Below are positions 1 to 64,000 of a stretch of 64,000 nt of DNA, piece by piece. The first letter of the stretch is position 1; each line of letters starts with the position of its first letter. Made by a program: the position numbers and the translations under genes. The notes beneath the pieces are model-generated. The model was not told the DNA's origin, made no database searches, and saw only the letters and a list, made by a program, of their open reading frames with translations. This DNA is from Apibacter mensalis (GTDB lineage Bacteria > Bacteroidota > Bacteroidia > Flavobacteriales > Weeksellaceae), in contig NZ_LIVM01000005.1 of the NCBI RefSeq assembly GCF_001418685.1, forward strand, positions 1 to 64,000. The letters run 5' to 3'.

Positions 1-51
1 TTTGTCATATTCAAAAATTGCTAAAATTCAATAAAAACCTTTGTATAAAAG

Positions 52-78
52 AAAAACCCGCTATATAAGCGAGTTTTT
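52..78 (-). terminator. hairpin terminator after tRNA-Arg
   Basis: An inverted repeat with A-rich and T-rich outer arms (AAAAAC pairing with GTTTTT, inner CGCT with AGCG, one mismatch) lies just downstream of the minus-strand tRNA-Arg. The symmetric A/T flanks would let it work in both directions. Confidence 0.6.
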
Positions 79-81
79 AAG

Positions 82-155
82 TGACCGCGGAAGGAGTCGA
101 ACCCTCAACCTTCAGAGCCGTAATCTGACGCTCTATCCAATTGAGCTACGCGGCC
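82..155 (-). tRNA. tRNA-Arg (anticodon ACG)
   Basis: On the minus strand the sequence folds as a cloverleaf: acceptor GGCCGCG pairs with CGCGGTC, and the D-arm, anticodon stem TCAGA/TCTGA and T-arm with GGTTCGA are all present. The anticodon loop TTACGGC gives ACG, which reads CGU (and CGC/CGA if A34 is deaminated to inosine). CCA is not encoded. A -7 box lies just upstream and a hairpin terminator downstream. It also lies at the end of the surface-glycan operon, so it could be read through from there. Confidence 0.95.
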
Positions 156-169
156 ATTTTATTTGTGTG

Positions 170-177
170 CAAAACTA
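170..177 (-). promoter_or_regulatory. -7 promoter box for tRNA-Arg
   Basis: TAGTTTTG on the minus strand matches the Bacteroidota -7 consensus TAnnTTTG and ends 14 bases before the tRNA-Arg 5' end. No TTTG -33 box is seen at the usual spacing. Confidence 0.6.
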
Positions 178-236
178 CTAATTTTTTTTTTTCTATTAAA
201 ATCTTTTTAATTTTTTCAATGATTTTTCATCATCCT

Positions 237-1307
237 TCAAATCTTCTTATTTAATAATGTTTTTTTTAAAACTTTTGACAGAGGAGTTTCTAAGTATTTA
301 TAGCTGAATAAAGAAAAAATACAAGCTAAAGAAGCAATGATTAGTGGTATAATAAGTATTTCTTTTCCAAAATAATCATATATGCTGTTTATGGTAGCCA
401 CTCCAATATGATAATGAATCAAATATAATGAATATGAGGCAACACCTAATTTACAAAGCCATTTAGTATTTAGAAAAGAAAGGTATTTTGGAAAATAAAT
501 GAAAATTAAAAACAATAATAAAATAGATAGGTAAATAAATACTAGCTTGATATCTTTTCCCCAGATGGCTAAAATAATCATCAAAACAATCATTATGCTT
601 AAGTTCTTAAATTCTTTTTTATTAGTATATAGTTTATATAAAAATAGACCTATAAGAAACCATAAACATTCATGGAAAAATATGAAAGATCTGCTGACTA
701 GTTTATAGTACTTAATTTTTTCGGGAGATACAAAATTCTGCAAAATACGATGCCCCATTTCACTCGAAAATAATAGAAAGATCGGTATACCAATTATGCA
801 AATTAGTATATAATTTCTTATCATTTTTCTAGGCGATAAAAAATATAAAAAACCAATTATAAAATAAAAATTTACCTCAACCCATAAGCTCCAATAAGCG
901 TTATCAATATAATAATATTTAGTATAGCCTATAAATATATTTATAACATTAGGATCTATAAATGTATTGGCTATTAAATAATTAATTATATTTTTAGAAT
1001 TATAATATCCTTCACCTGTATATATATAACTAAAAAATAAGTATGTTAAAGTTGAGCATATAAACATACCCGGTGCTAATCTAATATATCTTTTTTTTAA
1101 GAATTGAAGATAATTTTTTGAGTTTTCTAATGAAATGGAAATAACAAACCCTGATATAATGAAGAAAATTTGTACTCCTAAATATCCATGAATAGCTAAA
1201 AATCTAATAATTTCATTTTTTGAAAAATTATAATAATGTCCTAAAACTACCATTCCTATAGCTAATACTCTTAATCCATCTAAAATAGGCACTCTTGAAT
1301 TTTTCAT
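237..1307 (-). CDS. acyltransferase 3 family membrane protein (O-acetyltransferase-like)
   Basis: The 356-residue protein belongs to the OafA/YrhL-type acyltransferase-3 family, multi-pass inner-membrane enzymes that transfer acetyl or other acyl groups to surface sugars. Seen here: the N-terminal signature LDGLRVLAIGMVVLGHY with the family His (about residue 23), a second conserved stretch FFIISGFVIS near residue 50, and about ten hydrophobic segments to the C-terminus. It is the last gene of a minus-strand trio with a HAD phosphatase and a sugar transferase, which suggests decoration of an exported glycan. The acyl donor and target sugar cannot be read from sequence. Confidence 0.85.
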   Translation of the reverse strand: MKNSRVPILDGLRVLAIGMVVLGHYYNFSKNEIIRFLAIHGYLGVQIFFIISGFVISISLENSKNYLQFLKKRYIRLAPGMFICSTLTYLFFSYIYTGEGYYNSKNIINYLIANTFIDPNVINIFIGYTKYYYIDNAYWSLWVEVNFYFIIGFLYFLSPRKMIRNYILICIIGIPIFLLFSSEMGHRILQNFVSPEKIKYYKLVSRSFIFFHECLWFLIGLFLYKLYTNKKEFKNLSIMIVLMIILAIWGKDIKLVFIYLSILLLFLIFIYFPKYLSFLNTKWLCKLGVASYSLYLIHYHIGVATINSIYDYFGKEILIIPLIIASLACIFSLFSYKYLETPLSKVLKKTLLNKKI

Positions 1308-1337
1308 ATATTTTAATTTACTTATTGCTATAGATTT

Positions 1338-2000
1338 TTATATATTTTTTATCAGTTTTATAATTTCATCTGGTTTACTAACTATATATTCAGCTCCAAA
1401 TTCTTTTAGTTCTTCTTCTGATCTAAATCCCCATAAAACCCCCACACTTTTTATACCCGAATTTACAGCTGTTTGCATATCTGTTCCCGTATCCCCAATA
1501 TAAAGAATTTCTTCCTTATTATTTATGCCTATTTCATTCATAATATCGTAAACAATTTGTGGATTAGGCTTCATGGGTACATGAGCTCTTTGTCCTAATA
1601 CGGATGAAAAATTAATTTCGTAAAAATATTTTTTCACTAATGATTGGGTTCCTTCAATAAATTTATTTGATGCTACTGCCAACTTTATGTTCATAGAATT
1701 CAATGTTTTCAACATTTCAATAACTCCGTTATATGGGGCTGTTTTAGATGCAGAATGTGTACTGTAATATTCTATAAATTCTTTTTTAACTCTTTCTACT
1801 TCACCAGAATTATTTTTTAATTCGGATGGTAATGCTCTTTCAATAAGTTTAGTCACTCCAGTACCAACAAAATATTTATATGAATCTAAAGTATGTACAG
1901 GAAAATGATTTTTTTCTAATATGTAATTACATGAATCAGCTAAATCATTTAGCGTATTAAGTAAAGTTCCATCTAAATCAAAAATAGCCAACTTAATCAT
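1338..2000 (-). CDS. HAD-family phosphatase, phosphoglycolate phosphatase-like
   Basis: This is a 220-residue haloacid-dehalogenase hydrolase of the Gph/PGP type. Motif I is DLDGT near residues 8-12, motif II is the Ser in AVASNKF (about 111), the motif III lysine lies in the MKPNPQIV stretch, and motif IV is YIGDTGTDM (about 167). An alpha-helical cap sits between motifs I and II. The substrate is uncertain: phosphoglycolate or a sugar phosphate are both possible. It lies 12 bp after the sugar transferase and 30 bp before the acyltransferase in one minus-strand operon, so a role in sugar-nucleotide or glycan metabolism is a reasonable inference. Confidence 0.85.
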   Translation of the reverse strand: MIKLAIFDLDGTLLNTLNDLADSCNYILEKNHFPVHTLDSYKYFVGTGVTKLIERALPSELKNNSGEVERVKKEFIEYYSTHSASKTAPYNGVIEMLKTLNSMNIKLAVASNKFIEGTQSLVKKYFYEINFSSVLGQRAHVPMKPNPQIVYDIMNEIGINNKEEILYIGDTGTDMQTAVNSGIKSVGVLWGFRSEEELKEFGAEYIVSKPDEIIKLIKNI

Positions 2001-2012
2001 AATTCAATTTTT

Positions 2013-2591
2013 TTATTTTACAAATATAGTTTTTAACAAATAGTTTAAATCACCTGATAAAGACCAATTTTTTACATAATTTTTATTTATCCTAATTTTA
2101 TCCTTCCAAATTATAGTATCATTATACCATTGTGGATCCTCTACTTTTGATAGAATTTCCTCTTCATTTCTGTATTTAAGTTGGGCCGGACCTGTAATCC
2201 CAGGTTTTACTGAAAGAATAATTTTATCTTCTCCTTCTAATTTATCCGCATAACCTAATACATCCGGTCTTGGGCCAACCCAGGACATATCCCCAGTAAG
2301 AATATTTACTATTTGTGGTATTTCATCTAACTTATATTTTCTTAATAATTTACCAAGTTTAGTAATCTGCATTTTGTGAGTGGTAACCGATGAATCATAT
2401 TCTCCTTTCATTGTTCTAAATTTAATTAAATTAAATGATTTACCATTTTTACCAACTCTTTTTTGGGTAAAAATTCCTATCATACCCGTATCGAAAGTAG
2501 CCACAATAAAAATAACTATCATGGGGATAAAAAATATAATTAAGCATGAAAATGCTAATAAATAATCTATTATTATTTTGTTTTGCTTCAT
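2013..2591 (-). CDS. short bacterial sugar transferase (PglC-like phosphoglycosyl transferase)
   Basis: The 192-residue protein has one N-terminal hydrophobic hairpin followed by the bacterial sugar-transferase domain: KRVGKNGKSFNLIKFRTM, then KLGKLLRKYKLDEIPQIVNIL and MSWVGPRPD. Such monotopic enzymes move a sugar-1-phosphate from a nucleotide sugar onto undecaprenyl phosphate, starting a surface glycan. The length fits the minimal PglC class. I chose the ATG ending at 2591 rather than the in-frame ATG 12 bases upstream because a -7 box (2605-2612) abuts the latter. It is the first gene of an operon with a HAD phosphatase and an acyltransferase. Confidence 0.88.
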   Translation of the reverse strand: MKQNKIIIDYLLAFSCLIIFFIPMIVIFIVATFDTGMIGIFTQKRVGKNGKSFNLIKFRTMKGEYDSSVTTHKMQITKLGKLLRKYKLDEIPQIVNILTGDMSWVGPRPDVLGYADKLEGEDKIILSVKPGITGPAQLKYRNEEEILSKVEDPQWYNDTIIWKDKIRINKNYVKNWSLSGDLNYLLKTIFVK

Positions 2592-2604
2592 AATATTAAT
2601 CATA

Positions 2605-2612
2605 CAAAATTA
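2605..2612 (-). promoter_or_regulatory. -7 promoter box for the surface-glycan operon
   Basis: TAATTTTG on the minus strand, a perfect TAnnTTTG, ends 13 bases before the chosen ATG of the sugar transferase and implies a leader of only a few bases. Confidence 0.55.
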
Positions 2613-2614
2613 TA

Positions 2615-2645
2615 AAAAGAAAAAGGATTCCTTGCGAAATCCTCT
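2615..2645 (-). terminator. terminator after the ammonium transporter
   Basis: In minus-strand sense an AGGATT/AATCCT stem is followed by a T-rich run, about 50 bases after the amt stop codon. Confidence 0.65.
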
Positions 2646-2695
2646 TAACATTTAATACCTTTTATAATTTATATAGATAAATATCCCAACGCCTA

Positions 2696-4018
2696 TTAGA
2701 AAACTTTTTCACCATGTTGTGAAATATCTAAACCCAACTCTTCTTTATCCGGATCAACCCTTAGTGGGATACATTTATTTACTATAAATAATAATAATAA
2801 TGTTCCAAAAAAAACAAATAATGAGACAGCAATCATTGCTATAAAGTGATTAATAAATAATGATGTCTCTCCAAAAAATAATCCGTTTGTAGGAATATCC
2901 TCGTTTATAGATTTGTCCGCAAAAACTCCGGTCATGAGCATTCCAACCATACCTCCTACTCCATGACAAGGAAAAACATCTAATGTATCATCTACACCGT
3001 TATTATGAAAAAATTTAACCATGTAAAAGCTTATTACACTTGTTATTAAACCAATAAATAAGGAATGTCCCAAGGAAATATACCCTGCTCCCGGAGTTAT
3101 AGCCACTAAACCTACTACAGCACCAACACAAACCCCTACTGATGATAATTTTTTACCATTAATTTTTTCAAGAAATCCCCAAGTTAATGCACTTATAGCT
3201 GAGGCTGCGGTTGTATTTGCGAAAGCTAATACCCCTAATTCATTAGCTGCAAACGACGAACCTGCATTAAATCCAAACCAACCAATCCAAAGTAAACTGG
3301 CGCCCAAAATCACATAAGGAACTTGAGCGGCTGCCAATGTTGTATCCCTTCTTTTTTTTAAAAAAACAGCTCCTGCCAAAGCTGCCCAACCGGAACTCAT
3401 ATGGACTACTGTCCCTCCCGCAAAATCCAATATTCCTGCCTTTGCTAATATGCCTTCAGGGTGCCAGGTAGCATGTGCCAGAGGTGAATAGATAAAAATT
3501 GAAAACATGGTTATAAATAATAAATAACCCCAGAAATTTATACGTTCTGCAACACCCCCGGAAATTAATGCAGGGGTAATAATTGCAAATTTTAATTGAA
3601 ATAAGGCAAATAAAAGTATAGGTATAGTAGGAGCTCCTACCCATACTGAAGTAGTACCAATCCCTTGCATAAACATATGAGGTAAAGGATTTCCAATTAC
3701 GCCCCCTATATCCGGTCCGAATGCTAATCCGAATTCGAATATAAACCATAAAACGGTAATTGTTACCATTGCTATAAAGCTTTGAAATATAGTACTTATA
3801 ATATTTTTACTATTCACCATTCCTCCATAAAAAAAACCAACGCCTGGTGTCATTAAAAAAACAAGCACTGATGCTATCAGCATCCAAGCTACATCAGCAG
3901 CATTAAAAGTTATTCCTGCTGCTACTGCCTTAGAAGATCCCACTGAAAACAAATAATTAGAAGAAAGGCTTACTAAACCTACAATTATTAAGGTTAAAAT
4001 TAAAATATATTTACGCAT
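2696..4018 (-). CDS. amt: ammonium transporter (Amt family)
   Basis: This 440-residue inner-membrane protein is an Amt/Mep/Rh channel for ammonium uptake. Seen: an N-terminal signal-like helix, then the Amt core with MTPGVGFFYGGMV, the conserved ATWHPEGILA, LDFAGGTVVHMSSGWAAL with the first pore His, WIGWFGFNAGSS, and DVFPCHGVGGMVGMLMTG with the second pore His. About eleven membrane helices are expected. No glnK/glnB gene is adjacent. I use the ATG ending at 4018. A longer reading from TTG at 4039 would start inside a -7 promoter box. It is a single-gene unit between its own promoter and terminator. Confidence 0.95.
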   Translation of the reverse strand: MRKYILILTLIIVGLVSLSSNYLFSVGSSKAVAAGITFNAADVAWMLIASVLVFLMTPGVGFFYGGMVNSKNIISTIFQSFIAMVTITVLWFIFEFGLAFGPDIGGVIGNPLPHMFMQGIGTTSVWVGAPTIPILLFALFQLKFAIITPALISGGVAERINFWGYLLFITMFSIFIYSPLAHATWHPEGILAKAGILDFAGGTVVHMSSGWAALAGAVFLKKRRDTTLAAAQVPYVILGASLLWIGWFGFNAGSSFAANELGVLAFANTTAASAISALTWGFLEKINGKKLSSVGVCVGAVVGLVAITPGAGYISLGHSLFIGLITSVISFYMVKFFHNNGVDDTLDVFPCHGVGGMVGMLMTGVFADKSINEDIPTNGLFFGETSLFINHFIAMIAVSLFVFFGTLLLLFIVNKCIPLRVDPDKEELGLDISQHGEKVF

Positions 4019-4036
4019 ACCCAAATTTTTATATAG

Positions 4037-4044
4037 CAAAATTA
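4037..4044 (-). promoter_or_regulatory. -7 promoter box for amt
   Basis: TAATTTTG on the minus strand ends 18 bases before the ATG of amt. The TTG inside this box is the start of the longest reading frame, which argues against that longer start. Confidence 0.6.
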
Positions 4045-4388
4045 ATTTTTTTTATTTAAAAATAAAATAAAGTTATATTTTTTGATGGATATATTTTATT
4101 TTTTTTAAAAATTATAAGATAAACCCCCATTAATATTTTTTTTATTTTAAATCAAGTGGCATATTTAGTAAAGATAAAATTCGGATAATCTAGACTATAG
4201 TTCATCTAAGTTATGTTGGAATATTTTTTATTTCCTTATTCTTAAAGATATGTATTATATATTATTAATAAATTATTTATAACATCCAATTATTACTTAT
4301 CACATTCATATTAATAACAAAAATACACCAATAATTAAATTAAAATATTTATATGAAATTTATTTAATATAAAATTTATAAATATTTA

Positions 4389-4403
4389 TTACAATATTTG
4401 TAA
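4389..4403. repeat. short inverted repeat, TTACAA-TAT-TTGTAA
   Basis: A perfect 6-bp inverted repeat with a 3-base centre. A similar one (TTTACA/TGTAAA arms) lies at 4566-4585. The pair could be operator half-sites, but in DNA this AT-rich chance similarity is likely. Confidence 0.3.
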
Positions 4404-4551
4404 TTAATTTAAAAAAACTTATAATTTAAGAATAGACCAGTCCATTAATGCTTAACTAACACTACCCGCTAAAAATTAAAACTATTTTATATATTTGATA
4501 AATAAATATAAAATAAATTATTATTATTACATTTAAATAATTACAAAATAA

Positions 4552-4559
4552 TACATTTG
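4552..4559 (+). promoter_or_regulatory. possible -7 promoter box for the 4700 lipoprotein gene
   Basis: TACATTTG matches TAnnTTTG but would leave a leader of about 135 bases, and no -33 box is seen. It is a weak candidate because this box occurs by chance often in AT-rich DNA. Confidence 0.3.
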
Positions 4560-4699
4560 ATATATTTACATAAATATTTGTAAATTTATTTCTTAAAACT
4601 AAAAAATATTTATATATTTATCGTGAATTAAAATTATATTAATAAAATTTAAAATCCTATGATTTTAAATGAGTTACTAATTTTTTAACAACAATTTTT

Positions 4700-6379
4700 A
4701 TGAAAAAAACATTTTTAACAATTTGCAGTATTTTAGCGTTGTATTCATGTAATAATGACGATTTACATGATGGATCTTCTTCTCCTGTATCTTCATTAAA
4801 TACCAGAACAATTAACAAATCCGGTTCAGTAGAAGGAGTAAATTATTCTTTCAACAATGTGGGATTAAATCCTAACTTAGTTATTTTGAATTCTGAAAAT
4901 GTTACCATTCTTAGTTCACAAGATGAACTGTCTAATGGATATTTCAATTTAAAAATTTTATCAGACGAAATTGGAAAAGAGATTATTCCCGGAAAAACTA
5001 TTTACTTAATTACGGATGAAGATACATTCATAAGAAATATAACTTCCGTTTCTAAAAATAATGATATTTATAAAATAGAGACTACAGAACCTAGTATAGG
5101 TGATATTTTCGAAAGTGGTTCTTTAAATATTTCCTTAAGTGCTAACAATTTAGGAATAAACAAAAAAAGTTCATTAATAGCTCTTTCAAATTCTGTCGAA
5201 AAAGATTTCTTTTTTAACCCCCTAATTATTAATAAGGATTTTAGTTATGGAGGAATAACTTTTAATCCAGGGGCAACAATTGATAATGCTTTATCAATTA
5301 AATTAGGTTTCGCAAAGTCTCAAAAAATACCTAGCGAAGTAGAAATGTATTTGCAAACTAATTCTTTTATCAATCCAACTATTAGTTTTGATAAAGCCTT
5401 AAACAAAAAGTTCAATCACGATTTCATTAATGAAGTTCCTCAATTTATTATAGATTCAATAAAAAAAATTGAAAAAGATGTAAAAATTCCAAGCGGTACA
5501 TATCTAGGAGACATTCCTGTTAAAATAAGCGTAAATCAAATAAATTTACCAACAGAAGTAATAGCAAATGTTCAAAGAAATTCTTATCTTAAATTTGCTA
5601 CTGAAAGCAATACAAAAATTGGATTTAAATTATCTAATGGAGCCAATGGATTAAATACTAATTTTATATATGATAATTCAATAAAAAAAATACATAATGT
5701 TGACGGTGATCTTTTAGGAGAAGTTATTACCGATATGAAAATGACAATAATTCCTAATGTTAAAGTATTTAATACTAGCTTAATTGATGTTAATGGAAAA
5801 GTAATTTTGGGAGTTAAAACATTCAATATAGGAAATGGTAATATTAATCAATCATCCAATTTCTATACACAAGGTAACTTCTATTCTTCAGCTTTATTTA
5901 CTTTTGGAGGTCTAGGAATCCCTGTTTATACAACTGACCTTTATAATAAAAACGAAGAACTTTGGAAAAAAGGAGAATTTAGTAGAAACATTACTTTTTC
6001 AAATTTTACTACCGGAAGCGCTTCTGCATTCCCGTGTAGCGGACTAACTTCATTCGGTTACAACATATTATTAAATTATAAATATCCTATAATGGGAAAA
6101 GTACTTCCAGGAAATTTAGAAATGACTTATGATGTTTATGCAGATAATGGAGCACTTCTTGAGTATAACAAAAAAATAACCATATCTCCAAGTGATGTAA
6201 CAGCGGATAGTTTTAAGTTTTACATGTGTATTCCTTTCCGTAGAATCAATTTTTTCAATATTTCCAGAGTAAGTTACCTGAAAAATATTACTATTAGAGA
6301 TGAAAACGGTTATTCTGCAAATGGAATATTAGATCCTATTTCCGGCAATACTGTTTCCGAAGTAAAATTTATAAGATAA
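4700..6379 (+). CDS. lipoprotein of unknown function
   Basis: I do not recognise the family of this 559-residue protein. The N-terminus is a type II signal peptide, MKKTFLTICSILALYSC, with lipobox LYSC and Cys17 as the predicted lipidated residue. It is followed by NNDD, an acidic tail of the kind associated with lipoprotein export to the surface in Bacteroidota. The rest is rich in Asn, Ser, Ile and Gly with beta-type alternation and no transmembrane segment, which suggests a secreted beta-rich adhesin or binding protein. It stands alone between an AT-rich gap and its own strong terminator, with no enzyme or transporter partner. Confidence 0.8.
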   Translation: MKKTFLTICSILALYSCNNDDLHDGSSSPVSSLNTRTINKSGSVEGVNYSFNNVGLNPNLVILNSENVTILSSQDELSNGYFNLKILSDEIGKEIIPGKTIYLITDEDTFIRNITSVSKNNDIYKIETTEPSIGDIFESGSLNISLSANNLGINKKSSLIALSNSVEKDFFFNPLIINKDFSYGGITFNPGATIDNALSIKLGFAKSQKIPSEVEMYLQTNSFINPTISFDKALNKKFNHDFINEVPQFIIDSIKKIEKDVKIPSGTYLGDIPVKISVNQINLPTEVIANVQRNSYLKFATESNTKIGFKLSNGANGLNTNFIYDNSIKKIHNVDGDLLGEVITDMKMTIIPNVKVFNTSLIDVNGKVILGVKTFNIGNGNINQSSNFYTQGNFYSSALFTFGGLGIPVYTTDLYNKNEELWKKGEFSRNITFSNFTTGSASAFPCSGLTSFGYNILLNYKYPIMGKVLPGNLEMTYDVYADNGALLEYNKKITISPSDVTADSFKFYMCIPFRRINFFNISRVSYLKNITIRDENGYSANGILDPISGNTVSEVKFIR

Positions 6380-6395
6380 TCCTTCTAAATAATAC

Positions 6396-6433
6396 AAAAA
6401 AAAGACAGGCAATTGTAATTGCCTGTCTTTTTT
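6396..6433 (+). terminator. strong hairpin terminator after the lipoprotein gene
   Basis: A perfect GACAGGCAATT/AATTGCCTGTC stem with a 2-base centre, flanked by A-run and T-run, 20-odd bases after the stop codon. Confidence 0.9.
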
Positions 6434-6620
6434 CTTTCTTCAAATTTTCAATCAAAAAAACATTGAATGTAAAAAAATTAAATTTTACCGAAAAGATCTA
6501 CTTTCATCTTTAATATAAATATTCATATTTGATGCCTAGTCAATAAACTCCAAAATGTTTATTTTAAGAAGAAAACAAAATTATTATGATAAACCCCTTA
6601 AAGGAGTTACAGATTATTAT

Positions 6621-6628
6621 TAAATTTG
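6621..6628 (+). promoter_or_regulatory. -7 promoter box for lysS
   Basis: TAAATTTG, a perfect TAnnTTTG followed by CA, ends 18 bases before the chosen ATG at 6647. Its TTG is the start codon of the longest reading frame, so that upstream start is unlikely. Confidence 0.65.
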
Positions 6629-6646
6629 CACGATAAAATTGTTATT

Positions 6647-8353
6647 ATGCAACTTTCAGAACAAGAACTAATTCGAAGAGAAAAATTACAAAAACTTAAA
6701 GAAGCTGGAATAAATCCTTATCCCGCAGCCGAATATAAAGTAACGCATACTGCAAAAAAAATAAAAGATCAATTTAAGGAAGGAGAGAAGGTTGTAATTG
6801 CCGGTAGACTAATGTCTAATCGTATACAGGGTAAAGCCGGTTTTTCTGAATTACAGGATACTACAGGGCGCATTCAGCTTTATTTTAACAGAGACGTAAT
6901 TTGTCCCGGCGATGATAAATTTAAATATAACGATTTTTATAAAAAATTGCTCGATTTAGGTGATTTTATAGGTATTGAAGGAGAATTATTTGTTACTAAA
7001 ATGGGAGAAAAAACCGTAATGGTTAACGACTTTCAACTTCTTTCTAAAGTATTACGTCCGCTGCCTCTTCCCAAAATTGATGAAGAAGGAAAAGTTCATG
7101 ATGCATTTAATGATCCTGAATTACGATATAGAATGAGGTACATAGACTTGGTTGTTAATCCTCATATAAAAGAAATTTTTATTAAAAGGACTCGTCTCTT
7201 CCATGCTATGAGAACCTTTTTTAATGATAAAGGATATTTTGAGGTTGAAACGCCTATTCTTCAATCTATTCCCGGTGGAGCTGCTGCACGACCTTTTATA
7301 ACCCATCATAATGCTTTAAATATTCCTTTGTATTTACGAATCGCAAATGAGCTATATTTAAAACGGTTGATCGTTGCCGGTTTTGAAGGGGTTTATGAGT
7401 TCTCTAAAAATTTCAGAAACGAAGGGATGGATAGAACTCATAATCCAGAATTTACAGCAATGGAAATTTATATTGCCTATAAAGATTATAATTGGATGAT
7501 GAATTTTACCGAACAATTGTTGGAATATTGTGCCCAAGCTGTAAATGGAACAACTAAAGCAACATTTGGAGAGTATGAAATAGATTTCAAGGCGCCTTAC
7601 GCCAGAATATCCATGACCGAAGCAATTAAAAAATTCACCGGATATGATATAACCGGTAAATCTGAAGAAGAATTAAGAAATGCTGCTAAAGAGATGGGGG
7701 TTGAAGTAGATGAAACTATGGGGAAAGGAAAAATTATTGATGAAATATTCGGTGAAAAATGTGAAAGTAATTTTATACAGCCAACATTTATTATAGATTA
7801 TCCCAAAGAAATGTCTCCTTTAACCAAACAACATCGCAATAATCCGGATTTAACCGAGCGTTTTGAATTAATGGTATGCGGAAAAGAAATTGCTAATTCT
7901 TATTCTGAATTAAATGATCCAATAGATCAAAGGGAACGTTTTGAAGAACAATTAAAACTTTCAGAAAAGGGAGATGACGAGGCTATGTTTATTGATCAAG
8001 ATTTTTTACGTGCCTTAGAATTTGGAATGCCTCCAACAGCAGGTTTAGGTATAGGCATGGATAGATTAATTATGTTCCTTACTAATAATCCTTCCATACA
8101 AGAAGTATTATTCTTTCCACAAATGAAACCGGAACAAAAAACATCTTCTATTGAACATTCTGAGGAAGAAAAGATGATCATCAAATTATTACAAGATAAT
8201 AATTCCTCTATGGAATTAAATGAATTAAAATCCCAAACCGGATTAAGTGGAAAAAAATGGGACAGAGCCATGAAATCTCTTTCTAAACATTCACTTATTA
8301 AAGTAACTGTTAATAATGAGAATAAAACCGTTGAATTAATTTCAAGAAATTAA
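6647..8353 (+). CDS. lysS: lysyl-tRNA synthetase, class II
   Basis: The 568-residue enzyme attaches lysine to tRNA-Lys in the cytoplasm. An N-terminal OB-fold anticodon-binding domain (about residues 50-150, with GRLMSNRIQGKAGFSELQD) precedes the class II catalytic core. The core shows motif 2 FRNEGMDRTHNPEFT, the lysine-site stretch VCGKEIANSYSELNDP and motif 3 PPTAGLGIGMDRLIMFL. After the core is a tail of about 65 residues resembling a small winged helix (LKSQTGLSGKKWDRAM), making it longer than the roughly 500-residue E. coli enzyme. I chose the ATG at 6647 because the upstream TTG lies in a promoter box. Confidence 0.97.
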   Translation: MQLSEQELIRREKLQKLKEAGINPYPAAEYKVTHTAKKIKDQFKEGEKVVIAGRLMSNRIQGKAGFSELQDTTGRIQLYFNRDVICPGDDKFKYNDFYKKLLDLGDFIGIEGELFVTKMGEKTVMVNDFQLLSKVLRPLPLPKIDEEGKVHDAFNDPELRYRMRYIDLVVNPHIKEIFIKRTRLFHAMRTFFNDKGYFEVETPILQSIPGGAAARPFITHHNALNIPLYLRIANELYLKRLIVAGFEGVYEFSKNFRNEGMDRTHNPEFTAMEIYIAYKDYNWMMNFTEQLLEYCAQAVNGTTKATFGEYEIDFKAPYARISMTEAIKKFTGYDITGKSEEELRNAAKEMGVEVDETMGKGKIIDEIFGEKCESNFIQPTFIIDYPKEMSPLTKQHRNNPDLTERFELMVCGKEIANSYSELNDPIDQRERFEEQLKLSEKGDDEAMFIDQDFLRALEFGMPPTAGLGIGMDRLIMFLTNNPSIQEVLFFPQMKPEQKTSSIEHSEEEKMIIKLLQDNNSSMELNELKSQTGLSGKKWDRAMKSLSKHSLIKVTVNNENKTVELISRN

Positions 8354-8373
8354 TTTTTGATACAATAAATTGT

Positions 8374-8400
8374 AAAAGGCTATCATGTTTGATGGCTTTC
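8374..8400 (+). terminator. hairpin terminator after lysS
   Basis: A GCTATCA/TGATGGC stem with one G-T pair, flanked by AAA and TTT, about 20 bases after the lysS stop. Confidence 0.6.
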
Positions 8401-8477
8401 ACTTTATTAAAAATAAATAAAATTTTTTATTATCTACTTAATCTATAGGAATTAGATGATATTAATTTCATATTTAT

Positions 8478-8485
8478 TATCTTTG
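8478..8485 (+). promoter_or_regulatory. -7 promoter box for the cysteine dioxygenase gene
   Basis: TATCTTTG, a perfect TAnnTTTG, 20 bases before the ATG at 8506. Confidence 0.6.
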
Positions 8486-8505
8486 TTTAAAATAAAAATA
8501 AATAA

Positions 8506-9096
8506 ATGATTATGAAAACAATTTTTAAAAATAAAAGTCATGAATTAGTTAGCTGTATTGAAAATCTAAAAATAAATAATTCTGATTATAAACACGTTGC
8601 ATCAGAATTATTTAAATATGATTTCAATGATTACAATGCCGCTTTTACTATTAACCAAGTGAATGTTCCAGAAGGAAGTTATGTTCGATTGCCTATATAT
8701 GCAGATAAATGCTGTGCGATATTAATGCTATGGGGAATAAATAATAAAACTGCCATTCATGATCATTTGAATTATGACGGATTAATAAAAGTTTTAAAAG
8801 GAAATCTAACAGAGATAAGTTATATTGAAGATGAAAATTTCATAAAATATGAAGGAGAAGGAATAGCATCGGAAGGTGCTATTTTCCCCGAAGATTTAGG
8901 AGGTATTCATTCTGTTGTTAATAATTCTTCGGAAATTTCTGTCAGTTTACATATTTATCATACCCCTCAAACCTCTTTAAAGGGAGTTAGAATTTTTGAC
9001 ATTGAAAATAAGAAAGTGGCTGTTTTAAATGATAAGGCTACCTCATGTTCTTGGAATTTACCTGAAGATAATTATGCAAAAATAACTCAATTATAA
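8506..9096 (+). CDS. cysteine dioxygenase (type I, cupin fold)
   Basis: The 196-residue protein is a thiol dioxygenase of the CDO family, iron enzymes that oxidise L-cysteine to cysteine sulfinate. Seen: iron ligands His85 and His87 in AIHDHLNYDG, His135 in LGGIHSVVN, and the Ser147-His149-Tyr151 triad in SLHIY. The position of the mammalian Cys93 crosslink is Gly92, as in bacterial enzymes. It may instead act on 3-mercaptopropionate, which sequence alone does not exclude. It stands alone with its own promoter and terminator. Two in-frame ATGs (8506 and 8512) are equally possible starts. Confidence 0.88.
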   Translation: MIMKTIFKNKSHELVSCIENLKINNSDYKHVASELFKYDFNDYNAAFTINQVNVPEGSYVRLPIYADKCCAILMLWGINNKTAIHDHLNYDGLIKVLKGNLTEISYIEDENFIKYEGEGIASEGAIFPEDLGGIHSVVNNSSEISVSLHIYHTPQTSLKGVRIFDIENKKVAVLNDKATSCSWNLPEDNYAKITQL

Positions 9097-9125
9097 AATT
9101 AAGTATAATGCTGTAAAATATTTAA

Positions 9126-9156
9126 ATTCTAACTCTATCAGAGTTAGAATTTTTCA
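9126..9156 (+). terminator. hairpin terminator after cysteine dioxygenase
   Basis: A perfect 11-bp stem ATTCTAACTCT/AGAGTTAGAAT with a 3-base loop followed by a T-run. Confidence 0.85.
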
Positions 9157-9308
9157 ATTATTATCTATCGACATCCGTCATTTTTTATGTATCTATCTAA
9201 GGAATTAATTTATATCTTTTAACAAATTTATATTAGTCTTATTTTGCCTTTAAACAATCTTTTTAATAAAATATGGATCATTATCATTTTAGAATTACGA
9301 AATAAAAA

Positions 9309-9333
9309 AGCTATTTCACTTTAATGAAATAGC
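9309..9333 (-). terminator. hairpin terminator after the TPR-protein gene
   Basis: A GCTATTTCA/TGAAATAGC stem. On the minus strand it is followed by a T-run, and it lies 23 bases after the stop codon of the minus-strand TPR gene. Confidence 0.85.
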
Positions 9334-9355
9334 GTTTCTTTATAATTAATGTAAA

Positions 9356-11014
9356 CTATTGTAAAAGTTTTTGAAGGTTTAAAGCATCTGAATTTTGAGG
9401 ATCTACTGATAAAGTTTTGGTCAAATAACTTTCTGCCTTTTCTTTATTTCCTTCATGATATGCTTGGTAAGCAAAAAAAGTATAGGCAATAGCTAAATAA
9501 GCTTTTTCATTTGCTGAATGTTCTTTTTTGGGTTCAACCATTTCTATATATTTTTGAAAGGATTGGGCCGCAAGACCATTTTTATCATTATAATCATACG
9601 CATATAAAGCCATACCTTTTCCTGCATATGCTACTTCCCAAGTAGGAATTAATGAAATCAATTGGTCCCATGAAGCAACGGAACCTAAATAATCTTTAGC
9701 TTCATATTGCTCCGATGCTAATTTATACCATGAAGTAGTATCATTAGCATCAGCCGCTACTGATTTTTTCAAAGCTTCAATTTTGGAATTAGTAATGGAA
9801 GCTTCAGTCTTTATCCCTGGCTGCAATAATAAAAGGATGGATTGATAATCATAGGTCTTATCTCCATTGCTGATAGCTTTTGTTAAATTAAATATCGCAG
9901 CTTTTCTTAAATTCTCTTTTTCTTGCCCGATTGCTTTGTTAACTAACGAGGATTGTATTTTCCCTAAAACACCATAATCTGACCCTTCTCTTTTTGTCTC
10001 TGGTATAATTTGCAAATATTGATTTAAATTTTTGTAAGCTTCAGAAAAATCAGAATTCTCAATTAAATCCAAAGCTTTTAATTTATATTTTAACGGGTCG
10101 GATATATCATCCCAATTTTTAGCTAATATATCTAAAGATTTAGCATAATCTTTAACAAAATAAGACACTTTAGCCATTTCAAACTGTGTTCCGGAATCAT
10201 TATTTTCTGATAAAGAAATATATTTTTGCAAGTTGTTAAATGCGTCATTATAATTTCCGATTTTTACATTAAAATTATATAAATATTTGTATGTTAACGG
10301 ATAATTAGGATTAGTTTCAATAGCCTTATTAAAATTTTCAGCAGCCAACTTAGCTTGGCCATTAGTCCTTCCCCATATATTACCTATTAATGCATATGGG
10401 ATAGATTTATCTTCAGCAATTCCCAATGCTTTGGTGTAATTGGAGACCGCCTTACCCGGATCTTTTTTTTCAAAATAAGCATTACCTAACAGTATATAAT
10501 ATTCGGACTTATCTTTATTCTTAACCAAATCTAATAATCTTTGGGCATATTCAATACTTTTATCATAATCGGTACTTTCCGGTTTATTATTAAATAATTG
10601 ATATGCTTTTGCTATTTGGTATAGAATATCTGCATTTCTGTATTTTGAACCTTTAGCTATGGATTCAAAATCTGCATTCGCTTCGGATTTATTTCCCTGA
10701 TACAATTTTATCGTTGCAAGTCCGATTCTATTAAAATCAGATTTAGAATCTAATGCTAACCCCTTATTAAAATTTTGTGAAGCAAGTTCTATATCCGGCT
10801 TAGAAATTGTTAAATAATATGCTCCCAAATAATAATAATTGTTTGCTGAGGGTGACTGAACTACTAATTTTTCGAAAGTATTCTTAGCTTTACTATATTG
10901 ATCACTCCCTAAATACTTTATACCCTCCTGAATACTTTGTGCATTCAAAAATCCTGGTAACATCATAGCAGAGATTACAAATGTTGCACCTATTTCTTTT
11001 TTTATGTAATTCAT
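9356..11014 (-). CDS. secreted tetratricopeptide-repeat protein
   Basis: This 552-residue protein has a Sec signal peptide (MNYIKKEIGATFVISAMMLPGFLNAQ, cleavage expected after Ala-Gln) and then tandem TPR helices to the C-terminus, for example YYLLGNAYFEKKDPGKAV and LTYKYLYNFNVKIGNYNDA. TPR arrays are protein-binding scaffolds, so this is probably a periplasmic adaptor. It lies downstream of a PstS-like lipoprotein and a 64-residue membrane protein on the same strand. In related Flavobacteriia similar genes sit beside ExbB/ExbD/TonB systems, but no ExbBD gene is present here. The 113-bp gap has no clear promoter. Confidence 0.85.
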   Translation of the reverse strand: MNYIKKEIGATFVISAMMLPGFLNAQSIQEGIKYLGSDQYSKAKNTFEKLVVQSPSANNYYYLGAYYLTISKPDIELASQNFNKGLALDSKSDFNRIGLATIKLYQGNKSEANADFESIAKGSKYRNADILYQIAKAYQLFNNKPESTDYDKSIEYAQRLLDLVKNKDKSEYYILLGNAYFEKKDPGKAVSNYTKALGIAEDKSIPYALIGNIWGRTNGQAKLAAENFNKAIETNPNYPLTYKYLYNFNVKIGNYNDAFNNLQKYISLSENNDSGTQFEMAKVSYFVKDYAKSLDILAKNWDDISDPLKYKLKALDLIENSDFSEAYKNLNQYLQIIPETKREGSDYGVLGKIQSSLVNKAIGQEKENLRKAAIFNLTKAISNGDKTYDYQSILLLLQPGIKTEASITNSKIEALKKSVAADANDTTSWYKLASEQYEAKDYLGSVASWDQLISLIPTWEVAYAGKGMALYAYDYNDKNGLAAQSFQKYIEMVEPKKEHSANEKAYLAIAYTFFAYQAYHEGNKEKAESYLTKTLSVDPQNSDALNLQKLLQ

Positions 11015-11127
11015 TCTAAATCTTTATTTATTATAATTTTTTAACTTTATTTTATCTTTATGGTAATTATTATTTTAATTGTATTAATGTTGGTTATTTT
11101 TTAGGAATATTATTTCCAAATTTAACC

Positions 11128-12015
11128 TTAATGGAGTTCAATTCTTCTCTCATATAAATAGTAAGGTTGAAGACCTGCTCTTTTAACAATAAGCTGTCCT
11201 CTTTGAGAACCGCAGAATCTTGAAAAGCTACTACCTACTTTAAAACTGTCTTCGGCATTTAACAGAAAAACTCTCCTTGTAAAAGGATATATTCCTTCAC
11301 GTAAGTTAGGTATAGTCGGATAAATTAATTCAGCATCCTTTTTTTTAATCGGTAATACTTTTACTTTTGAAAGAAATTGTTTAACTTCTTTGTTATCTGC
11401 TTCGCTCAATACATCTAAACCGATAATTCCAATATAAGAAATATTTTTACTGACAAAATTGATCACTTCTTTCCCATTTGAAAATGATTTTATCTTTTGA
11501 TTTTTTACAAGTTTAAATCCTATTTTTTTTTTTAGATTATTAAAATTGCTTGAATTTCCTCCATCAAATACAAATTTGCTTTCATCCGAAATAATTTTTG
11601 ATTTTAATGAAGTTAGGTCTATTTCATTAATGGAACTTTCTTTGGACACGACAAAAATGGTTGCATCACAAGCTATTTGAGTTGATATACAATTCACATT
11701 GGAATGATTATATAAAATCTTAGCTTCCTCTAAAGTTAAATCTCTAGTAGTCATGGCAATTGGCACCTTTCCATTCAAAAGATCCGCTATTACTAAATCT
11801 TCTACTTCCGGTTTAAATAAAATTTTTGATTCCGGGTACGAAGATTGAAAAACATCAACTAAGGCAGAGCCTAAATTCATCAGTGAAGGATCTATAGCTA
11901 AAGTTATGGTTCCTTGTCTATAGGCTTTTTTCTTTATTATATCTTCTTGGCACGAAATACATATAAATAGAAAAGCTAAAAATAATATGGGGCTAAATAA
12001 TAATCTATTATTCAT
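11128..12015 (-). CDS. PstS-like substrate-binding lipoprotein
   Basis: The 295-residue protein has a lipoprotein signal (lipobox CISC, lipidated Cys about residue 22) and a periplasmic-binding-protein fold of the phosphate-binding type: TITLAIDPSLMNLGSALVDVF, then VPIAMTTRDLT, and near the C-terminus YPFTRRVFLLN followed by GSSFSRFCGSQRGQLIV. No PstA/PstB/PstC transporter genes are near, so it is unlikely to feed a standard phosphate ABC importer. It overlaps the upstream small membrane gene by 8 bases and precedes a TPR gene. A role linked to an energised envelope complex is an inference from gene order in related bacteria. Confidence 0.75.
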   Translation of the reverse strand: MNNRLLFSPILFLAFLFICISCQEDIIKKKAYRQGTITLAIDPSLMNLGSALVDVFQSSYPESKILFKPEVEDLVIADLLNGKVPIAMTTRDLTLEEAKILYNHSNVNCISTQIACDATIFVVSKESSINEIDLTSLKSKIISDESKFVFDGGNSSNFNNLKKKIGFKLVKNQKIKSFSNGKEVINFVSKNISYIGIIGLDVLSEADNKEVKQFLSKVKVLPIKKKDAELIYPTIPNLREGIYPFTRRVFLLNAEDSFKVGSSFSRFCGSQRGQLIVKRAGLQPYYLYERRIELH

Positions 12016-12202
12016 TATTTCTAATATATATTGCCGACCTATACGCTCTAAATGATCCGTATAAAATAAATAATGTTCCTAAAATCCAGGAGTATTCGAG
12101 TTCTAATTCAATAAAAAACTTTTTATATACAATAATTAAAATTCCTATTATAAAATACCCTATTCCAATAAATAGGGAAAGTGATTTATAACTTAGCTTC
12201 AT
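12008..12202 (-). CDS. small two-helix membrane protein
   Basis: A 64-residue protein with two hydrophobic segments (LSLFIGIGYFIIGILIIVY and LGTLFILYGSFRAY) separated by a short acidic loop and ending in charged residues. I recognise no domain. Its reading frame overlaps the downstream PstS-like gene by 8 bases, indicating translational coupling, and it has its own -7 promoter box 28 bases upstream of the ATG. It is therefore the first gene of the small-membrane/PstS-like/TPR unit. Confidence 0.75.
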   Translation of the reverse strand: MKLSYKSLSLFIGIGYFIIGILIIVYKKFFIELELEYSWILGTLFILYGSFRAYRSAIYIRNNE

Positions 12203-12230
12203 ACTTCTTTTTTTGAAGAATTCTAAATAA

Positions 12231-12238
12231 CAAATATA
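12231..12238 (-). promoter_or_regulatory. -7 promoter box for the membrane/PstS-like/TPR unit
   Basis: TATATTTG on the minus strand, 28 bases before the ATG. It lies back to back with the tsaE promoter box at 12255-12262. Confidence 0.6.
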
Positions 12239-12254
12239 AAAATATTTATTTACT

Positions 12255-12262
12255 TATTTTTG
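12255..12262 (+). promoter_or_regulatory. -7 promoter box for tsaE-ald
   Basis: TATTTTTG followed by CA matches TAnnTTTG, 38 bases before the tsaE ATG and divergent from the minus-strand box at 12231-12238. Confidence 0.6.
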
Positions 12263-12300
12263 CAGTCACTATTTTTATAATCTTTTTTAAAATAAATTTT

Positions 12301-12702
12301 ATGGATTTTGTTATTAATACATTTTTTGACTTAGATTATGTTGCAAAAAAAATAATTTCAAATTCAAAATATAAAATTTTTATACTTAATGGAAATCTAG
12401 GTTCCGGAAAAACAACATTGGTAAAATATTTATGTAAAACACTGGATTGTACAGATACTGTTACAAGCCCAACATTTTCACTGGTAAATGAGTATCTTTC
12501 ACCATCAGGAAGAATTTTTCATTTTGACTTATACCGAATTAAGTGTATTGAGGAATTAATAAATATTGGCTTTTATGAATATATAGATTCAGGAAATTAT
12601 TGTTTTATAGAATGGCCGGATATATGTATAAATGAATTACCCGAACATCATAAAATTTTATTAAATTTGATAAATCAAAATAGGCACATAACATTTAAAT
12701 AA
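12301..12702 (+). CDS. tsaE: tRNA threonylcarbamoyladenosine biosynthesis ATPase TsaE
   Basis: This 133-residue cytoplasmic P-loop ATPase works with TsaB and TsaD to make t6A37 on ANN-decoding tRNAs. Walker A is GNLGSGKTT (about residues 32-40). It is followed by the family stretch VTSPTFSLVNEY, then HFDLYRI and the C-terminal FIEWPD, all typical of the TsaE (YjeE) family, and the length is normal. The alanine dehydrogenase gene begins one base after its stop codon, so the two are cotranscribed, an arrangement common in Flavobacteriia. Confidence 0.94.
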   Translation: MDFVINTFFDLDYVAKKIISNSKYKIFILNGNLGSGKTTLVKYLCKTLDCTDTVTSPTFSLVNEYLSPSGRIFHFDLYRIKCIEELINIGFYEYIDSGNYCFIEWPDICINELPEHHKILLNLINQNRHITFK

Positions 12703-12703
12703 A

Positions 12704-13897
12704 ATGGGTATTTACACACCTTTTTCTGAAGAAGAGCTTATTCCCCTGGAGGAAAGAATTGAAGTGATAAAAAAAGGAGGAAAATCTAGTATTGGTATTC
12801 CTAAAGAAGATCATTTGATTGAAAGCAGGATTCCTCTCACACCGGATGCCGTATCGGTTCTTACTTCTAATGGTATTGAAATAATAATGGAAAGCGGAGC
12901 AGGTTTGGGAGCACATTATCCCGACACATTATATTCAGAAGCAGGTGCAAAAATTTCATACGATCCCAAAGAAGTTCTATCACAACCCATTATTTTAAAA
13001 GTTGAACCTTTACATCTAAATCAGATAAAACAATTACTACCTTATTCTTATGTGATTTCTGCTATTCAAATTAAAACTCAATGTAAAGAATATTTCGAAG
13101 AACTTTCTAAAAAAAAGATCACTGCTTTAGGTTTTGAATATATTAGAGACAGCCATAATGAATTATCCATTGTTCGACTTATAGGTGAAATAGCTGGAGT
13201 TTCGAGCATACTTATAGCCGCTGATTTACTATCATCGTCTCATGGTGGCAATGGACTTTTATTAGGAGGCGTTACCGGTGTTAGGCCTTCTAATGTAGTA
13301 ATTATAGGAGCAGGAAATGTCGGAGAAAGCGCTGCAAGATCGGCCTTAGGTTTAGGAGCTACTGTTAAAGTTTTTGATAATTCATTAACTCGACTAAGAA
13401 GATTTCAGGAATTATTGGGAAGACGACTTTACACCTCAACTATAGATCCGAAAGAACTTAGTAAAGCTTTAATTCGATGTGATGTAGCAATAGGTTGCTT
13501 AAAGGGGGAACTTAGAGCTCCAATTATTGTACCTGAAAATATTGTTAAAAGAATGAAGCCAGGTTCGGTAATTATCGATATAAGTATAGATAATGGAGGT
13601 GTTTTTGAAACATCAGAAATAAATGCTAAAAATGAGGCCTTTATTAAACATGAAGTTCTTCATTATTGTGTTACCAATATAACTTCTAAATTTGCAAGAA
13701 CCGCTTCCAAGGCTTTAAGTAATTTCTTTTTAAGCTATTTTCTTAATTTAAATAATCAAGGAGGGTTTGAAGCTATGTTTAGAAAAAACCGTGGAATTTG
13801 TCAAGGGATTTATATGTATAAAGGTAGAATAACCAATAGACAAATTGCCTCTTGGTACAACCTTACTTATCAAGACATTCATTTATTAATCATTTAA
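12704..13897 (+). CDS. ald: alanine dehydrogenase
   Basis: The 397-residue protein is an NAD-dependent alanine dehydrogenase, interconverting alanine with pyruvate and ammonia. Seen: the N-terminal substrate region IGIPKEDHLIESRIPLTPDAV with the conserved Arg and catalytic-region Lys, and a Rossmann NAD site VVIIGAGNVGESAARSALGLGATV around residue 200 ending in the Asp of VFD. The family includes PNT alpha subunits, but length and gene context favour Ald. The N-terminus has about 30 extra residues before the core. It is translated one base after tsaE and followed two bases later by a small membrane-protein gene. Confidence 0.92.
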   Translation: MGIYTPFSEEELIPLEERIEVIKKGGKSSIGIPKEDHLIESRIPLTPDAVSVLTSNGIEIIMESGAGLGAHYPDTLYSEAGAKISYDPKEVLSQPIILKVEPLHLNQIKQLLPYSYVISAIQIKTQCKEYFEELSKKKITALGFEYIRDSHNELSIVRLIGEIAGVSSILIAADLLSSSHGGNGLLLGGVTGVRPSNVVIIGAGNVGESAARSALGLGATVKVFDNSLTRLRRFQELLGRRLYTSTIDPKELSKALIRCDVAIGCLKGELRAPIIVPENIVKRMKPGSVIIDISIDNGGVFETSEINAKNEAFIKHEVLHYCVTNITSKFARTASKALSNFFLSYFLNLNNQGGFEAMFRKNRGICQGIYMYKGRITNRQIASWYNLTYQDIHLLII

Positions 13898-13899
13898 TT

Positions 13900-14256
13900 A
13901 TGACATTTTCTAAAAGGTTAAGGCTTTATCTTATTGGTTTTTTTATTGGTCTCCTATTTATATTGTTTATATTTGGAAATAAGGTATTTACCTGGTCATA
14001 TCTACCCAACGATAGAGTTTTAGCTGAAATAAAAACTAAACCATTAAAATTTTCAGATCAAAGTATACATAGTTTAAAATTCAGAAAATTATCTCCCAAT
14101 TTTATTAAAAATACAGTTCTTAGTAAAGGTAATATAAATTTCAAAAAAAGCAATGCTCAGGCGATACCTTGTCCTTATTATGTACTTCATTACGAAGACA
14201 TAGAAGTTAAATTTACCAAATGCAAGGACACCGTAGTAATAAACTCAATTAATTAA
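13900..14256 (+). CDS. small membrane-anchored protein, DUF4258-like
   Basis: The 118-residue protein has one N-terminal membrane helix (LYLIGFFIGLLFILFIFG) and a soluble tail with NDRVLAEIKTKP and LSKGNINFKKSN. This resembles the DUF4258-type proteins often found after ald in Flavobacteriia, but I assign that only from memory of the pattern. The start is the ATG at 13900, two bases after the ald stop. A longer reading frame from 13852 overlaps ald and is not needed. It is the third gene of the tsaE-ald operon. Function unknown. Confidence 0.75.
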   Translation: MTFSKRLRLYLIGFFIGLLFILFIFGNKVFTWSYLPNDRVLAEIKTKPLKFSDQSIHSLKFRKLSPNFIKNTVLSKGNINFKKSNAQAIPCPYYVLHYEDIEVKFTKCKDTVVINSIN

Positions 14257-14284
14257 TTTTATTAAGGATTTTTTAACATAAAAT

Positions 14285-14292
14285 TAAGTTTG
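14285..14292 (+). promoter_or_regulatory. -7 promoter box for accD
   Basis: TAAGTTTG, a perfect TAnnTTTG, 51 bases before the accD ATG. The TTG within it is the start of the longest reading frame, supporting the downstream start. Confidence 0.6.
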
Positions 14293-14343
14293 TACAATTT
14301 TTTCCTATATTTACACACAAAATGTAAAACAGAATATAAATAT

Positions 14344-15198
14344 ATGAGATGGTTTACTAGACAAAAAAAAAACATCAATACTGACATTAGTGAAAAAATG
14401 GACGTTCCCAAGGGCTTGTGGTACAAAACTCCATCCGGAAAAATTATAGAAACAGATCAACTAAGAGCAAATTATTATGTAAGTCCGGAAGATGATTTTC
14501 ATGTTAGAATTGGGAGTACCCAATATTTTGAAATCTTATTCGATAAGGGGCAATTTAAAGAATTAGATGGAAAAGTCCACAGTAAAGATTCATTAAATTT
14601 TATTGATTCCAAACCTTATAAAGATCGATTAAAAGAAGCACAATCTAAAACAAATTTAACTGAAGCAATAAGAAATGCCGTAGGTAAAGTTAATGGCAAA
14701 GAAATTTATATTTCTTGTATGGATTTTAGTTTTATCGGAGGATCTGTAGGATCAGCCGTTGGAGAAAAAATTAGAAGGGCCATAGATTATTGTATTAAAC
14801 ATAAATTACCATATGTAATTATAAGTCAATCCGGAGGAGCAAGAATGCAAGAAGCAGGACTTTCTTTAATGCAATTAGCAAAAGTTGAAGCTAAATTAGC
14901 TCAATTAAGTCAAGCCAGACTCCCTTATATATCTGTTTTAACCGATCCTACATTTGGAGGGATAACAGCTTCCTATGGTTCAACCGGTGATATTATAATT
15001 GCTGAACCCGGAGCATTGATTGGATTCGCAGGGCCAAGAGTAATTAAAGAAACTATCGGAAAAGATTTACCGCCCGGGTTCCAATCTTCAGAATTCCTTT
15101 TAGAAAAAGGTTTTATAGACATTATTTCACACAGAAAAGATTTAAAGAATACTATTTCACATTGTGTTGATATGTTAATGAATAAAGAAGTTAAATAA
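14344..15198 (+). CDS. accD: acetyl-CoA carboxylase carboxyltransferase subunit beta
   Basis: This 284-residue protein is the beta subunit of the carboxyltransferase that moves the carboxyl group from biotin to acetyl-CoA, the first step of fatty-acid synthesis. The crotonase-like core is clear: [58 protein letters not shown] and [12 protein letters not shown]. The N-terminal zinc ribbon of E. coli AccD is degenerate, with non-Cys residues where the CxxC pairs should be ([11 protein letters not shown] and [13 protein letters not shown]). The accA gene is not here. Start chosen at MRWFTRQ because the upstream TTG lies in a promoter box. Confidence 0.95.
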
Positions 15199-15212
15199 AA
15201 TACTTATCATAG

Positions 15213-15245
15213 AAAAAGCTAATAAATATTAGCTTTTCTTTTTTT
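15213..15245 (+). terminator. hairpin terminator after accD
   Basis: An AAAAGCTAATA/TATTAGCTTTT stem followed by a long T-run. Confidence 0.9.
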
Positions 15246-15286
15246 TTAAATTCATCACCTAAATCTATATTAACTTTCTGACCTAA

Positions 15287-16705
15287 ATGACTCTTAACTA
15301 TATTTGGATTGCCTTTGTCATATTATCTTTTTCAGTGGGTATACTAAAGCTCATATTTTTAGGAGACACCATAGTCTTTAAACACATGGTCGACGGGTTA
15401 TTTAACACTACTAGGATTGCTGTAATGGATATAGCATTGCCGTTAGCCGGAATGATGACATTTTGGTTAGGAATAATGAAAATTGGGGAAAATGCCGGTG
15501 CTATACGTTTTCTCTCTAAAATAGTTTCTCCATTTTTCTCCAAATTATTTCCTTGCATTCCCAAAGGTCATCCTGCAATAGGAAATATGATGATGAATTT
15601 TAGTGCTAATCTTCTTGGTTTGGATAATGCAGCGACTCCACTGGGTTTAAAAGCAATGGATAGTTTACAAACATTGAATACTAAAAAAGATACTGCAACT
15701 GATGCTCAAATCATGTTTTTGGTTTTGCACACATCGGGATTAACCTTAATCCCTACTTCAATTATGCTTTTCCGTTATCTGAATGGAGCTCAAGATCCTA
15801 CCGATATATTTATACCTTGTATTGTTGGAACATTTTGCACTACCTTATTTGGAATACTAATAGTAGGAATAAAACAACGTATTAACTTATACAGCCATGA
15901 AATAGTATTGGGGTTATTATTGGCAATACTAATTATATTTGGCCTTTCCTATTTTATTAAATATTCTACAGATTCTCGCACCGAATATGCAGTTGAATAT
16001 GTATCACATATAACTCCTAATACAGTAAATGTGGAAAATGTATCAACCAAAGAATTCATTAAATTATATCCGGTCTCCTTTCAGAAGCAGATTAACATAA
16101 AAGATAATAAATTAACTTCTGAGTTAATCAATAAAACAAATCAAGAATATGTTAATTTTGAGCGAGGCACAGCCTCACGCGTAATCAGTAATGTGCTCTT
16201 ACTACTTATTCCTGTTGTATTTATCACAGGCGCATTTATAAAAAAAATTAATGTATTTGACAGTTTTATCGAAGGTGCAAAAGAAGGTTTTGGAGTATCT
16301 ATAAAGATAATCCCTTATTTAGTAGCTATGTTAGCCGCTATAAGTTTGTTGAGAACAAGTGGTATAATGGATTATATAATTAATTCTATTTCCTATTGTT
16401 TGTCTTGTATACATGTCAATACCGATTTTATACCGGCATTACCAACAGCATTAATGAAGCCACTTAGTGGAAGTGGTAGTCGGGCTCTTATGATCGAAGC
16501 TATGCAAAACTATGGTGCTGACTCTTTTATAGGAAGACTTACATGTATATTTCAGGGAAGTGCCGATACTACTTTCTACATAGTCGCCCTTTATTTTGGA
16601 AGCGTAGGTGTTAAAAGAATTAGATATTCATTATCAGCAGGTCTGCTTACAGATTTATTGGGGATAATTGCAGCAATTTTTATAACCTATTATTTCTTCG
16701 GATAG
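15287..16705 (+). CDS. nucleoside-recognition (SpmA/SpmB-like fused) membrane protein
   Basis: The 472-residue multi-pass membrane protein carries two nucleoside-recognition (Gate) domains, one in each half, matching a fusion of SpmA and SpmB. First half: LPLAGMMTFWLGIMKIGENAG and GNMMMNFSANLLGLDNAATPLGLKAM. Second half: IIPYLVAMLAAISLLRTSGIMDYI and LMKPLSGSGSRALMIEAM. A roughly 80-residue extracytoplasmic insert separates them. Although named for spore maturation in Firmicutes, such proteins occur in non-spore-formers; a transport or envelope role is inferred. It lies between the accD terminator and the DedA promoter, so it is probably monocistronic. Confidence 0.85.
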   Translation: MTLNYIWIAFVILSFSVGILKLIFLGDTIVFKHMVDGLFNTTRIAVMDIALPLAGMMTFWLGIMKIGENAGAIRFLSKIVSPFFSKLFPCIPKGHPAIGNMMMNFSANLLGLDNAATPLGLKAMDSLQTLNTKKDTATDAQIMFLVLHTSGLTLIPTSIMLFRYLNGAQDPTDIFIPCIVGTFCTTLFGILIVGIKQRINLYSHEIVLGLLLAILIIFGLSYFIKYSTDSRTEYAVEYVSHITPNTVNVENVSTKEFIKLYPVSFQKQINIKDNKLTSELINKTNQEYVNFERGTASRVISNVLLLLIPVVFITGAFIKKINVFDSFIEGAKEGFGVSIKIIPYLVAMLAAISLLRTSGIMDYIINSISYCLSCIHVNTDFIPALPTALMKPLSGSGSRALMIEAMQNYGADSFIGRLTCIFQGSADTTFYIVALYFGSVGVKRIRYSLSAGLLTDLLGIIAAIFITYYFFG

Positions 16706-16756
16706 GGATTATAGTATAGAACTTTTATTACAGTATTTTTCTTAATTAAATATTAA

Positions 16757-16764
16757 TATCTTTG
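16757..16764 (+). promoter_or_regulatory. -7 promoter box for the DedA gene
   Basis: TATCTTTG followed by CA, a perfect TAnnTTTG, 32 bases before the ATG at 16797. Confidence 0.65.
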
Positions 16765-16796
16765 CACATGTCTATATTTAATTTTATCATTTTCAT

Positions 16797-17468
16797 ATGA
16801 ATGACTTTAGTTGGGGCCAATTAGTTAATCCGGAGTTTTACATAAAGTTAGGCGGTATTTATTTAGTATTATTTATAGTTTTTGCTGAAACTGGTCTCTT
16901 TGCCGGATTTTTCCTTCCTGGTGATAGTTTATTATTTCTTTCAGGAATATATAGTAAAGAATTAATTCGAGAAATAATATATATTAAATCTGACTTTTTA
17001 AGTGTTTTTTTATTATCATGCTTAATTTCAATTGCCGGTATAATTGGTAATGAAATAGGTTATTGGTTTGGAAAAAAAAGCGGAACTTATCTTTATAACA
17101 AAAAAGATACATTTTTATTCAAAAAAAAATATCTATTCCAAGCAAAAGAATTTTATGAAAAACATGGAGGAAGAGCTATCATTTTAGCTCGTTTTTTACC
17201 AATGCTTAGAACATTTGCACCGATAATTGCTGGAATAGTACAAATGAATAAAGGAAAATATTTATTGTATAATGTATTAGGATCAACGGCTTGGTCATTT
17301 TCTTTAGTATTTGCCGGGCATTACCTTTATAATATATTCCTTAATGAATTTAATTTTGATTTAAAGCGACATATCGAAACTATTGTATTAATAATGGTTA
17401 TCGTAACTACAACACCTGTAGTGGCTAAATTACTTTTTCAAAAAAACAAAGATAAGTCTCAAGATTAA
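16797..17468 (+). CDS. DedA family membrane protein
   Basis: This 223-residue inner-membrane protein belongs to the DedA/SNARE-associated (VTT) family, linked to undecaprenyl-phosphate and phospholipid flipping and to membrane-potential homeostasis. Seen: ETGLFAGFFLPGDSLLFLSG near the N-terminus, the family stretch GNEIGYWFGKKSG, and the hallmark FYEKHGGRAIILARFLPMLRTFAPIIAG with the conserved Arg residues. Length and about five hydrophobic segments are typical. Its own -7 box indicates independent transcription, and the lipid substrate cannot be read from sequence. Confidence 0.9.
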   Translation: MNDFSWGQLVNPEFYIKLGGIYLVLFIVFAETGLFAGFFLPGDSLLFLSGIYSKELIREIIYIKSDFLSVFLLSCLISIAGIIGNEIGYWFGKKSGTYLYNKKDTFLFKKKYLFQAKEFYEKHGGRAIILARFLPMLRTFAPIIAGIVQMNKGKYLLYNVLGSTAWSFSLVFAGHYLYNIFLNEFNFDLKRHIETIVLIMVIVTTTPVVAKLLFQKNKDKSQD

Positions 17469-17713
17469 TAGTTATATAATTCACATGTATAGTAGTATAT
17501 GTAATTATTATTCTATTTGATAATCTAGTTACAATAAATTATTGATTGCTTATATTTTCTTAATTCAATATTTTTTATACTTTTAGAGAAATTTAAAATT
17601 AAATTTATAGTATAATCTGAAGGACCTTTCCTTTCATTTGACAAATTAATAGATTTTTTATACATTGAATATTGTTCTTTACTAGTTATTATAGTATAGA
17701 TAACGATATTACA

Positions 17714-18316
17714 TTAAATTTTATTATTATAAATGAATGTTAAATTTTTAGTCTCAATCAATTTCCTTAAATTTAAAATTGCATACCTCATTCTACCTAA
17801 TGCCGTATTAATTCCTACGTTAGTTTCTTCAGCAATTTCTTTAAAACTTAAACCTTTATAAAACCGTAATTCCAAAACTTCTTTTTGGTCTTCTGAAAGT
17901 TCATTTATAAGCTTTTTAAGATCTAGATTAATTTGTTCATTTATCATTAAATCTTCTATGGAAAGCTCAGATACTTTCACAAAATCAAATATATTATAAT
18001 CCTCATGTTGCCCACTAGATTCATTAATTATTTTAGTTTTATTCGAAACTCTGAAATGATCGATTATTAAATTATGTGAAATTCTCAAAACCCATGGTAG
18101 AAACTTCCCTTCTTCATTATATTTTTTATCCTTAAGAGTTAATATAACTTTTATAAAAACATCTTGAAATAAATCTTCAGCTAATTCAGGATTATTAACC
18201 TTTCGATTAATATAATTAAATATCTTTAACTTATGTCTATCCAACAATGTTTTAAGAGCACTTTCATTTCCATTAATATAAGAATGAACTAATTCACAGT
18301 CAGTTCTTTTTATCAT
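17714..18316 (-). CDS. ECF-type RNA polymerase sigma factor
   Basis: The 200-residue protein is a group 4 (extracytoplasmic function) sigma factor. Region 2 is seen in LAEDLFQDVFIKVILTL and FLPWVLRISHNLIIDHFR. Region 4 is LPSEDQ-like (NELSEDQKEVLELRFYKGLSFKEIAE) with the helix-turn-helix ETNVGINTALGRMRYAILNLRK. No anti-sigma factor is adjacent on either side, unlike the usual FecIR-type Bacteroidota arrangement, so its control may be transcriptional. Intergenic regions of about 245 and 320 bases flank it, and I could not find a clear TAnnTTTG box upstream. Confidence 0.92.
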   Translation of the reverse strand: MIKRTDCELVHSYINGNESALKTLLDRHKLKIFNYINRKVNNPELAEDLFQDVFIKVILTLKDKKYNEEGKFLPWVLRISHNLIIDHFRVSNKTKIINESSGQHEDYNIFDFVKVSELSIEDLMINEQINLDLKKLINELSEDQKEVLELRFYKGLSFKEIAEETNVGINTALGRMRYAILNLRKLIETKNLTFIYNNKI

Positions 18317-18635
18317 TACTTATGATATTTGTTAGTTAATAGAGTAAAATTATATTCAATACATCTAATAATTTTAATTTTCTACTAAGACAACTTTCTT
18401 TAATGACAAATGTATATATAAAATTTTAAAAAAACCTAAAAAATGTTAAAAAAAATATAATACTACATTTATATGACATAAATTAATTTGTTTTTTTTTT
18501 ATTTATAAAAGGAATATATATTATTAATATGAAAATTTAATTTTAAGTCTGTAAAATCAAACATTTCGTATAAAGTAATATATTTTCAAAATATAGAACA
18601 AATTTATATATTGCAACTTGAAATCAAATATAAAT
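18317..18635. other. AT-rich divergent intergenic region
   Basis: About 320 bases between the divergent sigma-factor and START-like genes. I see no coding frame, hairpin or perfect TAnnTTTG box. A degenerate TATATATTG lies just before the START-like gene. Confidence 0.5.
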
Positions 18636-19016
18636 ATGAATAAAATAAAATACCAGCTAGAGTTTGCTATGAAATGTTCCACTACTCTTTTGTTTGAATA
18701 CATTGGAACTTCTTCAGGTATGAGCGAATGGTTAGCAGACGACGTTATAGAAAGAGGAGATAAATTTACTTTTGTTTGGGGTGATCAAGAAGAATCAGCC
18801 AATTTAATTAGGTATAAAGAGGAAACCTTTGTACGTTTCAGATGGGAAGAAGACGAAGGTACTAAATATTTTTGGGAATTAGCCATACATGTAGATGATG
18901 TAACCAGTGACGTAGCTCTTGTAATTACAGATTTTGCCGAAGAAAGTGATTTGGAGCATTCAAAATTATATTGGGAGAACTTAATTGACGACCTAAAAAA
19001 AATTATAGGTTCTTAA
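18636..19016 (+). CDS. START-like domain protein
   Basis: The 126-residue cytoplasmic protein resembles START/SRPBCC (AHSA1-like) domains: YQLEFAMKCSTTLLFEYIGT, then SGMSEWLADDV, FTFVWGDQEE and a C-terminal helix YWENLIDDLKKIIG. Such folds bind hydrophobic ligands or chaperones, and in Flavobacteriia this variant is a conserved protein of unknown job. I chose ATG 18636 because the protein begins there with a normal first beta strand; the TTG at 18618 would add six residues. The next gene on the same strand is an aminotransferase-fold protein 68 bases on. Confidence 0.8.
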   Translation: MNKIKYQLEFAMKCSTTLLFEYIGTSSGMSEWLADDVIERGDKFTFVWGDQEESANLIRYKEETFVRFRWEEDEGTKYFWELAIHVDDVTSDVALVITDFAEESDLEHSKLYWENLIDDLKKIIGS

Positions 19017-19075
19017 ATTATAGTTTAATATCCGGTATTAAGCTTATAAAAAGCTAGTAACACAAGAAATACTAT

Positions 19076-19083
19076 TATTTTTG
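19076..19083 (+). promoter_or_regulatory. -7-like box immediately before the aminotransferase-fold gene
   Basis: TATTTTTG matches TAnnTTTG but ends only one base before the ATG at 19085, so it would give a leaderless or internally initiated mRNA. Chance is a real alternative. Confidence 0.35.
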
Positions 19084-19084
19084 T

Positions 19085-19906
19085 ATGAAAGTTATTTTCA
19101 ATCAAAAATGCATTGAAGAAAATCAATTATTAATAAGTTACACTGAAAACGATTACTTTTCCGGTGATTATGTAAATGGTTTCTGTTGGCTGTTTCAAAA
19201 TAAGATTCTTTATTGGGAATGTGCTTATTTTCAATTGATGGCTTCCATGAGAAAAATGAGAATGGATATACCATTATCTTTTACTCCGGAATTATTTGAA
19301 AGCCAAATTAGAATACTCTCCGAAGAATGGGGGATTTCAGAAGGTAGAGTTAAAATTACGGTATATAGAAATTTACAAGATCACCACCCTTCATTTATAA
19401 TAAAATTTTTATCCCATAAAAATTTCTTTGTCAATACTGAAAATGAGATTGATATTTATAAGGAAATTTTTATTTATCCTAATTTATTGTCCGAATTATT
19501 AATTTTTCATCCTATTAATAGTATAGCTAAACAATACTCGAAAGAAAATGGTTTACAAGACGTTATGTTGCTAAATAATGAAAAAAGAATCGCAAGATCT
19601 GTTTTAGGTAATATATTTTTAATACGAGACAATATGATAGTTACCCCTCCAACAACAGAGGGTGCAACCCTATCCGTTTTAAAGAAAAATTATATTGTTT
19701 TTTTACGAGAAAAAACAAATTACATTTATAAAGAAGAGCCCATATCTCCTTTCGAAACTCAATTTGCTGACGAATTTTTTATCCTTAGTGATGAAAATGG
19801 AATAATGCCCATTAACCAATTTAGAAAAAAATCTTTTAAGAAAGATAAAACAAGTTTATTGACAAAAAAATTTATTGGCTATTCCTTAGAGCAAAACCCT
19901 ATATAA
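19085..19906 (+). CDS. aminotransferase class IV-fold protein, probably non-catalytic
   Basis: The 273-residue protein aligns by eye with class IV PLP aminotransferases (BCAT/PabC type): an N-terminal FxG-type start, a central YRNLQD, and NSIAKQYSKENGLQDVMLLN followed by LGNIFLI. At the place of the Schiff-base lysine (before the conserved Asn) there is His142 in FHPINS. The usual Glu before the GSNIF motif is Arg171 (ARSVLGNIF), and the late G-x-x-x-R phosphate-binding motif is absent. I infer a degenerate, possibly structural or regulatory, homologue. It follows the START-like gene on the same strand. Confidence 0.7.
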   Translation: MKVIFNQKCIEENQLLISYTENDYFSGDYVNGFCWLFQNKILYWECAYFQLMASMRKMRMDIPLSFTPELFESQIRILSEEWGISEGRVKITVYRNLQDHHPSFIIKFLSHKNFFVNTENEIDIYKEIFIYPNLLSELLIFHPINSIAKQYSKENGLQDVMLLNNEKRIARSVLGNIFLIRDNMIVTPPTTEGATLSVLKKNYIVFLREKTNYIYKEEPISPFETQFADEFFILSDENGIMPINQFRKKSFKKDKTSLLTKKFIGYSLEQNPI

Positions 19907-19923
19907 CTAATATAATTATAAAA

Positions 19924-20046
19924 AGAAAAAAGGTCGCATAAGCGACCTCAAACTAAAACCACAAAAAAATGAGAAAGCGATTACATTTAAGTAATCATGT
20001 CTTGAAAGATCATTAAAAATCTTTTTAAAGATATCTCTTACTTTCT
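19924..20046 (-). ncRNA. candidate structured small RNA
   Basis: On the minus strand a perfect -7 box (20052-20059) is followed about 110 bases later by a GGTCGC/GCGACC hairpin and a T-run (19924-19948). The RNA between can fold: AGAAAG at its 5' end pairs with CTTTCT (19972-19977), enclosing the hairpins ATCTTT/AAAGAT (20019-20032) and GATTAC/GTAATC (19979-19996). There is no coding frame. A 6S-type or other regulatory RNA is possible, but I cannot assign a family. The methylase gene upstream ends at 20178, so this could also be its long 3' UTR. Confidence 0.55.
19931..19948 (-). terminator. hairpin terminator of the candidate small RNA
   Basis: AGGTCGC/GCGACCT, a perfect 7-bp stem with a 4-base loop. 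Only the minus-strand sense has a T-run after it. Confidence 0.85.
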
Positions 20047-20051
20047 TGTTG

Positions 20052-20059
20052 CAAAAGTA
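20052..20059 (-). promoter_or_regulatory. -7 promoter box upstream of the candidate small RNA
   Basis: TACTTTTG followed by CA on the minus strand, a perfect TAnnTTTG. A TATTGAC stretch lies farther upstream but at about 30-base spacing, too long for a -33 box. Confidence 0.55.
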
Positions 20060-20177
20060 ATCGAAATATAGATCTATAAAGGCTTTTGTCAATAAAATTA
20101 TTTTATAGTGTAAATAGTACGTTTTTAATTGACCCTCAATTTTAAGTAGATAAACGCTCTAAAGTGTAAAATAAAAT

Positions 20178-20879
20178 TTAGGCTTGTATTATGAAAATGG
20201 TGGGTTCTTTATGAAAATTCGTTTTTTTAGATTTCCATTCTTTACAATACAGAGTTATTATAGATTCATTGGGAAGAGTTACGTTAGTAGCAATACATAA
20301 AGATGTTTTTGGATTTAGGTATTTAATTAAATCATCAAATAAAGCTTGATTTCGGTATGGCGTTTCCATAAATATTTGCGAAGAACCCTGATTTCTGCTT
20401 ATTTTTTCAAGATTTAATATAATTTTCTTTCTCTCAGATGAATCTATGGGTAAATATCCATTAAATGCAAATTTTTGGCCATTCAATCCACTAGCAATCA
20501 AGGCCAATATGATAGAGGAAGGCCCATTTATCGGCACCACTCGTATATCATTTCTATGACACCAAGAAACTAAAATGTTACCCGGATCTGCTATGCAAGG
20601 CAATCCTGCTTCAGAAATTAAACCAACATCCTCCCCTTTTTTCAACGGCTGCGAAAGATAATCCAACTCTTCTTCCGTTGTTCTTTTATCTAAAATAGAA
20701 AAACTTAAACCGCTTTGAGGTATTTCCGGACATAAATATTTGACAAATTTTCTTGCCGATTTTTGATTTTCAGCCACAAAAAATTTTATTGTTCTCAATA
20801 ATTCGATTTCTTTCGGGGAAAATATATCTTTAGGTGATGTTTCACCAAGATAGGCAGGAAGTAAATATAAAACAGCCAT
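20178..20879 (-). CDS. tetrapyrrole-methylase-fold SAM methyltransferase, RsmI-like
   Basis: This 233-residue protein has the tetrapyrrole-methylase fold used by RsmI, which 2'-O-methylates C1402 of 16S rRNA. Seen: LYLLPAYLGE at the N-terminus, AENQKSARKFVKYL, the SAM-binding signature GLISEAGLPCIADPGN, INGPSSIILALIASGL and FMETPYRNQALF. It departs from canonical RsmI at the N-terminus (PAYLGE rather than PTPIGNL) and lacks its C-terminal extension. Flavobacteriia often carry both RsmI and this shorter paralogue, so I give no gene symbol. It sits 5 bp after gldG on the same strand. Confidence 0.85.
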   Translation of the reverse strand: MAVLYLLPAYLGETSPKDIFSPKEIELLRTIKFFVAENQKSARKFVKYLCPEIPQSGLSFSILDKRTTEEELDYLSQPLKKGEDVGLISEAGLPCIADPGNILVSWCHRNDIRVVPINGPSSIILALIASGLNGQKFAFNGYLPIDSSERKKIILNLEKISRNQGSSQIFMETPYRNQALFDDLIKYLNPKTSLCIATNVTLPNESIITLYCKEWKSKKTNFHKEPTIFIIQA

Positions 20880-20884
20880 CCTTT

Positions 20885-22558
20885 TTAACTACTAAATTTT
20901 TTTCTTCTTACAAATATAAATAAACCTCCTACTATACTAACCAAAATTATAGGAACACACAAATTCAACCATTGCCAATAAGATTTATCCTGAGCTATGA
21001 GGGGTTTATTCAGCATTCTCATTTGAACTGTTCTGTTTCTTAAAAGCATTAAACCATGGTCATCTAATAAATAATCCAAGGCATTAATCAAAAACTCCTC
21101 ATTGCCATAAGTAATACCTGTAGAATAATCAAAACCTAAAGGTAACGGTTGCCCTTTAATTACTTGATTTCTTGCTATATCCCCATCGGATATAACAATC
21201 ATTTTATTATTTTTTGATTGATTTACAAAATTTTTAATCCCCTTAGACTCTATTCTGTCTTTATACGCCGAGGTAAATTTACCTTCCAACAAAACCGCTA
21301 TTATCTTAGATCCTTTGTTAAATACATTTCTGTAAATGCTATCTCTTACTGATATTTTTGCTTCTTCAAGTGATATATATGAGGGTACTCCTTGTAGGCC
21401 GGTATAGGGTGAACTTTGATAGAGAATTGTTTTTTTTATTCCGGGGGTATCCAAGGTATCAATGGAGGTAGGGAACTGAAAGGAAACTGGATTAATATTT
21501 TTGGTTATCGGGTGATTATTTAAAGAAAATCCCATGGGAAAATACACCCAAGGCACTCTTGCATTTTGAGCATTTCCTTGAACCTCCCCTACCTGTAAAT
21601 TTATATACGTCGGATTTTTAATATCTTTAATAATTCCGGAATTAATCCTTATACCGTAAGAAAATAATAAATCAGTCAAATTAAGCTCGTACGGGTAGGC
21701 CAATATTTTACTTGACTTAAGTAAAGTATCCATTTCGGCATTTACTTGATCTATTGCCCATAGAGTTTTCCCTCCATTCATAATATATTGGTCAATAGTT
21801 ATTTTTTCCTCATCTGTAAATGCTTTTCTTGGTTTGGCAATAAGTATGGCCTCGTATTTTTTCAGAGTGGGTAAATCCTGCAAAGTTAACGTTTGACTAT
21901 CTTTAGGAAAAATAGGACCGAAATTATAATTCTGAATGATTCTGTTAGCCAAGCTAAACATTTCCAGTCTATTCAATTCTTTTTGATTTACTAAAATACC
22001 TACATTTTTCAAACGTTCATTAGATAACTTATCCACGGCACTTATGAAACCGTATTCCAGATTTTCAATTGATTTGGCCATTTGTTCATCTCCCGTTACA
22101 CCTGTCTGAGAAATTATTAATGGAACTGTATGTCCAAAGCCTTTATATTTTATGGTAGCATAAGGGAATAAAATTATTTGAGATGATACCCCATCTTTTT
22201 CAACTCGCAATGCTGATGGAGACATTCCCATAGCTTGTAGAGTATCTTGAGATAATTTTTCCTTAATTGGATCAACTAACTGATAATTAATATTTGAATT
22301 TATCCTTTTAAATTCGTCCAACAAGCTTAGTGTTTCGGACTGAAGTTGTTTAAAATCTGCCGGAAAATCTCCTTCCAAATAAACATCAATGTCCATTGGT
22401 GCATCAATTTTTTGTAATAATTGACGGGTATTTTCAGTTAACGTATATCTTTTATCCGAAGTTAAATCTAACCTTTTATAAATAGATCCAATAGCTAAAA
22501 AAAGCCCTCCTATAAGTAGGGTTACTAAACTTATATTTATCTTTTTAAAGAATTTCAT
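20885..22558 (-). CDS. gldG: gliding motility-associated ABC transporter subunit GldG
   Basis: The 557-residue membrane protein matches GldG, the substrate-binding-like partner of the GldA-GldF ABC complex required for Flavobacterium gliding. One N-terminal helix (ISLVTLLIGGLFLAIGSIY) is followed by the conserved KRYTLTENTRQLLQKIDAP, then VYLEGDFPADFKQL, an IFT/ABC-type domain in the middle, and a C-terminal helix (LCVPIILVSIVGGLFIFVRR). The start overlaps the gldF stop (ATGA), so the two are coupled. gldA, the ATPase, is not in this window. An RsmI-like gene follows after 5 bp. Confidence 0.93.
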   Translation of the reverse strand: MKFFKKINISLVTLLIGGLFLAIGSIYKRLDLTSDKRYTLTENTRQLLQKIDAPMDIDVYLEGDFPADFKQLQSETLSLLDEFKRINSNINYQLVDPIKEKLSQDTLQAMGMSPSALRVEKDGVSSQIILFPYATIKYKGFGHTVPLIISQTGVTGDEQMAKSIENLEYGFISAVDKLSNERLKNVGILVNQKELNRLEMFSLANRIIQNYNFGPIFPKDSQTLTLQDLPTLKKYEAILIAKPRKAFTDEEKITIDQYIMNGGKTLWAIDQVNAEMDTLLKSSKILAYPYELNLTDLLFSYGIRINSGIIKDIKNPTYINLQVGEVQGNAQNARVPWVYFPMGFSLNNHPITKNINPVSFQFPTSIDTLDTPGIKKTILYQSSPYTGLQGVPSYISLEEAKISVRDSIYRNVFNKGSKIIAVLLEGKFTSAYKDRIESKGIKNFVNQSKNNKMIVISDGDIARNQVIKGQPLPLGFDYSTGITYGNEEFLINALDYLLDDHGLMLLRNRTVQMRMLNKPLIAQDKSYWQWLNLCVPIILVSIVGGLFIFVRRKKFSS

Positions 22559-23286
22559 GACTTTTTGCTGTTAATTAACCGTATTGATAATAAAATAAAT
22601 ACAACCATTACAATGATAAAATATCCTATGTCTCTTGTATCTACTATCCCTTTAGTAAAGCTGGTATAGTGTTGAAAAAATCCTATTTTTTGTAAGGTAT
22701 AATCCCAATTTCCTAAAAGATTATACGACGCCAAATTTTCAAATCCATAAAAGCAAAAAAAACAAAAAACGACACCGGTAACAAACGCTAATATTTGATT
22801 CTTTACTAATGATGAAGAAAAAATTCCGATGGAAGCAAAAGTCATGGACAAAAAAAGTAATCCGATATATCCGCTAACAATTATTCCTAAATCTATATTT
22901 CCCTCCGGTATACTTAATCTATAAATAGTATATACATACGTAAAGGTAGGTAGTAAAGAAAATAAAACTAATATCAGAATTGCCCAATATTTTCCTAAGA
23001 CAATGGATGATACAGATAATGGTTGAGAAAATAGCCATATCAAGGTTCCATTCTGCTGTTCTTCCGCTATGCTTTTCATAGTCAATGCCGGTAACAAAAA
23101 CATTAATATCCATGGGGCAAGTATAAAGAAGTTATTTAAAGTAGCCAATCCTATATTGAAAACATTAAATTCATTATCGAAAAACCATAAAAATAATGAA
23201 GAGATCAATAGGAAAGAAGCCGATACTACGTAAGCTCCTAAAGTCCCAAAATATGCCCAAAGCTCTTTTTTAAAGATTGAAAACAT
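22555..23286 (-). CDS. gldF: gliding motility-associated ABC transporter permease GldF
   Basis: The 243-residue protein is an ABC-2 type permease with six hydrophobic segments. It starts FKKELWAYFGTLGAYVV, with FLLPALTMKSIAEEQQNGTLIWLFSQPLS in the first third, typical of ABC-2 permeases and GldF. It would form the membrane channel of the GldA-GldF-GldG complex in the inner membrane, important for gliding in Flavobacterium although its substrate is unknown. It overlaps gldG by four bases and lies 7 bp after hemJ on the same strand. Confidence 0.93.
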   Translation of the reverse strand: MFSIFKKELWAYFGTLGAYVVSASFLLISSLFLWFFDNEFNVFNIGLATLNNFFILAPWILMFLLPALTMKSIAEEQQNGTLIWLFSQPLSVSSIVLGKYWAILILVLFSLLPTFTYVYTIYRLSIPEGNIDLGIIVSGYIGLLFLSMTFASIGIFSSSLVKNQILAFVTGVVFCFFCFYGFENLASYNLLGNWDYTLQKIGFFQHYTSFTKGIVDTRDIGYFIIVMVVFILLSIRLINSKKS

Positions 23287-23293
23287 GTTATTT

Positions 23294-23866
23294 TTATTTT
23301 TTCTTTTTTCTGTTTACCAATTTTACAACCAACATAATCACAATAACTAAAACAATAAAACTTATCAATAAGCTTAGCCACATTCCCATAAAATATTGTT
23401 TATAAATAACTATAAATATAACGGCAAATAAAATAATGGTAGCAACTTCATTCATCATTCTGAGTCTGACGGATGTAGTGTTAAATTTTCCTGCCTTTAT
23501 TCTCCTAATGCTTCTCCAACTCCAATAATGATATAGAGCTAGAGCTCCAACAAAACCCAGTTTGATATGAAACCATGGTTCTCTTAAAATATAAAACGTA
23601 ACATCCCCTCGGGTGTTAATCATCATTAGTATTCCGGTAATAAGCATTATAATTCCTGCCGGAACGGTTATTATATCCCATAAACGTGAAATCATATAAA
23701 TGTATTGCTTTCTAAGAATCTGCCCTTCAACCTCTGATTTTTCTTGGGTATCAATAAAATAAACGAATAAACGTATTAAATAAAAAATCCCCGCAAAATA
23801 GCTTACCATAAAAATAATGTGAATCGCTTTTAAGGCAAAATAACTGGGAATATCAGGAATATGCAT
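23294..23866 (-). CDS. hemJ: protoporphyrinogen IX oxidase, HemJ/CopD type
   Basis: This 190-residue protein with four to five membrane helices matches HemJ, which oxidises protoporphyrinogen IX to protoporphyrin IX late in haem synthesis. Seen: AIHIIFMVSYFAGIFYLIRLFVYF at the N-terminus with the conserved His, WDIITVPAGIIMLITGILMM, and PWFHIKLGFVGALALYHYW with the second conserved His and Lys. Related CopD proteins share the fold, but these motifs favour HemJ. It is 7 bp upstream of gldF and may be cotranscribed, although the functions are unrelated. Confidence 0.9.
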   Translation of the reverse strand: MHIPDIPSYFALKAIHIIFMVSYFAGIFYLIRLFVYFIDTQEKSEVEGQILRKQYIYMISRLWDIITVPAGIIMLITGILMMINTRGDVTFYILREPWFHIKLGFVGALALYHYWSWRSIRRIKAGKFNTTSVRLRMMNEVATIILFAVIFIVIYKQYFMGMWLSLLISFIVLVIVIMLVVKLVNRKKKK

Positions 23867-24199
23867 TATATAATAAATTTTGATTGCGAATTTAATAAAT
23901 TTAATATTATCAATTTCTTTATAAAATATACTCGTGTAAAGCTTATTTATAATAACCGTATATAGATAAGCTAAGATTGGAATACTATCTGATACTGACT
24001 TTTCTTATCAAATAAAAAACTGACTAAACCAATTTTACCTTCTTTCCTATATTTAAATAGAATTATAAAAACAACCATTATACTGAATAAATGAAAATTT
24101 TTAGGCATTTTTTTTGAAAATATTTTTAAACATATACTTAAAATAGCATACATTAGTATCAGAAATTGTATTATTATTTCATTTAATTAATCATTTATA
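23867..24199. other. intergenic region between divergent hemJ and yagU-like genes
   Basis: About 330 bases with no supported gene. A 60-codon minus-strand frame (23971-24153) exists but has no promoter, no start context and no recognisable product. A minus-strand TAAATTCG, one base off consensus, may serve hemJ. Confidence 0.5.
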
Positions 24200-24207
24200 T
24201 AATTTTG
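24200..24207 (+). promoter_or_regulatory. -7 promoter box for the yagU-like gene
   Basis: TAATTTTG, a perfect TAnnTTTG, ends 3 bases before the ATG at 24211. If real, the mRNA is leaderless or nearly so. The TTG in the box is the start of the longest reading frame. Confidence 0.5.
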
Positions 24208-24210
24208 TTT

Positions 24211-24750
24211 ATGAAAAATACTTTACATCCTAAGAAAAATGTTGCCATATTGGTAGGAGTACTATCCGGGATCATTTCAGGATTTATTAAATTCGGTTGG
24301 GAAGTCCCATTCCCTCCCCGCACGCCCGAAAGAGATATGACTAATCCTCCACAGCATCTCCTGGAACAACTAGGAATGTCTCACGATCTGTCCCATCTCG
24401 TGTACTATTTTAATGATAATCCGCGTCCAATTATGAGCTTTATTACTCATTTTACATTTTCAATTGTTTGTGCAATAGTATATTGTGTAGTTGCAGAATA
24501 TCATCCTAAAATAAAACTATGGCAAGGAACCGTTTTTGGTGTATTTATTTACGTATTATTCCATATCATCATAATGCCTATAATGGGAACTGTACCAGCT
24601 CCGTGGGATCAACCATTTGCAGAACATTTCTCTGAATTCTTTGGACATGCTTTTTGGACCTGGATTATTGAAATTACACGTAGAGATTTAAGAAACCGTA
24701 TCACAAAAGAACCGGACTCTGAAATTCCTCTTACGGCCCCTTTCAGATAA
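24211..24750 (+). CDS. YagU family membrane protein (DUF1440)
   Basis: The 179-residue protein matches the YagU family: NVAILVGVLSGIISGFIKFGWEVPFPPRTPERD at the start, then a PPQHLLEQLG stretch, and three further membrane helices including GVFIYVLFHIIIMPIMGTVPAPWDQPF and FFGHAFWTWIIE. E. coli YagU is an inner-membrane protein linked to acid survival; the molecular function is unknown. The gene is monocistronic, with a promoter box directly before the ATG and a strong hairpin after. I start at ATG 24211 rather than the TTG six bases upstream, which belongs to the box. Confidence 0.85.
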   Translation: MKNTLHPKKNVAILVGVLSGIISGFIKFGWEVPFPPRTPERDMTNPPQHLLEQLGMSHDLSHLVYYFNDNPRPIMSFITHFTFSIVCAIVYCVVAEYHPKIKLWQGTVFGVFIYVLFHIIIMPIMGTVPAPWDQPFAEHFSEFFGHAFWTWIIEITRRDLRNRITKEPDSEIPLTAPFR

Positions 24751-24774
24751 AATTTAGAGTTCATACATAAGTAT

Positions 24775-24808
24775 AAAAAAAGGAGCATAAAAATACGCTC
24801 CTTTTTTT
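24775..24808 (+). terminator. hairpin terminator after the yagU-like gene
   Basis: A-run plus GGAGC pairs with GCTCC plus T-run, with a 10-base loop. Confidence 0.9.
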
Positions 24809-24888
24809 TATACTTTTTCCTTACAAATTTCAGATGTTAAGATAGTAAAACTTACTACATGAGCCTGTTAAAAATGAAAACAATTCTA

Positions 24889-24896
24889 TACCTTTG
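24889..24896 (+). promoter_or_regulatory. -7 promoter box for hisS
   Basis: TACCTTTG, a perfect TAnnTTTG, 24 bases before the hisS ATG. TGTT rather than TTTG lies at the -33 spacing. Confidence 0.65.
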
Positions 24897-24920
24897 TTTT
24901 AATTAATAAGAAATATAGAA

Positions 24921-26285
24921 ATGAAACCCGGAATTCCTAAAGGCACGAGAGATTTTACCTCCAAAGAATTACAAAAGAGAAGATACATAATCAGTAAACT
25001 ACAGTCCAACTTTGAGAAATCTTGTTTTCTACCGCTGGAAACACCCTCCTTTGAAAATTTAGATACGCTAACCGGTAAATATGGAGAAGAAGGAGACCGC
25101 CTGATTTTTAAAATACTAAACAGTGGCGATTTTTTAGCCGAAGCTAAAAAAAAGAATCCTGATATGTCTCAATGGAAATCTAAAAATATTACCGGATCCA
25201 TTTCTGAAAAGGCTTTACGATATGACCTTACCGTTCCTTTTGCCCGTTATGTAGCCATGAATCATGGGCAGCTTTCCTTACCTTTTAAACGTTATCAAAT
25301 ACAACCCGTATGGAGAGCAGATCGTCCTCAAAAAGGACGATATCGTGAATTTTATCAATGTGACGCAGATATTGTCGGCTCGACCAGTTTATGGCATGAA
25401 GTAAGTCTTACCTTATTATATGATTCCACTTTTGCAGATTTAAATATTCCTATTGAAATTCACATAAACAATAGAAAGTTGTTGGCTGCTATTGCTCAAT
25501 ATGCATCTATTGAAAATCAATTGATCGATTTTACAGTCGCTTTAGACAAACTGGATAAAATTGGAATAGATAAAGTTCTGGAAGAGATGTCTAATAAAGG
25601 CATTGGACAGAATTCTCTTCAAAAGCTAATCCCACTCATTGAGCTTTCAGGAAATTTCGAAGAAAAAATTTCACAGCTAAAAGATATACTCATAGATATT
25701 GAAATAGGACAAGAAGGAATTTCTGAGATGGAATTTGTTTACAGCCAGGTAAATGAAATAGGTCTTACATCTGCTGAACTGATCTTCAACCTTACCTTAG
25801 CCAGAGGGTTGGATTATTATACCGGAACTATTTATGAAGTTAAAGCTAAAAATATTTCTTTGGGATCTATAGGAGGAGGTGGACGTTATGATAACCTCAC
25901 CGGAATATTTGGTGTTAAAAATATGCCGGGCGTTGGTATTTCTTTCGGTTTAGAACGTATATATCTGGTAATGGAAGAACTCAACCTCTTCCCCAAATCT
26001 ACTTTACATCAAAAACAAATTCTGTTTTTCAATTTTGGAGACAAGGAATGCCTTCAAGCATTGAAACTCATTAAGGAATTAAGAAGTAAAAACATTGCTT
26101 GTGATTTATATCCTGAAAAATCTAAATTGCAAAAACAATTTACCTACGCTGAAAAAAAAGAAATAGCTTTTGTAGCCTTTTATGGAGAAGATGAAATCAA
26201 TACGAACACAATAACATTGAAAAATATTAAAACAGGTGCTCAAAAAAACTTATCTATTGAAGAAATTGAAGAATTCTTATCTTAA
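24921..26285 (+). CDS. hisS: histidyl-tRNA synthetase
   Basis: This 454-residue class II synthetase charges tRNA-His. It begins [11 protein letters not shown]. Motif 1 lies in [27 protein letters not shown], motif 2 is [11 protein letters not shown] then [28 protein letters not shown], the histidine-binding HisA signature is [14 protein letters not shown], and motif 3 is [11 protein letters not shown]. The C-terminal anticodon-binding domain starts near residue 365 ([10 protein letters not shown]). Length is typical of the Bacteroidota form. It has its own promoter box. Confidence 0.97.
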
Positions 26286-26419
26286 ACATAAAGTAATATT
26301 ATCTTAAATTGTTCATAAAATTTTAGTTATACCACTATTAAATAAACTAATAAAATCAGTTAAATCTGGCATATTTTTAGATTATGCTTATTTGTGAATT
26401 AATAATAAAACCAATAATA

Positions 26420-26854
26420 ATGAACAAATTTTTAACTCTAGCATTTGTGTTGATACTATCTTCCTCTGCCTTTGCACAAACCGGAAGGAATGGAATGAAT
26501 AAAGAATATGGTAGACAATATGAAGAGATAAGAAAAAACCCTAACTTGTCTGAATACGAAAAAGGACAAAAAAAACGAGAGCTTTCATTACAACAAAAGA
26601 AGGATAATATGAATTATGGTAATCATCACGAACACCCTTATGGTCACCATTCAGAAATTGCTGACAAAAAGAAGAAGGATATAGATAATCAAATCGATCA
26701 GTTGGAAGAAAGATACAAAAGAGATAAAGAAAAAATCGAAAACAACAATCGATTAAGCAAAAATGAAATAAAAATTCAAAAAAACGAACTCGAAAGAACC
26801 TACAAATATAAAAAAAATGCATTAGAAAGGGAAAAGAAAGCAATTAAGAAATAA
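26420..26854 (+). CDS. secreted charged coiled-coil protein of unknown function
   Basis: The 144-residue protein has a clear Sec signal (MNKFLTLAFVLILSSSAFAQ, cleavage after AFA). The mature chain is highly charged, rich in Lys, Glu, Asn and His, with a HHEHPYGHHSE patch (about residues 74-84) and a predicted coiled coil in DQLEERYKRDKEKIENNNR. The His patch could bind metal, but that is only a guess. I recognise no family. I start at the ATG beginning the signal peptide, 36 bases downstream of the longest start. The beta-lactamase gene follows but has its own promoter box. Confidence 0.75.
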   Translation: MNKFLTLAFVLILSSSAFAQTGRNGMNKEYGRQYEEIRKNPNLSEYEKGQKKRELSLQQKKDNMNYGNHHEHPYGHHSEIADKKKKDIDNQIDQLEERYKRDKEKIENNNRLSKNEIKIQKNELERTYKYKKNALEREKKAIKK

Positions 26855-26875
26855 ATTTTATTTATAACACATTTT

Positions 26876-26883
26876 TACATTTG
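26876..26883 (+). promoter_or_regulatory. -7 promoter box for the beta-lactamase gene
   Basis: TACATTTG followed by CA, a perfect TAnnTTTG, 16 bases before the ATG at 26900. Confidence 0.6.
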
Positions 26884-26899
26884 CAGTTAACTTTATCTG

Positions 26900-27781
26900 A
26901 TGAAATATTTTATGTTATTTTTCCTATCTATTCCTTTTTGTTCACTTCATGCACAAAAACAAAAGTTGGAAAAAGAAATTCGTTCTATAATCGAGAATAA
27001 AAAAGCCACCGTAGGAGTGGCTGTAATTTATGATAGTAAAGATACATTAACTGTAAATAACGATATTGAATATCCGGCAGCAAGCGTTTTTAAATTTCAT
27101 CAAGCACTCGCTTTACTGGACTATATGAACAAAAATCTACTTTCATTGGAATCCAAATTATATCTAAAAAAATCAGATATGAAAAATGATACATACAGTC
27201 CATTAGCAAATGAGCACCCGGAAGGTAATTTTTATATTTCTATTGGCGATTTGTTGTCTTATACGGTATCCAAAAGTGATAACAATGCATCTGATGCTTT
27301 ATATTATTATATGAACGGTACTCAAATGACAGATATGTATTTACGAACCTTAGGAAGTAAAAAATTTTCAATTGAGGCTACGGAACAGGAACTGAGCCAA
27401 GAATTCAATAATCAATACTTGAATTGGACTACTCCGTTAGAGGCTGCGCAATTATTGAATATCTTTATAACTAAAGACATCTTTTGCAAAAATTATAAAG
27501 ATTTTTTAATCCAAGCAATGGCTAAATCTGAAACAGGCTCCGATAAGCTGAAAGCATTTTTACCTAAAAAAGTTTTAATAGGGCATAAATCGGGAAGCTC
27601 TTCTCGAAACTCAGAAGGGTTAAAAGCCGCTGATAATGATATAGGTTTTGTTTATTTACCTAATGGAAAGCAATACTCTATTGCAGTTTTTATAAAAGAT
27701 TCTAAGGAAGACGATCCAACCAATGCTCGTATGATTGCCGATATATCTACTATTGTGTACAAATTTTATAAGAATAAATAA
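26900..27781 (+). CDS. class A beta-lactamase, subclass A2-like
   Basis: This 293-residue periplasmic serine hydrolase has a 19-residue signal peptide and all class A motifs: Ser62-x-x-Lys65 in AASVFKFHQA, Ser126-Asp-Asn in SKSDNNASD, an omega-loop Glu in EATEQEL (162 or 164), and Lys230-Ser-Gly in GHKSGSS. The NWTTPLEAAQLL stretch after the omega loop resembles the PER/VEB/CfxA branch typical of Bacteroidota. Whether it hydrolyses cephalosporins cannot be said from sequence. It looks chromosomal: no mobile-element ends flank it, and its composition is like its neighbours. Confidence 0.93.
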   Translation: MKYFMLFFLSIPFCSLHAQKQKLEKEIRSIIENKKATVGVAVIYDSKDTLTVNNDIEYPAASVFKFHQALALLDYMNKNLLSLESKLYLKKSDMKNDTYSPLANEHPEGNFYISIGDLLSYTVSKSDNNASDALYYYMNGTQMTDMYLRTLGSKKFSIEATEQELSQEFNNQYLNWTTPLEAAQLLNIFITKDIFCKNYKDFLIQAMAKSETGSDKLKAFLPKKVLIGHKSGSSSRNSEGLKAADNDIGFVYLPNGKQYSIAVFIKDSKEDDPTNARMIADISTIVYKFYKNK

Positions 27782-27811
27782 AAATATAGACATATACTTA
27801 AATTAGATTAC

Positions 27812-27845
27812 AACCGGAATGAATTAAAAAATCATTTCGGTTTTC
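27812..27845 (+). terminator. hairpin terminator after beta-lactamase
   Basis: An AACCGGAATGA/TCATTTCGGTT stem with one G-T pair and a T-run after it, 30 bases past the stop codon. Confidence 0.8.
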
Positions 27846-27887
27846 ATTTAATTACGACTAACTATATCATTTATTGCATTTCTTTTC

Positions 27888-27986
27888 TTATTCATTTAAG
27901 TATTCTATCTCTAAGTGTGGGCTGGGATTTTTAACTATATTCAGCAAATTATAAATATCTATACACATTTCGTCATCCAAAGTTTT
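27888..27986 (-). pseudogene. possible C-terminal remnant of an unknown protein
   Basis: A minus-strand frame of 32 codons closed by a stop but lacking a start reads like protein (KTLDDEMCIDIYNLLNIV, ending EIEYLNE). It abuts, on the opposite strand, the start of the helix-turn-helix regulator remnant. A chance open frame is possible. Confidence 0.35.
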
Positions 27987-28242
27987 TTATGATGACTCCG
28001 TTCTAAAAAAGGTTGCTATAACCTTAAAAGTTTCGGTAGAAGCTACTCAAAATATAGATGGTGAGGCAACTTATAACTACATCAATACTTTTAAGGATCA
28101 AGTAGAAAGTTCATTTTTAACAAATATAATCAACTGTGCATCCAACCCTGTTGCTAAAATTGTTGAGTTCTATAATGAAAAAGAAGCTTTATATGAACGC
28201 ATGCTGAAAGAAAAAGATGCTTTATTGGAAAAATATTATTGA
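27979..28242 (+). pseudogene. 5'-truncated remnant of an XRE/HTH-type regulator
   Basis: The plus-strand frame ending in TGA at 28240-28242 encodes about 87 residues with no start codon and an upstream stop at 27952. The content matches the C-terminal half of a helix-turn-helix regulator common in Bacteroidota: DDSVLKKVAITLKVSVEA, then NPVAKIVEFYNEKEALYE and a tail ERMLKEKDALLEK. The DNA-binding N-terminal half is missing, and an unrelated minus-strand fragment begins where it should be, so this is a relic of a deleted gene. Confidence 0.7.
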
Positions 28243-28835
28243 ATAAATAAAAACAAATTATCAATTTAGAGATAAAAAAGAAATGAAATAGACGTATAAA
28301 AAAAATATATATATTATTTTATATGTACTTAGCATTTCAATATTTATTTATTTTTTCTATATTTATTATATAATCATTAAACTTATATCTGATCAATTTA
28401 ATGATTCATGTTTATATTAGTTTTATATATTTAATTATTAGCTATTAATTTTATAAATTCTTTTTCTAAAAAAGATAAAGCAAAAAATTAATATATATTC
28501 TTATGAATACTTTAAGAAAATAAATTTTTGATATTTAAGGTATTCTAAAGATAATTATATATAAATTCTAAAATTTACGTTATTGACTGAAAAATAGCTT
28601 ACTTAGATTACTTAAACTTTGCAAAATATAGTTTTATTTTAAATATTGAAACAACAATACGAATTAGAGAGAAAGAAAAAATTCAGGAACTTGTTGAATG
28701 GGTTGATGGTATTTTTTCAGATAATTACAACTTTAAAAAACATAAATTAGATTTTTTAATTATACAATCGTATGATAATTTTCTATATTGAATACATCAT
28801 TAAAAAATATAATCCAAATATTTTTTTATATACTT
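28243..28835. other. AT-rich region with no intact gene
   Basis: Nearly 600 bases of very AT-rich DNA before the lpd stop codon. Apart from the open fragment at 28591-28791, I see no coding signal, hairpin or RNA gene. It forms one decayed block with the two remnants to its left. Confidence 0.55.
28591..28791 (+). pseudogene. possible gene remnant of unknown family
   Basis: An open frame of 66 codons with stops on both sides and no start codon reads like a real protein (AYLDYLNFAKYSFIL, then REKEKIQELVEWVDGIFS, then HKLDFLIIQSYDNFL). I do not recognise it. It has no ATG and no promoter, so it is either a 5'-truncated relic or chance. Confidence 0.4.
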
Positions 28836-30239
28836 TTAAAAATGGATTGCTCTTTTTCCGGTAGCATCTAATGCGGCTTCTTTAATGGCTTCAGCATAAG
28901 TAGGGTGTGCATGGCTCATTCTTGCTATATCTTCAGCAGAAGCTCTATACTCCAATAGGGTAACAGCATCTGCAATTAAATCGGCTGCGCGGGCACCTAT
29001 TATATGTATACCTAAAATTTCATCGGTAGCTTCATCAGCCAATATTTTCACAAATCCATCCGTATCGCCGCTGGCACGGGCACGTCCTAAAGCACGAATC
29101 GGAAATTGTCCTGTTTTATATTTGTGCTTTTCCTCTATCAATTGTTCTTCAGTTTTTCCAACTCCTGCCACTTCAGGCCAAGTATAAACCACGGCGGGTA
29201 TAAGGTCATAATTTATATGCGTTTTTTGTCCAGCCAACTGTTCGGCTACCCTAACTCCTTCCTCTTCAGCTTTGTGTGCCAACATAGGTCCGTGAATCAC
29301 ATCCCCAATAGCATATATATTAGGAACATTGGTTTGTAAGTGCTCATTTACTCGTATTCTTCCTTTATCATCCAATTCAATACCGGCCTGTTCCAATCCA
29401 AGATTCTCGGTATAGGACTTTCTTCCTACAGCGATTAGACAATAATCTCCTTCAAAAATGATCTTCTTACCGTTATTTTCCACTGCATGAACAAGTACTT
29501 GATCTCCCTCTCGTTCCACCTGGGTAACTTGAGTAGATAAAGAGAATTTCATACCTTGTTTTTTTAACACTTTCAGTAACTCTTTAGATATTCCCCCGTC
29601 CATAGTAGGAATTAAGTTATCTGAAAATTCAATGACCGTTACTTCTGCTCCTAACCTTTTATAAACAGAACCTAATTCTAATCCAATAACTCCTCCTCCT
29701 ATAACTAATAAATGTTTAGGTATTTCTTTAAGGTTTAAAGCTTCTGTGGATGAAATCAAACGTTCTTTATCTATAGGAGCAAACGGTAGATTTGCAGGTT
29801 TGGAACCAGTAGCTATAATAAAATATTGAGCTTCAAGAGTTTTCACATCTCCTTCCCCGTCTTTAACCACCAATTGAGTAGAAGATTTAAAAGTTCCCAT
29901 ACCGTGAAAAACCGTAACTTTATTTTTTTCCATCAGAAAGTTGATTCCTTTACATGTCTGTTTTACCACTTCATTTTTTCTCTGAATCATTCTGTTAAAA
30001 TCAACCTTTGGATCCGCAATTTCAATTCCTAACTCTTTAAATTGGTATAACGCTTTATCATAAAGTTCGGAAGCATCTAATAAAGATTTGGATGGTATGC
30101 ATCCCACATTTAAACAAGTGCCTCCCAAATGGGAATATTTTTCCACAATTGCGGTTTTAAATCCTAATTGTGCACAACGAATGGCTGCCACATATCCTCC
30201 AGGTCCGGATCCAATTATTACGATATCGAAATTCCTCAT
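28836..30239 (-). CDS. lpdA: dihydrolipoyl dehydrogenase (E3)
   Basis: The 467-residue flavoprotein reoxidises dihydrolipoamide in the pyruvate and 2-oxoglutarate dehydrogenase complexes, passing electrons to NAD. Seen: FAD site VIIGSGPGGYVAAIRCAQLG, redox disulfide GGTCLNVGCIPSK (Cys 42 and 47), NAD site LLVIGGGVIGLELGSVYKRLG, FAD site AIGDVIHGPMLAHKAEEEG, and the C-terminal catalytic HAHPTYAEA. Length is standard. No E1 or E2 genes are adjacent. A promoter box lies 27 bases before the ATG. Confidence 0.97.
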   Translation of the reverse strand: MRNFDIVIIGSGPGGYVAAIRCAQLGFKTAIVEKYSHLGGTCLNVGCIPSKSLLDASELYDKALYQFKELGIEIADPKVDFNRMIQRKNEVVKQTCKGINFLMEKNKVTVFHGMGTFKSSTQLVVKDGEGDVKTLEAQYFIIATGSKPANLPFAPIDKERLISSTEALNLKEIPKHLLVIGGGVIGLELGSVYKRLGAEVTVIEFSDNLIPTMDGGISKELLKVLKKQGMKFSLSTQVTQVEREGDQVLVHAVENNGKKIIFEGDYCLIAVGRKSYTENLGLEQAGIELDDKGRIRVNEHLQTNVPNIYAIGDVIHGPMLAHKAEEEGVRVAEQLAGQKTHINYDLIPAVVYTWPEVAGVGKTEEQLIEEKHKYKTGQFPIRALGRARASGDTDGFVKILADEATDEILGIHIIGARAADLIADAVTLLEYRASAEDIARMSHAHPTYAEAIKEAALDATGKRAIHF

Positions 30240-30266
30240 GATTTATTTTACTAATAGATTGGAATT

Positions 30267-30274
30267 CAAAAATA
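30267..30274 (-). promoter_or_regulatory. -7 promoter box for lpdA
   Basis: TATTTTTG on the minus strand, a TAnnTTTG match, 27 bases before the lpdA ATG. Confidence 0.5.
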
Positions 30275-30376
30275 AAAAATATACGTTCAACTTACACACC
30301 TATACACCATTTTATATTTTGAATATTACTTTTTACTTTAATAAGAATACTTGGTTATTTAAAAGTCTAAAAAGGT

Positions 30377-30931
30377 TTATTTCCATTTCCAATTCATCAT
30401 TTTTTCATACGGAATTGATTTTGATTCTGCCAAATCAATTAAGGTTTTAGAAAGTAAATCTTTAGCTTCAATTTGAGATTTAGAAATAATAATATTTCTT
30501 CCCCTGTCTAATTTTATAAAAAAATGGGAAGGAATTTCATAAATTATTTCAATACTGGAAACAGGTATTTTCCCTTCATTTTCACCGTTGGTAATAGTTA
30601 TATCACTTGTTGAAAAGCTAAGGCCAATATTTTCTAATTTGGTTTTATTAAAGTTTCGATAAACGAAACGTTTATAATATCGCTTATAAATCCAACGGGA
30701 ATAAATCGGATATATAAAAATAAACCCTATACCGAATACTCCAAAATAAATGGCCAATGCATAATTTCTAAAAAAAACAAAAATTATGGCGAGAATAAAA
30801 AAAGCGGAAGTCCATAAAAGCAAACCTTTTTTCCTTTGTTGTTTAACTTTATCATTCATCGAAGCACCAAAAAGCTGATGTTTGAGATAATCATCTGCTG
30901 AAATTTTATAGGTAAAAGTATAATCTTTCAT
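30377..30931 (-). CDS. YcxB-like membrane protein
   Basis: This 184-residue protein has a short cytoplasmic start (YTFTYKISADDYLKHQLF), two membrane helices (LLLWTSAFFILAIIFVFF and YALAIYFGVFGIGFIFIY), and a C-terminal domain with GLSFSTSDITITNGENEGKIPVSSIEIIYE and FFIKLDRGRNIIISKSQI. That layout matches the YcxB-like family, whose function is not known. It stands alone between lpdA and glyS on the minus strand. A box one base off consensus (TACATTTA) precedes the ATG. Confidence 0.75.
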   Translation of the reverse strand: MKDYTFTYKISADDYLKHQLFGASMNDKVKQQRKKGLLLWTSAFFILAIIFVFFRNYALAIYFGVFGIGFIFIYPIYSRWIYKRYYKRFVYRNFNKTKLENIGLSFSTSDITITNGENEGKIPVSSIEIIYEIPSHFFIKLDRGRNIIISKSQIEAKDLLSKTLIDLAESKSIPYEKMMNWKWK

Positions 30932-31100
30932 AATTGTAAATGTATGAAATCCGTATTATTTATGTCGACCAATTTTTATTTATAGATTTAAAAATTATAA
31001 ATAAATATTCCTATCTCCCTATTTTATAAAATTAATTGATATCTGAGAATAGTAAAGGTAGGAATATGTATAAATACCGTTTATAAAGGTAGAGTATCTT

Positions 31101-32639
31101 TTATATTTTTTTCAAAAGAGATTTTAATTCAATATTTTCTCCTATTATTTCACGCAAGGAATCTACCGAAATCCTTTCTTGCTTCATAGTATCCCTGTTT
31201 CTTATAGTAACTGTATGATTGGTGAGCGTGTCATGGTCTATGGTAATACAGTAAGGAGTACCAATAGCATCTTGTCTGCGATATCGTTTACCTATTGCGT
31301 CTTTATCTTCATACATTATATTATAATCAAATTTTAAGTCATTGAAAATCTTTTCAGCATATTCCGGCAATCCGTCTTTTTTAACCAGTGGAAATATAGC
31401 TACTTTATTAGGAGCTAAAGCCGGTGGTAAATTCAATACAACTCTTGAGGAACCGTCATCTAATGTTTCCTCTTTCAAACATTTAGATAAAAGGGCTAAA
31501 AACATGCGATCTAATCCAATAGAAGTTTCTACTACATAAGGCACATAACTTTTATTTTGCTCCGGATCAAAGTATTGAAGCTTTTTACCGGAATATTTTT
31601 CATGTGCTGATAAATCAAAATTGGTTCTGGAATGAATTCCTTCAAGTTCTTTAAATCCAAATGGAAATTTAAATTCAATATCTGTTGCAGCATTAGCATA
31701 ATGGGCTAATTTTTCATGATCATGAAATCTATAATTATCTTTACCTAATCCTAATGCCAAATGCCAATTCAATCGTTTTTCCTTCCATTCTTTAAAATAA
31801 GATAGCTCTGTGCCGGGAGGTACAAAAAACTGCATTTCCATCTGTTCAAATTCTCTCATCCTAAAAATGAATTGTCTTGCAACAATTTCATTTCTAAACG
31901 CTTTTCCGATTTGTGCAATTCCGAAAGGTAATTTTTTTCTTCCTGTTTTCTGAACGTTCAAATAGTTAACAAAGATACCTTGTGCAGTTTCAGGTCTTAA
32001 ATATAAATCTGTAGCAGAATCAGCAGTTGAGCCTAATTTCGTTCCAAACATTAAATTAAACTGGCGAACTTCAGTCCAATTTTTAGAGCCTGTTTCAGGA
32101 TCAGAAATTTCCAATTCTTCTATTAAAGCTTTTGTATCTGCCAAATTAGTTTCCAAGGATTTAGCCAGTCTTTGTAAAATATCCGCTTTTTGCTTTCTAC
32201 ATTCTAAAACTTTAGGATTGGTAGCCTCAAATTGTTCAAGATTGAAAGCCTCCCCGAATCTTTTTTTTGCCTTTTCAATTTCTTTTTTGGCTTTATCTTC
32301 AAATTTTTCTGCAAATTCTTCTACTAGTACATCTGCACGAAATCTCTTTTTACTGTCTTTATTATCAATTAACGGATCGTTAAAAGCATCAATATGTCCG
32401 GAAGCCTTCCAAATAGTAGGATGCATAAATATAGCAGAATCCAATCCCAAAATATTTTCATTCAACTGCACCATTGCTTTCCACCAATATTGTTTAATAT
32501 TGTTCTTTAATTCAACACCGTTTTGACCGTAATCGTAAATGGCTGACAATCCATCATAAACTTCACTAGAAGGAAAAACAAACCCATATTCCTTTGCATG
32601 GGAAACAACCTTTTTTAAAACATCTTCTTGAGATTTCAT
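31101..32639 (-). CDS. glyS: glycyl-tRNA synthetase, single-chain alpha2 type
   Basis: The 512-residue class II enzyme charges tRNA-Gly and is the homodimeric type rather than the GlyQ/GlyS tetramer. Seen: KEYGFVFPSSEVYDGLSAIYDYGQNGVELKNNIK at the N-terminus, FRPETAQGI-like YLRPETAQGIFVNYLNV, IAQIGKAFRNEIVARQFIFRMREFEQMEMQFF (motif 2), and VVETSIGLDRMFLALL (motif 3). The C-terminal anticodon-binding domain has VAIFPLVKKDGLPEYA and YRRQDAIGTPYCITID. A -7 box precedes it. Confidence 0.97.
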   Translation of the reverse strand: MKSQEDVLKKVVSHAKEYGFVFPSSEVYDGLSAIYDYGQNGVELKNNIKQYWWKAMVQLNENILGLDSAIFMHPTIWKASGHIDAFNDPLIDNKDSKKRFRADVLVEEFAEKFEDKAKKEIEKAKKRFGEAFNLEQFEATNPKVLECRKQKADILQRLAKSLETNLADTKALIEELEISDPETGSKNWTEVRQFNLMFGTKLGSTADSATDLYLRPETAQGIFVNYLNVQKTGRKKLPFGIAQIGKAFRNEIVARQFIFRMREFEQMEMQFFVPPGTELSYFKEWKEKRLNWHLALGLGKDNYRFHDHEKLAHYANAATDIEFKFPFGFKELEGIHSRTNFDLSAHEKYSGKKLQYFDPEQNKSYVPYVVETSIGLDRMFLALLSKCLKEETLDDGSSRVVLNLPPALAPNKVAIFPLVKKDGLPEYAEKIFNDLKFDYNIMYEDKDAIGKRYRRQDAIGTPYCITIDHDTLTNHTVTIRNRDTMKQERISVDSLREIIGENIELKSLLKKI

Positions 32640-32671
32640 ATATACTTGGTTAGATATTTATATTCAACGTT

Positions 32672-32679
32672 CAAATTTA
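32672..32679 (-). promoter_or_regulatory. -7 promoter box for glyS
   Basis: TAAATTTG on the minus strand, a perfect TAnnTTTG, 32 bases before the glyS ATG. Confidence 0.6.
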
Positions 32680-32785
32680 CTATAAAAAATGAGATATTAC
32701 CACATAACCGCTGCAGACCTCTATTTTGAAAAATAAACAATTCTTAATAACCTATGCCAATCTTCTGTCAATTATTAAAAATAAA

Positions 32786-32816
32786 TTTGTGTTTGCAAAT
32801 TATCTTCATATATTTG
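32786..32816 (+). promoter_or_regulatory. full-consensus promoter of rpsU
   Basis: TTTG at 32786-32789 and TATATTTG at 32809-32816 are separated by exactly 19 bases, the canonical Bacteroidota -33/-7 arrangement. Predicted transcription start is near 32823. Confidence 0.85.
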
Positions 32817-32830
32817 CGCTTCGAAAATAA

Positions 32831-32863
32831 ATGAAGAACAAAAAAGAGATGTTATTATGTTAA
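32831..32863 (+). other. 10-codon upstream ORF overlapping the rpsU start
   Basis: An ATG 26 bases before the rpsU start opens a 10-codon frame (MKNKKEMLLC) whose stop TAA lies four bases inside rpsU, in a different frame. It lies wholly in the predicted rpsU leader. It could couple or gate rpsU translation, or be incidental. Confidence 0.35.
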
Positions 32864-33051
32864 TTATTCCAGTAAAAGATGGAGAGTCTATCGATAAAGC
32901 TTTAAAAAAGTATAAAAGAAAATATGATAAAACTGGTGTTGTAAAAGAATTAAGAAAAAGACAACAGTTTATTAAACCTTCTGTTACTAAGAGGCAACAG
33001 GTTATTAGAGCAGCTTATAAACAAAGATTGCAAAGTCAAGAAGAAGCTTAA
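32857..33051 (+). CDS. rpsU: small ribosomal subunit protein bS21
   Basis: The 64-residue basic protein is bS21 of the 30S subunit: MLIIPVKDGESIDKALKKYKRK, then ELRKRQQFIKPSVTKRQ and the Arg/Lys-rich tail. In Bacteroidota bS21 helps hide the anti-Shine-Dalgarno end of 16S rRNA, and for Flavobacterium johnsoniae rpsU autoregulation has been reported. Here the leader (AAAAAAGAGATG before the start) contains no clear AGGAGG. The gene has a full-consensus promoter, a short overlapping upstream ORF and a very strong terminator, so it is monocistronic. Confidence 0.95.
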   Translation: MLIIPVKDGESIDKALKKYKRKYDKTGVVKELRKRQQFIKPSVTKRQQVIRAAYKQRLQSQEEA

Positions 33052-33070
33052 GAAACTTTTTCTATAAAAT

Positions 33071-33122
33071 ATTAGCCTATTTTTCAAAATTATTTTTAAT
33101 TTTGAAAAATAGGTTTTTTATT
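33071..33122 (+). terminator. strong hairpin terminator after rpsU
   Basis: A perfect 16-bp stem (33076-33091 with 33098-33113, CCTATTTT.../...AAAATAGG) and a T-run. It ends only a few bases before the xerC ATG. Confidence 0.92.
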
Positions 33123-33127
33123 TTTAT

Positions 33128-34036
33128 ATGTTACAAAAATTTCTTGAATACCTTAACTTAGAAAAACATTATTCTCCTAATACTATACAAAGCTATGAAA
33201 GAGATTTGCTTGATCTACAAATCTTTCTTTTAGAAACTGAAGGCATCTCTGATATAGACCAAGCTACTGCCAGACAACTAAGGAATTTTATCATATATCT
33301 ATCCAATAAAAAACTATCAGAAAAATCTATTAATAGGAAGATTTCATCTATAAGAAGTTTTTTTAAATTTTTATTGAAAATTGGTTATTTGGAAATAAAT
33401 CCAACGATATACTTACTAAATCTCAAACAAAAGAAAAAAATTCTAGTCCCTTACACAGAAGATGAAATTTATTCAATCGAAAACTATATACATACCAGTG
33501 AAGCAGAAAATGAAAATTCAGATTCTTTTGAAACTATTAGGAATCATCTCATTTTTGAGATATTTTACCAAACAGGTATTAGAAGAATGGAACTTCTGCA
33601 ACTTAAAACTTCTAAAATAGATTTAAACAAAAATACTATTATTGTTACAGGAAAGAGAAATAAGGAAAGACTGATACCTATTACTCAAAAATTATCAAAT
33701 CAAATAAGTAAATTTCTAGCTTATAAAATCAAGTTTGGTATACCTTATGAATATTTATTTACTAATAAAACAGGTAAAACCTTAAGTGAAAAGTACATAT
33801 ATAACTTGATACATAAATATCTTAGTATAGTGACAACTAAAGAGAAAAGAAGCCCTCATATGCTTCGCCACACCTTTGCAAGTCATCTTTTGCACAACGG
33901 AGCAGAAATTAATTCCATTAAAGAATTACTGGGTCACAACAGCTTAGCAGCAACACAGGTTTACACTTACAACACTATTGAAGATTTAAAAAAAGTATTT
34001 AACCTTTCCCATCCTTTTGGGCATAAAAATAAATAA
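33128..34036 (+). CDS. xerC: tyrosine recombinase XerC/XerD type
   Basis: This 302-residue integrase-family recombinase probably resolves chromosome dimers at dif. The N-terminal SAM-like domain (LNLEKHYSPNTIQSYERDL) is followed by the catalytic domain with Arg152 in YQTGIRRMELLQL, Lys176, His244-x-x-Arg247 in SPHMLRHTFASHLL, His270 in ELLGHNSL and nucleophile Tyr279 in QVYTYNTI. Length and housekeeping context argue for Xer rather than a mobile-element integrase. I cannot separate XerC from XerD with certainty. Its stop lies one base before the hpf start. Confidence 0.9.
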   Translation: MLQKFLEYLNLEKHYSPNTIQSYERDLLDLQIFLLETEGISDIDQATARQLRNFIIYLSNKKLSEKSINRKISSIRSFFKFLLKIGYLEINPTIYLLNLKQKKKILVPYTEDEIYSIENYIHTSEAENENSDSFETIRNHLIFEIFYQTGIRRMELLQLKTSKIDLNKNTIIVTGKRNKERLIPITQKLSNQISKFLAYKIKFGIPYEYLFTNKTGKTLSEKYIYNLIHKYLSIVTTKEKRSPHMLRHTFASHLLHNGAEINSIKELLGHNSLAATQVYTYNTIEDLKKVFNLSHPFGHKNK

Positions 34037-34037
34037 A

Positions 34038-34328
34038 ATGAAAATCAACGTACAAGCAGTAAATTTTAATGCACAAGACACCCTGTTGACTTTTTTAAAC
34101 AAAAAAGTGTCTAAATTAGAACAATACTATGACAAAATTATAAATGCGAATATATTCCTAAAACTGGAAAACTCTGGAAATAAAGAAAATAAAACTACGG
34201 AAATCGTTTTGGAAGTCCCCGGCGATGAGTTAGTAGCTAAAAAAACATCCATTACATTTGAAGAAAGTATTGATTCGGCCTGTGAAGCAGTTAAAAAGAT
34301 GATAATCAAACGAAAAGAAAAAATATAG
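34038..34328 (+). CDS. hpf: ribosome hibernation-promoting factor (short HPF/RaiA family)
   Basis: The 96-residue protein is a short HPF/YfiA homologue: MKINVQAVNFNAQDTLLTFLNKKVSKLEQYYDKI, then IFLKLEN, then the conserved acidic/basic pattern and KKTSITFEESIDSACEAVKKMIIKRKEK. It binds between the ribosomal subunits in stationary phase and prevents translation. It lacks the C-terminal dimerisation domain of long HPF. I start at ATG 34038, directly after the xerC stop; the longer frame from 34017 overlaps xerC. Confidence 0.92.
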   Translation: MKINVQAVNFNAQDTLLTFLNKKVSKLEQYYDKIINANIFLKLENSGNKENKTTEIVLEVPGDELVAKKTSITFEESIDSACEAVKKMIIKRKEKI

Positions 34329-34358
34329 ATAAAAAAAGAGTTTTTTTTTATTTAAAAA

Positions 34359-34389
34359 TTTGGAAATATTAAAAAATTATCTATCTTTG
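34359..34389 (+). promoter_or_regulatory. full-consensus promoter of the tRNA cluster
   Basis: TTTG at 34359-34362 and TATCTTTG at 34382-34389 with a 19-base spacer. Predicted start is about 60 bases before tRNA-Thr. Confidence 0.85.
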
Positions 34390-34459
34390 CAATCCGTTAG
34401 ACAAAGATAATGATCTTAGGAAAATAACAGAATATTTTCTTTGAAATAAAAAAATTAAT

Positions 34460-34533
34460 GCCGGTATAGCTCAGTTGGCCAGAGCACGTGATTTGTAATC
34501 TCGGGGTCGTGGGTTCGAATCCCTCTACCGGCT
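34460..34533 (+). tRNA. tRNA-Thr (anticodon TGT)
   Basis: The cloverleaf has acceptor GCCGGTA pairing with TACCGGC, a D-arm AGCTCAGTTGG, and a T-arm GGTTCGAAT. The loop TTTGTAA carries TGT. The anticodon stem has one T-T mismatch. CCA is not encoded. It is the first of four tRNAs in tandem. Confidence 0.95.
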
Positions 34534-34542
34534 CGTTTTGAA

Positions 34543-34625
34543 GGGGAGATACTCAAGCGGCCAACGAGGACAGACTGTAAATCTGTTGGTTTTTACCTTC
34601 GGAGGTTCGAATCCTCCTCTCCCCA
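34543..34625 (+). tRNA. tRNA-Tyr (anticodon GTA)
   Basis: The acceptor GGGGAGA pairs with TCTCCCC, and the anticodon loop CTGTAAA carries GTA. A long variable arm is present (class II tRNA, as expected for bacterial Tyr). It lies 9 bases after tRNA-Thr. Confidence 0.95.
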
Positions 34626-34646
34626 CAAAAAAAATAAAAAAAATTT

Positions 34647-34677
34647 TTTGTAATTCAAAAAAAATATTCTACCTTTG
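34647..34677 (+). promoter_or_regulatory. full-consensus internal promoter before tRNA-Gly
   Basis: TTTG at 34647-34650 and TACCTTTG at 34670-34677 with a 19-base spacer, inside the tRNA cluster between tRNA-Tyr and tRNA-Gly. Confidence 0.8.
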
Positions 34678-34708
34678 GATCGAATTACAAAGGTAATCAA
34701 AAAAATAA

Positions 34709-34781
34709 GCGGAAGTAGCTCAGTTGGTAGAGCGTCAGCCTTCCAAGCTGAATGTCGCGAGTTCGACCCTCGTCTTCCGCT
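34709..34781 (+). tRNA. tRNA-Gly (anticodon TCC)
   Basis: The acceptor GCGGAAG pairs with CTTCCGC, the anticodon stem is TCAGC/GCTGA, and the loop CTTCCAA carries TCC. The T-arm has GTTCGAC. CCA is not encoded. Confidence 0.95.
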
Positions 34782-34794
34782 CAATTTTTTTTCA

Positions 34795-34866
34795 GCCGAT
34801 GTAGCTCAGGGGTAGAGCGCTTCCTTGGTAAGGACGAGGTCACGGGTTCAATTCCCGTCATTGGCT
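34795..34866 (+). tRNA. tRNA-Thr (anticodon GGT)
   Basis: The acceptor GCCGATG pairs with CATTGGC (G-T pair included), and the loop TTGGTAA carries GGT. The T-arm has GGTTCAATT. It lies 13 bases after tRNA-Gly and upstream of tuf, a common Bacteroidota order. Confidence 0.94.
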
Positions 34867-34980
34867 CTCATTTATCCAAGCTTACGATCAAAAAAAATAA
34901 GCCTAAACTTTCTTAAAGACATATCAAATATTTTATTACACAATAGTTGTTTATAAAAAAGTATTTATTTTTTATAAGCT

Positions 34981-35011
34981 ATTGTTATTTAAAAAAAATT
35001 GAGTATATTTG
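34981..35011 (+). promoter_or_regulatory. promoter of tuf
   Basis: TATATTTG at 35004-35011 followed by CA, with ATTG at 34981-34984 at 19-base spacing. Predicted transcription start near 35018, 30 bases before the tuf ATG. Confidence 0.85.
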
Positions 35012-35047
35012 CACTCATTTTTGGAAATATAAACAAACATATTTATC

Positions 35048-36235
35048 ATGGCAAAAGAAACTTTTCAGCGTACCAAACCACATCTTAATATAGGTACAAT
35101 CGGTCACGTAGACCACGGAAAAACGACTTTAACAGCTGCTATTACAAAAGTATTAGCAGAAAAAGGGTTAGCAGAAAAAAGAGATTTCTCTCAAATTGAT
35201 GCCGCTCCTGAAGAAAAAGAAAGAGGGATTACAATCAATACTGCACACGTAGAATATCAAACAGAAAATCGTCACTATGCACACGTTGATTGTCCAGGGC
35301 ATGCTGACTATGTAAAAAACATGGTTACCGGTGCTGCTCAAATGGACGGAGCTATTTTGGTGGTTGCTGCTACAGATGGGCCTATGCCTCAAACTAGAGA
35401 GCATATCTTGTTATGTCGTCAGGTAAACGTACCTAAAATCGTTGTATTCATGAATAAAGTGGATATGGTTGATGATCCCGAATTATTAGACCTAGTTGAA
35501 ATGGAAGTAAGAGAATTATTATCTTCATACGACTATGATGGAGATAACACTCCTGTTATTCAAGGTTCTGCTTTAGGTGCACTTAATGGGGATCCTAAAT
35601 GGGTTGCTACTGTTGACGAATTGATGGCAGCTGTAGATAGTTGGATTGATTTACCAGTTCGTGATCAAGATAAGCCATTCTTAATGCCAATTGAAGACGT
35701 TTTCTCTATTACAGGTCGAGGAACTGTAGCTACAGGACGTATTGAAGCTGGGGTTATTAACTCAGGTGAAGCTGTAGATATAGTTGGTATGGGAGATGAA
35801 AAATTAACATCTACTGTAACAGGAGTTGAAATGTTTAGAAAAATATTAGATAGAGGTGAAGCTGGAGATAATGTAGGATTATTATTAAGAGGTATTGAAA
35901 AAACTGATATTCGTCGTGGTATGGTTATCGCTAAACCGGGTTCAATCACACCTCACAAAAAATTCAAAGCTGAAGTTTATATCCTAACTAAAGAAGAAGG
36001 TGGACGTCATACTCCATTCCATAATAACTATCGTCCTCAGTTCTACGTTAGAACTACTGACGTAACCGGTACAATTACATTACCTGAAGGAACTGAAATG
36101 GTAATGCCTGGTGATAACTTAACTATTACAGTTGAATTGCATCAACCAATCGCACTTAATAACGGTTTAAGATTTGCTATCCGTGAAGGTGGTAGAACTG
36201 TTGGAGCAGGTCAGGTAACAGAGATTTTAGATTAA
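35048..36235 (+). CDS. tuf: elongation factor Tu
   Basis: The 395-residue GTPase delivers aminoacyl-tRNA to the ribosome. Seen: P-loop GHVDHGKTT (residues 19-27), switch [28 protein letters not shown], and the domain 2 and 3 hallmarks [15 protein letters not shown] and [13 protein letters not shown]. It heads a block tuf, tRNA-Trp, secE, nusG, rplKAJL, rpoBC. A hairpin with a T-run follows it directly, and read-through beyond that is likely because no new promoter is seen. Confidence 0.99.
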
Positions 36236-36243
36236 TCATAATA

Positions 36244-36273
36244 AAAGAAAGAACTTTAAGTTCTTTCTTTTTT
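36244..36273 (+). terminator. hairpin with T-run after tuf
   Basis: AAAGAAAGAACTT/AAGTTCTTTCTTT is a 13-bp perfect inverted repeat followed by T's, just before tRNA-Trp. No other TAnnTTTG promoter lies between it and secE, so it may act as a partial terminator or attenuator. Confidence 0.7.
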
Positions 36274-36275
36274 AA

Positions 36276-36348
36276 GCGGGTGTAGCTCAGCTGGTAGAGC
36301 AGTGGTCTCCAAAACCAAAGGTCGTGAGTTCGAATCTTTCCGCCCGCG
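36276..36348 (+). tRNA. tRNA-Trp (anticodon CCA)
   Basis: The acceptor GCGGGTG pairs with CGCCCGC, apart from a terminal-pair irregularity, and the loop TCTCCAAAA region carries CCA. The T-arm has GAGTTCGAATC. It sits between tuf and secE, the order usual in many bacteria. Confidence 0.95.
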
Positions 36349-36362
36349 CAAAATAAAAATAA

Positions 36363-36569
36363 ATGAACGGACTCATTAAGTATTTAAAGGGCGCAATAGA
36401 AGAATTTAAAGATCACGTCGAGTGGCCTAAATGGTCCGATCTGCAATCCTCAACAACAGTTGTAGCAATTACATCGATCATTTTAGCTGTATTCTGCTTT
36501 GGCGTAGATTGGATTTTTGCTAAAGCGCTTCAAAATATTTATTCTATTTTAATAGGATTAAAATCTTAA
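36363..36569 (+). CDS. secE: preprotein translocase subunit SecE
   Basis: This 68-residue protein is the short, single-helix form of SecE: a charged amphipathic region KYLKGAIEEFKDHVEWPKWSDLQSSTTVV, then one membrane helix (AITSIILAVFCFGVDWIFA). It clamps SecY in the Sec channel. The conserved EWPKW-type motif before the membrane helix is present. It lies 14 bases after tRNA-Trp and 14 before nusG. Confidence 0.95.
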   Translation: MNGLIKYLKGAIEEFKDHVEWPKWSDLQSSTTVVAITSIILAVFCFGVDWIFAKALQNIYSILIGLKS

Positions 36570-36583
36570 TAAATTTGGAAGTG

Positions 36584-37129
36584 ATGGATGAAATGAAATG
36601 GTATGTACTTAAAACTATCAGTGGACAAGAATCTAAGGTAAAAATGTACATTGAAAATGAGGTTGTAAGATATGAACATCTTAAAAAAAATCTTGGCCAA
36701 GTAGTTGTACCTATGGAAAAAGTAGTACAAATTAGAAACGGAAAAAAAATTCGTAAAGAAAAAGTTTATTATCCCGGTTATGTTATGGTTGAAGCTAATT
36801 TAATTGGTGAATTACCTCATACTATAAAGAATATTCCCGGTGTAATTAGTTTTTTAAGTGCTACTAAAGGAGGAGATCCACTTCCAATGAGACGAAGTGA
36901 AGTGAGTAGAATGTTTGGTAAAATGGATGAATTATCAGAATCTGAAGATACTGTAAACATTCCTTTTGTATTTGGTGAAACTGTAAAAGTTATTGATGGA
37001 CCATTTAATGGATTTAATGGAACCATCGAAAAAATAAATGAAGAGAAAAGAAAATTAGATGTTATGGTATTGATTTTTGGAAGAAAAACACCAATTGAAC
37101 TAAGTTTCTCTCAAGTTGAAAAAATATAG
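36584..37129 (+). CDS. nusG: transcription termination/antitermination protein NusG
   Basis: The 181-residue protein has the NGN domain, MKWYVLKTISGQESKVKMYIENE and YYPGYVMVEANL, and a C-terminal KOW domain FGETVKVIDGPFNGFNGTIEKINEEKRKLDVMV. It couples RNA polymerase to the ribosome or Rho. Three in-frame starts exist (TTG 36575, ATG 36584, ATG 36593). I prefer 36584, which gives the usual few residues before the KWYV core. It is followed by rplK. Confidence 0.96.
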   Translation: MDEMKWYVLKTISGQESKVKMYIENEVVRYEHLKKNLGQVVVPMEKVVQIRNGKKIRKEKVYYPGYVMVEANLIGELPHTIKNIPGVISFLSATKGGDPLPMRRSEVSRMFGKMDELSESEDTVNIPFVFGETVKVIDGPFNGFNGTIEKINEEKRKLDVMVLIFGRKTPIELSFSQVEKI

Positions 37130-37175
37130 GCTGCTTCCACAGATATAAATAAAACATTTTTAAGTAAAAATTAAA

Positions 37176-37619
37176 ATGGCAAAAAAAATTTTTAAAATGG
37201 TAAAACTCCAGGTGAAAGGAGGTCAAGCTAATCCTTCACCACCTGTAGGACCTGCCTTAGGTGCTGCCGGAGTTAATATTATGGAGTTTTGTAAACAATT
37301 TAATGCCCGAACACAAGACAAGCAAGGACAAGTATTACCGGTTATCATTACTGTATATGAGGATAAATCATTTGACTTTGTAGTTAAAACTCCTCCTGTA
37401 ACTGTTCAGCTCTTAGCAGCATCTAAAGCGAAAAAAGGTTCCGGTGAACCCAACCGAGATAAGGTAGCATCCGTTAGTTGGAATCAAGTACAACAAATTG
37501 CTGAAGATAAAATGGTAGATTTAAATTGCTTTACTATAGAATCAGCAGTTAGCATGGTCGCAGGTACAGCAAGATCGATGGGTATTAGAGTAACTGGGCA
37601 AAATCCCTTTAATAATTAA
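37176..37619 (+). CDS. rplK: large ribosomal subunit protein uL11
   Basis: This 147-residue protein is uL11 of the GTPase-associated centre: [39 protein letters not shown] is the N-terminal signature with the Pro-rich loop. The C-terminal rRNA-binding region contains [33 protein letters not shown]. It binds 23S rRNA helices 43-44. Length is normal, and rplA starts 11 bases after its stop. Confidence 0.98.
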
Positions 37620-37630
37620 TTGTAGGAATC

Positions 37631-38323
37631 ATGGCAGTTTTAACGAAAAAACAAAAAGCAGTAGTTGCTAAAGTAGATAAATCAAAACTTTATACATTAG
37701 AGGAAGCTTCCAATTTAGTTAAAGAGGTTAGCTATACTAAATTTGATGCATCTGTGGATATAGCGGTACGTTTAGGTGTAGACCCTCGTAAAGCTAATCA
37801 AATGGTGCGAGGAGTGGTATCTTTACCTCACGGTACTGGTAAAGAAACTCGTGTTTTAGCTCTAGTTACTCCAGATAAGGAAGAAGAAGCTAAAAACGCC
37901 GGTGCCGATTACGTAGGATTAGATGATTATCTTCAAAAAATTAAAGATGGTTGGACAGACGTTGATGTAATCGTTACTCAACCACAAGTAATGGGTAAAT
38001 TAGGTCCTTTAGGTAGAGTTTTAGGCCCTCGCGGATTAATGCCTAATCCTAAAACCGGAACTGTTACTACTGAAATAGGAAAAGCAATATCAGAAGTGAA
38101 AGCGGGTAAAATAGATTTTAAAGTTGATAAATATGGAATTGTACATGCTGCAATAGGTAAAGTATCTTTTGATGCAAAAAATATTCAGGAAAATGCACAA
38201 GAAATCATTTCTACTTTAATAAAATTAAAACCTCAAGCTGCAAAAGGAGTTTATGTGAAAAGTATATACCTATCCTCTACTATGAGTCCGGGTATTGCTA
38301 TTGATCCAAAAGGTATTAACTAA
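37631..38323 (+). CDS. rplA: large ribosomal subunit protein uL1
   Basis: The 230-residue protein is uL1 of the ribosomal L1 stalk: [35 protein letters not shown] and the hallmark [26 protein letters not shown] are present, as is the C-terminal [20 protein letters not shown]. In many bacteria uL1 represses its own operon; I see no obvious leader structure to support that here. It follows rplK by 11 bases. Confidence 0.98.
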
Positions 38324-38341
38324 TTTTAATTTTACCAAATC

Positions 38342-38866
38342 ATGACAAAACAAGAAAAAACAGAGGTAATTAAAGAATTACAGGAAGTACTAGAAAGTAC
38401 AAATGTATTATATATAGCTGATACTGATGGATTAAATGCACAACAGACTTCAGAACTAAGAAGAGCTTGCTTCAAAGGTGAAATTTCAATGAAGGTTGTT
38501 AAAAACACCCTTCTTAGAAAAGCTATGGAAAATGTAGAAGATAAAGATTTTTCAGGAGTTTTTGAAAGTCTAAAAGGTAACTCTACTATTTTCACTTCTG
38601 ATAAAGGAAATGCTCCGGCTAAATTGATACAAAATTTTAGAAAGAAAACTGAAAAACCTTTATTAAAAGCTGCTTGGATAGATTCTGCAGTGTTTGTTGG
38701 AGATGCTCAATTAGAAACACTGGCAAATCTTAAATCTAGAGAAGAGCTTATTGGAGAAATTATTGGATTACTTCAATCTCCAATTAAAAATGTTGTTTCT
38801 GCCCTTAAATCAGGTGGAAATACCATTGCTGGTTTAGTTAAAACCTTATCTGAAAAAGAAGGATAA
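38342..38866 (+). CDS. rplJ: large ribosomal subunit protein uL10
   Basis: This 174-residue protein is uL10, base of the L7/L12 stalk: VIKELQEVLESTNVLYIADTDGLNAQQTSELRRAC and VVKNTLLRKAME are typical of the N-terminal domain, and the C-terminal helix (VSALKSGGNTIAGLVKTLSEKEG) binds uL12 dimers. It precedes rplL by 52 bases and follows rplA by 18. Confidence 0.97.
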   Translation: MTKQEKTEVIKELQEVLESTNVLYIADTDGLNAQQTSELRRACFKGEISMKVVKNTLLRKAMENVEDKDFSGVFESLKGNSTIFTSDKGNAPAKLIQNFRKKTEKPLLKAAWIDSAVFVGDAQLETLANLKSREELIGEIIGLLQSPIKNVVSALKSGGNTIAGLVKTLSEKEG

Positions 38867-38918
38867 TTTCACACTCATATTAAATAGTTGTTAAACAAAA
38901 ATTAAAACAAAATTAAAA

Positions 38919-39296
38919 ATGGCAGATTTAAAACAATTAGCTGAAACTCTAGTAAATTTAACAGTAAAAGAAGTTAATGAATTAGCTGAAATATTAAAAG
39001 AAGAATACGGTATTGAGCCTGCTGCTGCTGCTGTAGCTATGGCTGCACCTGTTGCTGGTGCTGATGCTGGTGCTCCGGAAGAAAAAACTGAATTCGATGT
39101 TATTCTTAAAGCTGCAGGAGCTAACAAATTAGCTGTTGTTAAATTAGTTAAAGATCTTACAGGTAAAGGTCTGAAAGAAGCTAAAGATGCTGTAGATGGA
39201 GCTCCTACTCCGATTAAAGAAGGAGTAGCTAAAGACGAAGCAGAAAGTCTTAAAAAACAGCTTGAAGAAGCTGGAGCTGAAGTTGAATTGAAATAA
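38919..39296 (+). CDS. rplL: large ribosomal subunit protein bL12
   Basis: The 125-residue acidic protein is L7/L12: N-terminal dimerisation helices ([28 protein letters not shown]), an Ala-rich hinge ([19 protein letters not shown]), and the C-terminal factor-binding domain ([36 protein letters not shown]). It recruits translation GTPases. rpoB follows after 91 bases without an obvious new promoter. Confidence 0.98.
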
Positions 39297-39387
39297 TTCA
39301 TTCTACCTAAAAATAAAGGTTTAGGCCTCCAATTTAACATTGGTAAGGTCTAAGCCTATTTGTGTTTTAAAGATTTTAATATATCAT

Positions 39388-42300
39388 ATGAGTAAATCAT
39401 TGGCGTCAAAGACTCAAAACCCAAAGAGATTTAGTTTCTCTCACTCTAAAGGACAAATTGAATTTCCTGATTTCCTGGATATACAGGTTAAATCATTCCA
39501 GGATTTTTTTCAATTAGAAACCCGTCCTGATCAAAGAAAAAACGAAGGACTTTTTAAAACATTTACTGAAAATTTTCCTATTTCTGATACTAGGAATCAG
39601 TTCGTTTTAGAATTTTTAGATTATTTTGTTGATCCCCCAAAATACTCTATTGAAGAATGCATTGAAAGAGGATTAACTTATAGTGTACCACTCAAAGCAC
39701 GTCTTAAATTATATTGTACAGACCCTGAACATGAAGATTTTGAAACAGTAGTTCAAGATGTATATTTAGGGCCTATTCCTTATATGACACCAAGCGGTTC
39801 GTTTATTATAAATGGTGCTGAGAGAGTTATGGTATCCCAATTACATCGTTCACCTGGTGTATTTTTTGGACAATCTTATCATGCCAACGGTGCTAAATTA
39901 TATTCTTCCAGAATTATTCCTTTTAAAGGGTCTTGGATGGAATTTGCTACCGATATTAATGGTGTGATGTATGCTTACATTGACAGAAAGAAAAAACTTC
40001 CGATGACAACCTTGCTTCGTGCAATCGGTTATCAAAGTGATAAAGATATATTAGAAATATTTGATCTTGCTGAAGAAGTAAAAGTTAACAAATCCAACCT
40101 TAAAAAAATGTTAGGTAGGACGTTGGCTGCAAGAGTTTTAAATACTTGGTTTGAAGACTTTGTTGACGAAGACACCGGTGAGGTAGTTTCAATTGAAAGA
40201 AATGAAATTATCCTTGACCGTGAAACTGTTTTAGAAAAGGAACATCTTGATTTAATTATTGATTCAGGAATTAAAACTATTTTAGTTCATAAAGAAAACA
40301 GTAATGAATTTTCTATTATTCATAATACCTTACAAAAAGATTCTACCAATTCCGAAAAAGAAGCTGTAGAATATATCTATCGTCAATTACGTAATGCTGA
40401 ACCACCTGATGAAGAAACAGCAAGAGGTATTATAGATAAATTATTCTTTTCAGATGCCCGATACTCTTTAGGTGAAGTAGGTCGCTACAGAATTAATAAA
40501 AAATTAGGTTTAAATATTTCTGAAGAGATTCAAGTTTTGACAAAAGACGATATTATCGCAATAGTTAAATACTTGATAGAATTAATCAATTCAAAAGCTG
40601 AAGTTGATGATATCGATCACCTTTCTAACAGGCGTGTTAAAACAGTTGGTGAACAGTTAGCCGGTCAATTTGGCGTGGGTTTAGCTCGTATGGCACGAAC
40701 TATTAAAGAAAGGATGAACGTTCGTGATAACGAAGTATTCACACCTATTGATTTAATCAATGCCAAAACCTTAACTTCTGTTATCAATTCTTTTTTTGGA
40801 ACTAATCAGTTATCTCAATTTATGGATCAAACTAACCCATTATCTGAGGTTACGCATAAAAGACGTATGTCTGCATTAGGTCCAGGAGGTCTATCAAGAG
40901 AAAGAGCCGGATTCGAAGTTCGAGATGTGCATTATACCCATTACGGTAGAATTTGTCCTATCGAAACCCCAGAAGGTCCCAATATCGGTTTGATATCTTC
41001 TTTAGGCTGTTATGCTCGAATTAATGACTTAGGATTTATGGAAACCCCATATAGAAAAGTTGTAAATGGTAAAGTTGATTTAGAGTCCGAACCTCAATAT
41101 TTAACAGCTGAAGAGGAAGAAGGGAAAATTATTGCTCAAGCGAACATCCACATGGATAGTGAAGGGAAAATTCTTGATGAAAGAATTGTAGCCAGAGAAG
41201 AAGCTGATTATCCGGTTGTAGAACCTGAAAAGGTGGATTTAATGGATGTTGCGCCTAATCAAATTACAGGTATTTCCGCTTCATTAATACCCTTCCTAGA
41301 ACACGATGATGCAAATCGTGCATTGATGGGCTCCAACATGATGCGTCAAGCTGTACCTTTATTAAAACCTCAAGCCCCTATTGTGGGAACCGGTTTAGAA
41401 TTCCAAGTAGCAAAAGATTCACGTATTTTAATTAATGCGGAAGGCGAAGGTATAGTAGAATATGTTGATGCTAATATTATTACTATTAAATACGACAGAA
41501 CCGAAGAAGAAGAATTAGTAAGCTTTGATTCTGCAAGTAAAACATATAAATTAACTAAATTTAGAAAAACCAATCAAAGTACTTCTATCACGCTTAAGCC
41601 CATCGTTAAAGTCGGTGACAGAGTATCTAAAGGACAAGTTTTAACAGAGGGTTACGCAACTGAAGACGGAGAACTTGCTTTAGGTAGAAACCTATTAGTA
41701 GCTTTCATGCCTTGGAAAGGATATAACTTCGAAGATGCGATTGTTATTAATCAAAGAGCAGTTAGTGAAGATTGGTTTACTTCTATTCACGTTGACGAAT
41801 ATTCATTAGAAGTTAGAGATACCAAATTAGGAATGGAAGAACTAACACCGGATATTCCTAACGTTAGTGAAGAAGCTACTAAAGACCTTGATGAAAACGG
41901 AATGATTCGAATTGGAGCAGAAGTTAAACCAGGAGATATTTTAGTAGGTAAAATTACCCCTAAAGGAGAGTCAGATCCTACTTCAGAAGAAAAATTACTT
42001 CGTGCCATATTTGGAGATAAAGCCGGTGATGTAAAAGATGCCTCTTTAAAAGCAGAACCTTCATTAAAAGGTGTTGTAATTAATAAAAAATTATTTACAC
42101 GTAATATTAAGGACAAACGTAAAAGAGGTGATGAAAAACTAAAAATTGAACAATTAGAAGCTGAATTTAAAGTAAAACTTAATGATTTAAAAAGTCAATT
42201 ATTAGAAAAATTATATGTTCTTCTAAATGGTAAAACTTCGCAAGGAATTTATAATGACTTAAATGAGGAGGTAATACCAAAAGGAGTAAAATTCACTCAG

Positions 42301-43212
42301 AAACTTTTATCTAGCATTGATGACTATTTTAATTTAGCCGGAGAAAATTGGACTTTAGATGAAAATAAAAACAATTCTATTAAAGAACTGCTTCACAATT
42401 ATAAAATAAAACATAACGATTTATTAGGTTCACTAAATAGAGAAAGACATACTATTTCTGTTGGAGATGAATTACCGGCCGGTATTGTAAAATTAGCAAA
42501 AGTTTATATAGCTAAAAAACGTAAATTAAATGTTGGAGATAAAATGGCAGGTCGTCACGGTAATAAAGGTATCGTTGCAAGAATAGTACGTGATGAAGAT
42601 ATGCCATTTTTAGAAGATGGAACACCGGTAGATATCGTTCTTAACCCATTAGGAGTACCATCTCGTATGAATATAGGTCAGATTTATGAAACTATCTTAG
42701 GCTGGTGCGGTAAAAAATTAGGTAAAAAATTTGCAACTCCTATCTTCGATGGAGCCACTTCCGAACAAATAGATGAGCTTACTAAAGAAGCCGGAGTACC
42801 TCAATGGGGTACTACATATTTATATGATGGCGGTACTGGTGAACGTTTTGAGCAAAAAGCTACTGTAGGAGTTATCTATATGCTGAAACTAGGACATATG
42901 GTTGATGACAAAATGCACGCGCGTTCTATCGGACCGTATTCATTAATTACTCAACAACCGTTAGGAGGTAAAGCACAGTTTGGAGGTCAAAGATTCGGAG
43001 AAATGGAGGTTTGGGCTTTAGAAGCTTTCGGAGCATCAAACATTCTAAGAGAAATTATAACAATTAAATCTGATGATGTAATAGGTAGAGCTAAAGCCTA
43101 TGAATCTATTGTTAAAGGTGAACCAATGCCTGAACCGGGTATACCTGAATCATTCAATGTATTCTTACATGAACTACAAGGTTTAGGGTTAGATGTGAGA
43201 TTAGAAGATTAG
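39388..43212 (+). CDS. rpoB: RNA polymerase subunit beta
   Basis: This 1274-residue protein is the beta subunit. Seen: [27 protein letters not shown] at the start, the rifampicin region [82 protein letters not shown] and the C-terminal [24 protein letters not shown]. The rifampicin pocket has the usual sensitive residues (Gln, Asp, His, Arg, Ser), so no resistance change is seen. I start at ATG 39388 (MSKSLASK). The longer TTG frame from 39340 adds 16 residues without family support. Confidence 0.99.
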
Positions 43213-43272
43213 TAATTTTTTATTTAATCTTAATAAATTTAAATTTTTTTCAATTTAATTGAATACAAAATA

Positions 43273-46200
43273 ATGGCAGTTAAACTTAGAACTAGCAAAT
43301 TTAGTAAAATTATAATCGGATTAGCTTCTCCGGAAAGTATATTACAACAATCCAGAGGAGAGGTTTTAAAACCTGAAACAATAAATTATCGGACTCATAA
43401 ACCTGAACGTGACGGTTTGTTTTGTGAAAGAATTTTTGGCCCAGTAAAGGATTATGAATGTGCTTGCGGGAAATATAAAAGAATACGTTACAAAGGAATT
43501 GTTTGTGATCGATGTGGAGTTGAAGTAACGGAAAAAAAAGTTAGACGTGAAAGAATCGGACATATTAATTTAGTAGTGCCTGTGGCACATATCTGGTATT
43601 TCCGTTCTTTACCAAATAAAATAGGATATTTATTAGGTATTCCATCCAAAAAATTGGATATGATTATCTATAACGAACGTTTTGTAGTTATTCAAGCAGG
43701 AATAGCTAAAAAATTAAATGGTGAAGAATTGGAACATCTTGAGTTTTTAACGGAAGAGGAGTATTTAGATATATTAGAAACACTTCCGATTGAAAATCAA
43801 TATTTAGATGATTCAGACCCGAATAAATTTGTTGCCAAAATGGGAGCAGAATGTTTGGAAGAGCTATTAAAAAGAATAGATTTGGATGCTTTGTCTTATG
43901 AATTAAGACATAAAGCTAACACTGAATCCTCCAAACAAAGAAGAACAGAAGCGTTAAAAAGATTACAAGTAGTTGAATCTTTCAGAGATGCAAATTCCAA
44001 TGGTCGTATCAATAGACCTGAATGGATGATCATGAGAGTAATACCTGTAATACCTCCGGACTTACGTCCGTTAGTTCCCTTAGATGGTGGACGTTTTGCT
44101 ACTTCTGATCTAAATGATTTATATCGTAGGGTTATTATTAGAAACAATCGCTTAAAAAGATTAATTGAAATCAAAGCTCCTGAAGTAATTTTACGTAATG
44201 AAAAACGTATGCTTCAAGAAGCCGTAGATTCTTTATTTGATAATACCAGAAAATCATCTGCGGTTAAATCTGAATCTAACAGACCCCTAAAATCGCTGTC
44301 AGATTCATTAAAAGGAAAACAAGGACGTTTCCGTCAAAACTTATTAGGTAAACGGGTAGATTATTCCGCTCGTTCGGTAATTGTTGTAGGACCTTCCCTT
44401 CAACTTCATGAATGCGGGCTTCCTAAAGATATGGCTGCAGAGCTTTATAAACCTTTTATCATTCGAAAACTCATTGAAAGAGGTATTGTAAAAACTGTAA
44501 AATCTGCAAAAAGAATTATTGAAAGAAAAGAACCGGTAGTTTACGATATTCTGGAGAATGTCATGAAAGGACATCCGGTATTATTGAATCGCGCCCCTAC
44601 CCTACACCGTTTAGGTATTCAAGCTTTCCAACCTAGAATGATTGAAGGTAAAGCTATTCGCCTCCACCCTTTGGTTTGTACAGCATTTAATGCGGACTTT
44701 GACGGAGACCAAATGGCAGTACACTTACCTTTAGGTCCTGAAGCTATACTGGAAGCACAATTATTAATGTTGGCTTCACAAAATATCTTAAATCCGGCTA
44801 ACGGCTCCCCAATTCAGGTACCTTCACAAGATATGGTGCTAGGATTATATTATATGACTAAACCACTAACACCTACAGATGAAATTAAGGTGAAAGGTCA
44901 TGGCTCTATTTTCTATTCATCTGAGGAGGTAGACATCGCTTATAATGAAAAAGCAATTGATTTAAATGCTATTATCAAAGTAAAAGCAACAGTTGTTGAA
45001 AGCGATGAATTAGTTGAAAAAATGATTGAAACCACAGTAGGACGTGTGTTGTTTAATAAAATCGTACCGAAAAAAGTAGGTTTCATTAATGAAGTATTAA
45101 CTAAAAAATCATTACGTAACATTATTGGTACTATATTACAACGAACCGATTTCCCTACTACGGCTAAGTTTTTAGATGATATGAAAACTTTAGGATATGC
45201 TACTGCATTTAAAGGTGGACTATCATTTAGCTTAGGTGATATTAAAACTCCTGAAGAAAAGAAAATTATGATTCAGGAAGCTAATGAGCAAGTAGATGGA
45301 ATCAGGGCAAACTATAATATGGGATTAATTACCAATAATGAAAGATATAACCAAGTAATTGATGTATGGACTAATACCAATGCTCGATTAACAGATTTAA
45401 TCATGCAAAGGATGAAAACTGACAAAGGTGGTTTTAACTCTGTATATATGATGCTTGATTCCGGTGCACGAGGATCGAAAGAACAGATTCGACAGCTGGC
45501 AGGAATGAGAGGATTAATGGCAAAACCTCAAAAAGCAGGATCATCCGGAGGAGAAATTATTGAAAACCCTATTATCTCTAATTTCCGTGAAGGACTTTCC
45601 ATTCTAGAGTACTTTATATCAACCCACGGAGCTCGTAAAGGATTGGCAGACACCGCATTAAAAACTGCAGATGCCGGATACTTAACCCGTCGTCTAGTGG
45701 ATGTTGCGCAAGATGTTATTATAAATGAGCAAGATTGTGGAACATTAAGAGGTATTGAAATTTCTCCATTAAAAAAGAATGATGAAATTGTAGAACCGCT
45801 ATCCGAAAGAATATTAGGACGTGTATCTCTTCACGATATATATCACCCTGATACGGATGAGCTATTGATAGAAGCTGATCAATTGATAACTTCTGAAATA
45901 GCAAAATTAATTCAACAATCCGGAATTGAATCTGTTGAAGTTCGTTCGCCTTTAACTTGTGAATCTAAAAAAGGTATCTGTGCCCAATGTTATGGTGTAA
46001 ACCTTTCAACTAATAAACTAATAAACAAAGGAGAAGCAGTTGGAGTAATTGCAGCTCAATCAATTGGTGAACCGGGTACTCAACTCACATTAAGAACCTT
46101 CCATGTGGGGGGTACCGCAGGTAACGTAGCAGAAGTAAGCAGCATTGTTGCTAAAAGAGATGGTAAAGTTGAATTTGATGATATTAGAACTGTTGAAAGT

Positions 46201-47547
46201 GAAGACGAAAACGGAAATAAAGTTTTAATTGTTGTTTCCCGTTCTACAGAATTTAAATTATTAAATGCTGAAGGAAATATTCAAATGCTTACCAATATAC
46301 CTTATGGTTCCACATTATTAGTTGAATCCGGTGACCAGGTTAAGAAAGGAGACACCATTTGTAAATGGGATCCATATAATGCAATTATACTTTCAGAAAC
46401 AGCAGGTAAGATTGAATACGAACAGATTGAGCAAGGATCTACCTATCAATTGGAAATAGATGAGCAAACAGGGTTTGAAGAAAAAGTTATTTCAGAATCA
46501 AGAAATAAAAAACTTATTCCTACCTTAAAGATTTTAGATACTAAAGGGAACGAATTAAAATCAATAAATTTACCGGTAGGAGCGCATCTTATCGTTAATG
46601 ACGGTGAAAAAATTAAGGCAGGTAGAATATTAGTGAAGATTCCAAGAAGATCAGCTAAAGCCGGAGATATCACCGGTGGATTACCTCGTGTGACCGAGTT
46701 GTTTGAGGCGCGAAATCCTTCCAATCCGGCAGTAGTATCTGAAATTGATGGGGTAGTAAGTTATGGTAAAATAAAAAGAGGTAATCGGGAAATAGTTATA
46801 GAGTCTAAAAGCGGTGAAATTAAAAGATATTTGGTTAAATTATCTAATCAGATTCTTGTACAGGAAAATGACTTCGTACATGCAGGAGATGCCTTATCTG
46901 ACGGTGCAATAACTCCTAATGATATTCTCAATATCAAAGGACCTACTGCCGTACAGGAATATTTGGTGAATGAAATTCAAGAGGTATACCGATTGCAAGG
47001 GGTAAAAATTGATGATAAGCATTTTGAAATTATTGTTCGTCAAATGATGACCAAAGTAGAAATTGTTGATGCCGGAGATACCAAATTCTTGGAAGGAAAT
47101 TTAGAACATAAAATTGATTTTATTGAAGAAAATGATCGTATTTTCGGAATGAAAGTTATTACAGAACCTGGAGACAGTTTGGAATTAAAAGCGGGACAAA
47201 TTATTTCTTCAAGAGAACTTCGCGATGAAAATTCTAAATTAAAACGTGAAGATAAGAAATTAGTAGAAGCACGAGAAGCTCTTCCGGCTACTGCTAGTCC
47301 TGTACTTCAAGGTATTACAAGAGCATCATTACAAACTAAATCATTTATCTCTGCAGCCTCCTTCCAAGAAACAACTAAAGTTTTAAATGAAGCCGCTGTT
47401 GCAGGTAAAATTGATTACCTTAATGGATTGAAAGAAAATGTAATTGTAGGACATAGAATTCCTGCAGGTACAGGTTTAACAGAATATCAAAATGTTGTTG
47501 TAGGTTCTAATAAAGAATTTGACGAGATCATAACCGAAAAAATTTAA
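43273..47547 (+). CDS. rpoC: RNA polymerase subunit beta-prime
   Basis: The 1424-residue protein is the beta-prime subunit. Seen: the N-terminal zinc ribbon [24 protein letters not shown], the catalytic Mg motif [16 protein letters not shown], the bridge helix/trigger-loop region [20 protein letters not shown] and the second zinc site [15 protein letters not shown], then [18 protein letters not shown]. It lies 60 bases after rpoB and is followed 16 bases later by a DUF3467 gene. Confidence 0.99.
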
Positions 47548-47563
47548 ACAAAACTAATTTGAA

Positions 47564-47866
47564 ATGGAAAATCAAAATCAGAATCAACAAGACTTAAATA
47601 TTGAATTGACGGATGAAGTAGCTTCCGGTGTTTTTTCAAATTTGGCATTAATAAATCATTCTCCGACTGAGTTCGTAGTAGATTTTATACAAATTATGCC
47701 GGGTGTACCTAAAGCTAAAGTTAAATCAAGAATCATATTAACACCCGAACATGCTAAACGCTTATTAACAGCTTTAACTGATAATATTCAAAAGTTCGAA
47801 CAACAGTTTGGTACTGTTAAAGATGATACTTACCATTTAAATTTTAGCCCTAAAGGTCAAGCTTAA
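47564..47866 (+). CDS. DUF3467 family protein
   Basis: This 100-residue cytoplasmic protein has the DUF3467 pattern: IELTDEVASGVFSNLALINHSPTEFVVDFIQIMPGVPKAKVKSRIILTPEHAKRLL. It regularly follows rpoC in Bacteroidota and its role is unknown; the position suggests a link to transcription or translation. It is the last gene before a very strong terminator, so it is probably cotranscribed with rpoBC. Confidence 0.88.
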   Translation: MENQNQNQQDLNIELTDEVASGVFSNLALINHSPTEFVVDFIQIMPGVPKAKVKSRIILTPEHAKRLLTALTDNIQKFEQQFGTVKDDTYHLNFSPKGQA

Positions 47867-47894
47867 ATTGCTTAAGTCAACAGATTATTTAATA

Positions 47895-47934
47895 TAAGCA
47901 AAGAAGCCGAGGTAAACCTCGGCTTCTTTGCTTA
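47895..47934 (+). terminator. very strong hairpin terminator of the rpoBC block
   Basis: A perfect 18-bp inverted repeat (47895-47912 with 47917-47934, core GAAGCCGAGG/CCTCGGCTTC) with a 4-base TAAA loop. It ends the tuf to DUF3467 block. Confidence 0.92.
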
Positions 47935-48033
47935 TACACTAATAATTAACATCATAAAAGGGATATACTTTTATAGTATAGAAAACTAAATACATGAGTT
48001 AATTTGTCAAGTATGTAATTATTTAACAATTAT

Positions 48034-48066
48034 TTTGAGATAATTAAAAAATAAATTATATATTTG
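48034..48066 (+). promoter_or_regulatory. promoter of the SusC/SusD pair
   Basis: TATATTTG at 48059-48066 and TTTG at 48034-48037, 21 bases apart. The transcript would start about 18 bases before the SusC ATG at 48091. Confidence 0.7.
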
Positions 48067-48090
48067 ATATGATAAATTAATGTATTAGAT

Positions 48091-51000
48091 ATGAGAGTAA
48101 AACGGATTTTCTTAGGATTTTCGTTTATCTTCTTGGGTTCTGCTTTTGCCTGGGCTCAGATGAAAACGATTAGCGGGAAAGTTCTTGGGAGTGACGGTCA
48201 GCCGCAAGCTGATGTTTCTGTTACAATACAAGGAACTACCAAAAAAACTTATACTGACAACTCAGGAAATTTTTCAATTGATGCAGAGCCTGGTCAAACA
48301 ATTGAAATTTTATCATTTGATGATGAAACAGCGAGTTTTGTCGTTGAAGATCAAAGTTTCTATGATGTTGTTCTTCAGCCCTTAAATCCAGAAAACAAAG
48401 AGGCTGCAGAAAAAAAAGAAACAGTAATTGAAGGAGTTGTTGTGACTGCTTTAGGAATAACAAGAGAAAAAAAGTCATTGGGTTATGCGACCCAGTCAGT
48501 GAATGGTGATGATCTTTCCTTAACCAGAGAAAGTAATCCTATCAACTCACTTTCTGGAAAAGTTTCGGGACTACAAATCATAAACAACAGTGGGACCATG
48601 GGGGGCTCAACACAAATAAGACTGAGAGGGATGAGATCGCTTTCTCAATCTAATAAGCCTCTTATAGTTGTAGACGGTATACCCTTAATCGATCAAAACA
48701 TTAATTCAAAAAATACTGAACGAGGTGCCGGTGGAATTGATTATGGAGATTCTTTTGGCGACATAAATCCCGACGATATAGCAAATATATCCGTACTTAA
48801 AGGAGCCACAGCTGCAGCTCTATATGGATCTAGAGCTATGAATGGAGCAATTATGATTACTACCAAAAAAGCAAAGAGAGGTAAAACTGAGATTGTTTTT
48901 AATTCAGGGGTAACATTTGACAGAGTGTATAAAATGCCTCATCAACAAAAATTATATGGTGGAGGTGGAAGCAATACGTTTGCAACTAAAAATATAAATG
49001 GCATTGATTATCTGGTAGTTGATTATAGAACCGATGAATCTTGGGGTCCAAAGTACGATCCTAATGTGAAAGTTTTACATTGGAATGCATTTGATCCTGA
49101 ATTTTCAAACGATTACTTAGTTGCAAAGCCGTGGATTTATCCTAAAAATGATTACAAAAAATATTTTAAGACCGGCGTAACATACAATAACGGCATATCA
49201 TTTAGCAGAAGTGTTGAAAATACTAATATAAGATTAGGATATAATAACACCAAATCATCAGGAATAACTCCAAATTCAGACTTAACCAAAAATTCATTAT
49301 CCATGAATCTGAATTCCAAATTATCTGAAGATTTAAAAATAAACGCTTCTGCAGCTTATACTTCGACAAAAGGATTTAATAGACCTACAGTCGGATATGG
49401 AAATAATAGTATTATACAAAAAATGTTTCATTTTGGACAAACTTCATTAGATTACAAAGACCTTCAAAAATATGAATTAATCGATGGCACCCAAAGAACA
49501 TGGAACAGGGAAGCATGGAATGATTCAAAACCTGCATATTCAGACAACCCCTACTGGACTGTAAACAAAAATACTAACCAAGACAATAGAGACCGCTTAT
49601 ATGGTACTGCCGGATTAATTTATAACATTACAAAAAATATGTATGTAAACGGAAAAGTAATGCTTGATACTTACAATTCTCATACAGAAAATAGGATAGC
49701 GGTAGGATCTCATTCACTTTCTGAATTTAAAATTTCGGAAAGAAAATACACGGATGTAAATTATGAAGCAACCTTGCATTATGACAAAAATATCGGTAAC
49801 TTCTCACTTAATTCTTTTGCCGGAACTAACCGAAGAGATTATAGATATAGACTTATGAATGGAAAAACCAAAGGAGGATTAATTATAAGAGATTGGTATA
49901 ATCTTAATAATTCATTAGAACCTTCTTTAGTTATGAATAAGAAAGAGAAAAAAAGAGTAAATAGTTTGTTTTATTCATTCAGTTTAGGATATGACAATTT
50001 TGTATTCTTAGAAACAACTGGTAGAAATGACTGGTCTTCTTCTTTACCTTCTAAAAATAATTCCTTTTTCTATCCTTCTGTTGCAACCAGTTTTGTAGTT
50101 ACAAGATATCTTACCAGCAATTGGTTGGAATTTTTAAAAATTAGAGGTGGATATTCTGAAGTAAGGAATGATACAGATCCTTATCAAATCATCAATACAT
50201 TTTACAATATAGATGAGGATCAGGATCCAGATTACGGTAGCTTATTTATAAAAGATCCTTGGTTTTGGTTGACAACTGTAGCAAAAACAGACAAATTGAA
50301 ACCTGAAAAATTGGAATCTTATGAATTGGGATTAGAATTTCAAATGTTCCAAAGCAGATTTAATGGTGATATTTCCTTATACCAGACCACGACTAAAGAT
50401 TTAATAACCAAAGTACCTTTAGACGGTTCAGCAGGTTTCAACTATGCAATTATGAACGCTGGAAAATTGGTAAATAAAGGTATTGAAGTATCATTGAACA
50501 TAGTTCCAATTAAAAAAGAAAGTTTTAGATGGGATTTTAATTATAATTTTTCAAAATCTGATAACGAAATCAAATCTTTGAGTGAGGATTTAAGTTCACT
50601 CACCATAGCAAAAGCACCTTTTAATGCTTTTGTGGTTGCTCTTCCGGGATACAGATACGGACAAATTTACGGGACAGATTTTGTTTATAAGGATGGAAAA
50701 AAAGTAGTGGGGAGTGATGGTTTATACTTAAAAACAGATAAAAACGTACCATTAGGATCGATACTTCCCGATTTTAATATGAGTTTTAGAAATACTTTAT
50801 CTTATCAGAATTGGAGTTTAGGATTTCAAGTTGATTGGCAAAAAGGTGGTAAGTATTTTTCAACTACTCATATGTGGGGAATGAGCTCCGGAATATTACC
50901 TGAAACTGCGGCCAATGGAATTAGAGAAAATGGTATTATTGTAGATGGTGTTAAAGAAGATGGAAATCCTAATGATATTAGGGTCTCAGCATCGGATTAT

Positions 51001-51288
51001 TCTAAGCATTTTTTTAGTGGTCCTACTGCCCAAAATGTTTTTGACGCAGATTATATCAAATTGCGTGAATTATCGCTAGCTTATTCTCTTCCTACTCAAT
51101 ATTTAGGTGATTATATTAATTCCATTACCTTTTCAGCATTTGCCAGGAATTTATTTGTATGGGGATTAGACTGGAAATCCATGGATCCGGAAGTAGCTAA
51201 TTATGGTAGTGGAAATGCCTCAGGAATTGAAGGAGGATCCATGCCTACAACTAGATCTTTTGGAATTAATGTGCAAGTTAAATTCTAA
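48091..51288 (+). CDS. SusC/RagA-type TonB-dependent outer-membrane transporter
   Basis: The 1065-residue protein has a signal peptide (ending AFAWAQ), a carboxypeptidase-regulatory-like domain (MKTISGKVLGSDGQPQADVSVTI), a TonB-box-like stretch EGVVVTALGI, a plug domain (LSGKVSGLQIINNSGTMGGSTQIRLRGMRS with GATAAALYGSRAMNGAIMITTKKAK), and a beta-barrel ending NVQVKF. It imports a ligand across the outer membrane with the SusD partner 14 bases downstream. No glycoside hydrolase or peptidase is adjacent, so the substrate is unknown. Confidence 0.95.
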   Translation: MRVKRIFLGFSFIFLGSAFAWAQMKTISGKVLGSDGQPQADVSVTIQGTTKKTYTDNSGNFSIDAEPGQTIEILSFDDETASFVVEDQSFYDVVLQPLNPENKEAAEKKETVIEGVVVTALGITREKKSLGYATQSVNGDDLSLTRESNPINSLSGKVSGLQIINNSGTMGGSTQIRLRGMRSLSQSNKPLIVVDGIPLIDQNINSKNTERGAGGIDYGDSFGDINPDDIANISVLKGATAAALYGSRAMNGAIMITTKKAKRGKTEIVFNSGVTFDRVYKMPHQQKLYGGGGSNTFATKNINGIDYLVVDYRTDESWGPKYDPNVKVLHWNAFDPEFSNDYLVAKPWIYPKNDYKKYFKTGVTYNNGISFSRSVENTNIRLGYNNTKSSGITPNSDLTKNSLSMNLNSKLSEDLKINASAAYTSTKGFNRPTVGYGNNSIIQKMFHFGQTSLDYKDLQKYELIDGTQRTWNREAWNDSKPAYSDNPYWTVNKNTNQDNRDRLYGTAGLIYNITKNMYVNGKVMLDTYNSHTENRIAVGSHSLSEFKISERKYTDVNYEATLHYDKNIGNFSLNSFAGTNRRDYRYRLMNGKTKGGLIIRDWYNLNNSLEPSLVMNKKEKKRVNSLFYSFSLGYDNFVFLETTGRNDWSSSLPSKNNSFFYPSVATSFVVTRYLTSNWLEFLKIRGGYSEVRNDTDPYQIINTFYNIDEDQDPDYGSLFIKDPWFWLTTVAKTDKLKPEKLESYELGLEFQMFQSRFNGDISLYQTTTKDLITKVPLDGSAGFNYAIMNAGKLVNKGIEVSLNIVPIKKESFRWDFNYNFSKSDNEIKSLSEDLSSLTIAKAPFNAFVVALPGYRYGQIYGTDFVYKDGKKVVGSDGLYLKTDKNVPLGSILPDFNMSFRNTLSYQNWSLGFQVDWQKGGKYFSTTHMWGMSSGILPETAANGIRENGIIVDGVKEDGNPNDIRVSASDYSKHFFSGPTAQNVFDADYIKLRELSLAYSLPTQYLGDYINSITFSAFARNLFVWGLDWKSMDPEVANYGSGNASGIEGGSMPTTRSFGINVQVKF

Positions 51289-51302
51289 TTAAAATATTCA
51301 AT

Positions 51303-52883
51303 ATGAAAAAAATAACCATCTATATAGCTTCTCTATTTTTTCTATCTGCCGCTATATCTTGCGACAATGATTTTGAAAATATCAATACAAACCCCAATAA
51401 TTCGGAAAAGGTACCAGGTTACACCACTTTTAGATTTGGTAGCCGATATTTAATTGATAATACCAGAGATGAATGGGGATCCGGAAGAATGGTTCTTCCA
51501 TGGATACAGTATTGGTGTCAGGTAAACTATACGGAAGAAGATCGATATCAATATAGAGACGGAGCCAATCAAAACTTATGGAAAGATTATTATCGCGCTG
51601 CTGAAAATCTTAAAACTTCCATAGAATTGGTAGAAGCTGATCCGTTAACCAACGTACAATTTGGAGCTATAAACAACCAGATTGCTATTGCAAGGATTAT
51701 GTTAAGCTATTTATTTATGCAACTAACAGATACCTATGGAAATGTTCCCTATTGGTCTTATGGTGGGCAATCTAATCCTGATTTTCAAGCACTACAGGTT
51801 GAAAAGTATAAAACTCCTAAATTTGCCTCTCAAATAAATATATATAAAGATATTTTAAAAGAATTAAGAGAAGCTTCAGAGCAACTTGATCCTTCAGAAA
51901 AAGTTACTACAGGGGATCATATGTATGAAGGAAACGCAGTAAAATGGAAAAAATTTGCCAATTCTTTACGTCTAAGATTAGCTAATCGTTTAAAAAATGT
52001 TTTACCTGAAGCATTAACCGATGCCAATGATGCGATTTCAAAGGGAGTATTTACATCCAATGATGATAACGCTATATTCGCCTATGGATCGACCACATCA
52101 GATGCTAACCCAATGTGGAGAGCTTATTTCGTTAAAAATAGAACGGACTTTGCAGTTACTAATACCTTTATTGACTTATTAAAAGGTAAAATAGGCAATT
52201 TCCCCGTAGATCCCAGACTTTATAAATTCTCTTCTCCTAAAATAGCAAGTATAGATGATGTTAAAAATAATACTTATAAATCTTCTACTAATTTAAATGA
52301 CTATGAGGGAATGCCTTACGGTATTACAAGTGGAATGGCATCAGAGGTGTTTACTTCCGGCACTATTTCTTTTCCTAGTTACGATGTCTTACATGTTGAT
52401 AGAGGGGAAGTACTTATGGAATATGCGGAAGTTGAATTTATATTATCAGAATTAAATAATTGGGATGATGTTCATTACCAAAATGGTGTAATAGCATCCC
52501 TTGATAAATGGGGGGTATCAACCCAAGATCAAGCAGACTTTTTAAATAAATTGCCATCAGCAAACGAAGAAAACGTACTTACCCAGAAATATATTGCACT
52601 CTATATGCAACCACATGAAGCTTGGGCTGAATATAGAAGAACCGGATTTCCTAAAACTTTGTTATTACCTAAACACTCGCATACTCTTCCTGCATATAAT
52701 AAAAATCCTGCAGGAACTACTTATACTTTTGAACCATTAGTTAATGATATGTACGATTTACCAACTCGTATTCCTTATCCTTCTCATCTTTCAACTCAAA
52801 ATACAAAAAATTATAATGAAGCTGTTAAAAATTTAGGAGGACCTGATAATATGAAAACCAAATTAATTTGGGATGTAAATTGA
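51303..52883 (+). CDS. SusD/RagB-type nutrient-binding outer-membrane lipoprotein
   Basis: This 526-residue lipoprotein (lipobox AISC, Cys about 20) matches the SusD_2/RagB-like family: DNDFENINTNPNNSEKVPGYTTFRFGSR after the signal, and the helical tetratricopeptide-like core LSYLFMQLTDTYGNVPYWSYG, then QKYIALYMQPHEAWAEYRRTGFP near the C-terminus. It caps the SusC barrel and binds the nutrient. The pair has its own promoter and a bidirectional hairpin after it. Confidence 0.94.
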   Translation: MKKITIYIASLFFLSAAISCDNDFENINTNPNNSEKVPGYTTFRFGSRYLIDNTRDEWGSGRMVLPWIQYWCQVNYTEEDRYQYRDGANQNLWKDYYRAAENLKTSIELVEADPLTNVQFGAINNQIAIARIMLSYLFMQLTDTYGNVPYWSYGGQSNPDFQALQVEKYKTPKFASQINIYKDILKELREASEQLDPSEKVTTGDHMYEGNAVKWKKFANSLRLRLANRLKNVLPEALTDANDAISKGVFTSNDDNAIFAYGSTTSDANPMWRAYFVKNRTDFAVTNTFIDLLKGKIGNFPVDPRLYKFSSPKIASIDDVKNNTYKSSTNLNDYEGMPYGITSGMASEVFTSGTISFPSYDVLHVDRGEVLMEYAEVEFILSELNNWDDVHYQNGVIASLDKWGVSTQDQADFLNKLPSANEENVLTQKYIALYMQPHEAWAEYRRTGFPKTLLLPKHSHTLPAYNKNPAGTTYTFEPLVNDMYDLPTRIPYPSHLSTQNTKNYNEAVKNLGGPDNMKTKLIWDVN

Positions 52884-52908
52884 TGCTTAGTTAAATTTTC
52901 ATATATAT

Positions 52909-52945
52909 AACGCTCTGTTTTTTGTTAAACAGAGCGTTATTTTAA
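52909..52945. terminator. bidirectional hairpin between susD-like gene and apt
   Basis: A perfect 12-bp stem AACGCTCTGTTT/AAACAGAGCGTT with a 6-base loop between convergent genes, with T-runs on both sides. Confidence 0.85.
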
Positions 52946-52949
52946 TTAA

Positions 52950-53486
52950 TTAATACTCTAACAACAAATGTATATCTTGTGTATACTTTTTTAATTCATC
53001 TATACCTCCTAAAAAGGAAAGTCCAAGTATAAAACTAAATTGTGATACTTCAGCACCACAATTTTGCACTAATTTAGCACATGCAGAAGCTGTACCTCCT
53101 GTTGCTAAAACATCATCATGGATAAGAATTCTTTGTCCCTGCTTAATATATCCTTTCTTTACTTCAATTATTGCATTACCATACTCCAAATTATATTCTT
53201 GGGAAATTACCGGTGGGGGCAATTTTCCTGCTTTACGCACCAATATAAATGGGAGACCCAGCTCTCTGGCAATTTGTACACCAAATAAATATCCTCTACT
53301 CTCAATACCACAAACGGCATCAATTTTTCCTCTACTTAAATCAGCAAATGTTCTTACTATTTTAGTACATAATTCTGAATTTAAAAATAATGGAGAAATA
53401 TCTTTATACTGAATACCTTCTTTAGGAAAATCTTGAACTCTATCAATATGTAAATCTATTTCTTGACTTAAACTTAATTCTTTCAT
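52950..53486 (-). CDS. apt: adenine phosphoribosyltransferase
   Basis: The 178-residue enzyme converts adenine and PRPP to AMP (purine salvage). Seen: RVQDFPKEGIQYKDISPLF at the start, AVCGIESRGYLFGVQIARELGLPFILVRKAGKLP, and the PRPP loop RILIHDDVLATGGTASA. Length is standard. It is the last gene of a minus-strand run with a lipoprotein, cysQ and deoC; spacing from the lipoprotein stop is 30 bases. Confidence 0.96.
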   Translation of the reverse strand: MKELSLSQEIDLHIDRVQDFPKEGIQYKDISPLFLNSELCTKIVRTFADLSRGKIDAVCGIESRGYLFGVQIARELGLPFILVRKAGKLPPPVISQEYNLEYGNAIIEVKKGYIKQGQRILIHDDVLATGGTASACAKLVQNCGAEVSQFSFILGLSFLGGIDELKKYTQDIHLLLEY

Positions 53487-53516
53487 GCAATTAATTTTTA
53501 ATTTTACCTGAAAACT

Positions 53517-54659
53517 TTATTTCCAAGTATCTTCTTTTATTTCTTTAGTTACTGTATTTGTTATCAACCAATTATCTTTAACTTTTTTTAAAATAAAATT
53601 TTGAGTTAAAGTTTTTACTTTACCATTAATATCTTTTATCTGATATTGTACATTAACCATTTGCCTATTTTCATTTTTTTCTCCTGATTGAGCGTTTATT
53701 AAATTAGTGGCATCAATAGTCCCAAATCCATTAGTGGTGGAAGAAAATTGATCTAAAGAAATCCATTTAGGATTCTGTGTTAAGTTATAAGCTTCTGAAT
53801 ATTGTTTATTACCAATAAATCGTATAAATTTTTTAACATTATCCAATGCAACCTGCTTATTAATTTCATCCTCTATAGGGGTAGATGCATCTCTTGTTTT
53901 AGATAAATCAATAGGAATACCTGAGAGCTTACCATACAGGTATTTATCTTCTGCTTTGATTTTAATTTCAACATCAAGGGATGAATTAAATAACTTTTTA
54001 TTATCAAATAGAGAATAATAAATCTTAATACCTTTCATCAAAGAAGGATTACCCACTTGCGAAGAATTAACTTCTCTTTGAATTACATATACTATGTTTC
54101 CATTATTTATAAATGATATAGATAAATTGAGTGGTAAATCAGTATAAGAAACTGCTGCTCCTGAATCATCTATTAATTCGGGATATAAATAAAACCCATC
54201 GTTTATTTTATCATCTTTGTTAATAGGTGCATAACGAAGATTGATACGAGTTGCTTTTTCAATTTGTTTGAGTTTTTGCTCAGCTTCTGTTAAAGGCTTT
54301 AAGTCTTTATCGAAAACAGATGGATCCACAGAATTCATGGAAATGCTGGTCCAAGGGATTTTATTTTTCTTAGCTATCTCTTCAGCCATATCGAAAATTT
54401 GTTCAGCATTTTTTCCATTAAGTAGTGTATATAACTGTTCCCATCTCTTATCTTCATCTGAGCCTTCTGTTTTAAACTTATAAATCAGTTTAACCGCTTC
54501 TTGGATTTTATCTTGTTGAAGAATAGTCAATTTGGATGATATCGATTTTACACTTTGAGTAAAGGTTTCCTTAGATGTCCCATCAATTACCTTGTATTCT
54601 TTTTCACAAGAATAACATAAGAAAATAAAGGTTAACCCCATCAAAAATATATTTCTCAT
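53517..54659 (-). CDS. lipoprotein of unknown function
   Basis: This 380-residue protein has a lipoprotein signal (MRNIFLMGLTFIFLCYSC, lipidated Cys18) followed by EKEYK. The mature chain has a helical first part (SISSKLTILQQDKIQEAVKLIYKF) and a C-terminal domain resembling NTF2-like or DUF4878-type folds (NVKKFIRFIGNKQYSEAYNLTQNP then WLITNTVTKE). I do not recognise the family with confidence. It lies between cysQ and apt on the same strand. Acidic residues after Cys are weak (EKEY), so surface or periplasmic location is open. Confidence 0.75.
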   Translation of the reverse strand: MRNIFLMGLTFIFLCYSCEKEYKVIDGTSKETFTQSVKSISSKLTILQQDKIQEAVKLIYKFKTEGSDEDKRWEQLYTLLNGKNAEQIFDMAEEIAKKNKIPWTSISMNSVDPSVFDKDLKPLTEAEQKLKQIEKATRINLRYAPINKDDKINDGFYLYPELIDDSGAAVSYTDLPLNLSISFINNGNIVYVIQREVNSSQVGNPSLMKGIKIYYSLFDNKKLFNSSLDVEIKIKAEDKYLYGKLSGIPIDLSKTRDASTPIEDEINKQVALDNVKKFIRFIGNKQYSEAYNLTQNPKWISLDQFSSTTNGFGTIDATNLINAQSGEKNENRQMVNVQYQIKDINGKVKTLTQNFILKKVKDNWLITNTVTKEIKEDTWK

Positions 54660-54689
54660 AAAAGTACGTTTATCATAGGTAAAAATACA

Positions 54690-55508
54690 TTAAATATTTT
54701 TAACGATGTATCCAGAAATTTTTAATGATGAAAAATTTTTATAAGTAATTGGTGCTTTAGTTTTATAGTCGATGATTTGCAATCCGGCGTATTTCGCAAT
54801 GGCATGTCCGCCTGCAATGTCCCAAAAATTAATAGGACTTAATCGAGCATATTCATTTGCTTTTCCTTCTGCCACTAGACCAATTTTAATGGCACTGCCC
54901 ATCTGAAAAGCAACCATATCAGAATGCTGTAATTTTATTTTGTTGATATAGTCATCATCAACAGGACTATAGTGGGAACGACTTGTTAAAATAGTATATT
55001 TTTTTAAGTCTGACTTTATTGGTAATTGGATTGAATTTTTCAATATTTTTTCACTAAGATTTTTTTCATCCAATAAAGCATATAAATTCTCATATTTTTC
55101 ATTCCATTTATAGCTTCCCAAACCTTCAGCTGCAAAATAAAACAACTCCATGGAGGGAGCAGCCAAAACTCCAAGTAAGGAAGTTTCCTGCGTCAGCAAA
55201 CCAATAGATATACAATATTCTCCTGTTTTATTCACATATTCTTTAGTTCCGTCAATTGGATCTACACACCAATATCTTTTCCAACCTGCCATAACCTTTT
55301 CAGATTCATGTTCCGTTTCTTCACTTAAAATGGGAATAGAAGTTTGTTTTAAATAAGTAGTAATAATTTCATTCGACGTAAGATCACCCGTGGTTACAGG
55401 TGATTGATCTTTTTTTATGGAAACTGAAAAGCCTTCTTCATATATTTTATGTACTTCTTTAGAAGCTTCTATAGCGGCTTTTAGTGCTATATTTATTAAA
55501 TTTTTCAT
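54690..55508 (-). CDS. cysQ: 3'(2'),5'-bisphosphate nucleotidase CysQ-like
   Basis: The 272-residue protein belongs to the inositol-monophosphatase/CysQ family, removing the 3' phosphate from PAP. Motifs: PILSEETEHE (metal site), WCVDPIDGTKEYVNKTGEYCISIGL (the DPIDGT metal motif), and PINFWDIAGGHAI. It starts one base into the deoC stop, so the two are coupled. The small-molecule substrate is taken from family identity. Confidence 0.9.
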   Translation of the reverse strand: MKNLINIALKAAIEASKEVHKIYEEGFSVSIKKDQSPVTTGDLTSNEIITTYLKQTSIPILSEETEHESEKVMAGWKRYWCVDPIDGTKEYVNKTGEYCISIGLLTQETSLLGVLAAPSMELFYFAAEGLGSYKWNEKYENLYALLDEKNLSEKILKNSIQLPIKSDLKKYTILTSRSHYSPVDDDYINKIKLQHSDMVAFQMGSAIKIGLVAEGKANEYARLSPINFWDIAGGHAIAKYAGLQIIDYKTKAPITYKNFSSLKISGYIVKNI

Positions 55509-56251
55509 TAGTATGAATCATTAGTATTACCTTTTTCAGATAAGGCTTTTGCTGAGGAAGTTCCTATTCTTTTCACTCCCATTTTAATCATTTTCACCGC
55601 TTCATCATAAGTTCTAACTCCTCCTGCAGCTTTTACCGGAAGGGGTTGAGAATATTTAAGCATAATTTCCATCGCATGGAAAGTTGCTCCATTGGGCTTA
55701 CCTTCTTCTGCCTTGTAAAAACCGGTAGAAGATTTTACAAAAATTTTACCAAAATCGTTCTTTTCAAAGTTTTCTTGAGCCCAGGTGGAAAAATATGAAC
55801 AAATAGATTTAATTTGTTCATCGGTTAATGCTGCAACTTCTATAATCCATTTTACCACTTTGGATGCTTTTAATCCTAATGAGGTTCCTGTTATAAACTC
55901 ATTTTTAATTAAATCAATATCTCCCATTTTAAAAGCCTCATAATTAATTACATAATCCAACTCATCCACCCCATTCTCAATAGCTTTTTGCGCCTCTGCT
56001 ACTTTTTCATTTATTGTATAACTCCCCTCATGAAATCCAATTACGGTCCCCACTTTTACTTCAGAATCAACTTTTAGAATCATTTCTTTCACTTTTTTGA
56101 TGTATTCAGGACGAATCATAACTAAATAAAAATGATTTTCAATTGCTTGTTCAGTTAGCTTCTTAACTTCTTCCAAGGTTTGCTCTTCAGTCAATCCGCT
56201 TTGAGATGATAATTTAAGGTAAGTTGAATCTAAATATTCTCTAATGTCCAT
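55508..56251 (-). CDS. deoC: deoxyribose-phosphate aldolase
   Basis: This 247-residue TIM-barrel aldolase cleaves deoxyribose-5-phosphate into glyceraldehyde-3-phosphate and acetaldehyde. Seen: YLDSTYLKLSSQ at the N-terminus, VGTVIGFHEG, and two Lys motifs, IFVKSSTGF with the Schiff-base Lys and PVKAAGGVRTYDEA. It lies 25 bases after an Lrp-type regulator and ends overlapping cysQ by one base. With apt nearby, the operon looks like a nucleotide-salvage unit. Confidence 0.95.
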   Translation of the reverse strand: MDIREYLDSTYLKLSSQSGLTEEQTLEEVKKLTEQAIENHFYLVMIRPEYIKKVKEMILKVDSEVKVGTVIGFHEGSYTINEKVAEAQKAIENGVDELDYVINYEAFKMGDIDLIKNEFITGTSLGLKASKVVKWIIEVAALTDEQIKSICSYFSTWAQENFEKNDFGKIFVKSSTGFYKAEEGKPNGATFHAMEIMLKYSQPLPVKAAGGVRTYDEAVKMIKMGVKRIGTSSAKALSEKGNTNDSY

Positions 56252-56276
56252 TTATCTTATAATTTTAAGTGTACTT

Positions 56277-56750
56277 TTAAGGTATAATTTGTCGTGAAAT
56301 GCTTTGTTCTAAAGAAATAATCGTTTCAGTCCTTTCAATTCCCTTTATATTTTGTATCTCATTTCTTAATACTGACATAAGATGATCATTATCTTTACAC
56401 AATATTTTGATAAAAATAGCATAATTTCCCGTTGTAAAATGTGCTTCAATAATTTCAGGAATTTTCATCATACTTTTTATGGCTTCTTTGTATTGTGCAG
56501 ATTTTTCAAGAAAAATTCCGACATAGGCGGTAGTTTTGTATCCCAATAATTTATAATTTAATGGTGTAACCGGATCTTCTATGAGTTTTGCCTTTTCCAG
56601 TTTTTTAATTCTTTGATGGATCGCTGTAGAGGAAACTCCTACCTGTTTGGCTATATTTGTAACAGGAATTTTTGAGTTCTCCATTAAAGCTTTTAAAATG
56701 ATTTTATCAATGCCATCTAATTCTATTGTATGTATGTCTGATACTCTCAT
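56277..56750 (-). CDS. Lrp/AsnC family transcription regulator
   Basis: The 157-residue protein has an N-terminal winged helix (LDGIDKIILKALMENSKIPVTNIAKQVGVSSTAIHQRIKKLEKAKLI) and a C-terminal RAM/ligand domain (AYVGIFLEKSAQ, then EAHFTTGNYAIFIKIL). Such proteins sense amino acids and control metabolism genes. It is the first gene of the minus-strand run with deoC, so it may control that operon or itself. No clear TAnnTTTG precedes its ATG. Confidence 0.92.
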   Translation of the reverse strand: MRVSDIHTIELDGIDKIILKALMENSKIPVTNIAKQVGVSSTAIHQRIKKLEKAKLIEDPVTPLNYKLLGYKTTAYVGIFLEKSAQYKEAIKSMMKIPEIIEAHFTTGNYAIFIKILCKDNDHLMSVLRNEIQNIKGIERTETIISLEQSISRQIIP

Positions 56751-56861
56751 TTTTTTGTAAAATTACAAATACTAAATTAATATTATACAATTTAATATTT
56801 TATCCTTTATATCAATAAAGAACATTATATGATTTAAGTGGATATAAATTGTTTTTTACTT

Positions 56862-56893
56862 TTTGCCCTTGTATTTAAAAATAAGTACCTTTG
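56862..56893 (+). promoter_or_regulatory. promoter of the TerC-family gene
   Basis: TTTG at 56862-56865 and TACCTTTG at 56886-56893 with a 20-base spacer, 26 bases before the ATG at 56920. Confidence 0.75.
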
Positions 56894-56919
56894 GGATTAA
56901 TAATTTTAAATAGCTGTAC

Positions 56920-57984
56920 ATGCAGGACAATATGCTTAATCATCCAGGATTAATTACCATATTCGCGGTTTCGATTATTATTATGCTACTTCTTGATCTA
57001 GGAATTCTCAATAAACAATCTCATGCTGTTTCTAATAAAGAAGCTGCTATATGGTCTGCGGTATGGATATCATTAGCCATGATTTTTAGTGGTATAATTT
57101 ATTTTGTTTTTAAAGGGGCTGACGGGCAGAAATTTGCCTTAGAAAAATTTTCTCAATTTCAATCTGCCTATTGGATAGAAAAAGCATTATCCGTTGACAA
57201 TCTTTTTGTATTTATCATGGTATTCAGCTTTTTTAAAATTCCTAAAGAATATCAACATAAAATTTTATTTTGGGGTATTATAGGAGCACTGGCTTTTCGT
57301 GCTATTTTTATCTTCCTTGGCGTAGAAATGATTAATAAGACCTATCTCCCTCCTTTTTCAATCGGTAATTTTCATTTTATATTAGACCAGCAAAACACAG
57401 AACATGCGAATTATACTCAAATGCTGTTTTTCAGACCTAATATTATTTTAACTATTTTCGGATTCTTTCTTATATACGCAGGAATTCATTCATGGACATC
57501 CCAAGATGAGGATAACTCCAATAAAAAAAATCTTAATGAAAGTTTCGGGGCACGTTTTGTAAAACGATTTTTTAAGGTATCTGATGAATTGGACGGAAGT
57601 AAATTTTTTACCATAAAAAATGGTATTAAATTGGCAACCCCATTATTTACTGCTTTAGTTATTATAGAATTCACTGATTTAATTTTTGCTGTGGATTCCA
57701 TACCTGCTATTTTTGCTATTGCACCTAATGACCCGTTTATTTTATATTCTTCCAATATATTTGCCATTTTAGGATTACGATCTCTTTACTTTCTATTGGC
57801 TAATTTTATGTATATGTTCAGTAAATTAAAATATGGATTAGCCATTATATTAAGTTTTATAGGTGTAAAAATGTTGATAGCTCCTTTTATTCATATATCG
57901 TCAATAGTTTCTTTAGGAGTGGTGGCCGGTGTACTCATAGTTTCAGTATTACTTTCACTCGCCTTTCCTAAAAAAAAAGAATAA
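56920..57984 (+). CDS. TerC/Alx family membrane protein
   Basis: This 354-residue protein is a multi-pass TerC (Alx-type) membrane protein, linked to tellurite resistance in some bacteria and to manganese export in others. Seen: ITIFAVSIIIMLLLDLGILN, the conserved YWIEKALSVDNLFVFIMVFSFF, and VIIEFTDLIFAVDSIPAIFAI with the acidic and Asp residues thought to bind metal. It precedes a deoxyhypusine-synthase-like gene by 35 bases on the same strand. Confidence 0.9.
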   Translation: MQDNMLNHPGLITIFAVSIIIMLLLDLGILNKQSHAVSNKEAAIWSAVWISLAMIFSGIIYFVFKGADGQKFALEKFSQFQSAYWIEKALSVDNLFVFIMVFSFFKIPKEYQHKILFWGIIGALAFRAIFIFLGVEMINKTYLPPFSIGNFHFILDQQNTEHANYTQMLFFRPNIILTIFGFFLIYAGIHSWTSQDEDNSNKKNLNESFGARFVKRFFKVSDELDGSKFFTIKNGIKLATPLFTALVIIEFTDLIFAVDSIPAIFAIAPNDPFILYSSNIFAILGLRSLYFLLANFMYMFSKLKYGLAIILSFIGVKMLIAPFIHISSIVSLGVVAGVLIVSVLLSLAFPKKKE

Positions 57985-58019
57985 ATGTTTAATAATTTAA
58001 AATAAAATCAGAATTTACA

Positions 58020-58991
58020 ATGAATAAACCTATTTCGGAATTTATTGAAAAATACTTCTTACACTTTAATTCTGCAACCTTAGTAGATGCTGCTAAAGGT
58101 TATGTAGCTCATCTCAAAGATGGGGGTAAAATGATGATTACTATGGGAGGTGCGATGAGCACTGCTGAATTAGGGAAAATTTTGGCAGAGATGATTCGCC
58201 AAGATAAGGTATCCATCATTTCTTGTACAGGAGCCAATTTAGAAGAAGATATCATGAATTTGGTAGCTCATTCTCACTATAAAAGAATTCCTGAATATCG
58301 CGACTTAACTCCTCAACAAGAATGGGAGTTACTTGAAAATCATTTAAATCGTGTTACTGATACTTGTATCCCTGAAGAAGAAGCTTTTCGACGCATTCAG
58401 CAACATATTGAAAAAATATGGAAAGATGCAGACGATAAAGGTGAAAGATATTTTCCGCATGAATATATGTATCAAATGCTTCGTTCGGGAGTTTTAAAAC
58501 AATATTACGAAATAGATCCTAAAGACAGTTGGATGTTGGCTGCTGCTGAAAAAAATTTACCTATTGTAGTTCCGGGTTGGGAAGACAGTACTATGGGAAA
58601 TATTTTTGCGGCTAATGTGATCAAAGGGAATTTGAAAGCTTCGACCATGAAAACGGGTATTGAATATATGATATATCTAACAGAGTGGTATCGCCAAAAT
58701 TCAGGAGGTAAAGGAGTTGGATTTTTCCAAATTGCCGGAGGTATATCTGGTGATTTTCCTATTTGCGTAGTTCCTATGATGTATCAGGATTTAGAATGGG
58801 AAGATGTTCCGTTTTGGAGTTATTTCTGCCAAATATCTGATTCTACAACCAGCTATGGCTCTTACTCAGGTGCTGTTCCTAATGAAAAAATAACTTGGGG
58901 AAAATTAGATATTAATACGCCTAAATTTATAATTGAAAGTGATGCTACTATAGTAGCTCCATTAGTATTTGCGTACATACTCGAAATGTAA
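58020..58991 (+). CDS. deoxyhypusine synthase-like protein
   Basis: The 323-residue protein belongs to the deoxyhypusine synthase family, NAD-dependent transferases of the spermidine aminobutyl group. Seen: MMITMGGAMSTAELGKILAEMI, SIISCTGANLEEDIMNLVAHS, GGISGDFPICVVPM and the C-terminal SYGSYSGAVPNEKITWGKL with the catalytic-type Lys295 and the nucleotide-binding region. Bacteria have no eIF5A, so homospermidine formation or another amine transfer is more likely than hypusination; no substrate can be read here. It is probably cotranscribed with the TerC gene. Confidence 0.88.
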   Translation: MNKPISEFIEKYFLHFNSATLVDAAKGYVAHLKDGGKMMITMGGAMSTAELGKILAEMIRQDKVSIISCTGANLEEDIMNLVAHSHYKRIPEYRDLTPQQEWELLENHLNRVTDTCIPEEEAFRRIQQHIEKIWKDADDKGERYFPHEYMYQMLRSGVLKQYYEIDPKDSWMLAAAEKNLPIVVPGWEDSTMGNIFAANVIKGNLKASTMKTGIEYMIYLTEWYRQNSGGKGVGFFQIAGGISGDFPICVVPMMYQDLEWEDVPFWSYFCQISDSTTSYGSYSGAVPNEKITWGKLDINTPKFIIESDATIVAPLVFAYILEM

Positions 58992-59018
58992 GAATAAAAT
59001 TATAATTATATAATAAAG

Positions 59019-59055
59019 ATAAAGTTCGGAACGCAAATTTCGAACTTTATTTTAT
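59019..59055 (+). terminator. hairpin terminator after the deoxyhypusine-synthase-like gene
   Basis: ATAAAGTTCG/CGAACTTTAT stem with a T-rich tail. Confidence 0.8.
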
Positions 59056-59185
59056 TCCACAATATCAAAACATTATCTTAAAAAAAATAATTTATCCTTG
59101 TCTGATCTCTATTGTTCTATTTATTTTGAATAATACTAAACCATTTTATTTATTACTAAGTTCTTAGCTAAACCAAGAATACTTT

Positions 59186-59737
59186 TCATTTATTAAAAAG
59201 ATTATGGTACCATTCCCAAAGTGCAATTCCCGCACAAACGCTAACATTTAAAGAATGCTTAGTTCCTGATTGAGGTATTTCTACAAATACATCAATTAAA
59301 TCGAGTATATGGTCACTAATTCCTTCTACTTCATTTCCAAAAATCAAAGCATACTTTTGTTGCTTATTTATTGGATAATCCTGTAATAAAATACTTCCTT
59401 TTACTTGTTCTATACCTACAATACTATACCCTTGGCCTTTTAAGTTGATTATTAATTCACTTATATTTTCTTGATATTTCCACTCTACACTTTCAGTAGC
59501 TCCTAAAGCAGTTTTTTGTATTTCACGGTGGGGAGGGCAAGGAGTAATCCCGCATAAATAAATTTTATCTATAGCAAAGGCATCCGAAGTTCTGAAAACC
59601 GATCCTACATTATGCATGGATCGAACTTGATCCAGCAATACGATTACAGGAATTTTTTTACTTTCTTTATATACTTCTATGGACTTTCTGTTTAATGATT
59701 CTAATTTTAATTTCTCTATTTTTGCCTGCTTATGCAT
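59186..59737 (-). CDS. TrmH/SpoU-family RNA methyltransferase
   Basis: This 183-residue SPOUT-fold enzyme 2'-O-methylates tRNA or rRNA. Seen: PVIVLLDQVRSMHNVGSVFRTSDAFAIDKIYLCGITP (motif 1 with NVGS), YALIFGNEVEGIS (motif 2) and SLNVSVCAGIALWEW (motif 3). It lacks the N-terminal RNA-binding domain of TrmH/RlmB, so the target base is unknown. It lies 42 bases after a SAM methyltransferase gene on the same strand. Confidence 0.9.
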   Translation of the reverse strand: MHKQAKIEKLKLESLNRKSIEVYKESKKIPVIVLLDQVRSMHNVGSVFRTSDAFAIDKIYLCGITPCPPHREIQKTALGATESVEWKYQENISELIINLKGQGYSIVGIEQVKGSILLQDYPINKQQKYALIFGNEVEGISDHILDLIDVFVEIPQSGTKHSLNVSVCAGIALWEWYHNLFNK

Positions 59738-59779
59738 ATTTTCAGTGTTATTAATTGATCTAAAGAAGTAACTCTATTC

Positions 59780-60547
59780 CTACCTTTTTCTTACAACCGG
59801 TAAAATCTCATTTTTTGATAATGCGTATTTTTCCATTTCACTTTTTGATAAAGTTTTATAATACTTTACCTGTTCCACTTGGAAACCTACTTTTTCTAAT
59901 CGTTCAAAGTAATCCATCCCATACCATCTTACATGGTCGTATTGACCGAAATGTTTTTTCCTTTCTTCTTTATCTGTTATCGAAAAATCTTCGTAGGTTT
60001 TATCGTATCCATATCTCATAGGTACTTGAAAAATCCCCCATCCTCCCGGCCTCATGATCCTATATAATTCTGACATCGCTTTGGTATCATTTTCTATATG
60101 TTCTAATACATGATTGCAAAAAATTACGTCAAATTCATTGTCCTTAAAGGGTAAATCCAAGATATCTGCTTTTACATCTACAATTGGGGAATAAAGGTCG
60201 GCTGTTATGTACTCTAAATTTTTTAATCTTTTAAATCTTTTCAGGAAGCATTGCTCCGGAGCAATGCTTAAAACTTTTAATGAAGATGAAAAAAAATTAG
60301 TGTCATTTTGCAAATACAACCACATGAGCCTATGCCTTTCAAGTGATAAGGTTCCGGGTGCTAAAGCATTATCTCTAGGTTTGTCATATCCATACGGTAA
60401 AAATTTTCGATATTTTTTACCATCTATAGGATCTAAGTATTTATCTCCTCTGTAAAACCACGAAAAAAAAGGGCTAAAAATATAGCTGAACTTAATGAGT
60501 ATAGGTCTGGGAATTAAATTCAAAAAAAATTTAAATACTTGCTTCAT
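59780..60547 (-). CDS. class I SAM-dependent methyltransferase (type 11)
   Basis: The 255-residue protein has a class I methyltransferase domain: VLSIAPEQCFLKRFKRL (motif I-like), DVKADILDLPFKDNEFDVIFCNHVLEHIENDTKAMSELYRIMRPGGWGIFQVP. It starts with a hydrophobic helix (VFKFFLNLIPRPILIKFSYIFSPFFSWFY) that might anchor it to the membrane. The substrate is unknown. Its gene lies 12 bases after map on the minus strand. Confidence 0.85.
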   Translation of the reverse strand: MKQVFKFFLNLIPRPILIKFSYIFSPFFSWFYRGDKYLDPIDGKKYRKFLPYGYDKPRDNALAPGTLSLERHRLMWLYLQNDTNFFSSSLKVLSIAPEQCFLKRFKRLKNLEYITADLYSPIVDVKADILDLPFKDNEFDVIFCNHVLEHIENDTKAMSELYRIMRPGGWGIFQVPMRYGYDKTYEDFSITDKEERKKHFGQYDHVRWYGMDYFERLEKVGFQVEQVKYYKTLSKSEMEKYALSKNEILPVVRKR

Positions 60548-60559
60548 TAATTAACTGAA

Positions 60560-61378
60560 TTAATCATGCATAAAATTGTATAAAAATTCATCTTCTTCAT
60601 TTGAAGTAATCCCCAAGGCTTCATTTATATATTTATAGGTTGATAGTAATTTAGGTTCTCCATTTACTACCGCTACATCGTGTTCAAAATGACAGGAGGG
60701 CTGATTGTCTCGAGTTGTAACAGTCCAACCATCATTATGAAATTTAACTTTATAAGTTCCTAAGTTAACCATTGGTTCAATAGCTATTACCAACCCTTCT
60801 TCGATTTTTGGACCACTGCCTTTTCTTCCATAATTTGGAACTTGTGGGTCTTCATGCATTTCTTTACCTAATCCATGACCAACCAATTCTCGTACTACCC
60901 CGTATCCAGCATTTTCACAAATTAATTGAATGGCAAAACTTATATCCCCTATTCTATTTCCCACTTTACATTTTTTTATTCCTGCATACAAGCTTTGTCT
61001 GGTAATACGCATCATTTTATCAATTTCAGGATCAATAGTACCCACAGCAAATGTAAAAGCTTGGTCTCCGTAAAATCCATTTTTTAATGCTCCGCAATCA
61101 ATGGAAATAATATCTCCATCCTTAAGCGGCTTATGATTAGGTATACCATGAACTACTTGCTCATTGGGAGACATACAAAGTGTATTAGGAAAATCATACA
61201 ACCCTAAAAAACCGGGAACAGCACCATGATCTCTTATGTATTCTTCAGCGATTTTATCTAGATATAATGTAGTAACCCCCGGTCTAACTTCCTTAGCCAA
61301 TATCCCCAAAGTTTTAGAAACCAATTGAGCACTTTCGTACATCAATTCAATTTCTTCTCTTGTTTTTAACTGTATCAT
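60560..61378 (-). CDS. map: methionine aminopeptidase, type I
   Basis: This 272-residue metalloenzyme removes N-terminal Met. The five metal ligands are visible: Asp in IISIDCGALKNGFYGDQAFTF (two), His in LVGHGLGKEMHEDP, Glu in VIAIEPMVNLG and Glu in CHFEHDVAV. The length is slightly above the E. coli enzyme because of a C-terminal extension with an acidic tail (GITSNEEDEFLYNFMHD). Its ATG overlaps the stop of the upstream HAD gene by ATGA. Confidence 0.95.
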   Translation of the reverse strand: MIQLKTREEIELMYESAQLVSKTLGILAKEVRPGVTTLYLDKIAEEYIRDHGAVPGFLGLYDFPNTLCMSPNEQVVHGIPNHKPLKDGDIISIDCGALKNGFYGDQAFTFAVGTIDPEIDKMMRITRQSLYAGIKKCKVGNRIGDISFAIQLICENAGYGVVRELVGHGLGKEMHEDPQVPNYGRKGSGPKIEEGLVIAIEPMVNLGTYKVKFHNDGWTVTTRDNQPSCHFEHDVAVVNGEPKLLSTYKYINEALGITSNEEDEFLYNFMHD

Positions 61379-61818
61379 AATTTAAAAATTCTTGAAAAAA
61401 AGCCTCTCTTATTTTTATGTTTTGTTTTTGAGTAGGGCTGCACTTGTCTTCCTTCTACACCAAATTCTATTTTTTCCTTTATAATTTCATACACTTCGCC
61501 CCAACCGGGAAATCCTCCTAAGTTCCTATCATCTATAAAATAATCTGCATTTATTTTCCTACTTTGGGTTTCTTTATCAAATATTTCCCCTTCAAAACTA
61601 GAATTTACTGCATAAAATTCAATTCCATTTTTATAACAAAATTGAACTGCTTCGTCTAGTCTCTTGCCATGTCTATAGGTCCATAGAATTAAACGAAAGC
61701 CTTTACTTTGAAGTTTTCTCATGGTTTCAAAAGCAAAAATCATTGGTTTACCAATTTCAGGGTATTTATCTTCCACAATTGTTCCATCAAAATCTATAGC
61801 TATAATCTTATTATTCAT
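61375..61818 (-). CDS. BT0820-type HAD hydrolase
   Basis: This 147-residue HAD-superfamily protein resembles the Bacteroides BT0820 fold: IIAIDFDGTIVEDKYPEIGKP (motif I), FRLILWTYRHGKRLDEAVQF (motif II) and ADYFIDDRNLGGFPGWGEV (motif IV with two Asp). The C-terminal tail is basic. Target unknown; a nucleotide or small phosphate ester is possible. It overlaps map by four bases (ATGA), so the two are coupled. Confidence 0.82.
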   Translation of the reverse strand: MNNKIIAIDFDGTIVEDKYPEIGKPMIFAFETMRKLQSKGFRLILWTYRHGKRLDEAVQFCYKNGIEFYAVNSSFEGEIFDKETQSRKINADYFIDDRNLGGFPGWGEVYEIIKEKIEFGVEGRQVQPYSKTKHKNKRGFFSRIFKL

Positions 61819-62054
61819 ATAATATACTACAAATTAATTTTATTTATTTTTTATGTTAAGTATTCTAAATTGTCATTAATTTTTCAAATTTACAAGTTTT
61901 TAATCAATTAATTTTTAGTTATTCAATTGGTTTTTAGCTAGACATAATTTTTGAACTCATTCTTATCAAATTTGAATATTATTTCTAGAAATTTTGGTAT
62001 AATATTAGATGTGGAAGTTTAATTTAAATAATATTAATTTAAAAATAAAAGTCT

Positions 62055-62588
62055 ATGAAATTTAAACTTTTAATTATGGCTGCTTTTTGCATTTTACTAT
62101 CTAGCTGTGCATTAACTACCTCTTATGATTTTGATAAAACGGTTAATTTTTCAAATTATAACTCATTTACAATCTATCAACAAGGTATTGATAAATTAAA
62201 ATTGAATGACATTGACAAAAGTCGCATTATACGTGCTTTAGAGCAGCAACTAAAAAGTAAGGGATTAACCGAAAGCACCAATGGTGATCTAATAGTAAAT
62301 GTTCTTGCTTCTTCTAAAAAAGTAATTAATGTAGATAATGACCCTTATTGGAACGGTCCTTGGGGTTGGGGATATTATTGGGCTCCTTCCAGTACAGTTT
62401 ATGAATCGCGAGAAGGAAAATTAACTTTCCATTTAGTTGATTCTAAGAAAAATATTTTAGTTTGGGAAGGTATGGTTGATGGATTTGATGTTGGTAATAT
62501 CAGAAATAAAGATGAACAAATAAGTAAGGCAATTCAAAAAATATTTAACTATTATCCACCTAGAAAAAAAGATAATTCATATTATTAA
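62055..62588 (+). CDS. DUF4136-type lipoprotein
   Basis: The 177-residue lipoprotein (lipobox LSSC, lipidated Cys about 18) is followed by TTSYDFDKTVNFSNYNSFTI, then the conserved LVADSKKNILVWEG-type stretch (HLVDSKKNILVWEGMVDG) and a C-terminal YPP. This matches the DUF4136 pattern common in Bacteroidota, of unknown role in the envelope. A WGWGYYWAPSS patch sits in the middle. It is isolated, and the DNA that follows is decayed. Confidence 0.82.
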   Translation: MKFKLLIMAAFCILLSSCALTTSYDFDKTVNFSNYNSFTIYQQGIDKLKLNDIDKSRIIRALEQQLKSKGLTESTNGDLIVNVLASSKKVINVDNDPYWNGPWGWGYYWAPSSTVYESREGKLTFHLVDSKKNILVWEGMVDGFDVGNIRNKDEQISKAIQKIFNYYPPRKKDNSYY

Positions 62589-62600
62589 AATTAATAAATT

Positions 62601-62620
62601 CTCAAAATTTAAATTTTGAG
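62601..62620. repeat. perfect 20-base palindrome after the DUF4136 gene
   Basis: CTCAAAATTT followed by AAATTTTGAG, 13 bases past the stop codon. It would make a terminator stem, but the following bases are not a T-run, so it is a weak terminator or a processing site. Confidence 0.45.
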
Positions 62621-62675
62621 GCTTTACTAAGTAATCTAATCTATTCTATATGAATATTTTTTAATTTCAATTGAA

Positions 62676-62885
62676 TTAAATTAATTTCTTTACATTTAAT
62701 TTTATTATATATCTTCTCTTCAATATTTTTATTTTTATATTTAGGAGTTGAAGATCAGGTTTTATATTGTATTCCATAATTTTTAACGCTCCTTCTATTT
62801 TACCTAATGATAGCGCATAATCCGAAAAATTATTAATTAAGGTTTTTGATAATAAAAAGGATGGTTTAATTGAAACGATATTTTT
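62676..62885 (-). pseudogene. possible TPR-like gene remnant
   Basis: A minus-strand frame of 69 codons with stops at both ends and no start codon. It reads like helical repeat protein (LINNFSDYALSLGKIEGAL then MEYNIKPDLQLLN), with an Asn/Leu-rich tail. A tetratricopeptide origin is plausible but not shown. Confidence 0.4.
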
Positions 62886-63081
62886 TTATAATATATATCC
62901 TATTGATTTAAAATTTTTTTTAACGGGAGAACTTACACTTTGAAAAAAAAATTTGAAGGCATCGTATATTCCATATTATAGAACCTTAATCTTCATCAAA
63001 ATATCATCCCCATTAAGTTTTTACTAAATTAAAATTTACACGGTTTTTACCTAACAACTTTTTACAAAATTGTTTTATGGG

Positions 63082-63240
63082 TTAAGAATGTTCTGATTTA
63101 CTCTCCACATATTCTTTTACCATAGCTATAATATATACATTCACTACATCATATATGTTTTGAAACCCTTTGTCATCAATTGTTAAATGCAAATAATCTA
63201 ACCCTCCTAAAATTTCATTTTTAACTTCGACAAAATTGTG
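63082..63240 (-). pseudogene. possible gene remnant, unknown family
   Basis: A minus-strand frame of 52 codons ending in TAA, preceded directly by an in-frame TAG. Its content looks protein-like (NEILGGLDYLHLTIDDKGF then YDVVNVYIIAMVKEYVE). I do not recognise it. Short open fragments just upstream in other frames suggest frameshift decay of one gene. Confidence 0.45.
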
Positions 63241-63371
63241 CTATCTTAAAAAGTTTGATTTAATATTGTAACGGAAAAAGAATAATAAGTGCTTACGACA
63301 TCTAATTATTTAAAATTTTATATTTCGCTTCAATAAATGAGTTAAATATTCTATTTTCGATCACTTAATTT

Positions 63372-63722
63372 TTAATTGTAAGATAGTTTTTCAAGTTTGT
63401 GGACATTCATAGGATATATCAAAGAGTTTAACACTAAAATTTTTTGCTTCTTGATTTGTTTCCCTTGAAATATAACTTCATCCATAATTTTAATTATATA
63501 AAACATAGTAATTAAATTTAAATAGTAAGCTTTAGGATACTACAATTTAAATTGTCTTTCATAAATAGTTTTACGCTTACCTAAAATGGGTATCGTATAT
63601 TTTATTAACTTAAAATTAGAAAAAATAAATTTACATTTAGACCAATAAAATATTCTTAAAGGAGTATCTATTCTACTAATTACTTCACTATATTTAACAT
63701 ATATATTATTGATATACAATAT
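63372..63722 (-). pseudogene. possible gene remnant with an in-frame stop
   Basis: A minus-strand frame open for 60 codons, then a TAG at 63540-63542, then open again for 55 codons to TAA. It has no start codon. The content (YSEVISRIDTPLRIFYW, then PILGKRKTIYERQF, then KIMDEVIFQGKQIKKQK) does not match a family I know. AT-rich chance remains possible. Confidence 0.35.
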
Positions 63723-63947
63723 TTAATCTCAATTGAGAAAAACAACATTCGACTAGTAATTCCTAAACAAAAAAAGAACTGATAAAACATAAATCAATTT
63801 TCATATTATTAATTTTTAACTGAATTATAACTTAATTTAAGATAAATATAATCAAAAAAAATATGATTTAGAATAGTTGCATTATTATTTTTTTTAAAAC
63901 ATTTGTAAAAACTTTCCAATATTTAAATATGAATTAAAAGATATTTA

Positions 63948-63955
63948 TACTTTTG
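63948..63955 (+). promoter_or_regulatory. -7 promoter box near the right edge
   Basis: TACTTTTG followed by CA, a perfect TAnnTTTG, 45 bases before the window ends. It would drive a gene lying beyond the window on the plus strand. No TTTG at -33 is seen. Confidence 0.45.
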
Positions 63956-64000
63956 CACTTAATATCATTTCCTTTATTTAAAAATTCAAAAAAGCCGGAA

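Follow-up and report, generated by a model that had tools for sequence, protein, structure and literature searches.

The intergenic region at positions 19,924 to 20,059 of the window (the whole 64,000-nucleotide stretch of Apibacter mensalis DNA that was analyzed, from contig NZ_LIVM01000005.1) raised the question of whether a noncoding RNA gene is present there and, if so, what its RNA would do. An earlier note, made from the letters alone, had described a -7 box, a pairable AGAAAG and CTTTCT, two perfect small hairpins, and a GC-rich terminator hairpin with a T-run at this position. All of these features were found as described. The neighbors that it had named were likewise confirmed, one as a member of the aminotransferase class IV family (PF01063) and the other as an RsmI-like protein of the tetrapyrrole methylase family (PF00590). 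No ORF longer than 8 codons ends inside 19924-20059. The host genome of the window is 2.33 Mb in size, and eight further Apibacter genomes were compared with it (handles such as G005 denote individual genomes below). The parts of the locus, in order along the minus strand and closing with the convergent gene, are as follows.

20178..20879, minus strand: RsmI-like methyltransferase gene (PF00590), upstream of the putative sRNA gene and on the same strand
20097..20117, minus strand: upstream element CTATTTACACTATAAAATAAT, its center about 61 nt 5' of the estimated start; possible activator site
20052..20059, minus strand: -7 box TACTTTTG of the Bacteroidota type, read from the sequence
19926..20046, minus strand: putative sRNA gene, ending with the T-run and about 121 nt long if transcription starts, as estimated, at box start + 13 nt
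20005..20024, minus strand: hairpin 1 of the 5' domain (AAAGAT...ATCTTT), poorly conserved
19979..19996, minus strand: hairpin GATTAC...GTAATC, directly 5' of the core
19942..19976, minus strand: 35-nt stretch TTTCTCATTTTTTTGTGGTTTTAGTTTGAGGTCGC, which takes in the 5' arm of the terminator; invariant in 8 of 8 alignment rows
19946..19973, minus strand: 28-nt seed core CTCATTTTTTTGTGGTTTTAGTTTGAGG, identical in 9 of 9 genomes; complementary to mRNA leaders, including some AUG regions
19926..19949, minus strand: intrinsic terminator GAGGTCGC-TTAT-GCGACCTTTTTT, its stem retained in 8 of 8 aligned sequences
19085..19906, plus strand: aminotransferase class IV family gene (PF01063), convergent

Read along the minus strand from TACTTTTG, the sequence presents AGAAAGTAAGAG, the two small perfect hairpins, CTTTCTCATTTTTTTGTGGTTTTAGTTTGAG, and then the GC hairpin with its T-run. 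The predicted fold of the sRNA region has an energy of -33.2 kcal/mol, compared with -20 +/- 3.0 for shuffled sequences (z = -4.34; 0 of 200 shuffles were as good). Taken by itself, the -7 box barely exceeds chance expectation: the window contains 29 TANNTTTGC sites against 17.7 expected, and 1 of 100 shuffles reaches as many. Elsewhere in the window there is an ordinary tRNA cluster at 34460-34867 (Thr, Tyr, Gly, Thr), with a Trp tRNA at 36276.

A DNA search recovered the locus in all nine genomes of the genus. In each of them CTCATTTTTTTGTGGTTTTAGTTTGAGG is unchanged, flanked by a terminator on its 3' side and a TANNTTTG box on its 5' side, and the core is present as one copy per genome. This conservation, with a 28-nt core identical throughout, is the decisive evidence for judging the locus real, and on sequence grounds it strongly supports the assignment of a gene. 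The earlier note had looked to relatives both for conservation and for compensatory changes; the former was borne out and the latter was not. In an alignment of eight distinct sequences (G008 was omitted as a near-duplicate of G000), 0 of the 12 consensus pairs called by RNAalifold were changed on both sides. The closing helix that had been drawn between AGAAAG and CTTTCT therefore finds no support as a conserved feature, and it would in any case join the diverging 5' end to the invariant 3' segment. The invariant block extends over 35 nt in this alignment, and the 5' domain ranges from about 40 to 80 nt among genomes and can hardly be aligned. A hairpin just 5' of the core is predicted in all nine sequences, with stems that differ and without formal covariation. 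In single-sequence folds, the mean unpaired probability is 0.65-0.86 for the middle 12 nt of the core (UGGUUUUAGUUU) and 0.44-0.71 for its first 12 nt; its last four nt sit in the terminator stem. An invariant core beside a diverging 5' half is the pattern of a seed rather than that of a structured RNA.

The region upstream of the -7 box holds a further conserved feature. The first 18 nt of the upstream element, CTATTTACACTATAAAAT (0-3 mismatches), lie 58-59 nt before a TANNTTTG box in eight of the nine genomes, a constancy of spacing that points to a possible activator site near -61. In the ninth, G003, the element is degenerate: it has 6 mismatches, lies at 58 nt, and is no better than nearby places. 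The element of G005 precedes a second, distal -7 box, so that the transcript in this genome may be longer or have two starts. We note several other particulars of G005. Its sRNA gene (L009/L350, contig C52) has been relocated and is not beside rsmI, and a nearby gene is one that we take to be thyA; the upstream element is retained even though the gene has moved; and more than 200 nt, containing a short possible ORF and the second -7 box, separate the element and distal box from the core. Across the genus the element occurs at 22 places, 20 of which were read. Seven of these are sRNA genes; among the other 13, a TANNTTTG box lies no more than about 140 nt away in only two cases (52 and 57 nt), too few for defining a regulon. 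No further copy with up to 3 mismatches was found in 464 kb of the own genome.

Other readings of the locus itself deserve consideration beside that of an independent sRNA gene. In eight of the nine genomes the sRNA sequence lies 3' of rsmI and reads in the same direction, so that it could be the terminator or 3' UTR of the rsmI-like mRNA, with no promoter of its own. We consider this very improbable, given that every genome has a -7 box and that eight of the nine keep the upstream element at a constant distance from such a box; the location of the G005 copy, which does not follow rsmI, likewise argues against a mere rsmI tail. A slimmer chance still attaches to a leader on the plus strand with a short peptide beginning ATGAGAAAG. 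Such a leader is suggested by AAACTAAAACCACAAAAAAATGAGAAAG, which resembles a translation start, yet no -7 box was seen just before AAACTAAAACCACAAAAAAATGAGAAAG on that strand, the hairpin is followed by a T-run on the minus strand only, and the sequence that comes after it differs in length from species to species. A 6S-type RNA, which would bind RNA polymerase and which the earlier note had offered as one hypothesis for the locus, has next to no likelihood in our estimate. Only size and hairpins speak for it, and conservation is highest in a largely linear seed rather than in a long bulged hairpin. Neither 6S-Flavo (RF01685) nor Bacteroidales-1 (RF01693) gave a covariance-model match to the locus in the tests of the locus or in the genome-wide Rfam tests, and 6S-Flavo was absent even from the permissive list of matches. 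A likely 6S RNA of the own genome is instead located on another contig (L013, G000:C3:125300-125438, minus strand), where it lies downstream of a gene read as zapA. It scores 47.2 bits with 6S-Flavo and 44.6 bits with Bacteroidales-1, and both Rfam models miss it because these scores are below the gathering cut-offs of 85 and 60. Very probably, the locus under study is a small-RNA gene in its own right, carried by the genus Apibacter (Weeksellaceae), and the earlier note's proposal to that effect gains from the comparison: the predicted gene has its own -7 box and terminator, occurs in all nine Apibacter genomes, and in G005 stands away from rsmI.

Searches for known relatives and for occurrences outside the genus bear on how widely such a gene may be distributed. 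No Rfam family reached its gathering score at the locus, Spot 42 included, in agreement with the earlier note, which could name no family. The loci of the eight relatives matched no Rfam family at E values up to 0.5. PyrG leader, AniS, and some further models appeared in the permissive list, but far below their gathering scores, and were taken as chance. When the core pattern was searched with up to 2 mismatches in 120 genomes of the family, all 9 genus members matched. Outside the genus, 7 of 111 genomes gave one 2-mismatch match each, against 15 of 111 for the reversed control, and reading of the sequence after these 7 matches revealed no terminator. Of the stretches downstream of rsmI, which were scanned in 80 of 80 loci, the conserved stretch is complete in three, all within the genus (L014, L016, and L017). 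L017 belongs to Apibacter adventoris and is among the contigs with the closest rsmI; L015, with an equally close rsmI (72%), is without the stretch. In the other 77 loci the longest word in common with the core is 12 nt, which equals the longest found in 160 control stretches. Words of at least 10 nt are commoner downstream of rsmI (15 of 77) than in the controls (10 of 160), which were taken from position ~1000-1800 of the loci and are mostly other genes, and T-rich intergenic composition may be the cause of this excess. As far as was searched, the gene appears to be restricted to Apibacter.

What, then, would the core pair with? The initial search returned a 27-nt match outside the locus (L011), in the leader of a sugar kinase gene, with 21 nt complementary to the core; more generally, the reverse complement of the seed, AAACUAAAACCACAAAAA, sits just 5' of the start codons of carbon-catabolism genes. 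An 18-mer complementary to the core, allowed up to 2 mismatches, gave 54 matches in the nine genomes, 9 of which are the sRNA genes. For 18 of the 45 non-sRNA matches, an ORF of at least 70 aa starts with an ATG that lies 5-45 nt from the first base of the match, a count that includes L141 of G002, a doubtful start of a gene that is presumably LysM-like. The reversed control pattern, with 33 matches found and 30 examined as loci, followed the same ATG rule in 2 of 30 cases (Fisher p = 0.001), and a stricter ATG rule gave 15 of 45 against 1 of 30 (p = 0.0013); the control is skewed in that G005 supplies 10 of its 33 matches but 3 of the 54 test matches. In G003 and G005 themselves, 0 of 1 and 0 of 2 matches stand before an ATG. 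When the opposite orientation was considered, 1 of the 45 matches qualified, and an orientation bias of 18 to 1 points to RNA pairing rather than to a DNA operator. The candidate targets, some of whose orthologues were named by likeness to a scanned orthologue, are listed here with the genomes concerned.

FGGY sugar kinase: G000, G008, and G004
Presumed outer-membrane protein: G000, G008, and G002
Ribulokinase: G004, G008, and G007
Propionate/acetate--CoA ligase: G006 and G001
Glycerol kinase and an aquaporin-like channel: G002
Succinate--CoA ligase beta and acyl-CoA dehydrogenase: G006
Amino-acid permease: G007
Unnamed protein L119: G004, no family match

When the own genome was searched less strictly, with a 15-mer and up to 2 mismatches, the glycerol kinase gene (glpK) and the gene for ribose-5-phosphate isomerase B (rpiB) were added. 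Because this search yielded no excess (27 matches, including the sRNA gene, against 32 for the control), the own-genome assignments of glpK and rpiB are based on position and, for glpK, on orthologues as well. An exact 11-mer search returned, beyond the places already found with the 18-mer, only matches that were in coding sequence or wrongly positioned.

Several of the target families warrant comment. The name of the presumed outer-membrane protein is an impression from its sequence: two full-length orthologues had no Pfam match, the protein matched no NCBIfam model (first 496 residues) and no solved structure, and its fold prediction had a pLDDT of 26. For the FGGY kinase, a 272-residue piece was below every NCBIfam cut-off. 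The FGGY kinase leaders (L150-L161) keep a -7 box of the TATATTTG type, and most of them keep CTAAAACC amid an otherwise diverging sequence; in four genomes there is a tandem second FGGY copy without the leader site. The CoA-ligase targets (L180, L181, and L182, in G006, G001, and G005) are open frames of 1,283-1,294 codons, each holding two acetate/propionate--CoA ligase-like stretches in tandem.

Duplex energies provide a further measure of the complementarity. The background consisted of 344 leaders (ORFs of at least 100 codons, first ATG), taken from the window together with 400 kb sampled from the own genome. The best duplex of the core on these leaders has a mean of -11.4 kcal/mol (sd 2.7), and 2 of the 344 reach -20; the FGGY kinase leader ranks lowest of all, at -27.1 kcal/mol. 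On 12 target leaders, which had been picked as good matches, the real core gives -24.1, compared with -12.3 +/- 1.3 for dinucleotide-shuffled cores (best -16.4; 0 of 200 as low). Net energies after opening costs range from -19.2 to -0.8 for 13 pairs, as absolute values that were not ranked against background; 12 of the 13 stay at or below -5.7, and the own-genome rpiB, at -0.8, is nearly neutral. The predicted paired region spans about -33 to +6 around the start codon.

Orthologue tests were made on leaders that had not been picked by pattern, with values expressed as background fractions and with p values that are not independent, because the species are related. Five unselected FGGY kinase leaders gave 0.029, 0.12, 0.014, 0.39, and 0.009 (combined p = 0.0006), two of the five being without a strong site (G001, 0.12; G006, 0.39), and the tandem FGGY paralogue gave no group signal in four genomes (p = 0.15). 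The presumed outer-membrane protein of G004 gave 0.012, and a second paralogue of this protein gave a combined value of 0.0002 in six genomes, with one clear miss (G002, 0.93). The CoA ligase of G005 was borderline, at 0.06. Leaders of glpK in six genomes of the genus had fractions of 0.003-0.058, two of the six having been met through patterns and G000, G004, and G008 being near relatives; glpK of G001 and G003 alone gave a combined 0.0013. Outside the genus, where 45 family genomes yielded four glpK orthologues, the three readable leaders gave 0.41-0.53. We regard the predicted pairing to the named leaders as well supported by these comparisons.

We believe, with a probability of roughly 0.77, that the locus encodes a trans-acting base-pairing sRNA that represses the translation start of alternative-carbon mRNAs. 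The features by which trans-acting sRNAs are generally recognized can be read in the sequence, namely an own promoter with an intrinsic terminator and a conserved seed complementary to several mRNA start sites. In the proposed mechanism, an sRNA of about 120 nt would be transcribed from its own minus-strand promoter, and its function would reside in the long, largely unpaired 28-nt seed that runs into the terminator. The predicted partner of this seed is the A-rich leader directly 5' of the start codon, with the start codon itself included in some targets. The mRNAs concerned, which serve to take up and degrade alternative carbon sources, would be those for the FGGY sugar kinase, glycerol kinase, ribulokinase, propionate/acetate--CoA ligase, the presumed outer-membrane protein, and probably more, and pairing would mask the site of ribosome loading. 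Repression is likely because the predicted pairing covers that site, and it is the most likely outcome by analogy with GibS and FopS, which pair at such places. The targets would likely be repressed while a preferred carbon source is present, and we infer that the carbon signal acts by way of the upstream element.

Two alternatives accept the shared motif and differ in what it does. The same leaders could be paired and then activated or protected, for example from decay, so that the RNA would promote carbon use; the evidence for pairing is common to both readings, and sequence by itself leaves the sign of regulation unfixed. The sites, however, fall within the last 33 nt or so ahead of the ATG or overlap it, a region in which GibS and FopS repress according to the available portions of their reports (PMC7366714, PMC11697453), and we therefore consider activation unlikely. 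Decidedly less probable is a DNA operator, bound by one transcription factor in the leaders and at the sRNA locus alike, with no RNA pairing. In the FGGY kinase leaders the motif does stand between the promoter and the ATG, a possible place for an operator, but the strong orientation bias (18 versus 1) speaks against it, and the conserved block runs through CTCAT into the terminator arm, inside the predicted transcript.

A repressing sRNA with such targets has parallels in other bacteria. Spot 42 of the enterobacteria and vibrios acts as a single sRNA on a set of genes for uptake and catabolism of secondary carbon sources, and the identities of the predicted Apibacter targets would fit a regulon of this kind. 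Spot 42 differs in phylum, seed, and size, and its Rfam model has no match at the locus. Closer in phylum is GibS of Bacteroides thetaiotaomicron, which, in the available text of its report, is an intergenic sRNA with hairpins, an intrinsic terminator, and an extended, conserved, single-stranded seed for pairing around the start codons of metabolic mRNAs, and which its authors place among sRNAs possibly involved in carbon catabolite repression (PMC7366714). The same text places the GibS seed in the 5' portion and gives two proven direct targets (PMC7366714). Its authors also raise the possibility that extended seeds are required by some sRNAs of B. thetaiotaomicron (PMC7366714), a suggestion that fits the 28-nt core. 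FopS, as far as its account was available, represses several glycan-utilization mRNAs by pairing near the start codon, and FopS-10 blocks translation in vitro (PMC11697453); the presumed outer-membrane protein among the Apibacter targets is a further likeness to it. In that account FopS is a 14-copy family of Bacteroides with a 5' seed and mostly SusC-type targets (PMC11697453), whereas the Apibacter genomes have one copy of the core each, and the predicted targets are mostly sugar kinases and catabolic enzymes. In contrast to both GibS and FopS, the Apibacter seed adjoins the terminator in the 3' part of the RNA (the start being estimated), and the 5' part can diverge freely. No evidence of homology to GibS was found in a comparison by description only. 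The FopS structure has been deposited in Rfam according to its paper, in the part available (PMC11697453); our Rfam scans gave no match to GibS or FopS, and the copy of Rfam that was searched may not contain FopS.

Within the Flavobacteriia, Rfp18 of Flavobacterium psychrophilum is also a conserved intergenic sRNA with one region predicted to pair with several mRNAs; it is conserved in Flavobacterium, and two protease mRNAs fall on its deletion, as stated in the available part of its report (PMC9723704). By that description, the only basis on which it was compared, it differs in pairing through its third stem-loop and in having metalloproteases and an adhesin as targets (PMC9723704). The titles and abstract openings searched on small RNAs and transcriptomes of Apibacter and on sRNAs of Bacteroidetes, Flavobacteriia, and Weeksellaceae contained no account of this RNA, and the putative sRNA is, as far as these searches reach, previously undescribed. 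In the portions of the literature covered, Bacteroides and Flavobacterium are the sources of those trans-acting Bacteroidota sRNAs for which targets have been described.

The most far-reaching reading is that this one sRNA serves as the carbon-source switch of the genus, a post-transcriptional hub of catabolite repression with a dedicated activator site, and we put its chances somewhat short of even. If it is true, catabolic leaders that otherwise diverge would share an address of 10-20 nt that mirrors a frozen seed and in some cases includes the AUG, and the activator site 58-59 nt before the -7 box would drive the hub. Translation in the Bacteroidota generally starts without Shine-Dalgarno pairing, and these bacteria are usually without Hfq. 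The locus offers a ready list of candidate targets, a precise predicted pairing site, and nine genomes to compare. It would thus make testable how a symbiont without Shine-Dalgarno starts ranks its carbon sources post-transcriptionally, and in what way the leaders of mRNAs adapt in evolution to an unchanging seed.
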